From Acidobacteriota bacterium (lineage in GTDB: Bacteria > Acidobacteriota > Terriglobia > Acidiferrales > UBA7541), in assembly GCA_003140295.1 (NCBI GenBank), contig PLJR01000080.1, forward strand, positions 1,255 to 34,424: a stretch of 33,170 bases of DNA, in the 5' to 3' direction. Position numbers and translations under genes: made by a program. The number at the start of each line of letters is the position of its first letter. Within the stretch, counting starts at the first letter, position 1. The notes under the pieces were generated by a model, which saw only the letters and a list, made by a program, of their open reading frames with translations, had not been told where the DNA came from and made no database searches. Positions 1 through 33,170 of this stretch are shown piece after piece.

Positions 1-2
1 AT

Positions 3-566
3 CTTGCTGCACAGGAACTTTTTCGCGGACGGGCAGGCCGAAAAGCCATCGTGCTATTAACCGATGGACAGGACAGCGGCTTGGGCCTCAACTGGAACGC
101 CTCCTCCATGCAGCCTGCCCAAGGCGCGTCAAGTCCGCTGGTATTCGAAGACGTGGCCCGCGAGCTGGCCGCCCAGGGTATCGACCTGTACGTCATCTCG
201 ACTGAAAATCGGCCACGAGCGATGACCGATGCATGGCTAACCGAGCATCGCGCAGGGTTGCTGATTACGCCGCAAGCACGCGAGCTGGGAATGCCGCAAT
301 ACACGCTTTACCTGGCCGAGATGGTGCGGCAGGTGGGCGGGAAGCTTTATTTCCTGCGAGAGTTAGGGGGACTGGCGAATGTTTATCAGCGCATAGCTGT
401 GACGCTCGGCGGTGAATACACTCTAGGCTATTACCCTGCTGCTGGAATTGCGCAACGAGGCTGGCGCTCACTACGCGTGGAGTTGCGCGCGCCCGCGGCT
501 CCTCCCCAATCGCAGGTGACTTACCGTTCCGCCTATTACGTTCCCGCCGAGGCTGCCGACCGTTAG
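3..566 (+). CDS. VWFA-related domain protein, C-terminal part (5' end outside window)
   Basis: The reading frame is open from the window edge and ends at TAG 564-566, so this is the C-terminal portion of a longer protein. It opens with a Rossmann-type strand, RKAIVLLTDGQDS, typical of the central part of a von Willebrand factor A domain. A second strand, IDLYVIST, follows, and later a helix-strand segment ending in LGGEYTLGYYPA, which is common at the end of the VWFA-related secreted proteins abundant in acidobacteria. Such proteins are thought to act in protein-protein interaction outside the cytoplasm; the partner is unknown. The metal-site DxSxS motif would lie upstream of the window and cannot be checked. 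The ORF-track ATG at 51 lies inside the domain and is not the true start. Confidence 0.8.
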   Translation, partial: LAAQELFRGRAGRKAIVLLTDGQDSGLGLNWNASSMQPAQGASSPLVFEDVARELAAQGIDLYVISTENRPRAMTDAWLTEHRAGLLITPQARELGMPQYTLYLAEMVRQVGGKLYFLRELGGLANVYQRIAVTLGGEYTLGYYPAAGIAQRGWRSLRVELRAPAAPPQSQVTYRSAYYVPAEAADR

Positions 567-598
567 GCATTCCTCTAGCCCCATCGTCGCGGGCTCGC

Positions 599-604
599 TA
601 TGAT
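599..604 (+). promoter_or_regulatory. candidate -10 element (TATGAT) for folP
   Basis: TATGAT matches the sigma-70 -10 consensus at 5 of 6 positions and lies 14 bases before the ATG at 618. No convincing -35 hexamer is visible 16-18 bases upstream. If real, the in-frame ATG at 600 would lie inside the promoter, which favours 618 as the start and implies a very short leader. Confidence 0.35.
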
Positions 605-617
605 ATGCGCTGCATAC

Positions 618-1502
618 ATGAATACTCCTCGTAAACGTTACCGGCTGCGGCTGCCTTCGCGCTTGTTTGCTCTGGGTGAACGCACTCTTCTGATGGGTGT
701 TCTCAACGTCACCCCCAACAGTTTTTCCGATGGTGGCGTATACCTCGATTCGCAATCAGCGATTGGACGGGCATTTGAGTTGGAACGCGCTGGGGCCGAC
801 ATTCTCGACTTGGGAGGAGAATCGACGCGTCCGGGAGCCGAACCGGTCAGCGCCGAAGAGGAGTTGGCGCGGGTGCTGCCGGTGCTCGAAGGCCTTCGCG
901 GAAAACTGGGCATTCCGATTTCGCTCGACACCCAAAAAGCTTCGGTGGCGGAAGCGGGTATTGGCGCGGGCGTAGAAATCATCAACGATGTCAGCGCGCT
1001 GCGTGCCGATCCCGCGCTGGCGGAGGTGGTGCGCCGGTCCCGCGTGGCCATTGTCCTGATGCACATGCGTGGCACGCCGAGTTCGATGCAGAAAGGGCCT
1101 TTTGCCGCGAACGTAATGCGCGACGTGTCCCTCGGCATGCGAGCCGCTATCGTGCGAGCCGAGCGTGCCGGTATCCGCAGATCGCAGGTGATTCTTGATC
1201 CAGGAATCGGATTTGGTAAACGTTACGAACAGAATTTTCAGTTGCTGGCGCACTTGCAGGAGTTTGCTAGCCTCGATTGCCCCCTGCTGGTAGGAACATC
1301 CCGAAAAGCCTTCCTCGGGTGGGCACTCGCAGGCACCGGAAACGGCCGCGAACAACCCTGGCCTGTGGAGCGGCGTCAATGGGGTGTGGCTGCGACGGTG
1401 ACGTCCGCAATTTTGGGAGGAGCGCATATCGTTCGCGTACACGACGTCACGGAAATGGCCGAAGTCGCCCGCGTCACCGATGCCATCGCCGCTGCTCGTT
1501 AA
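618..1502 (+). CDS. folP: dihydropteroate synthase
   Basis: Cytoplasmic folate-pathway enzyme joining 6-hydroxymethyl-7,8-dihydropterin diphosphate to p-aminobenzoate to give dihydropteroate. The TIM-barrel signatures are clear: LMGVLNVTPNSFSDGG near the N-terminus, GGESTRPGA about 30 residues later, then INDVSALR, a MHMRGTP loop, DPGIGFGK, and GTSRKAFLG for substrate phosphates. The C-terminal RVHDV matches the family's conserved end. At about 294 residues it is the usual length. An in-frame ATG at 600 would add six residues but overlaps a possible -10 box, so 618 is preferred; neither start has a good Shine-Dalgarno site. It follows the VWFA gene by about 50 bases and precedes a peptidase gene with its own promoter-like element. 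Confidence 0.95.
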   Translation: MNTPRKRYRLRLPSRLFALGERTLLMGVLNVTPNSFSDGGVYLDSQSAIGRAFELERAGADILDLGGESTRPGAEPVSAEEELARVLPVLEGLRGKLGIPISLDTQKASVAEAGIGAGVEIINDVSALRADPALAEVVRRSRVAIVLMHMRGTPSSMQKGPFAANVMRDVSLGMRAAIVRAERAGIRRSQVILDPGIGFGKRYEQNFQLLAHLQEFASLDCPLLVGTSRKAFLGWALAGTGNGREQPWPVERRQWGVAATVTSAILGGAHIVRVHDVTEMAEVARVTDAIAAAR

Positions 1503-1518
1503 GCTGGCGAAGCCGGCT
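1502..1518 (+). terminator. GC-rich hairpin directly after folP stop
   Basis: AGCTGGC-GAA-GCCGGCT can form a 7-pair stem (one U.G wobble) with a 3-base loop, starting on the last base of the folP stop codon. There is no T-run after it, so it is only a possible terminator or mRNA 3'-end stabiliser. Confidence 0.3.
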
Positions 1519-1540
1519 CTCTGAGAGGGATGCGCTTGCA

Positions 1541-1546
1541 TATGAT
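1541..1546 (+). promoter_or_regulatory. candidate -10 element (TATGAT) for the M28 peptidase gene
   Basis: TATGAT lies in the gap after folP, 45 bases before the chosen ATG at 1591. A transcription start would fall near 1553, making the ORF-track start at 1558 unlikely. No clear -35 is visible. Confidence 0.4.
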
Positions 1547-1590
1547 ACGCCCCGCGGATGGATTGGAATCACGACTCGAGGAATAAGTCT

Positions 1591-3171
1591 ATGCGTTCAC
1601 CCAAAACCGGCCTGCTGATGCTTTCACTCGCCGGCATTCTTCTGGCCGGCTCGGCATTGACCGCTGCCGCGCAATTGTCACCATCACAGCCCGACCCGCT
1701 GGCCAGAATGCGCGAAGCCGCCGGCGCCCAGGCGTGCTCGACAGACGATTCCTCGGCCTGTGCAGCCGCGGCGCCCAAAATCATCTCCAGCGCCCTGGGA
1801 GCGTCGCCGCTCGCCGAAAATCTCCGCCGCCTCACGGATGAGATCGGCGGACGGGTAACCGGTTCGCCGGCCATGGCCCGGGCCGTGGCCTGGGGTGTCG
1901 CCGGTTTTCGCGACGCAGGCGTGGACGAAGTGCACACAGAAAAATTCACAGTGCCGGTGACGTGGAGCGAAGGCAATTCGCGTATCGACATACTCTCTTC
2001 CGCGCCATTCGCGGTGCACATGGTGTCGGTCGCGTGGTCACCCGCGACGCCCGCCGGCGGCATCGAGGCCGACGTAGTGGATGCGGGCATGGGAAATGAA
2101 GATGACTTCGCGCGCCTGAGGAGTCCTGCTCGTGGCGCAATATTGCTGGTGCACAGCGATGTGCTCCGCACGCTCGATGGCCTGCTTGCGGAGTACATGC
2201 AGGCGCCGGCGGTGATTTCGCGCGCTTCCGCGGCGGGTGCACGCGCCATCCTGTGGATGTCCACTCGCGACGAGATGCTTTTATACCGGCACCTGACCAA
2301 TATGGATGGGTCGCTCGAGAAATTACCGCAAGCGATTGTCGCGCGGGAGGATGCCGAACGCCTGGCGCGCAATCTCGCCGCCGGAAATAAAGTCCGCGTG
2401 CGATTAGAGCTGCCGAATAAGATTGGCGGACCTGCCGAGCAGGAAAATGTCGTGGCCGAAATTCGGGGACGCGAAAAGCCGGACGAATTCGTTGTGCTGG
2501 GAGCGCACTTGGATTCCTGGGAACTCGGAACTGGCGCGCTCGATAATGGCTGCAATGCCGCGCTGGTGATCGAAGCCGCGCGCGACATTCACCTTACCGG
2601 GCTTCGCCCGCGGCGTTCCATCCGCTTCATCCTGTTCAGCGGCGAAGAGCAAGGGATGCTCGGCTCGCACGCGTATACGATGGCGCACCGCGCTGAACTG
2701 GACCGGGCCCTCGCCGCAATCATCTTTGATGAAGGCAGCGGCCGCGTCACCGGATTTTCACTAGGTGGGCGGCATGAAATCGAACCCGGCATCCACGAAT
2801 CCCTAGAGCCACTCGCGTCCTGGGGCATCAATAAGGATACCTATGACGCGTTTCTGGGCACCGACAATCTGGATTTTCTTCTCGAAGGCATCCCTAACCT
2901 GGTCGCGAATCAGGAGGAAGCAAACTACATCCCGAACTATCACGCTTCTTCCGACACTTACGATAAAGTGAACCTCGTAAATTTAAAGCTCAACACCGCG
3001 GTCGCGGCGTTGCTCGCATTCAGTGTTGCCGAGCATTCCGCCCCGCTGGGACACCGGCTTTCCCGCGCGGAGATTGCGGCGTTGCTCCAGCAAACGGGTC
3101 TCGACGCGCAAATGAAGACCGCAGACATCTGGCGCTCCTGGGAAGGCGGGCAACGCGGCCGGCAGCCCTGA
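1591..3171 (+). CDS. secreted M28-family zinc peptidase (carboxypeptidase Q/aminopeptidase-like)
   Basis: A 526-residue exported peptidase. The start at 1591 follows GAGGAATAAGTCT, and the N-terminus is a typical signal peptide ending around AAAQ near residue 27. A protease-associated-like segment sits between about 110 and 280. The catalytic domain has the full co-catalytic zinc set: His305 in GAHLDSW, Asp318 in ALDNGC, the adjacent glutamates 352-353 in SGEEQG (catalytic base and ligand), Asp380 in FDEGSG and His451 in YHASSDTYD. Family members with this layout cleave dipeptides or N-terminal residues in the periplasm or outside the cell; the exact substrate cannot be read from sequence. 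The gene stands alone between folP and ruvX and probably has its own promoter. Confidence 0.9.
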   Translation: MRSPKTGLLMLSLAGILLAGSALTAAAQLSPSQPDPLARMREAAGAQACSTDDSSACAAAAPKIISSALGASPLAENLRRLTDEIGGRVTGSPAMARAVAWGVAGFRDAGVDEVHTEKFTVPVTWSEGNSRIDILSSAPFAVHMVSVAWSPATPAGGIEADVVDAGMGNEDDFARLRSPARGAILLVHSDVLRTLDGLLAEYMQAPAVISRASAAGARAILWMSTRDEMLLYRHLTNMDGSLEKLPQAIVAREDAERLARNLAAGNKVRVRLELPNKIGGPAEQENVVAEIRGREKPDEFVVLGAHLDSWELGTGALDNGCNAALVIEAARDIHLTGLRPRRSIRFILFSGEEQGMLGSHAYTMAHRAELDRALAAIIFDEGSGRVTGFSLGGRHEIEPGIHESLEPLASWGINKDTYDAFLGTDNLDFLLEGIPNLVANQEEANYIPNYHASSDTYDKVNLVNLKLNTAVAALLAFSVAEHSAPLGHRLSRAEIAALLQQTGLDAQMKTADIWRSWEGGQRGRQP

Positions 3172-3236
3172 CGGAACCGCGTGACGAAATCGGTTCGTGC
3201 CCGTTCAGCGCCCTGCCTAATGCAGAATGGGCGCGC

Positions 3237-3242
3237 TATAAT
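3237..3242 (+). promoter_or_regulatory. consensus -10 element (TATAAT) upstream of ruvX
   Basis: An exact TATAAT in the 3172-3352 gap. Transcription would begin near 3249, only two bases before the ORF-track ATG at 3251, leaving about 100 bases before the GTG at 3353. The spacing position for a -35 reads TGCCTA, a poor match. Confidence 0.5.
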
Positions 3243-3352
3243 AGGGGTAGATGATTGCCTTGCGTCTCTCGTGTGCACAGTCGAGCGGGGTAGGGAATTC
3301 CGCCCCAGGCCTAGATTCCGCGCTTCCCGTTTCGAAAAGCTTACCAAGCAAA

Positions 3353-3883
3353 GTGCGCTCCGCCATCCTGGCGATAGACTACGGTCGGCGACGTATCGGA
3401 TTGGCGGTATCGGATGGCTTGGCGATCACCGCCCGGCCACTCGCTACGTGGACTCGCAGCAATCGGCGCCGCGATCTTTCCCGCCTTCGCGAGTTATGCC
3501 GCGCGCTTAACGTGGGAACGGTTATCGTTGGATGGCCGCTTCACCTTGATGGCCAGCCCGGCGAGATGGCCACTGAAGCGACGCGATTTGCCGATCGAGT
3601 GCGCAAAGAATTGGGACTCCCCGTCGAGCTGGTCGATGAGCGGCTGAGCAGCCACGATGCCCGCGCAGCGCTGGGAGAGGCATCCAGCATGGGGCTACGC
3701 GCGAGGCGCCGCAAAGAGACCTTGGACGATGTTGCCGCGGCAGTGGTTTTACGCGATTACCTGGCACATAGAAGTAAAAGCACGCTTCTGCCCGATCCCG
3801 CGGAGCAATCCTTTAAGCCGGCTAGAATAGGTCCGGGCGAGAATTCTTCCCGCGCGCCGGCGCGCCGCCCGAGACGCAGCTAA
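3353..3883 (+). CDS. ruvX: RuvX/YqgF family putative pre-16S rRNA nuclease
   Basis: YqgF-fold (RNase H-like) protein implicated in processing the 5' end of 16S rRNA. Signatures are AILAIDYGRRRIGLAVSD at the N-terminus (catalytic Asp), VIVGWPLHLDG, the LVDERLSS motif (catalytic Glu) and DDVAAAVVL near the C-terminus (second Asp). The ORF opens at ATG 3251, but family proteins normally begin a few residues before the IDYG strand. GTG 3353 gives 176 residues beginning MRSAILAIDYG and fits better, as does a TATAAT box that would start transcription at about 3249. No strong ribosome site is seen before either start. About 30 residues after the domain form a basic, poorly conserved tail. The stop overlaps the mltG start (TAATG). 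Confidence 0.9.
   Translation: MRSAILAIDYGRRRIGLAVSDGLAITARPLATWTRSNRRRDLSRLRELCRALNVGTVIVGWPLHLDGQPGEMATEATRFADRVRKELGLPVELVDERLSSHDARAALGEASSMGLRARRRKETLDDVAAAVVLRDYLAHRSKSTLLPDPAEQSFKPARIGPGENSSRAPARRPRRS
3823..3828 (+). promoter_or_regulatory. candidate internal -10 element (TAGAAT) before mltG
   Basis: TAGAAT inside the 3' end of ruvX lies in the 11-base string CGGCTAGAATA, which recurs exactly before the ABC ATPase gene (8413-8423). It would start transcription about 48 bases before mltG. No -35 was recognised. Confidence 0.3.
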
Positions 3884-4986
3884 TGCGCCGCCGTCTAGGA
3901 CTTCTGTTTGTCGGGCTTTTGGTCATAGCAGGCTGGCTTGGAGTATCGCTTCTGTTGCCGTACCAGGGATTCTCGAGTCAAGGTACTTACGTGGATGTTC
4001 CCCGCGGGGCTTCTCGCAGATCGATCGCCGGCCTGTTGGAAAGTGCAGGAGTCGTAAGGAATCGCTGGGCGTTTGAGATTTTGTCCCGCTTGCGCCCGCG
4101 CCGCACCCTGGAAGCCGGAGAGTATTTTTTTGATCGTCCGGTGACGTCGCTGGACGTGTTCGAGACCCTGGCTGGTGGCCGCGTTTATGTTCGCGAACTG
4201 GTTATACCCGAGGGCTTTTCAATGTTCGATATCGCCGCCCTGGTCGAGCACCAGCAATTCACGACGCGAGAAGAGTTTCTGGCGGCGGCAAGCAATCCTG
4301 CACCGATTCGAGACCTTGCACCAGGCGCGCCTAGTCTGGAGGGTTTTCTGTTCCCGGCCACATACGAATTCCCACGGCACCCGTCGGCGGAAGATATGGT
4401 CACGGCGATGGTCAAACGTTTTCGCCGCGAATGGGCCGCGGTTTCGAGCGAGACCACGAACACCAGCGGCCTGTCCGTCAACCAGGCAGTAACGCTGGCG
4501 TCGCTGGTCGAGCGCGAAACGCCTAAGCCGGACGAGCGGCCGCTGGTCGCCGGCGTGTTTGCCAACCGGTTGCGTGAGCGGCTGCCTCTGCAATGCGATC
4601 CCACCGTGGTGTACGCGTTGGAATTGGCTGGAAAATATGGCGGCAGCCTTCAGGCAGCCAGCCTTCCCTTTGAATCACCGTACAACACCTATCGCCACAC
4701 CGGTCTGCCGCCCGGACCCATCGCCAACCCTGGAAGCGCATCATTGCGTGCGGCGCTCGATCCACAAGAGACCGATTATTTCTATTTCGTAGCTAACACC
4801 GAGGGCGGCCATCTCTTCGGGAAGACTCTGGCAGAGCACGACCGCAACGTGGCTTTGTATCGGCACCGGCTGGCTGAAGAGCGCACCGCCGAAAGCGCTT
4901 CGAAATCCGACCCATCAACCCCAATCCAATCTGGTTCAACCGGATCGGCCGGCAACGCAGCGCCTTCCCCGCGGAGGTCCCCATGA
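3883..4986 (+). CDS. mltG: MltG-type endolytic murein transglycosylase (YceG)
   Basis: Inner-membrane enzyme that cuts nascent glycan strands and so sets peptidoglycan strand length. A signal anchor (LLFVGLLVIAGWLGVSLLL) occupies residues 6-24. A LysM-like segment with ELVIPEGFSMFDIAALV follows, then the YceG catalytic core with LEGFLFPATYEF, LASLVERETPKPDERPLVAGVFANRL (catalytic Glu in VERE), LQCDPTVVYAL, and the closing YNTYRHTGLPPGPIANPG. At 367 residues it is of normal length with a Ser/Pro-rich tail of about 30 residues. The start overlaps the ruvX stop (TAATG) and the stop overlaps the next gene's start (ATGA), so three genes are likely translated in a coupled way. Confidence 0.95.
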   Translation: MRRRLGLLFVGLLVIAGWLGVSLLLPYQGFSSQGTYVDVPRGASRRSIAGLLESAGVVRNRWAFEILSRLRPRRTLEAGEYFFDRPVTSLDVFETLAGGRVYVRELVIPEGFSMFDIAALVEHQQFTTREEFLAAASNPAPIRDLAPGAPSLEGFLFPATYEFPRHPSAEDMVTAMVKRFRREWAAVSSETTNTSGLSVNQAVTLASLVERETPKPDERPLVAGVFANRLRERLPLQCDPTVVYALELAGKYGGSLQAASLPFESPYNTYRHTGLPPGPIANPGSASLRAALDPQETDYFYFVANTEGGHLFGKTLAEHDRNVALYRHRLAEERTAESASKSDPSTPIQSGSTGSAGNAAPSPRRSP

Positions 4987-5561
4987 CAATTTCAGGCCAC
5001 GAAACAAAAAAGGAAATTATCCTCGAACTTGCGAGAGAACTCGGCGCGGAAAGGTTTTCGCCGGCGGAGGTCGAGCAAATCCGCCGCCAGCTTGTAGTAC
5101 GCCTAGGCGCCTCTGGAAAGACCTCGCCTGAATATATTGCCGAGGTCCTCGAGGACGCCGGTTTGCGTGTTGCCTGGTCCACCGAAGCGGACACCCAGGG
5201 CCTGTACGAAGAGGAGTTCCGTGATCTCCTGCACTTCGCGACGCTCGAAGAAGCCGAGATGTGCCTGGTTCGTCTGGATGAATTATTGCGCAAGTTTCGC
5301 GCCGGTGGCGAGGGTACCGCGGCCGAGCGCGTGATGGAGGTCGCCCGACTGGGCCGGCGCCGTGCCGAGATGATCGCTCGCAACCCGCGTGTGGATGCGC
5401 GCAAGCGTGAGGAAAAACAGGAGATTCTGCAATGGTTTCGTATCTGGCTGGATACCCCCGAGGCGTTTTTTGATTGGCTGGACGTGCGCAAGCGTTCGCC
5501 GGATTACGAGCAGCGCTTCGGAGGAACCGCGGCGACGGAACTAGACGACGAGGAATCGTAA
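4983..5561 (+). CDS. conserved-looking hypothetical protein, helical and charged
   Basis: I do not recognise this 192-residue protein. It has no signal peptide or membrane segment and is probably cytoplasmic. The sequence is rich in Glu, Arg and Leu and looks largely alpha-helical, with long amphipathic stretches such as EEAEMCLVRLDELLRKF. An aromatic cluster near the C-terminus (WFRIWLDTPEAFFDWL) could form a hydrophobic core or binding face. The C-terminus is acidic. Its ATG overlaps the mltG stop (ATGA), and normal codon use and coupling argue for a real gene. It probably belongs to the ruvX-mltG operon; a role in cell-wall or RNA processing would be guilt by association only. Confidence 0.75.
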   Translation: MTISGHETKKEIILELARELGAERFSPAEVEQIRRQLVVRLGASGKTSPEYIAEVLEDAGLRVAWSTEADTQGLYEEEFRDLLHFATLEEAEMCLVRLDELLRKFRAGGEGTAAERVMEVARLGRRRAEMIARNPRVDARKREEKQEILQWFRIWLDTPEAFFDWLDVRKRSPDYEQRFGGTAATELDDEES

Positions 5562-5585
5562 TCGGCCTGGGGGCGGAGACTGATC

Positions 5586-6194
5586 ATGGAAGATCGCGTG
5601 CCGTTCGGCGACATATTGGGGGAAGAGGCGATTCCGGAGCGCCGGCCCCGCATGGAAATTGAGCCGCTGGATTTGGGCGCGGATGTACGCGCTGTGGGCT
5701 TTGAGCTCATCGATCCCGAGACACGGGAGCCGGTAATCGCAGCCGAGGCCGCGGTCATCTGGGCGGCCACCCTGCGCACGCTTGCGGGTTCTAAACCGTG
5801 GACGCTCGATTTTTTCGCGCATCTCGAGCGCGTGCGCGAGTTTTGCCGGCTTCGCGGTATCGCTTTTCGCGAGCCTAACTCGCACGTGCTGGTCATCGAC
5901 GCTCCGGCGCTCGAGCATCTGGATGCGCTGTTGGAGCGATTTGCGGGCGAAACGTTTGGCGTGCGCTCGGGCGGCACTGCAATTTCCGGTGACGCAACGC
6001 TTGAAAGCAGCTTGGCGGAGCGCGGAGTGGACGCGTACCACGCCGCTTTTACGAGGTACTTATTTTGCGGAGTGTGCGATTTTGAAAATGGTTTTTTCAC
6101 CTTGCTCAGCGAGCGCTTGTGGGCCTCGGAAGTGATTCGTCTCGTACGCCCGGCGGTGGCGGATTTCCGCGTGGACGTTGTTCGCCCTGCCTAG
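5586..6194 (+). CDS. hypothetical protein
   Basis: A 202-residue cytoplasmic-looking protein that I do not recognise. A GGAG ribosome site at 5575-5578 precedes the ATG by 7 bases. The N-terminal third appears to be beta-rich (IEPLDLGADVRAVGFELID). The middle has a helix-strand pattern (HLERVREFCRLRG followed by SHVLVIDAPALEHLDALLERF) resembling a small alpha/beta fold. The C-terminus has FCGVCDFENGFF, with two cysteines that are too few for a confident zinc site. It follows the previous unknown gene by 24 bases and is probably in the same operon. Its 3' end overlaps only the spurious N-terminal extension of the next ORF, not its likely start. Confidence 0.7.
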   Translation: MEDRVPFGDILGEEAIPERRPRMEIEPLDLGADVRAVGFELIDPETREPVIAAEAAVIWAATLRTLAGSKPWTLDFFAHLERVREFCRLRGIAFREPNSHVLVIDAPALEHLDALLERFAGETFGVRSGGTAISGDATLESSLAERGVDAYHAAFTRYLFCGVCDFENGFFTLLSERLWASEVIRLVRPAVADFRVDVVRPA

Positions 6195-6279
6195 CGAGAA
6201 GCCGCGAGATTTAGGCCTCTTCTGCTGGCCAACTGGAACACGAAGACGATTCGTAGATCGCCGGCGCGGTATCTGGCGA

Positions 6280-7245
6280 ATGGAGACGGATACGAAAAGC
6301 GGAATTGGAACCCGGCTGGCGGCGATGGCGGTCGTGTGTTGCGCATTAGGCGGCTGCCTGTCCATTAGCCGCAAACATGCCGTGCCACCGGCGGAGATCC
6401 GTCCCGCGCGCACTGCGAATGAGGCTGAGCTTCTGGCCGTATACAGCAAGCAGGCTGCGGAGGTGCGCTCGATCAATGCCACCGTGACAATGAGTCCCGT
6501 GGCCGGGTCGGCATATACCGGCGTCATCGAGGAATATCATGACGTCGGGGGTTTTATTCTGGCGGCGCGGCCGGCCATGATCCGGGTGATTGGCCAGGCG
6601 CCCGTGGTCTCCAAGGATATTTTCGACATGGTAAGCGATGGTCAGACGTTTCGCATCTTCATCCCCTCGAAAAATACGTTTTTGATAGGCGCGACTGCGC
6701 TCGAGCGGCCGTCGAAAAATCCCATTGAAAACCTGCGCCCGCAACACATTCTGGACGCACTCTTTTGGGCTCCGATGGCGCCCGCCACTCCCATATTGTT
6801 TGAAGAATTTGACGCGTCGCCGGCGCGCTTCTACGTGCTCACGATGCTTCGTAATTTGGCAGAAGGGCTGGAGATTTCGCGTAAAATTTGGTTCGATCGG
6901 CTGGATCTTCGCGTGACTCGCATCCAGATTTATGGACCTGGCGGCAGGCTCGATTCCGATATCGCTTATTCGAATTGGCAACCGGCTGGGGGCCAGGGTG
7001 TCTCAGCAGTTCCTGCGAGCACCGCCCCGGAGGTGGATTTTCCGCGGGACATCCGCATCAGCCGTCCGCAGCAGGATTACCGGCTTAATCTTTCGATAAC
7101 CAAGCTCACCTTGAACGCGGAAATCCCTCCCGAGCGATTCAACCTGGCGCAGCCGCCAGGGACCGAATTGACCCGGGTGGGGCAGGACCAGGCGCAGACC
7201 TTCCCACCCAACCGGGTTCAACGGCAGGTTGAGGACCGCAATTGA
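6280..7245 (+). CDS. LolA/LolB-superfamily-like lipoprotein
   Basis: A 321-residue predicted lipoprotein. The start at 6280 puts a short basic n-region, a hydrophobic stretch (LAAMAVVCCALGGC) and a lipobox LGGC ending at Cys26 in the right order; the ORF-track start at 6178 would bury these and overlap the previous gene. The mature part alternates short strands (VRSINATVTMSP, MIRVIGQAPV, FRIFIPSKNTFLIG) as in the curved half-barrel of LolA/LolB-type lipoprotein carriers, with a Pro/Ala-rich stretch before the last strands. The paralogue-like feature IDLWLD/WFDRLDL-type strand is shared with the LolA-like gene at 9737. The stop overlaps the permease start (TTGA). Assignment to the LolA/LolB superfamily is by pattern, not by search. 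Confidence 0.75.
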   Translation: METDTKSGIGTRLAAMAVVCCALGGCLSISRKHAVPPAEIRPARTANEAELLAVYSKQAAEVRSINATVTMSPVAGSAYTGVIEEYHDVGGFILAARPAMIRVIGQAPVVSKDIFDMVSDGQTFRIFIPSKNTFLIGATALERPSKNPIENLRPQHILDALFWAPMAPATPILFEEFDASPARFYVLTMLRNLAEGLEISRKIWFDRLDLRVTRIQIYGPGGRLDSDIAYSNWQPAGGQGVSAVPASTAPEVDFPRDIRISRPQQDYRLNLSITKLTLNAEIPPERFNLAQPPGTELTRVGQDQAQTFPPNRVQRQVEDRN

Positions 7246-8342
7246 TCAGCAAGATGATCCTGAGCAATGTGCTCCATCGGCCACTACGCACGCTGATCAG
7301 CGTCCTCGCTGTCGGCGTCGAGGTTGCTCTCGTCATTGTGATTGTCGGGCTGACCAGCGGCATCGTTCAGGAAACCGCCAAACGCATCGAAGGCGTGGGC
7401 GCCGACATCATGCTGCAGCCGCCGTCGGCTACAGTTTTCCTTGCGTTCAGCGGAGCGGCCATGCCGATGCGCATCGGCGCGCGCTTGCGTGAGTTGAGGT
7501 ATGTGCAGTCGGTTGCCCCGGTTCTGCTGCAGTTCAATTCCACCGGGGGCCTGGACATCGTCTATGGCATCGATCCCGAAGCCTTTCGGGCCGTGTCGGG
7601 AGGGTTCGTCTTTTTGCAGGGGCACGATATGGAGAGTCCCGACGACTTGCTGCTCGACGATGTCGCTTCTCGGGCCAAACACATCAACGTCGGCGATACT
7701 TTTCGCCTGCTCGACCACGATTTTCACGTCGTGGGCATCGTCGAGCATGGCAAAGGCGCGCGGGTATTTGTGCCGCTCGACACCTTGCAGGATCTTGCCG
7801 GCGCCCCTGATAAAGCTTCCATTTTCTTCCTGCGGTGCACGCGTCCCGACCATACTCCCGCCGTAATCGACGAAATGCGCGCCATTTTGCCGGGTTATGA
7901 GATCCGTCCTCTCAAGGATTTTCTTTCTCTGATGACGGCCACGACGCTCCCGGGACTGTCCGCGTTCGTGAACAGCATGATCGCTCTGGCGGTGGCCATC
8001 GGGTTCCTGGTGATTTTTCTCTCGATGTACACGACGGTGATCGAACGCACCCGCGATACTGGAGTTCTGAAGTCCATGGGCGCGTCGAATGCCTATATCG
8101 TCCGTACCCTGCTCGGAGAAACCGCGGCCATATGCGTTACGGGAATCGTTCTGGGCATCGCGATGAGCTATTCGATTCGCACGTTCTTTCTCTCCGCGTT
8201 TCCGACGCTTTCGATTCTCATCACCGCCGACTGGATAGTCCGAGCCACGCTTATCGCCGCAGCCGGCGGGCTGCTCGGAGCCTCCTACCCGGCTTGGCTT
8301 GCCAGCCGCAAAGATGTGATCGAGGCGCTGGCCTACGATTGA
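7242..8342 (+). CDS. ABC transporter permease, FtsX/MacB/LolC-like
   Basis: A 366-residue inner-membrane permease with one N-terminal helix (about residues 18-40), a large periplasmic domain (45-240) and three C-terminal helices (about 243-266, 293-315, 332-355), the layout of the MacB/LolC/DevC class. ERTRDTGVLKSMGAS after the second helix is the conserved cytoplasmic segment that contacts the ATPase. Such permeases do not form channels but transmit ATP-driven motion to the periplasm, for example to release lipoproteins or drive efflux. Translation starts at TTG 7242, which overlaps the previous stop, with GAGG 8 bases upstream; ATG 7254 is an alternative. The partner ATPase follows after 93 bases. 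Confidence 0.9.
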   Translation: MISKMILSNVLHRPLRTLISVLAVGVEVALVIVIVGLTSGIVQETAKRIEGVGADIMLQPPSATVFLAFSGAAMPMRIGARLRELRYVQSVAPVLLQFNSTGGLDIVYGIDPEAFRAVSGGFVFLQGHDMESPDDLLLDDVASRAKHINVGDTFRLLDHDFHVVGIVEHGKGARVFVPLDTLQDLAGAPDKASIFFLRCTRPDHTPAVIDEMRAILPGYEIRPLKDFLSLMTATTLPGLSAFVNSMIALAVAIGFLVIFLSMYTTVIERTRDTGVLKSMGASNAYIVRTLLGETAAICVTGIVLGIAMSYSIRTFFLSAFPTLSILITADWIVRATLIAAAGGLLGASYPAWLASRKDVIEALAYD

Positions 8343-8416
8343 ACCCGGATGAAAACCCCGCGAGTTCCCAAAACGCCTGGCCTGCAATTGCTCTAGGACG
8401 TTCCGGTAAGTACGGC

Positions 8417-8422
8417 TAGAAT
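8417..8422 (+). promoter_or_regulatory. candidate -10 element (TAGAAT) before the ABC ATPase gene
   Basis: Part of the same CGGCTAGAATA string seen before mltG. A start near 8429 would make the GTG at 8436 almost leaderless. No acceptable -35 at 16-18 bases. Confidence 0.3.
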
Positions 8423-8435
8423 ATTTCCGCGCTCC

Positions 8436-9161
8436 GTGACACCATCAGCCGCCGGGACGCGAGCGTCGCGAGCCAGTGTGGAACCAATACTGAAGACCGA
8501 GGGTCTTTGGAAGACCTATCACTCCGGAAAAGTTGAATTTTCGGCATTGCGGGGTGTTAACTTCGACGTTCTTCCCGGCGAATTCGTCACGGTAATGGGC
8601 CCATCGGGCTGCGGCAAATCCACATTGCTGTACGTGGTTGGGGGGCTGGCGCGGGCAACGCGAGGGCGAGTTTTTGTAGACGGCAACGACCTTACGGTTA
8701 TCAATGATGCCGAGCGCACCCGGCTGCGCCGCCACAAAGTCGGGTTCATCTTTCAAAGATTTAATCTGTTGCCGACGCTTAACGCTTCTGACAACATCGC
8801 TATCGCGCAACACATCCATGGCGATGGATTTGATCTGCATCGCTTCGATGTCGTAACCAGTATGCTCGGACTATCCGGCCGCCTGCGCCACCGGCCGTCG
8901 GAACTTTCCGGCGGTGAACAGCAACGGGTGGCGATCGCCCGGGCGATCATCAATGAGCCCAAAATCGTGCTGGCCGATGAGCCCACTGGAAATCTGGACA
9001 CCGGAAACTCAGAGACAGTGCTCGGAATGCTTCGCCAACTGAATAAAGATCTTGGCCAGACCATCGTTATGATCACTCATAATCCCGAAGCTGCGGCGTA
9101 TTCCGACCGTGTGGTGCACATGCGCGACGGAATTATTGTGGATGGCGTGCCCGCCGATTGA
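8436..9161 (+). CDS. ABC transporter ATP-binding protein, LolD/MacB-like
   Basis: A complete nucleotide-binding subunit of 241 residues: Walker [10 protein letters not shown] (55-63), Q-loop in FIFQRFN (Gln107), signature LSGGEQQ (157-163), Walker B IVLADEP (178-184), a D-loop in GNLD and the H-loop His in MITHN (215). The LNASDN stretch and overall length match the LolD/MacB/FtsE-like group that pairs with FtsX-type permeases, so it almost certainly powers the permease encoded just upstream. The ORF-track start is GTG 8436; GTG 8478 ([10 protein letters not shown]) fits the usual N-terminus of the family better and would avoid a Ser/Ala/Arg-rich leader. The stop overlaps the next gene's TTG start (TTGA). 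Confidence 0.93.
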
Positions 9162-9565
9162 CGCAGATGCGAACTATGTGGCGCATTCTGACGCGTATCA
9201 TTTTCTGGTCTTTCGAGCGCGGGACGTGGCCCTACGACGTGGCCGTGGCGGTAATCGTCGTGTTCGTGCTGCTCTCTCCGCGCTCCTGGTTTCACGATCG
9301 TCCACCGGTCGGCCCCCCACCCAACCCCGCGATGGTTCAGCTGCAGGGGGCCGATCCCGCGAGTCTTGTGGCGACCTATCGCGTGGACGCACGCCTGCTC
9401 GCCAATGTACGCATGCCCGAATCCGAACTCGAACATGATCTCCACGAGGCGGTCCAGAAAAATGTCCAAAATCTGCACACCAGCAGGTTCCGAATCCTGC
9501 GGATCGAACCCGTACGCCGCGACGATGGCACCGTGGCCTATTACGACGTGTCCATAAAGCCGTAA
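9158..9565 (+). CDS. small single-helix membrane protein, unknown function
   Basis: A 135-residue protein with an aromatic and basic N-terminus followed by one membrane helix ([16 protein letters not shown], about residues 26-41), a Pro-rich linker ([11 protein letters not shown]) and a C-terminal domain of roughly 80 residues with the ending [24 protein letters not shown], which looks like two beta strands. I do not recognise the family. The start is TTG 9158 overlapping the ATPase stop (TTGA), or ATG 9167 without overlap. Its coupling to the ABC genes suggests an accessory part of that transporter, with the C-terminal domain probably facing the periplasm; this is inference. Confidence 0.7.
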
Positions 9566-9736
9566 TATGTGCCTAAGATCCGCTAGACTGATTGGCGGCC
9601 ATACGCGACCGCAATCGTTATTCGGCATCTCACCCTTTAGGCTAGGCGCACGACACAGAAAACGACCTAGTTGAGGAATTAACGGCACGTCCCAGGATTA
9701 AACAGATTCATTTTCATTGCGGGGAGGCCATCGCTG

Positions 9737-10489
9737 TTGACCACGAACGATTCCAGGCGAGACCAGAGACTGGCATTGACGGTTCATTTGCTTAACAAAG
9801 TGGCCGCGATGGTGCTTTTCGTGGTCATGATGACGGCCGGTTCCATCCTCATCCCGCAGGTTGCTGCACAGGGCCCGCGAAACGTCGACGACATCCTCAA
9901 ACAGGTAGACCGCGAGGCCAAGGAATTTCAAAGCCTCACTGCGGATATTGAGCGCACCAAAGTCACTGTAGTGGTCGACGATCATTCCACCGAATCCGGC
10001 CAGATAGAAGTTCGCCGCGACGACAAGATGCGCATCGATCTCACCGCACCCGTCTCGCGTACGATTTTGCGCGACGGCGATCACCTTTACATTTACACTC
10101 CGAAAATTCAACGCGTCGAAGAATATGACTTGAGCAAGCATCGCGCACTCGTGGACCAGTTCCTGCTCCTCGGATTCGGAACTTCCGGAGACAGCCTTAA
10201 AGCCAGTTACTTGATAACTCTGCAGGGAGAGCAGACGCTAGGCACGCAAAAAGTTGTGCGTTTGGAGCTCACCCCGAAATCCCCCGACGTGCGCAGCGAG
10301 ATTTCGAAAATTGATCTTTGGCTCGACGAGGCTACCTGGCTGCCGGCACAACAGCAGTTTTTCGAGACGGGATCAGGCGACTACTTTATTATCCGCTATA
10401 CGAACGTCAGCCGAAACGTTCGCCTGCCCGATTCGCAATTCAAGCCCCGCTGGCCAGGCGGAGTGACCAAAGTGCGGCCTCAGAGTTAG
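9737..10489 (+). CDS. LolA-like outer-membrane lipoprotein carrier protein
   Basis: A 250-residue exported protein resembling LolA, the periplasmic chaperone that ferries lipoproteins to the outer membrane. A hydrophobic signal segment spans about residues 24-43 and ends at VAAQ. The mature part has the LolA-type series of strands: FQSLTADIERTKV, GQIEVRRDDKMRIDLTAP, HLYIYTPKIQRVEEYDL, then RLELTPKS and IDLWLDEATWLPAQQQFFE near the end. The TTG start at 9737 is supported by GGGGAGG nine bases upstream. A 171-base gap separates it from the ABC genes, so it may have its own promoter. Together with the lipoprotein, permease and ATPase it makes a near-complete Lol-type set. Confidence 0.8.
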   Translation: MTTNDSRRDQRLALTVHLLNKVAAMVLFVVMMTAGSILIPQVAAQGPRNVDDILKQVDREAKEFQSLTADIERTKVTVVVDDHSTESGQIEVRRDDKMRIDLTAPVSRTILRDGDHLYIYTPKIQRVEEYDLSKHRALVDQFLLLGFGTSGDSLKASYLITLQGEQTLGTQKVVRLELTPKSPDVRSEISKIDLWLDEATWLPAQQQFFETGSGDYFIIRYTNVSRNVRLPDSQFKPRWPGGVTKVRPQS

Positions 10490-10511
10490 CGCGCGGCAGT
10501 CGCCCGATACG

Positions 10512-11675
10512 CTATTCGACTGCTATTCCTCTCCGCGAGTTGCCGGGCCGCCTGTTCGTTCGCTCAACATTCCGTTTCTCCGCCTCGATCAGCTCACGCT
10601 TGCGTCCAATTCCCCAGCGGTAGCCGGCAAGCCCCCCGTTTTCGCGCACCACGCGATGGCAGGGGATCAGAACACACACAGGATTAGTGGCGCACGCGCG
10701 AGCGACAGCGCGCGTGGCCGTGGGCTGGCCGATACTACGCGCCACCTCGCTGTAGGAACGCGTAGCGCCGTATGGGATGCGCTGAAGCTCTTCCCATACC
10801 CGGCGCTGGAATGCCGTAGCCTGAACGTCGACGGTCAAATTGAGCTGCGAACCTCGTCCGGCGAGGTGGCGCACCACGGACTGCACCCAGCGAGAGAGCG
10901 CCGCCGGTTGGCGCTTGATCTCTGCGAATGGATATTCCCGCTTTAGAGCGGCCATAAGCGGCACATCGGAGTCGCCGAAGTAAATTGCGGAAATGCCGCG
11001 CGCGGTGCCGGCCAGTAGCAGGCGACCGAACGCGGTTTTAGCAATCGTGTACCCTATCTCCATCCCTTTCCCTCCACGGCGATATGTTGCCGGAGTCATG
11101 CCCAATTGCCGGTCCGAGTTCTCGTAAAGGCGGCTCGAGGAACCATATCCTGCGTCGTATAATGCGGTAGTCACATCGTTTCCTTTCCGCAATTGCTGTT
11201 TCAGCCGCCGCACGCGAATCGCGTCGGCATAGGCTCGCATGCTGATGCCCGTCATGCGACGGAACATGCGCTGCAACCGGGCGGCGGACATCCCGTTCTC
11301 TTTCCCGAGCGCCGCCGCTGACGGTAGTCCCTCCCTGTTTCCTTCGATCAAACTACAGACGCGCTTGATCAACTCGCTTGCGTCGGTAGACAACTTAGGT
11401 GTGGCTACATCAGGATGGCATCGGCGGCAGGCGCGGAACCCGCGCGCTTCGGCGTCTTCTGGTGTCTCGTAAAATATTACGTGTTTGCGATGGGGTCGAC
11501 GCGCAGGACATGAGGGACGGCAATAGATGCCGGTCGAGCGCACGCCGTACACAAAAACGCCGTCGAACCTCGCGTCGCGTCCAAGCACCGCCTTCCATCG
11601 GCTTGGTGATGAGCGGGTCCTCGACAAGGATGGTGTGCGCGGACCTACAGGAGTGCGGGCAATCGTTTGGTGCAT
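10512..11675 (-). CDS. ada: Ada: bifunctional methylphosphotriester/O6-methylguanine-DNA methyltransferase and AraC-type regulator
   Basis: Suicide DNA-repair protein and activator of the adaptive response to alkylation. From ATG 11675 it is 387 residues. The N-terminal zinc domain has Cys52 and Cys56 (IYCRPSC) and Cys83 and Cys86 (CRRC); the first is the methyl acceptor for phosphotriesters. An AraC-type helix-turn-helix region covers about 105-200 (MSAARLQRMFRRMTG, DAGYGSSSRLYE). The C-terminal transferase has PYGATRSYSEVA and the active-site IPCHRV with Cys339. The ORF track extends to 12131 but that part is antisense to the PilZ gene. ATG 11717 would add 14 residues; 11675 has an AGCAGGG site close upstream. 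All key residues are present. It is divergent from the PilZ gene and convergent with the LolA-like gene. Confidence 0.93.
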   Translation of the reverse strand: MHQTIARTPVGPRTPSLSRTRSSPSRWKAVLGRDARFDGVFVYGVRSTGIYCRPSCPARRPHRKHVIFYETPEDAEARGFRACRRCHPDVATPKLSTDASELIKRVCSLIEGNREGLPSAAALGKENGMSAARLQRMFRRMTGISMRAYADAIRVRRLKQQLRKGNDVTTALYDAGYGSSSRLYENSDRQLGMTPATYRRGGKGMEIGYTIAKTAFGRLLLAGTARGISAIYFGDSDVPLMAALKREYPFAEIKRQPAALSRWVQSVVRHLAGRGSQLNLTVDVQATAFQRRVWEELQRIPYGATRSYSEVARSIGQPTATRAVARACATNPVCVLIPCHRVVRENGGLAGYRWGIGRKRELIEAEKRNVERTNRRPGNSRRGIAVE

Positions 11676-11920
11676 GCCCTGCTGGCTGACATCTAGACCG
11701 TCGAATCTCTCGAGCATGTATCCAAGATACGCGCGCGAAGACCCACTTTCTATCCGATTTATGCAGTCAAACTTCAACGCCCGGTCGCCAGACCTTAATA
11801 AAGCGGATAAGTAACGCTTTGGTAACAACCGTGATAAGCTGGATTGACGCTCCGCCAGGCGCTGGACATAGTGGCCCCACGATTCAGCAGGCTTATTCGG
11901 CGACTCTGGGGGTTGCACGC

Positions 11921-12421
11921 ATGAGCGGGGATCATATAAAAAGGCACATCGTGAACTCAGGCTATCGTGGACCCGACCCCGCGGATTCCCAAACCAGCGG
12001 CATGTCGGAACATCACGGCCGCAACGCGAGCTACCAGATGCATCCGCAGGGAATTCTGCAGGTGCCCACCCATGCCGTGGGCCGCGCCCAGGAGCGCCGC
12101 GCCTACGCGCGCGCCCGTCTTTCCTTATCATTGAGCGTGCAACGCATTGCCGGCCAGCGCTGTAAACGGGACCCTCTGCGGACCGAAGACATCAGTTCCA
12201 ATGGAGTTTTCTTCCTCTACCCGCAGCGTATTGAGCCTGGCACGCCCATCGAGCTCGAGGTGTTGCTGGTTGATCGAGCTCTTGGCCGCGGATCGGTCCG
12301 CATGCGGGCCGTGGCGCACATCGTACGCGCGGAAACTTCAGAGAACGCTGGTTGGCACGGTCTGGCAGCGACATTTGACGATATCAGCTTCACGCGCGAC
12401 GAGTCCATACCCACACCCTAA
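11921..12421 (+). CDS. PilZ-domain protein (putative c-di-GMP receptor)
   Basis: A 166-residue cytoplasmic protein. The C-terminal 100 residues carry the PilZ signatures: RRAYARARLSL with the RxxxR element and TEDISSNGVFF with DxSxxG, both used by PilZ domains to bind cyclic di-GMP. A later strand, SVRMRAVAHIVRAE, and a final GLAATFDDIS complete the barrel. The first 60 residues are low-complexity and polar. ATG 11921 has GGGGG about 8 bases upstream and is preferred over TTG 11819 in the ORF track, which would add residues with no PilZ character. The target process is unknown; the gene stands alone, divergent from ada. Confidence 0.82.
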   Translation: MSGDHIKRHIVNSGYRGPDPADSQTSGMSEHHGRNASYQMHPQGILQVPTHAVGRAQERRAYARARLSLSLSVQRIAGQRCKRDPLRTEDISSNGVFFLYPQRIEPGTPIELEVLLVDRALGRGSVRMRAVAHIVRAETSENAGWHGLAATFDDISFTRDESIPTP

Positions 12422-12499
12422 AACTCAAAAAGCTAGTCTCAAGCCCGCTGCTCATATCGGCCGAGCCAGCATCTGTTTGGCTTTTCTGCCGAAAATTTC

Positions 12500-12576
12500 T
12501 GGTATCAACTTCTTTGAACGGTGCGCTTCCCTTGCCCCGAGGAAGCGGCAAGGCCTACACAAATCATCTGATACCA
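12500..12576 (+). promoter_or_regulatory. foldable leader element before the HAD phosphatase gene
   Basis: TGGTATCA (12500-12507) and TGATACCA (12569-12576) are perfect 8-base inverted repeats. Between them lie two overlapping 7-base-pair hairpins: CGCTTCC/GGAAGCG (12524-12530 with 12541-12547) and CCTTGCC/GGCAAGG (12530-12536 with 12547-12553). They share bases, so they cannot both form fully. The outer right arm ends 10 bases before the ATG at 12587, where a ribosome site would lie. It could be a regulatory RNA leader or a DNA operator. Confidence 0.35.
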
Positions 12577-12586
12577 TGGCCCGGCC

Positions 12587-13234
12587 ATGCTTACTCGTGT
12601 TCCCCTGCGCGGCGTGATCTTCGATTGGGACGGAACTCTGCTCGATTCCTACCACGCCGATAGCTCCGCATATTTGCAGATGTTCGGCGCGCTTGGCATT
12701 CCCTGGGGGTTGGCGGAGCTCGCGCAGCACTATTCTCCCGACTGGCATAATGTTTATCGTGCGGCTAAGGTGCCCCCGGAACGGTGGGGAGAGGCCGACA
12801 AACTTTGGCGCCACTTCTATCGCGCGCAGCGGCCCGTTCTTCAACGCGAAGCCCGCAGCGTAGTGCAGCAATTGTCTCGGCGATACCCGCTCGCCTTGGT
12901 GACCAGCGGCAGCAGTGGCCGAGTTCGAGCCCAGCTTCGCGCCTTTGGGTTCGAAGGCCTCTTCGACGTGCGCGTTTTCGGAGACGAAGTACCCAGACGC
13001 AAGCCGGATCCGGCGTCGCTTCGCATCGCATTACGCCGCTTGGGCCTCGATCCGGCCGCTTGTGTTTACGTGGGCGACGCCCCGGAGGATGTGCAAATGG
13101 CGCGACGCGCTGGCGTCCCATCAGTCGCCGTGTTGCGGCATTCGCCGGTCCCGGAGCGACTGCTGGCTGCCCATCCCAACGGACTGATTTCGAGAATCGC
13201 GGAGCTACCCGGCCTATTAAGTCGCGGAAAATGA
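12587..13234 (+). CDS. HAD-superfamily hydrolase, phosphoglycolate phosphatase-like
   Basis: A 215-residue cytoplasmic phosphatase of the haloacid dehalogenase superfamily. Motif I is FDWDGTLLDS (nucleophile Asp13, acid/base Asp15), motif II is VTSGSSG, motif III has the lysine in RRKPDP, and motif IV is VGDAPEDVQMARRAG. A helical cap lies between residues 18 and 90, as in phosphoglycolate phosphatase and beta-phosphoglucomutase types. Tyr/Ala-rich cap residues do not fix the substrate. There is no clear Shine-Dalgarno site before ATG 12587; instead the leader contains inverted repeats. The gene ends 29 bases from a convergent gene. Confidence 0.88.
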   Translation: MLTRVPLRGVIFDWDGTLLDSYHADSSAYLQMFGALGIPWGLAELAQHYSPDWHNVYRAAKVPPERWGEADKLWRHFYRAQRPVLQREARSVVQQLSRRYPLALVTSGSSGRVRAQLRAFGFEGLFDVRVFGDEVPRRKPDPASLRIALRRLGLDPAACVYVGDAPEDVQMARRAGVPSVAVLRHSPVPERLLAAHPNGLISRIAELPGLLSRGK

Positions 13235-13264
13235 CAGCGCCACAAGCATTTCAAAATGTAGCGC
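13228..13264. repeat. imperfect direct repeat bridging two convergent stop codons
   Basis: AAAATGACAGCGC (13228-13240, containing the HAD stop TGA) and AAAATGTAGCGC (13253-13264, reaching the stop of the convergent gene) differ by one inserted base. Confidence 0.4.
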
Positions 13265-14187
13265 TAGGGTTTATTCACCGGCGCGGCAGGCTCGGGTGAA
13301 GTCGAGCGATTAGCAGGCGCGGCAGGAGCCAACGTGTTATTACCGGAAATCGGCTGGTAATCTTCCCAACGGATTGCAAGTCGCACGGGCACGCCACCGT
13401 TTTTGGTGCTTGCCGAGCTGTCCGACCGGGCATAGGCGGGAAGCCAATACTTGTTCGAAACCGGCTGTCGATAGGTTTCGTACATGGTGAACGGCAGCTG
13501 CGGGGGACTAATGTCACCGATCTCCGTAACCCAGCGGCCATAAGTCTTCACGATGGCCAGATCGTGGTTGTCCACCCAAACCAGCCCGCTAAAATACGGG
13601 TGCACGCGATCAAGTTGCTTTGGCGTCACGCGGAAAACATAAGTCGCTAGCTCATCAACGGGCTGGGTTCCTTCATAGGTGATCTCGTATCTCGAAAGTT
13701 GTGATGTCGCCAGCGGAAACGCAGGGATCTGGGCCAGCGATTCGAGCGCGTCCCGTTCCAAACTTAATATCCGCAGCGTCGAGTCTTGTCCGCCGCTGGC
13801 CTTTTGCGACACCGCCCCTTCAGGCCCGGTGACCGTAGTCGTGGTGACTTCCGCCTGGCCGGTGGGCTTGCCGTCGGGCCCCATCTCCTCGACGCGCACA
13901 ATTTTGCGGTACGTGTATCCTGCGCGCGCCTTGGCGAACTCATCCTCTTGCGCCGCGAACCGCCGGATGATTTCTTCACGCGGAATCGGCGGGGCTTTTT
14001 CCGGCAAGGGCGTAGTCGGAATGCGCACCACGTCCGGAGCCTTCGCGGGTGTTTGAGGCCCGGTGGGGCTTTGCGCGGCAAGATTGGGAGCGATGGAAAA
14101 GACGCAGGCCAAGCCCGCGGGAAGGACCAAACGCAAGATGACACGTTGCAGACTCACGGGATATTTAGATGCAGCCGGGCAATCCAT
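13264..14187 (-). CDS. secreted protein of unknown function, possibly LolA-fold
   Basis: A 307-residue exported protein read from ATG 14187, which directly precedes a signal peptide (SLQRVILRLVLPAGLACVF, cleavage likely after NLAAQ). The next 40 residues are Pro-rich. The remainder has alternating strands such as YTYRKIVRVEEM, YEITYEGTQPV, TYVFRVTPKQL and GLVWVDNHDLAIVKTYGRWV. The last, a strand with a VWVD turn, resembles the closing strands of LolA-type carriers, but I cannot confirm this. The tail is Pro/Ala-rich. The ORF-track start at 14355 adds a non-signal leader and lies upstream of a candidate TACAAT promoter, so it is rejected. No partner gene is apparent. Confidence 0.72.
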   Translation of the reverse strand: MDCPAASKYPVSLQRVILRLVLPAGLACVFSIAPNLAAQSPTGPQTPAKAPDVVRIPTTPLPEKAPPIPREEIIRRFAAQEDEFAKARAGYTYRKIVRVEEMGPDGKPTGQAEVTTTTVTGPEGAVSQKASGGQDSTLRILSLERDALESLAQIPAFPLATSQLSRYEITYEGTQPVDELATYVFRVTPKQLDRVHPYFSGLVWVDNHDLAIVKTYGRWVTEIGDISPPQLPFTMYETYRQPVSNKYWLPAYARSDSSASTKNGGVPVRLAIRWEDYQPISGNNTLAPAAPANRSTSPEPAAPVNKP

Positions 14188-14281
14188 GGCTGGTTGCGCC
14201 TCGAAGGATGGCAGAAATTCGCGAGCGCCGCGGCCTTCGGCAATCGGCCCGCACAAAATCGGTGTCTCCAGATCGCTGTCT

Positions 14282-14287
14282 ATTGTA
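14282..14287 (-). promoter_or_regulatory. candidate -10 element (TACAAT, minus strand)
   Basis: Reads TACAAT on the minus strand, about 95 bases before ATG 14187 of the secreted protein. No good -35. It supports the shorter start for that gene. Confidence 0.3.
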
Positions 14288-14432
14288 TCGCACCCGCGGG
14301 CGGCTCCGGCGCAGGTTATCAAATCGGCGCGCCGGGAAAGGCAAGTGAAGCTCACTCGATTCCGCAGCTTTCAGGCTCCAGGCATGACGACCTCTGTTAA
14401 AATTGCGCGCTCGCGATTTTGGGGCTGCCCTC

Positions 14433-14735
14433 TTGGATGACGTGTCCGACGACAAGGAAGCCCGGCGCATTCACATTTCGGGCCGGGTGCAAGGCGTGGG
14501 TTACCGCTATTTTGCGCTTGGTGTGGCCGAGCGGTTGGGCATCGCTGGCTACGCCGCAAATCTCAGCGACGGTCGCGTGGAAGTTTATGCGATTGGCACG
14601 CCCGCACAACTTCGGACTCTGCTGGAGGAACTGCGTCGCGGGCCGCTGGGCGCGAGGGTGCAGCAGGTGGTGGAGAGTAAGTCCGACATCATCCCGGCAT
14701 TTACCTCCCAATTTTCGATTGAACATGCGCGCTGA
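14433..14735 (+). CDS. acyP: acylphosphatase
   Basis: Small cytoplasmic enzyme hydrolysing acyl phosphates such as acetyl phosphate or 1,3-bisphosphoglycerate. It has the full family signature: ISGRVQGVGYRYF with the catalytic Arg, and GYAANLSDGRVEV with the catalytic Asn. Counted from GTG 14442 these fall at residues 22 and 40, essentially the classical spacing. TTG 14433, with GGGG 8 bases upstream, gives 100 residues and is chosen; GTG 14442 gives 97. The ORF-track start TTG 14403 lies beside a possible TTAAAAT promoter and is too far upstream. The apt gene follows after 55 bases. Confidence 0.9.
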   Translation: MDDVSDDKEARRIHISGRVQGVGYRYFALGVAERLGIAGYAANLSDGRVEVYAIGTPAQLRTLLEELRRGPLGARVQQVVESKSDIIPAFTSQFSIEHAR

Positions 14736-14790
14736 TTCTGATGCGATTGGCCTCATTAATCGACGGTGGCAGGCGTTTTAGAGAGGACTA

Positions 14791-15312
14791 ATGGAAGATT
14801 TGAAAAAGCTTATTCGTGAAATTCCGGATTATCCAAAACCTGGAATCCTTTTTTACGATCTCACGACACTGCTTAAGGATCGTCATGGGTTTCAAGAGCT
14901 GGTAGACCAGCTCTGCGATCATTACGCCAATCGCCAGGTGGACGTAGTCGTCGGCGTGGAAGCTCGCGGATTCATTTTCGCGCCCGCGTTGGCCTACCGG
15001 CTCGGGGCGGGTTTCGTTCCCGTCCGCAAACCGAAAAAGCTTCCGGCCAAAACTGCCCAAGTTTGCTACCAGCTCGAATATGGAACCGACACCCTCGAAA
15101 TCCATCGCGATGCAATCGAGCCCGGCCAAACGGTGATCATTAGCGACGATTTGCTCGCTACCGGCGGCACTGCGGCGGCGACCGTGAACTTGGTTCAGCA
15201 GCTAGGCGGAATCGTCGTCGGCGTAGCCTTCGCCGTGGAGCTCACATTTTTGCAAGGCCGCGCCAAGCTTCCGGGTCTGGACGTATTCTCGTTAATTCAA
15301 TACGACGTCTAG
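14791..15312 (+). CDS. apt: adenine phosphoribosyltransferase
   Basis: Purine-salvage enzyme converting adenine and PRPP to AMP in the cytoplasm. 173 residues, the normal length. Signatures are the N-terminal [52 protein letters not shown] (flexible loop and adenine site), and the PRPP motif [23 protein letters not shown] lies 4 bases upstream of the ATG, a strong ribosome site. It follows acylphosphatase and may share its transcript; the rlmB gene converges on it 30 bases downstream. Its substrate PRPP is made by Prs, encoded at the far end of the window. Confidence 0.96.
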
Positions 15313-15342
15313 CATCACAAATGGGAATAAATGCCGTCCCGT

Positions 15343-16200
15343 TCAGGGTTCGCCGCGCAGGCGATCGGGAGCCTGATGATCAGCCGCCTGGCCCAGCTCA
15401 TCGTCGTTTTTCACTTGGTTCGCTGTGGCCAGCCGGCGCGCTTTCCCCTCGCTGGCGGCCCGGCCAATCTTCTCCGCGCGCTGGCGCACGACTTCAAAGA
15501 GCGCGATCCCCGCTGCTACCGAAACGTTAAGCGATCGCATGGGCCCCCGAGTCGGAATCGAAACTAGAAAATCGCAGCGCGATCTTACCAGTTCATGCAA
15601 ACCTTTTCCTTCGCCGCCAAACACCAAGCCCACCGGACCTGTGAGATCCACTCCGGTATGCGGCCGCTCGGAACGCTCATCGAGCCCTACCAGCCAATAG
15701 CCCGATTCTTTTAACTTTTCCATCGTCCGCGAGATATTTGTCACCCGCGCGACCCCGAGATGCGCCACCGCCCCTGCCGATGCGCGCGCCGCAGCTTCGG
15801 TTACGCCGGCAGAGCGCCGCTCGGGAATAATGACGCCACTTGCCCCAGGCGCTAGTGCCGTGCGAATGATGGCTCCCAAATTTTGCGGATCCTCCACGCC
15901 GTCGAGCAGCACCAGCAAACCCGGCGCCACGCTGGAAGCGGACCGGGCCAGCAAATCTTCAAGCGAAGTTGCTCCCCTCGCAGCCACAAGCGCCACCACG
16001 CCTTGATGCTCGCGCGTGCCTGCTGCACGGTCGAGCCGCATGCGATCTTCAAATCGCACCGATACTCCGGCGCTCTTGGCCAGCCGAACGATTTCGTCCA
16101 ATCGGTCGCCGTGGCGTCCGCGGCCGACGATCACCGTCTGCAGCGGCCGGCCCGCCGCAAGTGCCTCGCGCACCGCGTGAATGCCCGTCAGTTTTTCCAT
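15343..16200 (-). CDS. rlmB: TrmH-family 23S rRNA (guanosine-2'-O)-methyltransferase RlmB
   Basis: SPOUT-class rRNA 2'-O-methyltransferase of 285 residues; RlmB modifies G2251 in the ribosomal P-loop using S-adenosylmethionine. The N-terminal substrate-binding domain starts with the typical EKLTGIHAVREAL. The trefoil-knot motifs are DPQNLGAIIRTALAPGASGVIIP (motif 1), VGLVFGGEGKGLHELV (motif 2) and SIPTRGPMRSLNVSVAAGIALFEVVRQR (motif 3). The C-terminus carries about 40 extra, charged residues beyond motif 3, longer than usual. It follows ispF by 89 bases on the same strand. RlmB and TrmH paralogues are hard to separate, but the N-terminal domain supports RlmB. Confidence 0.92.
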   Translation of the reverse strand: MEKLTGIHAVREALAAGRPLQTVIVGRGRHGDRLDEIVRLAKSAGVSVRFEDRMRLDRAAGTREHQGVVALVAARGATSLEDLLARSASSVAPGLLVLLDGVEDPQNLGAIIRTALAPGASGVIIPERRSAGVTEAAARASAGAVAHLGVARVTNISRTMEKLKESGYWLVGLDERSERPHTGVDLTGPVGLVFGGEGKGLHELVRSRCDFLVSIPTRGPMRSLNVSVAAGIALFEVVRQRAEKIGRAASEGKARRLATANQVKNDDELGQAADHQAPDRLRGEP

Positions 16201-16289
16201 TGTTTTATGAAGTTCCGCACGCGCAGCGGACGGAGCCCACTTCGAAAATTCGGACTGTCTTCTTTGTGGATTTTCTTAAGATTGCTTCC

Positions 16290-16763
16290 TTATTCCTCGA
16301 GCGTGGCGATGGCTTGTGCGGCGATGGCCTCGCCGCGACCGACGGCATCGACTCCTTCGTTCGTCTTCGCTTTTAAGTTGATGCGGTCGACTCCGATGCC
16401 CAGCGCGCCGGCGAGTGCCTGCCGCATAGCTGGAAAATGCGGCAGTAGCTTCGGCCGCTCGACAATCACCGTGGCATCAATATGCTCGATGCCGAATCGT
16501 CTAGCCGAAAGCAATGCACTGGCCTGCTCCAGAAACCGCAGGCTATCTGCATCCTTCCATCGCGGATCGCTATCGGGAAAATGCGTGCCGATATCGCCCA
16601 GCCCGGCGGCGCCGAACAACGCATCGCAAATCGCGTGGGCCAGCACGTCGCCATCAGAGTGGCCGGACGGCCCCTTCTCAAATGGCACCTCGACACCGCC
16701 AATGATCAGCTTGCGCCCCGGGACGAGCCGGTGCAGATCGTAACCTATGCCCGACCGGCTCAT
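16290..16763 (-). CDS. ispF: 2-C-methyl-D-erythritol 2,4-cyclodiphosphate synthase
   Basis: MEP-pathway enzyme forming the cyclic diphosphate intermediate of isoprenoid synthesis. 157 residues, normal length. The metal site is intact: Asp9 and His11 in GIGYDLHRL and His43 in VLAHAICDALFGAAGLGDIG. Other family motifs are IGGVEVPFEKGPSGHSDGD, HFPDSDPRWKDADS and the C-terminal LKAKTNEGVDAVGRGEAIAA. Encoded 47 bases after ispD on the same strand, a widely conserved pairing, so both are probably co-transcribed from upstream. Confidence 0.97.
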   Translation of the reverse strand: MSRSGIGYDLHRLVPGRKLIIGGVEVPFEKGPSGHSDGDVLAHAICDALFGAAGLGDIGTHFPDSDPRWKDADSLRFLEQASALLSARRFGIEHIDATVIVERPKLLPHFPAMRQALAGALGIGVDRINLKAKTNEGVDAVGRGEAIAAQAIATLEE

Positions 16764-16810
16764 GCTATTTTGTCCCGCGTTTCAGACAAATTCATGACAC
16801 TAAAAAGGTC

Positions 16811-17527
16811 TTACCGGCCCGCGCGTTCCTCGGCCAGGTAGAATTCCGCGAGCGCAAGATCACCCGGCCGGGTTATCTTCAGATTACGTTCCGCTCCCAG
16901 CACAACGTAAACGTCGCGTCCCATCCGTTCTACTAATCCCGCTTCGTCCGAAGCGGTCATGCCGTCCGCGGCGGCTTGCGCAAAAGCCGCACGCAACAAT
17001 GAGGCGTGAAAAGCTTGGGGCGTCTGCGCCAGGACCACCCGCTCGCGGGGAATCGTGGCAGTGATCAGCGCCACGTCACCTGGAAGACTGGCGCGCTTCA
17101 CTTCCTTCACTGTATCCATCGCCGGGATGCCCAGTATCACCGCTCCGCGCACCTCGGCCTCGCTGATAACGCGTTCTGCCTGTTCGCGCGTAACCAGCGG
17201 GCGCACCGCATCGTGCACCAGCACAAGGTCGGTGTTCGCTGGAACTTCCGCGAGCGCGTTTCGCACCGATTCCTGCCGCGTGTCTCCGCCGCGCACGACG
17301 CGTACCGGCCGGTCAAACTGTTCTTCCGCCAGGCGGGTCGCCAGCGACTCGATGTCGTCTCCGCGAGTGGCGATCAGGAACTCGTCGATCGCGGGACACT
17401 GCGCCAGCCTTCGCAGCGTGAAAACAATTACGGGAACCCCGCTCAGCAGTCTGAATTGCTTGGGCGAATCCGCGCCCATGCGCGTTCCAAATCCGGCTGC
17501 GGGCAAGATGGCGACTATGCGAGGCAT
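16811..17527 (-). CDS. ispD: 2-C-methyl-D-erythritol 4-phosphate cytidylyltransferase
   Basis: Third enzyme of the MEP pathway, transferring CMP from CTP to methylerythritol phosphate. Nucleotide-binding signature AILPAAGFGTRMGADSPKQF is at the N-terminus; LVLVHDAVRPLVT and the later ATIPRERVVLAQTPQAF and TASDEAGLVERMG motifs match the family. From ATG 17527 it has 238 residues. The ORF-track start (17566) adds 13 residues before the first strand; no ribosome site clearly decides. It lies about 185 bases after the PIN/TRAM gene, the common bacterial neighbourhood for ispD-ispF. Confidence 0.96.
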   Translation of the reverse strand: MPRIVAILPAAGFGTRMGADSPKQFRLLSGVPVIVFTLRRLAQCPAIDEFLIATRGDDIESLATRLAEEQFDRPVRVVRGGDTRQESVRNALAEVPANTDLVLVHDAVRPLVTREQAERVISEAEVRGAVILGIPAMDTVKEVKRASLPGDVALITATIPRERVVLAQTPQAFHASLLRAAFAQAAADGMTASDEAGLVERMGRDVYVVLGAERNLKITRPGDLALAEFYLAEERAGR

Positions 17528-17670
17528 AGTATTTCGCGTGCTTTGCAATTGCCGCATCGGCGGCACAAAGGGTCAAAAGTGTATCACCAAAAGGCTCTGG
17601 AGGGGACGAATGGGGCCGCCGTGACCAATGAAGTGGCCTCTCCGCAACCGGCGGGAACTTGTTGGGCGCG

Positions 17671-17720
17671 CTCAGGTATGCGCCGCATGTATGCGCGCCA
17701 GGCGTGCGCCCTCAGGTATG
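17671..17720. repeat. 10-base direct repeat, period 40, overlapping a stop codon
   Basis: CTCAGGTATG occurs at 17671-17680 and 17711-17720. On the minus strand it reads CATACCTGAG, and the upstream copy contains the TGA stop of the PIN/TRAM gene. A partial third copy (GCATACATG) lies between them. Confidence 0.5.
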
Positions 17721-18974
17721 GGTAGGATCGGGCATGATCGAGCGCGGCAAATTTTCTACGGACTGGGTGTCTCCTCCGCCAATGCCATTCGTCGCGCCCG
17801 GCACCCGCGCCGCACTCTCGGAGCCGTGGGAGGCTGTATGCCGCGATAAGTCACCCCGCTCGTCATACCGGCCGAAAATCATTTTGCCCGCAGTGGTTTG
17901 GTGGACCGAGGTAACCGCAATGTCCACGGTCTTGTTGATGGCCCGCCGGCCGCCATCCACAACGACCATCGTTCCGTCATCCAGGTAGGCGACCCCCTGG
18001 TTGTATTCCTTACCCTCGCGAAGAATGAAGACGCGCATCGCTTCCCCGGGCAGCACCACCGGCTTTAATGCATTGGCGAGTTGGTTGACGTTAAGCACGT
18101 CGATCCCTTGCAAGGTGGCGACTTTATTTAAGTTGTAATCGTTCGTGACGATTTTGGCATCATACCGCTTGGCCAGCTCGATCAGCTTGAGATCGACCTC
18201 AGGGATCTGCGGAAAATCCTCTTCGGTAAATTCCACCTCCAGGTGCGCCATCTTCTGGATTCGCTGGAGCACTTCCAGGCCCCGCCGCCCGCGCTGCCGC
18301 TTCAGGCTGTCTGCCGAATCGGCGACCAATTGCAGTTCGCGCAGCACAAATTGCGGAATCACTAATAGCCCATCAAGGAAATGGGCCTCGCAAACGTCTG
18401 CGACGCGCCCATCGATGATGACGCTGGTATCAAAAATCTTTGGCTGGCGCCGGCCGCTCTGTTCGCTGCCGAATAGTCCGCCCAGGGCCTGCAGGTTCAA
18501 CATATCGCCCTTATTCGCGCCAATCACCAATCCAATGTAAGTCATCACCAGCAACAGCGACACGCCCAAAAATGAGCGGGAGCCTTCCGGAATCGAGGTG
18601 CGCGCCAGAACCAGGCCCATCAGATAGGCGCCGAGAATTCCCAGGATCGAGCCGACCGCCGCTCCAATCAAGCGCCGCAGGCTGGCGCGTTGCAAGCGCA
18701 TCTCGAATAAAAATACGGCGATCGAAAACAGAAGTCCGACGACACCCGCGGCCCTGGACGTCAACCCGAAAGGATGGAAGTGATACCCGGTGGCGATGCA
18801 CGCAATCGAGAAAATCAATCTGACCGTGAACTGGTCCCACCAGGTGCCAAAACGAACTTGCCGTTGCGGGCTAACTTCTTTCTGCGCCGAAATTTCGGAA
18901 GGCGGCCGCAGCGTCGCCGGTTCTGGCGTGGTGGCGCTCGCCGCCAGTGAAGAGTGGGGATAAGTGCGTGCCAT
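17712..18974 (-). CDS. membrane-anchored PIN/TRAM-domain protein (YacL-like)
   Basis: A 420-residue membrane protein with a cytoplasmic nuclease-like domain. The first 45 residues are polar and Pro-rich. About four hydrophobic helices follow (residues 48-160; e.g. GVVGLLFSIAVFLFEM, LIGAAVGSILGILGAYLMGLVLA, FLGVSLLLVMTYIGLVIGA). A PIN domain starts with KIFDTSVIIDGRVADVC and continues through VIPQFVLRELQ and IVTNDYNLNKVATLQG, which supply the acidic metal-binding residues. A TRAM domain (VLPGEAMRVFILREGKEYNQGVAYLDDGTMVVVDGG) ends the conserved part, followed by a 60-residue low-complexity tail. Substrate is presumably RNA but unproven. GAGGG lies upstream of the ATG. Placement before ispD-ispF is typical. 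Confidence 0.92.
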   Translation of the reverse strand: MARTYPHSSLAASATTPEPATLRPPSEISAQKEVSPQRQVRFGTWWDQFTVRLIFSIACIATGYHFHPFGLTSRAAGVVGLLFSIAVFLFEMRLQRASLRRLIGAAVGSILGILGAYLMGLVLARTSIPEGSRSFLGVSLLLVMTYIGLVIGANKGDMLNLQALGGLFGSEQSGRRQPKIFDTSVIIDGRVADVCEAHFLDGLLVIPQFVLRELQLVADSADSLKRQRGRRGLEVLQRIQKMAHLEVEFTEEDFPQIPEVDLKLIELAKRYDAKIVTNDYNLNKVATLQGIDVLNVNQLANALKPVVLPGEAMRVFILREGKEYNQGVAYLDDGTMVVVDGGRRAINKTVDIAVTSVHQTTAGKMIFGRYDERGDLSRHTASHGSESAARVPGATNGIGGGDTQSVENLPRSIMPDPTHT

Positions 18975-19072
18975 GATGAACCCTCATAAAAGAAAGATTA
19001 GACGTCGTACAAATGACCACCAAAAACAACCACGCGGATACTCCGGCGGGATAAATTAAATGATTGATAAAA

Positions 19073-19078
19073 ATTATA
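19073..19078 (-). promoter_or_regulatory. candidate -10 element (TATAAT, minus strand) for the PIN/TRAM gene
   Basis: An exact TATAAT on the minus strand within a strikingly AT-rich stretch (19050-19090) of the 286-base gap after alr. It implies a leader of about 90 bases. The -35 position has no good match. Confidence 0.45.
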
Positions 19079-19260
19079 AACAAAATGACGTCCCGAAATC
19101 TCGGCGCGATGTCACGCCGGATTGAAAAATCAGGCTTTCCGCATCCACTGGGAGAGCATTGTAGCATTGCCGTCAAGATGTGGTTGGAAACCGCGTCTTT
19201 ACAGGTCAACCGCCGTTTCCACATAGAATCGGCGGTTTCGAATTGTTCGACCCAGGCGGG

Positions 19261-20448
19261 CTAGCGCAGGTAAAAGCGCGGGACACGCTTGCCGAGCGCG
19301 CAGCACAGGTCCGAGGTAACCGTACCAACTTGGTGCGCGACTTCGGAGACATATTGCGACGCGGCGCCGTCAGCTCCGTAAATCGTGGCTACGTCACCCA
19401 GGCGCGCTTCGGGGATATCGGTCACATCGGCGGTAATAAGGTCCATCGAGACAGTGCCCACCATTGGCGCGAACTGTCCACGGATGATCACGCGCCCCCG
19501 GTTGGTAAGCGCGCGCGGTATTCCATCGGCGTAACCTGCGGAGATGACCGCAATGCGCGATGGACGCGGCGCCACCCAGCGGTGATTATAGCCGACACCC
19601 TGCCCCGGCAAAATATCTCGCAGCGAAATCAATCGCGAACGCAACGCCAGCGCTGGACGAAGCGGCAACTCTGCATCGGCGGCCGCGGTTTGATCGGGCG
19701 GATCGTAAGATTGGTGGTAGCCGTACAGCACTAGTCCCGGCCGGGCCATCGTGCCCCACGTGTCCGGGCGCAAAGCCACGGCTGCGCTATTTGCCAGGTG
19801 CACGAGCGGCGCAGAAAGATTCAGCGCCTGCATGCGGCCGAGCATTTCCTCAAAAATCGCACGCTGGCTCTCCGTCTGCTCGTTGCTGAAGATTTCAGAA
19901 GAGGCGAAGTGCGTGAATATACCTTCGAGATACAAGTGCGGGCAGTGGGCCAGCGTGCGCGCGAATACCCCCAGCTCAGCCGGAGCGACACCCAGCCGGT
20001 TCATGCCCGTCTCAATTTTCAAATGGAATGGCACTTTTCGGCGATGCTTGCGGGCCGCCGCGCGATCCAGCAGGCGTAACTGCTCGCAACGGGTTATTGC
20101 CGGGGTCAGCCGTTGCTCCAACAAACGGTTTTCCTCGCCCGCCCAAAAGCCTGTCAGCACCAGGATTGGTTCGCGAATTCCGGCCTCGCGCAATTCCGCG
20201 CCTTCGGCCGTACAAGTCACACCAAACCAGTCGGCGCCCGCCCTGGATAACGCGCGTGCGACGGGCACCGCGCCGTGGCCGTACGCGTTGCCCTTGACCA
20301 CGGCAAGCAGCTTGGGAGGCTCGCGACGTGCACCCTGGGCCGTCGCTGCTTTTAAATGCCGCCGAATCGCGCGCAAATTGTAGGCCAGCGCGCTCAGTCG
20401 AATTTCGGCCCATACCGGCCGCCCCTCAAATTGAATTCCGCGTTGCAT
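19261..20448 (-). CDS. alr: alanine racemase
   Basis: PLP-dependent enzyme interconverting L- and D-alanine for peptidoglycan. From ATG 20448 it has 395 residues, close to the usual 360-390. Lys52 in LLAVVKGNAYGHG is the PLP lysine (most homologues have KANAYGHG). Other signatures are HLKIETGMNRLGV, IFTHFASSE, ANSAAVALRP, MARPGLVLYGYHQS, then GVGYNHRWVAPRPSRIAVISAGYADGIPR, which includes the second catalytic tyrosine, and VGTVSMDLITADVTD. The ORF-track start at 20562 adds 38 residues unlike the family. No overlapping neighbour; the small secreted protein gene is divergent. Confidence 0.95.
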   Translation of the reverse strand: MQRGIQFEGRPVWAEIRLSALAYNLRAIRRHLKAATAQGARREPPKLLAVVKGNAYGHGAVPVARALSRAGADWFGVTCTAEGAELREAGIREPILVLTGFWAGEENRLLEQRLTPAITRCEQLRLLDRAAARKHRRKVPFHLKIETGMNRLGVAPAELGVFARTLAHCPHLYLEGIFTHFASSEIFSNEQTESQRAIFEEMLGRMQALNLSAPLVHLANSAAVALRPDTWGTMARPGLVLYGYHQSYDPPDQTAAADAELPLRPALALRSRLISLRDILPGQGVGYNHRWVAPRPSRIAVISAGYADGIPRALTNRGRVIIRGQFAPMVGTVSMDLITADVTDIPEARLGDVATIYGADGAASQYVSEVAHQVGTVTSDLCCALGKRVPRFYLR

Positions 20449-20534
20449 GTCAGACCGTCGAGAGTAATCTAAAATCGTCCCTCGGCAAAATAAGTGCATT
20501 GGCATCGCGCGCGGTATGGTAAACATTGCCGGTT

Positions 20535-20546
20535 GAGCACATGCTC
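20535..20546. promoter_or_regulatory. short palindrome in the alr / metal-efflux divergent region
   Basis: GAGCA-CA-TGCTC is a 5-base inverted repeat with a 2-base centre, in the 234-base region between alr and the divergent small secreted protein gene. It could be a repressor or activator site for either gene; no regulator is encoded nearby. Confidence 0.2.
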
Positions 20547-20682
20547 GGTCATTCTCCCGCATCGCGCGCGCCCTTTTTCCCGCTCCAGGAGCCGCCCTAA
20601 GCCAAGTGTTTACCTGTCGGAACGCAACGAAATGGCTTTTCCCGGCGTCTTACATTCATGGTAGCTTTAACTGCTCATTCGT

Positions 20683-20976
20683 ATGAACATTCGTAAGTTA
20701 ACTCGTGGCCTCCCAATCGTTTTGGCGATTTTTGCGCTTCTGCTTTTTGGCACCGCTGCCGGCGAGGCGTGTGAGGCTTGGCAACATCACGAATGCGCCG
20801 CCAATCCTCTTTGTCCGATCTGTCATCTGGGACACCAGGTAGCCGAATCCGCGGAGGGCGGCCCGCCCGTGGCCACTCCGGAAAGACTGGGCTGCCTCCC
20901 AGCCCCGCCGGAGCCTTCGTTCGCCCCCGATCTTCGCTCCCCATATTTCGTTTCGCGCGCACCCCCATCCGCTTAA
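20683..20976 (+). CDS. small secreted Cys/His-rich protein, putative metal binder
   Basis: A 97-residue protein heading the efflux operon. A signal peptide (LPIVLAIFALLLFGTAAGEA) covers residues 10-29. The mature N-terminus holds a dense cluster of potential metal ligands: CEAWQHHECAANPLCPICHLGHQ, with four Cys and four His in 23 residues, including a CPxCH element. The rest is Pro-rich and ends without structure. I do not recognise a named family; a resemblance to small DUF2946-type proteins found near copper genes is possible but not verifiable here. The location directly before a metal-type RND system suggests a periplasmic metal chaperone or sensor. No clear ribosome site precedes ATG 20683. 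Confidence 0.65.
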   Translation: MNIRKLTRGLPIVLAIFALLLFGTAAGEACEAWQHHECAANPLCPICHLGHQVAESAEGGPPVATPERLGCLPAPPEPSFAPDLRSPYFVSRAPPSA

Positions 20977-21118
20977 TAGCCTCTCTTTAAAAACCGCAGC
21001 GGCTGCAAGTGATGTTTCCTAAATGCCGCCGCGACAGCTCTGTTTTCCCACGCCACTTTCCCATGCTGCGTCTTTGACGCGCGCCCACCCCAGGCTTCCG
21101 CATTTCGCTAGGGAGGAA

Positions 21119-22591
21119 ATGGATTCCCTGATGAATACTAATAGAACGTGCGGTTCCGATTCCCGGGCTCCCAGCCGCGTCGGTCGTTGCCCGGCCACAC
21201 ACCCCGGACAGATTTTTGCCGCGGTTATCGCCTGGTCGCTGGTCGTGACCTTGACGGCACTCGGGCAGGCCCCGTCTGTCCCCGGCCAAGGGGGCCAGCC
21301 GGTCGCTCCCCCTCAGGAGCAAACCACGCCTCCCGCGGGTCCGCCACCGCCGGTGCCGCCCACCCCGACTCTGCCGCAGCGTCCCGCGCCCCCGCCCCCG
21401 GCTGTACATTTGTCATTAGACCGCGCGATCGAGTTGGCCCTGCAGCACAACCACTCGTTGCTCGCTGCGCGCACGACCATAGATCAAAATCGAGCTCAGG
21501 AAACCACCGCCTTCCTGCGCCCGAATCCCGACTTAAGTTGGGATGCGCAGTTCCTGCCGTTCTTCTCGCCGCAAGTTTTTTCCGCCGACTACTTGAAGAA
21601 TAACGCCCAATTCGACATCGGCGTCGGTTATCTGATCGAGCGCGGTAAAAAGCGGCAGCGGCGCCTCGAAGCGGCCCGCGACACCACCGCGGTCACCACC
21701 GCGACCGTGTCCGACAATGAACGCACCGTAACCTCGAGCGTGGCGCAGCAATTCACCAACGCGCTTCTGGCCAAAGCAAACCTCGAGCTGGCGCACACCG
21801 ACCTCGACAGCTTTCAGCAATCTATCGAGATCAGTGAGGCACGGTACCGGGCCGGGGCCATGAGTGAAGGCGACTTGCTGAAAATTAAACTCCAAATGCT
21901 GCAGTTTCAGATGGACCTGAGCGCCGCTGAACTCGCTCAGGTGCAGGCCCTCGCAGCGCTGCGCCAACAACTAGGTTTCGAATCGGTACCGGAAAATTAC
22001 GATGTCGAAGGCGAGCTCGCCTATCAGCCCATAACCGTTAACGAAGACGATCTGAAAATGTTGGCATTGCGCACGCGCCCCGATTTTCGGGCTGCGCAGC
22101 TGGGGGTCACGGCGGCACAGAGCCAATATTCGCTGGCACGCGCCAATGCCAAGAAAGACCTGAGCGCCAGCCTGGACTACTCGCGCGCCGCCGGCACCAA
22201 CACCGCATCGGCCTTCTTTAGCATTCCGCTCCCCATTTTTGATCGTAACCAAGGCGAGATCGCCCGCACGCAATTCGCGATCACGCAAGCCCAGGAAGGT
22301 CAGTCTTTCGCCTCGGAAGGGGTCCTCACCGACGTTACCAATGCCTACGAGAATCTCCGCACCAACAACGCCGTCGTGAACCTGTATATGGCCGGTTACC
22401 TCAAGGAAGCCGAAGACTCGCGAGATATCAGCCAGTACGCGTATCAGCGTGGCGCGGCGAGTCTGCTTGATTATCTCGATGCCGAACGCAGCTATCGTGC
22501 AACTCAACTGGCATACCACCAGGCTCTCGCGAACTACATGCTCGCTGTCGAACAGATACGCCAGGCGGTGGGCACCAGGAGTCTTCCATGA
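21119..22591 (+). CDS. TolC-family outer-membrane efflux protein (CzcC-like)
   Basis: Outer-membrane channel component of the RND efflux system, about 490 residues. A signal segment (QIFAAVIAWSLVVTLTALGQ) spans 31-50, then a Pro-rich linker of about 40 residues. Two OEP repeats follow, with the typical start LSLDRAIELALQHNHSLLAARTTIDQN and the long coiled-coil helices of the periplasmic tunnel (LELAHTDLDSFQQSIEISEARYRAGAMSEGDLLKIKL; later AYQRGAASLLDYLDAERSYRATQLAY). ATG 21119 and 21131 both lie near GGGAGGAA (21111-21118); spacing is short for the first and long for the second. The ORF-track start 21023 is less likely. The stop overlaps the adaptor start (ATGA). Confidence 0.92.
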   Translation: MDSLMNTNRTCGSDSRAPSRVGRCPATHPGQIFAAVIAWSLVVTLTALGQAPSVPGQGGQPVAPPQEQTTPPAGPPPPVPPTPTLPQRPAPPPPAVHLSLDRAIELALQHNHSLLAARTTIDQNRAQETTAFLRPNPDLSWDAQFLPFFSPQVFSADYLKNNAQFDIGVGYLIERGKKRQRRLEAARDTTAVTTATVSDNERTVTSSVAQQFTNALLAKANLELAHTDLDSFQQSIEISEARYRAGAMSEGDLLKIKLQMLQFQMDLSAAELAQVQALAALRQQLGFESVPENYDVEGELAYQPITVNEDDLKMLALRTRPDFRAAQLGVTAAQSQYSLARANAKKDLSASLDYSRAAGTNTASAFFSIPLPIFDRNQGEIARTQFAITQAQEGQSFASEGVLTDVTNAYENLRTNNAVVNLYMAGYLKEAEDSRDISQYAYQRGAASLLDYLDAERSYRATQLAYHQALANYMLAVEQIRQAVGTRSLP

Positions 22592-23823
22592 GGGTTCGTC
22601 AGCACTCTGCGGCCATTTTCCGTGGCCGAGCAGCAAGATGGCGCGCGCGCCCGGCTCCGTTCCGCCGGAGCACTGAATTTCTTGGCCTGGCAGTGCTCGG
22701 CACGGCGCTCGCAATCTCAGGATGTAGGGGGGGCGAAGATAAAGCCGGCCAGATGACCTCTTTTTCAACGACGGAAAGTGCGCAGACCAAGGCGGAGCTG
22801 TTTTCGCTGCCGGCCGATCAGATGTCTCACATTCAAATTGTTGCCGTTGCGCCTGCGCCGCTGGTGAGGACGCTGCGCTTGACCGGTTCCGTTGATTACA
22901 ACGCTTTCAAAACAACGCCGGTCATCTCGCAGGTGGGGGGGCCGGTCAGCCGGATCGTTGTCGCGCCGGGGGAGCACGTGGAAGCTCATCAGCCGATGCT
23001 CTACATTGCGAGCCCCGACTACTCGCAATTGCGATCCGGTTACATCAAAGCGCGCGATGCTCTTGAACTCGCAGACAAAATCTACAAGCGCGACCAGGAC
23101 CTCTACGCTCATCATGCGATTGCCGAGGCTGACCTGGAACAGGCTGAATCGTCCCGCAACCAAGCCCAGGCGGATCTGGACGCCAGTACCGACGCCATTC
23201 ACATCCTCGGCATCTCCAATCCGGAAACGCTGGCCAGCAAACCTGCGTCGCCCGAAGTGCCGCTCCTGGCCCCGGTCGCCGGTGAAGTAGTCGACCGGCT
23301 ATGCTCCCCTGGACAGCTGCTCACACCCGGAACCACACAATGTTTCACGCTTTCCGATATGAGCACCGTGTGGATTCTGGCCAATGTGTATCAGAACGAT
23401 CTAGCGTACGTGCACGTCGGCGACGAGGTGACCATCGAAGACGAGGCCTATCCGGGACAAATACACGGCAAAATTCAATACCTTGCTCCTGCGCTCGATC
23501 CCACCACTCGTACCTTGCAGGCCCGCATCGAAGCTTCCAATCCCGGCGAACGCCTGAAACGCGCCATGTACGTGAACGTTGAGGTCCGCGCTGGCGTTAT
23601 TCCCAAGGCGCTCCTGGTGCCTGATTCCGCCGTTCTGCGCGACGCCCAGAATATGCCCTACGTCTATCTGCAAACCGGCGCGAACCAATTTGCACGCCGG
23701 GAAGTCACCTTGGGCGAAAGCCAAAACGGCCGATCCCAGGTCGTTACGGGCTTGCAGCCGGGCGATCACGTGGTCGGTGATGGAAGCCTGTTCCTGCAAT
23801 TCCAGAACTCGTTGCAGCGTTAG
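22588..23823 (+). CDS. RND efflux periplasmic adaptor (CzcB/CusB-like membrane-fusion protein), putative lipoprotein
   Basis: A 411-residue adaptor linking pump and outer-membrane channel. A hydrophobic segment ends in a lipobox, AISGC, with Cys46, after a long basic leader. The order is typical: a beta-barrel/lipoyl first half (VISQVGGPVSRIVVAPGEHVEAHQPMLYIASPDY), a helical hairpin (about 150-215), the lipoyl second half (VPLLAPVAGEVVDRLCSPGQLLTPGTTQCFTLSD), a barrel (VWILANVYQNDLAYVHVGDEVTI) and a membrane-proximal domain (VPDSAVLRDAQNMPYVYLQTG). No His-rich N-terminal metal site is seen in the mature part. It overlaps the tolC-like gene by four bases (ATGA). Confidence 0.93.
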   Translation: MRVRQHSAAIFRGRAARWRARPAPFRRSTEFLGLAVLGTALAISGCRGGEDKAGQMTSFSTTESAQTKAELFSLPADQMSHIQIVAVAPAPLVRTLRLTGSVDYNAFKTTPVISQVGGPVSRIVVAPGEHVEAHQPMLYIASPDYSQLRSGYIKARDALELADKIYKRDQDLYAHHAIAEADLEQAESSRNQAQADLDASTDAIHILGISNPETLASKPASPEVPLLAPVAGEVVDRLCSPGQLLTPGTTQCFTLSDMSTVWILANVYQNDLAYVHVGDEVTIEDEAYPGQIHGKIQYLAPALDPTTRTLQARIEASNPGERLKRAMYVNVEVRAGVIPKALLVPDSAVLRDAQNMPYVYLQTGANQFARREVTLGESQNGRSQVVTGLQPGDHVVGDGSLFLQFQNSLQR

Positions 23824-23834
23824 GCCCGAGGCCC
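23821..23834 (+). repeat. 7-base tandem repeat at the adaptor stop codon
   Basis: TAGGCCC-GAGGCCC: the first unit starts with the TAG stop of the adaptor gene. Short, and could be chance on its own. Confidence 0.3.
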
Positions 23835-23875
23835 AACAGCGCCCTAACAGGCGCAAGAGGAAAAACGATAGCGCA

Positions 23876-26800
23876 ATGATCCACCACGTCGTTCAATTCG
23901 CTCTGCGACAGCGCTTCCTGGTGCTGATGCTCACGCTGCTCGTGGTCGTCGCAGGCGCGCTTTCATTTCAGCGCATGCCGGTAGACGCTTATCCCGACCT
24001 CGCCGCTCCTCGCGCCGAAATCATTACCCAATGGCCGGGGCATGCAGCTGAGGAAGTGGAGCGCCTCGTTACCTTGCCCCTCGAACTGCAAATGAACGGC
24101 ATTCCGCACATGCAGGTGATGCGTTCCATCTCGCTCTACGGCCTTTCCGACGTGATCATGACGTTCGAAGAAGGCACTGACGATTATTTTGCGCGCCAGG
24201 TTGCTTTTGAACGCATGGCCGACGCCACACTCCCCAGCGGAGTGCTGCCGGGCTTGTCGCCGCTCAGCAGTCCTTCGGGCTTGGTTTATCGCTACGTGAT
24301 CGAGAGTCCGGATCGCAGCCCCCAGGAGCTGAAGACTTTCGAGGATTGGGTGATTCAGCGCGCGTATAAATCGGTCCCGGGAGTGGCGGACGATTCGGGA
24401 TTTGGCGGCACCATAATGCAATACCAGGTGCTGTTGGATCCCGCCAAGATCTACAGCTATCACATCCCCGTCGCGCAGGTTTTGACGGCGCTGCAGGCCA
24501 ACAATGCGAATGCCGGGGGCGGCTTCTATTCGCAAGGAGGCCAGTTTTTCTACGTGCGCGGCCTCGGCTTGGTCAAAAATACCGAAGACATAGGCAACAT
24601 CGTCGTGGGAAACAACAACGGCGTTCCGGTGCGCATTCGCGATATCGGCGAGGTCGGGATTGGCAATGCGCCGCGCCTGGGAGAATTCGGCTTTCAAAAC
24701 AATGATGACATGGTGGAAGGCGTTATTTTAATGCTTCGCGGCGACCAGACCCAGCACGTGCTCGCCGGCGTCGAGAAGAAAACCGCGGAACTGAATCACG
24801 GGCTCCTGCCGCCCGACGTCAAGATTCGCCCGTTTTACGATCGCAGCGATCTCGTACGCGTGACTACGGATACCGTCGAAGCCAATCTCGAGCGTGGAAT
24901 GATTCTGGTTGTCATCGTGTTGATATCTTTCCTGGTCAGCTTCCGGGCCGCCGTGATTGTCGCCCTGACGATTCCTCTGGGGCTGCTTTTCGCCTTCATC
25001 TTTCTGCACGCCCGCAACGTTCCCGCAAATCTGCTTTCGATTGGCGCGATCGATTTTGGAATCATCATCGACGGCACGGTGGTGATGATGGAAAACATCT
25101 ATCGCGAACTCGCCGACCGCGCGGGACAGCAATACAACTTGCACGACGTTATTCTCGCCGCGGCTCAGGATGTTGACCGGCCCATTTTTTATTCCGTGGC
25201 CGTCATCCTGGCCGGCTACCTTCCGATATACGCCCTGACCGGGCCGGCGGGAAAATTGTTTCATCCCATGGCGGAGACCATGTCTTACGCGCTCCTCGGC
25301 GCGCTGATCTTCACGCTAACCCTCGTTCCCGTGCTCGCTTCCTACTGGTTCACCCGTGGGGTCAAAGAAACCGTCAACCGTCCCTATGAATGGATCAAGC
25401 GCGTCTATTCCGGCCAACTCGATTGGTGCCTGGATCACCCGAAAATTACCCTCTTCGTCTCCGCTTTAATTTTTGGCGCGACGCTGTTGCTGGTTCCCTT
25501 TATCGGCGGCGAATTCATGCCCCACCTGGATGAAGGCGCCCTCTGGGTGCGCGCAACCATGCCGTACACCATCTCCTTTGAAGAGGCCTCGAAATTCGCC
25601 CCGCAGGTTCGTAAAATACTGATGTCTTATCCCCAGGTTACTGAAGTTGGATCGGAGCTCGGGCGCCCCGACGACGGCACCGACCCCACGGGCTTTTTCA
25701 ATTGCGAGTTTTACGTTGGACTGCGGCCCTACAAGGATAAAGCCTGGCAAGGATCCATCGGCAATAAGGCCGCGCTGACCGCCGATCTGAAAAAGAAATT
25801 GGACGCTTATCCGGGCGTCATTTTCAACTTCACGCAGCCCGCCGAAGACGCCGTGGACGAGGCCTTGACCGGCCTGAAGAGTGCTCTTGCCGTCAAGATC
25901 TACGGTGCGGATCTCCAGGTGCTCGAAGACCGAGCCGTCGAAATCAAGCGCGTGCTTTCGCAAGTTCCAGGGTTTACCGAGCTCACCGTGGTGCGGGAAC
26001 TGGGCCAGCCTAGCCTCCTGATCGACGTCGACCGCGGCAAAACCGCGCGCTACGGAATTAACGTAGCGGACGTCGAGGCTGTCGTGCAGGCCGCCGTGGG
26101 AGGGCAAGCGGCCACGCAGGTGATCCAAGGAGAGCAGGTGTTTGACCTGGTGGTGCGCATGAGGCCGGAATACCGCTCCAGCGCCAATGAGATCGGCAAC
26201 CTGCTTGTGCCCACAGCCGGTGGCACGCAAGTGCCCATCTCGGAGTTAGCGAATATCCACCAGGGAAACGGCGCATCCTTCATCTATCGCGAAAATAATT
26301 CCCGCTATATCGGCGTGCAATTCAGCATCGAGGGCCGTGATCTGGCGCGTGCCGTGGGCGACGCGCAGAAAGCCGTGCGAGATTCGGTGAAATTGCCCCA
26401 AGGCTATACGCTCGATTGGGGCGGAGAGTTCAGCGAGTACGTAGCTGCGCGCCAACAGCTCATAATCATTGGCCCGCTCGCCGTTTTGCTGATTTTCATG
26501 ATCCTCTTCGCGCTCTACGGAAATTTCAAATTTCCGGTGACCATCGCTCTGGGCGTGGTGATGACCGAACCTGTGGGCGCGCTGATCGCCCTCAAATTAA
26601 CTCACACCCCCTTCAGCGTAAGTTCGATTTTGGGTTTATTGGCGCTCATGGGGGTTTCCGTCGAGACCGCGGTCATCCTGGTTTCCTACATCAACAAGCT
26701 GCGGCTCGAGAAAATGAATATTCGCAGCGCTACTCGCGAAGCCTCGCTGCTGCGCTTGCGCCCCATCATGATGACGGCCCTGGTGGCCTGCCTGGGCCTG

Positions 26801-26959
26801 CTGCCCGCCGCACTTTCCACCGGCATCGGCTCCGACACGCAAAAGCCGTTCGCCATCGTCATTGTCGCCGGCTTGATCTCCCGGCTGTTGCTGGGCTTTT
26901 TTGTGAATCCGGTGCTCTACGAAATGGTCGCGCGCGAGGGCGACGTCCTGCAGGTCTGA
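23876..26959 (+). CDS. heavy-metal-type RND efflux pump (CzcA/CusA family)
   Basis: Inner-membrane proton antiporter of 1027 residues, the normal length. It begins MIHHVVQFALRQRFLVLML with the first helix, followed by the porter domain (MPVDAYPDL, VERLVTLPLE). In the fourth transmembrane region IDFGIIIDGTVVMMEN supplies Asp393, Asp399 and Glu406 with the same spacing as the three charged residues essential in CzcA. SFRAAVIVALTIPLGLLFAF, GEFMPHLDEGALWVRATMP and the C-terminal LLALMGVSVETAVILVSYIN and LRLRPIMMTALVACLGLLPAAL are family hallmarks. The DFG-type motif points to the divalent-cation (Zn/Co/Cd/Ni) branch more than the Cu/Ag branch. The ORF-track start 23579 reads through the adaptor gene in another frame; ATG 23876 is the natural start. 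Confidence 0.95.
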   Translation: MIHHVVQFALRQRFLVLMLTLLVVVAGALSFQRMPVDAYPDLAAPRAEIITQWPGHAAEEVERLVTLPLELQMNGIPHMQVMRSISLYGLSDVIMTFEEGTDDYFARQVAFERMADATLPSGVLPGLSPLSSPSGLVYRYVIESPDRSPQELKTFEDWVIQRAYKSVPGVADDSGFGGTIMQYQVLLDPAKIYSYHIPVAQVLTALQANNANAGGGFYSQGGQFFYVRGLGLVKNTEDIGNIVVGNNNGVPVRIRDIGEVGIGNAPRLGEFGFQNNDDMVEGVILMLRGDQTQHVLAGVEKKTAELNHGLLPPDVKIRPFYDRSDLVRVTTDTVEANLERGMILVVIVLISFLVSFRAAVIVALTIPLGLLFAFIFLHARNVPANLLSIGAIDFGIIIDGTVVMMENIYRELADRAGQQYNLHDVILAAAQDVDRPIFYSVAVILAGYLPIYALTGPAGKLFHPMAETMSYALLGALIFTLTLVPVLASYWFTRGVKETVNRPYEWIKRVYSGQLDWCLDHPKITLFVSALIFGATLLLVPFIGGEFMPHLDEGALWVRATMPYTISFEEASKFAPQVRKILMSYPQVTEVGSELGRPDDGTDPTGFFNCEFYVGLRPYKDKAWQGSIGNKAALTADLKKKLDAYPGVIFNFTQPAEDAVDEALTGLKSALAVKIYGADLQVLEDRAVEIKRVLSQVPGFTELTVVRELGQPSLLIDVDRGKTARYGINVADVEAVVQAAVGGQAATQVIQGEQVFDLVVRMRPEYRSSANEIGNLLVPTAGGTQVPISELANIHQGNGASFIYRENNSRYIGVQFSIEGRDLARAVGDAQKAVRDSVKLPQGYTLDWGGEFSEYVAARQQLIIIGPLAVLLIFMILFALYGNFKFPVTIALGVVMTEPVGALIALKLTHTPFSVSSILGLLALMGVSVETAVILVSYINKLRLEKMNIRSATREASLLRLRPIMMTALVACLGLLPAALSTGIGSDTQKPFAIVIVAGLISRLLLGFFVNPVLYEMVAREGDVLQV

Positions 26960-26985
26960 TCGCGTGACCGATGCTCGCGTGATCG
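26960..26985 (+). repeat. 11-base near-perfect direct repeat just after the pump gene stop
   Basis: TCGCGTGACCG (26960-26970) and TCGCGTGATCG (26975-26985) differ at one base, period 15, starting directly after the TGA (26957-26959). They fill most of the 40-base gap before the convergent dnaB stop. Confidence 0.45.
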
Positions 26986-26999
26986 TCCTGTCGCACCTC

Positions 27000-28364
27000 T
27001 CACTCATCCCCCGACACCCAGCTTCCTGGTGCCGCTTGCTCGAACCGCGTGAACTTGCCCATGAAAACAAATGGCAGCTTGTCGACCGGACCATTCCGCT
27101 GTTTCGCGATGATCAGATCGGTCTGCGCGCGCTCTTCTTCGGTGACTTCGCCCTTTTTCTTGAACAAATTCGGACGGTGAATGAACAGCACCACGTCGGC
27201 ATCCTGCTCGATCGCGCCCGAATCGCGCAGGTCGGCCAGCTGCGGGCTGCGGGTCTCATGCTCCGGGGCGCGCGTAAGCTGGCTGAGCACGATCACGGGA
27301 ACCTTCAGTTCCTTGGCCAGGCCCTTCAGCCCCCGCGTGATGCTTGAAACCTCTTCATTGCGATTGGAAAATCTCCCGCGCGCCGCGATTAATTGCAGGT
27401 AATCCACGATCACCAGGCTCAGCCCGCGATCCCGCTTTAGCCGCCGCGCTTTCGCGCCGATTTCCGTGACTGTCGCCGACCCCGAATCGTCAATCCATAG
27501 CGGCGCTTCGGATAATTGTCCCAGCGTTTGCGTCATCTGCTTCCAGTCTTCGCGCGCCAGGCGTCCCGTGCGGAACTTGTGCGCATCGATCTGCGCCATT
27601 GATGCCAGCAGCCGCATCAGCAGCGATTCCTTGGACATTTCCAGGCTGAAAATCGCCACCGACGCATGTTGCTGCACCGCCGTATTCTCCGCGATGTTCA
27701 GTGCCAGCGCCGTCTTGCCCACCGATGGCCGCGCCGCCAGGATGATCAGTTCGGAGTTCTGCAAGCCCGAGGTCAGGTTATCCAGGTCCGAGTACCCCGT
27801 CGCGAGGCCCGTAATCCTTTTCCCCTCAGTGATCACCCGTTCCAGGCGCTCGATGTTGTCGCGCACCACATCTCTCATCGGCACCAGGCCGACGCGAATG
27901 CGGTCTTCGGCCAGTTGAAAAATCGAGGACTCCGCCTGGTCAAGAATTGCGTCGGGATCCTCTTCGGCCTCGAGCGCGGTTTGCTGGATGGCCTGCGTCG
28001 CGTGGATCAGTCCGCGCAGCAAGGATTTTTCCTTGACGATGCGCGCGTAGTGCTCCAGATGCGAAACGCGAGGCACTCCATCGACCAACTGCGCAAGGTA
28101 AGCGGGGCCGCCCGCCGCCTCCAACTCTCCCTTGCGGCGGAGCTGGTCGCACAGCGTAACCAAATCAATCGGCTGTTGCGCTTCGCCCAGCACGATCATA
28201 TGAATAAAAATCCGCCGGTGCTGGTCGAGGAAGAAATCCTCGGGCTTCAGCTTCTCAATGGCTGTATTCAGCGCGTGGTTGTCGAGCAGAACCGCTCCGA
28301 GCACACTGCGCTCGGCTTCCACGTTTTGCGGCAAGGGCCGCTCGAGAGTAGTTTCGCTAGGCAT
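27000..28364 (-). CDS. dnaB: replicative DNA helicase DnaB
   Basis: Hexameric fork helicase, 454 residues, the normal length. The N-terminal domain starts LPQNVEAERSVLGAVLLDNHAL. The RecA-like motor has Walker A ARPSVGKTALALNIAEN, VAIFSLEMSKESLLMRLLASMAQID, Walker B SLVIVDYLQLI, VIVLSQLTRAPE, and the DNA-loop/arginine-finger region ending DADVVLFIHRP. KQRNGPVDKLPFVFMGKFTRFE closes the family signature. No intein or insertion. It is last in the ribosomal-protein cluster but has a candidate promoter of its own upstream and a 350-base gap from rplI. It converges with the pump gene. Confidence 0.97.
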   Translation of the reverse strand: MPSETTLERPLPQNVEAERSVLGAVLLDNHALNTAIEKLKPEDFFLDQHRRIFIHMIVLGEAQQPIDLVTLCDQLRRKGELEAAGGPAYLAQLVDGVPRVSHLEHYARIVKEKSLLRGLIHATQAIQQTALEAEEDPDAILDQAESSIFQLAEDRIRVGLVPMRDVVRDNIERLERVITEGKRITGLATGYSDLDNLTSGLQNSELIILAARPSVGKTALALNIAENTAVQQHASVAIFSLEMSKESLLMRLLASMAQIDAHKFRTGRLAREDWKQMTQTLGQLSEAPLWIDDSGSATVTEIGAKARRLKRDRGLSLVIVDYLQLIAARGRFSNRNEEVSSITRGLKGLAKELKVPVIVLSQLTRAPEHETRSPQLADLRDSGAIEQDADVVLFIHRPNLFKKKGEVTEEERAQTDLIIAKQRNGPVDKLPFVFMGKFTRFEQAAPGSWVSGDE

Positions 28365-28391
28365 AGTGATTCGCTATTTATTCGCCACGCT

Positions 28392-28419
28392 ATTTTAACC
28401 TGTCGGCGCCGCGATGCAA
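28392..28419 (-). promoter_or_regulatory. candidate dnaB promoter (-35 TTGCAT, -10 TAAAAT, 16-base spacer)
   Basis: On the minus strand TTGCAT (28419-28414), 16 bases, then TAAAAT (28397-28392), 27 bases before the ATG. The -10 matches 5 of 6 and the -35 only 3 of 6. It suggests dnaB can be expressed apart from the ribosomal genes. Confidence 0.45.
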
Positions 28420-28515
28420 CGCTCAAGATCTGAAATAAATGGATACACTCGACAGTTCAAACGCCCGCGATTGTGGGGCAGCGTGCAGCCGGAGGCAATG
28501 CGAATATCAATTAAA

Positions 28516-28632
28516 GAAGTGTTGAAAACCGCAGAGGATGTGCAAAAGAAGCAAAACTCAGCCGGAAATATCCGTCGACCTCCAGTAGCACACGCATTCC
28601 CGCCTGTGCGCTTTTGCGGGAAGTGTTGAAAA
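28516..28632. repeat. 13-base exact direct repeat upstream of dnaB
   Basis: GAAGTGTTGAAAA at 28516-28528 and 28620-28632 (TTTTCAACACTTC on the dnaB strand). It is not a DnaA box. It could be a paired protein-binding site or the trace of a local duplication. Confidence 0.45.
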
Positions 28633-28714
28633 GGTGGATACGGTTGCCCCGTTCAAGAATGTGCCGCATCAAGGTGCCGCGGATCACGGTCTCCGCCGAA
28701 AATTATTCGCGAAA

Positions 28715-29161
28715 CTATTCCTCGCGGTTTACGACAACCTTGAACGTAGCCGTCACGTCGTGCACCAGCTTCACATGGACCGCATATTCGCCTACCGCTT
28801 TGATGGGTTCGGCGAGCTGTATCCGCCGCTTGTCGACCTCGAACCCCTGCGCCGCGAGCGCTTCGGCAAGATCGTTCGCGGTCACCGAACCGAAGAGTTG
28901 CCCGTTTTCAGCCGCTTTGCGCGTAAAGACTACCGTGGCGGCGTTCAATAACTCTGCTTGCTTTTGCGCTAGCTCTCGCTCGGTCGACGTGCGCTTCGCC
29001 AGCACGCCCCGGATTTTTTCCAGCCGCTTTACGTTCCCCGCTAAAGCTTCGACCGCCAGCTTGCGCGGCAGCAGATAATTTCGCGCGTAGCCTTCCGCGA
29101 CCGTCACGACTTCGCCGCGCGAGCCCAGCTTCTCAATGTCTTCTTGCAGAATGATTTCCAT
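28715..29161 (-). CDS. rplI: 50S ribosomal protein bL9
   Basis: Large-subunit protein binding 23S rRNA near the L1 stalk; 148 residues, normal length. The N-terminal domain MEIILQEDIEKLGSRGEVVTVAEGYARNYLLPRKLA is the strongly conserved L9 signature, followed by a long connecting helix and a C-terminal domain (GQLFGSVTANDLAEALAAQGFEVDKRRIQL). AAGGA precedes the ATG. It follows rpsR by 60 bases. The stop region contains a weak repeat (GAATAGTTTCG / GAATAATTTTCG). Confidence 0.97.
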   Translation of the reverse strand: MEIILQEDIEKLGSRGEVVTVAEGYARNYLLPRKLAVEALAGNVKRLEKIRGVLAKRTSTERELAQKQAELLNAATVVFTRKAAENGQLFGSVTANDLAEALAAQGFEVDKRRIQLAEPIKAVGEYAVHVKLVHDVTATFKVVVNREE

Positions 29162-29214
29162 GTTTTCGTCCTTGCGATGTATTCGCCGTATGTTGCCGAG
29201 CCGCTGGCTTGAGA

Positions 29215-29234
29215 CTCCGTACTAAAGCTCCGTA
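29215..29234. repeat. 7-base direct repeat, period 13, spanning the rpsR stop
   Basis: CTCCGTA occurs at 29215-29221 and 29228-29234. On the rpsR strand TACGGAG lies just before the stop and again directly after TAG. Confidence 0.4.
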
Positions 29235-29557
29235 GAAAATGGCAGCAGCGCGATGTTGCGGGCCCGCTTGATCGCCACGCCCAGCCAGCGCTGGTGCCGC
29301 GAACAAGTGCCGGTCATCCGCCGGGGCATGATCTTTCCACGATCCTGCACGAACGGCTGAAGCATTTCCGCCTTCTTGTAGTCGATGAAGTCCACTCTCT
29401 CAACGCAGAAGCGGCACACCTTCTTCTTGCGGAAATACTGGCGCTTGCCGCGCCGCGGCCCGCTTCCGCCTCCCGGCCCTGATCCCGGGCGGCCTTCGCG
29501 CGACGGTGGACCGCCGGAGTGCGATTGTCTTGGTGCCGAAGTATGTTGCTCGCTCAT
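29222..29557 (-). CDS. rpsR: 30S ribosomal protein bS18 with long N-terminal extension
   Basis: Small-subunit protein that pairs with S6 on the platform. The conserved core runs from about residue 40 ([22 protein letters not shown]) to the end ([35 protein letters not shown]). Cys48, Cys51, Cys85 and His88 form a likely zinc site (the C+ form of S18). At 111 residues it is about 35 longer than usual because of a Gly/Pro/Ser/Arg-rich N-terminal extension ([20 protein letters not shown]). ATG 29557 is preceded by AAAGGGG; the ORF-track start 29602 lacks such a site and adds residues that read intergenic repeat sequence. Confidence 0.95.
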
Positions 29558-29600
29558 GATTCCCCTTTCAAATCTATTTCCCTGCCGCAGCGTGCGCCCC

Positions 29601-29660
29601 AAAACTTCTTGACGCCTAACTTTTTGAAGCCCTAATTTGCAGCGTAATTTTTTGACGCTC
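29601..29660. repeat. degenerate ~16-base tandem repeat directly after rpsF
   Basis: On the plus strand the units are AAAACTTCTTGACGCC, TAACTTTTTGAAGCCC, TAATTTGCAGCG (shortened) and TAATTTTTTGACGCTC, ending at the rpsF stop (CTA, 29660-29662). On the rpsF strand each unit boundary carries a (G/A)TTA(G) string like the stop context. Confidence 0.6.
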
Positions 29661-30157
29661 TAACTCGTCGGAGTATTCTGCTCGCCAGCCGATGCGTTCG
29701 CCGGCGACGCCCCGCCTGCGGCCGGCGGCGCTCCCACTCCCGGCCCTGCCGCGCCCCCGCCCGCGCCCGCAGGCGCTGCACTCGGCGCCGCAGCCGTCTT
29801 GCGTGGACGCCGCTTGGCGCGTCGATCGCGCCGGCCTACCAGCTTTTGTTGCCGCTTGATCTCCTCGTCCAGACGCACGGTCATGTACTTGATCACCGGG
29901 TCGGAGACGCGCAACCGGCGCTCAAGTTCCTTGATCAATTCGCCCTGCGCGCTCCGCAGCGCCATGTAAACGTAATAGCCTTCGCGCTGCTTTGACACCC
30001 GATAGGCCATCTTTCGCGTGCCCCACTTCTCCGTTTTTTCAAGCTTGCCGCCGCGGTCGTTCACCGCCTGCTCCAGCACCCCGATCAGCTTGGTGATTTC
30101 CTCTTCCGGCGTCGCCGGCATGCAGATAAAAATTAAGTCGTATAAACGTTCTTCCAT
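29660..30157 (-). CDS. rpsF: 30S ribosomal protein bS6 with long C-terminal tail
   Basis: Small-subunit protein of the S6-S18 pair; in other bacteria the complex also regulates its own mRNA. The core MEERLYDLIFICMPATPEEEITKLIGVLEQ, KTEKWGTRKMAYRVSKQREGYYV and ELERRLRVSDPVIKYMTVRLDE is typical. The protein is 165 residues against about 95-135 in most bacteria. Residues 101-120 are strongly basic (RRDRRAKRRPRK), and 121-165 are Ala/Gly/Pro-rich. ATG 30157 follows GAGGAAAC, a good ribosome site; the ORF-track start 30181 is rejected. Its leader is the tandem-repeat region after pth. Confidence 0.95.
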   Translation of the reverse strand: MEERLYDLIFICMPATPEEEITKLIGVLEQAVNDRGGKLEKTEKWGTRKMAYRVSKQREGYYVYMALRSAQGELIKELERRLRVSDPVIKYMTVRLDEEIKRQQKLVGRRDRRAKRRPRKTAAAPSAAPAGAGGGAAGPGVGAPPAAGGASPANASAGEQNTPTS

Positions 30158-30201
30158 GTTTCCTCGATTCGCCACCGGCATCCTCTGTGGACCACCCGGG
30201 G

Positions 30202-30272
30202 ACGTTAGATTTCACGTTAGATTTCACGTTAGATTTCGCGTTGGATTACTCGTTGATCTCGTCTTAGATTTC
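30202..30272. repeat. 12-base tandem repeat (3 exact plus about 3 degenerate copies) between pth and rpsF
   Basis: ACGTTAGATTTC repeats exactly at 30202-30213, 30214-30225 and 30226-30237, followed by GCGTTGGATTAC, TCGTTGATCTC and GTCTTAGATTTC (to 30272). The last unit contains the pth stop codon (TAA on the minus strand), so the array looks like an expansion of the 3' end of pth. It makes up most of the rpsF leader. Confidence 0.85.
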
Positions 30273-30857
30273 GCTTTCCTCTTCGGGCGGCGCGCCCCGC
30301 CGGTTGAACCGGTTCATGGCGTGCCCCGCACCCTGCGTCAATATGTCTTCCACCGCATCCGCGGCCTGCCCGGCCATCTCCTCCGCGATTTCCAGTTCCG
30401 CCTTGCGCATCGGATGCAAAACGTAGGCGGCTAAATCGCCCACCGGGTGATCGGGCTGCACTCCCATGCGCACGCGCAAAAATTCGAGCGTTCCCACTGC
30501 GCCGATAATCGACTTCAGGCCGTTATGGCCCCCTGCGGTCCCTCGCTCCCGGATACGCAGCGAGCCCCACGGCAGCGCGACGTCGTCGTACAACACCACC
30601 AAATCCGCCGGGGTGCATTCGTACCGCTGCAATAAGTCCCGCACCGCCAGCCCGCTGAGATTCATCATCGTTCGCGGTTTGACGAGCGCCACTGCGCATC
30701 CCGCAACCGACCCCAGGCCGACCAACGACTTCGCCTCGGGACGCTCCACCCGGATTCGGCTGCGTTCCGCGATCTGATCTACCGCAAAAAAACCCAGGTT
30801 ATGCGGTGTCCACGCGTACGCCATGCCCGGATTTCCCAGACCCACGATCAGGCGCAT
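30264..30857 (-). CDS. pth: peptidyl-tRNA hydrolase
   Basis: Cytoplasmic esterase recycling peptidyl-tRNA that drops off ribosomes. Signatures: MRLIVGLGNPGMAYAWTPHNLGF with Asn9 and the catalytic His19, VALVKPRTMMNLSG, LVVLYDDVALPWGSLRIRERGTAGGHNGLKSI with the conserved Asp, and FLRVRMGVQPD. From ATG 30857 it is 197 residues. TTG 30881 would add 8 residues and has a weak GGATGG upstream. The C-terminus is acidic and ends inside the tandem-repeat array, suggesting that the last codons and the repeat share an origin. It follows rplY by 63 bases. Confidence 0.96.
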   Translation of the reverse strand: MRLIVGLGNPGMAYAWTPHNLGFFAVDQIAERSRIRVERPEAKSLVGLGSVAGCAVALVKPRTMMNLSGLAVRDLLQRYECTPADLVVLYDDVALPWGSLRIRERGTAGGHNGLKSIIGAVGTLEFLRVRMGVQPDHPVGDLAAYVLHPMRKAELEIAEEMAGQAADAVEDILTQGAGHAMNRFNRRGAPPEEESEI

Positions 30858-30920
30858 GGCGCGATCAGCCGCATTTTCCAAACCATCCGCCCAGGCATTC
30901 CGCGGCCAGTGTACCGGCGC

Positions 30921-31628
30921 CTACTTCTTGGCAGGTTTCTCCGGCTTCTCTTCAGCCTCGGCGCCTTCTTCGCCCTCTTCAGCTTCCTTCTTGCCCTTCT
31001 TGATGACCTCGGGCTCCGCCGGAGTCGCCGTTTCCGCAGCCACCGCCTCGACCGGCTTCTCTTCCTCGACGCGCAACGCCACAACGTGCGCGATCACGCG
31101 CGTCGGGTCCGTCAGCAGCCGTAACTTGTCCGTATCGATGGGCAAATCCGCGGCACGCAGTTGCTGGTTGAGCATCAGCCCACTCACATCCACGCGAAAT
31201 TCGGCGGGAATCTCCGAGGGCAGGCACTCAATTTCCACATCGCGGGTAACCATTTCAAAAATCCCGCCCTGCAGCTTCACGCCCTGCGGATCGCCGAATG
31301 TATGCACCGGCACTCGGACGCGCATGCGCACGTCCATCGCAATGCGCAGCAAATCCACGTGCAGCAGCGAGCCGGCCACCGGATCCACTTGCCAGTCCTT
31401 CACGATGGCCGTGTGCTCGCCGCCAGGCAGTTTCACTTTGAAGATGGTGTTGTGTCCCGATTCCGAGCGCAAAATCACGCCCAACTGCTTGGCATTCACC
31501 GAAACGGTGACCGCCGCTTCCGGCCCGCCATAGAGCACGCCGGGAACGTTTCCCGTCCGGCGCATCCTCCGCGCCGAATTCTTGCCGCGATCTTCGCGCG
31601 GCTTGGCTTCGACAATAATCTGATCCAT
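30921..31628 (-). CDS. rplY: 50S ribosomal protein bL25 (Ctc form) with acidic-basic tail
   Basis: 5S rRNA-binding protein of the long Ctc/TL5 type, 235 residues. The N-terminal L25 domain has IIVEAKPREDRGKNSARRMRRTGNVPGVLYGG and KDWQVDPVAGSLLHVDLLRI. The C-terminal TL5 domain follows (VRVPVHTFGDPQGVKLQGGIFEMVTRDVEIECLPSEIP). The last 35 residues are a low-complexity mix of Glu, Lys and Ala (KKGKKEAEEGEEGAEAEEKP), beyond the usual end. AGGGGAAAGAC precedes the ATG. It lies between prs and pth, the common prs-ctc-pth order. Confidence 0.95.
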   Translation of the reverse strand: MDQIIVEAKPREDRGKNSARRMRRTGNVPGVLYGGPEAAVTVSVNAKQLGVILRSESGHNTIFKVKLPGGEHTAIVKDWQVDPVAGSLLHVDLLRIAMDVRMRVRVPVHTFGDPQGVKLQGGIFEMVTRDVEIECLPSEIPAEFRVDVSGLMLNQQLRAADLPIDTDKLRLLTDPTRVIAHVVALRVEEEKPVEAVAAETATPAEPEVIKKGKKEAEEGEEGAEAEEKPEKPAKK

Positions 31629-31756
31629 GTCTTTCCCCTTAACCTAACATTTGCCGTAACATTCGCACGCCCCGCCAGTGAAACTCGTGCACCACTAATC
31701 CCCGGTCCGCCAATCTGCCGATTGGCCATCCAACATCGCCGCGACGCGCATTTGCT

Positions 31757-31780
31757 AGCGCAGGCACTCCTGCCTGCGCT
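31757..31780. repeat. perfect 10-base-pair hairpin in the prs-rplY gap
   Basis: AGCGCAGGCA-CTCC-TGCCTGCGCT: a perfect inverted repeat with a 4-base loop in the 178-base gap. There is no T-run on either side, so it is not a standard terminator; it has the look of a REP-type palindrome or an mRNA-stabilising hairpin. Confidence 0.6.
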
Positions 31781-31806
31781 CTTTGCCGCGATCCCCACCA
31801 CACCAC

Positions 31807-32769
31807 CTAGTTGAATAGCTCGCTGATCGAAGTTTCCTCGTGAATCGACCGAATGCCGCGCGCAAACAGTTCGGCTACGCTCAGTACTTTGATCTTCGAT
31901 ACCTCTTGCGCCGCCGCACACAGCGGAACCGAATCTGTCACCACGACCTCACTAATCGGCGACCGGCATATGCGCTCTACCGCCGGGCCGGACAGCACCG
32001 CGTGCGTGCACGCCGCGAACACTTGGGTCGCACCCTCCTTCAACAATGCCTCCACCGTCTTTACCAACGTTCCCGCGGTATCGATGATGTCGTCCACAAT
32101 CAGCGCCGGCATGCCACGCACGTCGCCGATCAAGTGCATCACTTCGCTCACATCCACGTCCACCCGCCGCTTATCGACAATCGCCAGTGGCGCATCCAGC
32201 TTTTTCGCGAAGGCCCGCGCGCGCTCCACGCCTCCCGCGTCCGGCGAAACCACCGTCAGGTTCCCCAGCTTCCGCTGCTTGAAATATTCCACCAGCACCG
32301 GCGAGGCGTACAAGTGATCCACCGGCACGTTGAAATATCCCTGTATCTGCGGCGCGTGCAAATCCAGCGTCAATGCCCGGGTCGCCCCTGCCGTTTCCAG
32401 CAGGTCGGCCACCAGCTTCGCTGAAATTGGTACGCGCGGCTTATCCTTGCGATCTTGCCGCGCATACGCGTAATAGGGAACCACCGCGGTCACCCGCCAG
32501 GCCGAGGCCCGCTTGAATGCATCGATCATCAGCAGCAACTCGAAAAGATTACTGTCCACCGGCGTGGAACACGGCTGCACCACAAAAACGTCCGCGCCTC
32601 GCACATTCTCCAGAATCTGAAAGTAAATCTCCCCGTCGCTGAAGCGCCCCAGCTTCGCTCGCCCCGGCGCCACGCCCAGATACGTGCAGATCCGCCGGGC
32701 CAGCTCCGGAAACGCGCTTCCCGCAAAAATCTTGAACTTGTCGTCCGCCAGGCTGATTAAATCAGTCAA
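31807..32769 (-). CDS. prs: ribose-phosphate pyrophosphokinase
   Basis: Makes PRPP from ribose 5-phosphate and ATP for nucleotide, histidine and tryptophan synthesis; the apt product in this window uses it. 320 residues, normal length. Motifs: FAGSAFPELARRICTYLGV, GRFSDGEIYFQILENVRGADVFVVQPC, VPYYAYARQDRKDKPRVPISAKLVADLL, VVSPDAGGVERARAFAKKL and the PRPP-binding LIVDDIIDTAGTL. The start codon is TTG 32769 with GAGGGA at normal spacing; no ATG fits. It begins 22 bases after the ispE stop and is likely co-transcribed with it. Confidence 0.97.
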   Translation of the reverse strand: MTDLISLADDKFKIFAGSAFPELARRICTYLGVAPGRAKLGRFSDGEIYFQILENVRGADVFVVQPCSTPVDSNLFELLLMIDAFKRASAWRVTAVVPYYAYARQDRKDKPRVPISAKLVADLLETAGATRALTLDLHAPQIQGYFNVPVDHLYASPVLVEYFKQRKLGNLTVVSPDAGGVERARAFAKKLDAPLAIVDKRRVDVDVSEVMHLIGDVRGMPALIVDDIIDTAGTLVKTVEALLKEGATQVFAACTHAVLSGPAVERICRSPISEVVVTDSVPLCAAAQEVSKIKVLSVAELFARGIRSIHEETSISELFN

Positions 32770-32791
32770 GGCTTTCCCTCGGGATCACAGG

Positions 32792-33170
32792 CTAATACCC
32801 TCCGGTGAATACGCCGGCGGCACCCCACAATGCGCGTGTGTAGGCCCTTCGCGATTGCGTCGTGCTCAGGAAGACGCGATCTTCCGGAAACTTCTGGGCG
32901 GCTCGGCGCGCCTGCGCTGGGTTTCGGAATATTGCAAACACCGCCGAACCGCTACCCGCCAGCGAGGCCTCCGCGGCTCCGTACTTGAGCAACTCGCGCC
33001 GGATACGGCCCAGGCGCGGATACCACGGGAAAACGGCTGGCTCGAAATCGTTCGAGAGACCGGCCCCCCGCAGGCTCCAGCATAGAGCGCAGAAACACCA
33101 CAGTTTAGATATTGCATCCTGTTTTGTCAATCGTGGGCCGCCCTTCCTGGCCAAAGCCCTGGCCAAAGCC
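32792..33170 (-). CDS. ispE: 4-diphosphocytidyl-2-C-methyl-D-erythritol kinase, C-terminal part (5' end outside window)
   Basis: The minus-strand frame is open to the window edge, so this is the 3' part of the gene. NDFEPAVFPWYPRLGRIRREL and the GHMP-kinase motif AGSGSAVFAIF identify the C-terminal domain of IspE, which phosphorylates the MEP-pathway intermediate made by IspD. The product is then cyclised by IspF. The segment LWCFCALCWSLRG between LTKQDAISK and LSNDFE is unusually rich in Trp and Cys. The ORF-track start at 33166 is only the window edge. It is followed by prs after 22 bases. Confidence 0.88.
   Translation of the reverse strand, partial: ALARALARKGGPRLTKQDAISKLWCFCALCWSLRGAGLSNDFEPAVFPWYPRLGRIRRELLKYGAAEASLAGSGSAVFAIFRNPAQARRAAQKFPEDRVFLSTTQSRRAYTRALWGAAGVFTGGY
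33147..33170. repeat. 12-base tandem repeat inside ispE at the window edge
   Basis: CTGGCCAAAGCC occurs twice in direct succession and encodes a repeated Ala-Leu-Ala-Arg. More copies may lie beyond the window. Confidence 0.7.

Follow-up and report, generated by a model that had tools for sequence, protein, structure and literature searches.

It has long been asked how bacteria bring glycerophospholipids outward to their outer membrane, and the best known candidates for this transport are AsmA-like bridges, which are thought to be unselective. The mycobacterial lipoprotein LprG has the LolA/LolB fold, and lipoarabinomannan has a PI anchor. LprG, which carries a lipid pocket, acts with the inner-membrane transporter Rv1410 (PMC10576003) and is also linked to lipoarabinomannan surface display. 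In flexirubin loci of Bacteroidota, LolA2 and LolB2 make up a LolA-LolB pair that seems to be dedicated to a lipid-like product (PMC11885536). Within the Lol system, a single LolC/E-type permease with LolD (LolF-LolD) is the commonest diderm arrangement (PMC11784454).

Here we analysed a 33,170-nucleotide stretch of DNA from an Acidobacteriota bacterium (the window), in which five ORFs lie almost end to end on the + strand between positions 6280 and 10489. A preliminary description had read them as a compact set of Lol-like genes, and the ORFs are found where it placed them. The gene-neighbourhood survey that it proposed reveals that the order lipoprotein-permease-ATPase-small protein-LolA recurs in many families of Acidobacteriota, and the five-gene set is therefore real and belongs together by more than chance. 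Simple paralogy with the numerous ADOP/MacB permeases encoded in the genome does not account for this conserved order. The RuvX and MltG genes upstream of the lipoprotein gene (positions 3251 to 4986, + strand, assigned by Pfam) are kept within the class, with L103 and L104 showing the same order and the related family f2 part of it, and are probably outside the machine.

The cluster resembles LolF-LolD-LolA(-LolB) (TIGR02212, TIGR02211, TIGR00547, PF03550) in having an FtsX-type permease with a periplasmic core, a LolD-like ATPase, a LolA-like carrier and a lipoprotein of LolB fold, but differs from it in that none of the members reaches its equivalog cut-off, in an extra one-helix subunit, in the presence of a separate classical set in the same genome, and in its coupling to inositol-phospholipid synthesis. 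This genomic coupling to a phosphatidylinositol-phosphate synthase (PIPS) and to inositol-phosphate synthase (MIPS) is what is new, and lay beyond the view of the preliminary description, which is otherwise partly supported. The flexirubin pair is a precedent for a specialised LolA-LolB, although it belongs to another phylum and locus, whereas the cluster is tied to PIPS/MIPS instead of pigment synthesis and includes the one-helix protein. LprG-Rv1410 likewise combines a lipoprotein with an inner-membrane transporter, but the latter is of the MFS type, in contrast to the ABC type of the cluster, and the system is without a LolA-like carrier and a one-helix adaptor.

The first gene (positions 6280 to 7245) encodes a 321-aa protein with a signal peptide and the lipobox LGGC at residues 23-26, the cysteine being directly followed by Leu. 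Its AlphaFold model (pLDDT 87.2, pTM 0.80) has top Foldseek matches that all belong to the LolA/LolB superfamily, with the highest target-normalised TM (0.75) for E. coli LolB (1iwm_A) and the highest query-normalised TM (0.52) for P. gingivalis LolB (9tpm). The likeness to LolB comes from this fold search; a sequence-level search against solved structures gave no LolB match, and PF03550 LolB in Pfam does not match the window lipoprotein and matches only 1 of 25 homologues (E 0.0014). PF17131 LolA_like and PF14125 DUF4292 are matched by 13 and 10 of the 25 homologues, respectively. In LolB, the loop between strands 3 and 4 bears an exposed hydrophobic residue; across the 25 homologues, hydrophobic residues occur in the corresponding loop, which reads PVV in the window protein and NPLT in others. 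The lipid-anchored LolA/LolB-like protein of the preliminary description is thus borne out by lipobox and fold, as a lipoprotein with a LolB fold, putatively located at the outer membrane.

The second gene (positions 7242 to 8342) encodes a 366-aa ABC permease with a MacB periplasmic core and an FtsX domain (MacB_PCD, E 4e-17; FtsX, E 4e-13). Hydropathy indicates four helices, at about residues 18-36, 242-260, 286-304 and 315-333. The protein thus has the LolC/E anatomy of four TM helices, a periplasmic core between TM1 and TM2, and FtsX, but this is also the anatomy of MacB and hence not specific. In Foldseek, the nearest structures to its model (pLDDT 85.7) are those of MacB (E 1e-18), followed by LolE (8.5e-16) and HrtB. 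Its score with the lolCE equivalog TIGR02212 is 30.2 bits against a cut-off of 362; the classical permease copy of the same genome, at 298 bits, is also below the cut-off but ten times higher. The 241-aa product of the third gene (positions 8436 to 9161) carries Walker A and the signature motif LSGGE, and scores 214.5 bits with TIGR02211 LolD, which is below the cut-off of 307.75 yet makes this its best-scoring NCBIfam model; the classical LolD copy, at 259 bits, is below the cut-off as well. A single permease in place of a LolC-LolE pair was correctly recognised in the preliminary description, but is not unusual, since LolF-LolD is the commonest arrangement in diderms.

The fifth gene (positions 9737 to 10489, TTG start) encodes a 250-aa LolA-like periplasmic carrier that matches PF03548 with 41.3 bits, above the cut-off of 23.6. 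It scores 55.6 bits with the lolA equivalog TIGR00547, below the cut-off of 112, as compared with 115.6 bits for the classical LolA copy of the genome, and 54.5 bits with NF053544 LolA2. In a tree, the cluster LolA copies stand apart from three classical LolAs (support 98/95).

A check of the genome for another lolCDE, as had been suggested, found a classical lysS-LolF-LolD locus plus another LolA. A separate complete Lol set had been named as evidence against a non-classical route; LolF-LolD and LolA are indeed encoded elsewhere, but the LolB part is not recognisable in this genome, nor in 144 of 149 relatives. The separate LolF-LolD and LolA, with LolB mostly unrecognisable, suggest that the cluster is a specialised route and speak against its being the housekeeping one for lipoproteins.

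The cluster is associated with inositol-phospholipid synthesis. Among 148 genomes, 53 have both the lipoprotein gene and PIPS, 1 has the lipoprotein gene only, 30 have PIPS only and 64 have neither, so that PIPS is present in 53/54 genomes with the lipoprotein and 30/94 without it; these counts are per genome, and phylogeny is considered by family counts only. For any machine part and the inositol-phosphate synthase PF01658, the corresponding numbers are 67, 3, 20 and 58, and the genomes behind the three exceptions are 75-81% complete. Both PIPS and PF01658 occur somewhere in each of the 31 families that have a machine part. An initial impression that inositol synthesis is absent from most cluster-bearing genomes, from 19 strong matches to the L099 MIPS query, was discarded, as PF01658 revealed a longer MIPS type. 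The genome of the window has PF01658; PIPS was not found in this genome, which is 73% complete, but is present in 3/3 genomes of the genus. One genome that is 98% complete (G021) has the machine and lacks PIPS. Furthermore, in 22/53 genomes, from 7 families, no more than 20 kb separates the lipoprotein gene from PIPS, whereas for classical LolC/E this is so in 0/62 genomes; in the window's own family, where examined, PIPS is absent within 10 kb of the machine. The PIPS candidate is above the PF01066 cut-off and has the CDP-alcohol phosphatidyltransferase active-site motif, while its scores with NF045883 and NF040950 (124 and 158 bits) are below both curated cut-offs (170 and 180), making its substrate specificity putative. 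PI has been reported in Occallatibacter, and in Arenimicrobium and Brevitalea. In the open-access literature that we searched, there is no report of such a Lol-PIPS coupling.

The fourth gene (positions 9158 to 9565, start at TTG 9158 or the in-frame ATG 9167) encodes a 135-aa protein with no Pfam or NCBIfam family match, composed of a single N-in/C-out helix, the motif RG[ST]WxYD preceding it, and a small C-terminal domain. Homologues are present in 64/149 genomes. In 14 genomes from 8 families, the domain and PIPS form one in-frame fusion, counted as profile matches to both halves in a single frame; in 4 genomes, all of one family, the domain is joined in this way to the LolA-like carrier. 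Open frames near 300 aa from a first search, possibly shadow frames, were profile-checked before counting, and L057 and L058, in which the small gene comes after PIPS but in a different frame, were left out. In family f20 (G024 and G050), the PIPS fusion adjoins LolA, ATPase and lipoprotein genes. Most fusion-bearing families (f15, f24, f33, f44, f46 and f62) are without the permease and lipoprotein; the one-helix domain therefore belongs primarily to PIPS and need not link that enzyme to transport.

We give about an even chance to the reading that the cluster forms a second Lol-type pathway between the membranes, dedicated to an inositol phospholipid or to a molecule that has one as its anchor. 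The computations establish the anatomy, the folds, the conservation, the co-occurrence, the linkage and the fusions; for the substrate, the direction of transport and what each step does, we infer the following scheme. A CDP-alcohol phosphatidyltransferase of PIPS type, encoded elsewhere in the window's lineage, would make the lipid at the cytoplasmic face of the inner membrane. The lipid would then reach the periplasmic leaflet, possibly helped by a protein of the DedA family, the gene for which lies ahead of the operon in some lineages. The permease-ATPase pair, built like LolF-LolD, would extract it from the inner membrane and pass it to the LolA-like carrier, the one-helix protein may tether synthase, transporter and carrier, and the LolB-like lipoprotein would be the acceptor at the outer membrane. 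Lol anatomy together with the one-helix protein agrees with the non-classical route with an extra subunit proposed earlier. More tentatively, and with perhaps one chance in three, the one-helix domain is an undescribed adaptor that docks PIPS to the LolA-like carrier and ABC extractor, giving synthesis-coupled outward transport by which the lipid is enriched in the Acidobacteriota outer membrane via the LolB-like acceptor. A Lol-type shuttle connected with a single lipid synthase through co-occurrence, linkage and gene fusion would offer an alternative to AsmA-like bridges that is class-specific and ATP-driven. The cluster would also give Acidobacteriota, whose LolB mostly escapes recognition, a candidate for a LolB-like protein, and a widespread, unannotated one-helix protein would gain a function.

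The main rival, which we regard as unlikely, is a second lipoprotein-sorting route, in which a LolFD-LolA-LolB-like set would serve some of the lipoproteins and have no particular connection with inositol lipids. Every part has a Lol fold, Lol machines carry lipoproteins wherever tested, and the cluster lipoprotein gives genomes that lack a PF03550 LolB a LolB-like protein; however, classical LolC/E-type permeases are present in 149/149 acidobacterial genomes and LolA in nearly all, including many without the cluster, and co-occurrence, linkage and fusions indicate lipid synthesis.

Other lipid genes lie beside the cluster in several lineages. They favour the inositol-lipid reading and are also in keeping with a rather improbable one, a general transporter of phospholipids or special lipids, such as membrane-spanning tetraether or iso-diabolic lipids, to which inositol is incidental. 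DedA lies directly upstream, and MlaEFD-PIPS is convergent to the cluster, in f28, f50, f53 and others. Mla (MlaFEDBCA) is likewise a system of ABC-driven intermembrane lipid traffic, but has an MCE-domain architecture and a permease, MlaE, unrelated to that of the cluster. In f19 and f8, the gene for the tetraether synthase Tes separates PIPS from the operon or the permease, and iso-diabolic acid is typical of Acidobacteriota. Nevertheless, a neighbouring Tes was seen in no families other than f8, f19 and, with a weaker match, f30, whereas the PIPS/MIPS tie is far broader, and a membrane-spanning lipid would be hard to fit in a LolA cavity. Export of a peptide or small molecule by a system of the MacAB or DevBCA type, the alternative named in the preliminary description, is very improbable. 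Although the solved structures nearest to the permease are those of MacB, and the ATPase scores 213 bits with a darobactin-exporter model and 189 bits with DevA, neither the five genes nor the recurring neighbours include an HlyD/MacA adaptor or TolC, whose place is taken by the LolA-like carrier and the LolB-fold lipoprotein.

The permease matches include genomes of Edaphobacter and Granulicella, which are cultivated Acidobacteriota.

Reading of the open reading frames confirmed the five adjacent genes at positions 6280–10489 of the window, which lie on the same strand and overlap or are separated by short gaps. The window belongs to contig C239 of a 4.1-Mb assembly (418 contigs, 73% complete). 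Pfam and NCBIfam assign the permease to MacB_PCD-FtsX proteins, the ATPase to LolD-like proteins and the carrier to the LolA superfamily; they give no confident sequence family for the lipoprotein and the 135-residue one-helix protein. A structural model of the lipoprotein, built from 25 homologues (pLDDT 87), has top PDB matches that all belong to the LolA/LolB superfamily, the best being E. coli LolB when target-normalised (0.75) and P. gingivalis LolB when query-normalised (0.52). The permease model (pLDDT 86) is closest to MacB, followed by LolE and the haem exporter HrtB. Two open reading frames of 192 and 202 residues (4983–5561 and 5586–6194), located between MltG and the lipoprotein gene, have no Pfam match.

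The cluster is probably a different system from the housekeeping Lol machinery. A TIGR02212-type LolC/E permease is matched in 149 of 149 acidobacterial genomes and LolA (PF03548) in 143. Regarding the question of another lolCDE raised in the preliminary description, the window's genome does encode a separate LolC/E permease (298 bits), flanked by lysS and a LolD gene (259 bits; contig stretch L063), and, on another contig, a LolA that passes the equivalog cut-off; a recognisable LolB was found neither there nor in 144 of the 149 genomes. LolF-LolD plus LolA without LolB is the usual state outside beta- and gamma-Proteobacteria (PMC11784454), so the single permease, previously taken as a non-classical trait, is ordinary. 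The cluster LolA-like copies split from three classical LolA proteins with support of 98/95. The cluster would work in a Lol-like manner; by family cut-offs, its proteins fall outside the LolCDE and LolA equivalog families.

Searches with the window proteins found homologues of the one-helix protein in 64 and of the lipoprotein in 55 of the 149 genomes. The order lipoprotein-permease-ATPase-small-LolA, small being the one-helix protein, is the same across many families, and is identical in contigs L104–L108, L128, L148, L159, L163 and L177. In some lineages the permease is encoded elsewhere in the genome, and in f2, a family from the same class as the window's genome, the genes are divided among several loci. 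The best 80 permease matches in 84,980 species genomes are nearly all acidobacterial; one is from a Candidatus Glassbacteria MAG, with no further cluster gene on the stretch examined (L166). The LolA-like gene is duplicated in tandem at L045:6361–7838. A radical SAM protein of unassigned function (337–375 residues) lies directly or closely downstream of it at L039:9455–10468, L046:5702–6733, L049:8662–9789, L054:8972–9985 and L105 (about 12825).

At several loci the cluster adjoins a CDP-alcohol phosphatidyltransferase, here named PIPS. Among curated models, it scores best with those for archaetidylinositol- and phosphatidylinositol-phosphate synthases, with scores below both cut-offs. Among 148 genomes, 53 contain both lipoprotein and PIPS, 1 the lipoprotein only, 30 PIPS only and 64 neither (Fisher p 3e-17; as in all co-occurrence tests here, taking genomes or families as independent overstates significance). 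A later profile search extended the lipoprotein to three more genomes, G021, G051 and G063; the first of these lacks PIPS. Counting either machine part gives 68/2/15/63 in the same order, a count made partly circular by the fusion of the one-helix domain to PIPS in some genomes. The distribution of inositol-phosphate synthase (PF01658) is similar (67/3/20/58), and both enzymes occur in each of the 31 families that possess a machine part. PF01658 is present in the window's genome and PIPS was not found there, likely owing to assembly incompleteness, since all three genomes of the window's genus have PIPS. Several genomes of the window's family (e.g. G153, G154, G162, G165, G166 and G172) carry two strong PIPS paralogues each. 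Inositol lipids do exist in Acidobacteriota: phosphatidylinositol is reported for Occallatibacter bavaricus, as one of its minor lipids (PMC12935467), and for Arenimicrobium and Brevitalea (PMC12816986); a Chloracidobacterium lipid listing does not include it.

In 22 of 53 genomes, from seven families, no more than 20 kb separates the lipoprotein gene from PIPS; for the classical LolC/E gene, which served as the control, this holds in 0 of the 62 genomes containing PIPS and a machine part. Specifically, MlaE-MlaF-MlaD-PIPS is convergent to (DedA-)lipoprotein-permease-ATPase-small-LolA at L046, L047, L086–L088, L148 and L159; L072 reads PIPS-Tes-lipoprotein-permease-ATPase-small-LolA, where Tes is tetraether lipid synthase; at L216 PIPS-Tes faces a lone permease, the remaining cluster genes being on another contig of that genome; and in f2 PIPS is found close to the lipoprotein gene. 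Because these arrangements vary, a single frozen neighbourhood is a poor explanation. In one of the 62 genomes only (G016, contig C193), the classical LolC/E gene lies 9 kb from the cluster.

Furthermore, 14 genomes from eight families (f3, f15, f20, f24, f33, f44, f46 and f62) encode a PIPS that ends in the one-helix domain within a single open frame, and in four f30 genomes this domain is the N-terminus of the LolA-like carrier. Through these fusions, one domain links synthase and carrier. Since PIPS enzymes work at the cytoplasmic face of the membrane and LolA is periplasmic, an N-in, C-out helix would suit both fusions, and the charge pattern of the window protein also fits it. In the PIPS-fusion families other than f20, the genomes tested have no permease or lipoprotein of the cluster type, except that G099 and G116 show a weak, partial match to the lipoprotein; the domain can therefore serve PIPS without the transporter.

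A second lipoprotein route is possible, because every part is of Lol ancestry. From the computed anatomy, folds, conservation, co-occurrence, linkage and fusions, we infer substrate, direction and mechanism as follows. The best-supported reading is a Lol-type system whose cargo would be an inositol phospholipid or a molecule built upon such a lipid, and in which the permease-ATPase would act as extractor, the LolA-like protein as carrier and the lipoprotein as acceptor, with the one-helix protein as a putative adaptor.

Tes, or a radical SAM protein resembling it, adjoins the cluster in f8, f19 and f30 (L072:5971–7581, L216:5820–7442, L090:7043–9130 and L082:4836–6594, the last assigned solely by similarity to the other copies), with Tes scores of 571 and 619 bits against a cut-off of 450, which bears on membrane-spanning lipids in Acidobacteriota. 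In several lineages (L046, L047, L086, L087, L148 and L159), the operon starts with a gene for a DedA/VTT-family protein, which precedes the lipoprotein gene. In the window's own genus, a protein encoded near PIPS (L225, L226 and L227) begins with MSDAFLAIVNPAAG or a close variant and, judged from its sequence, is probably a lipid kinase of the diacylglycerol-kinase type.
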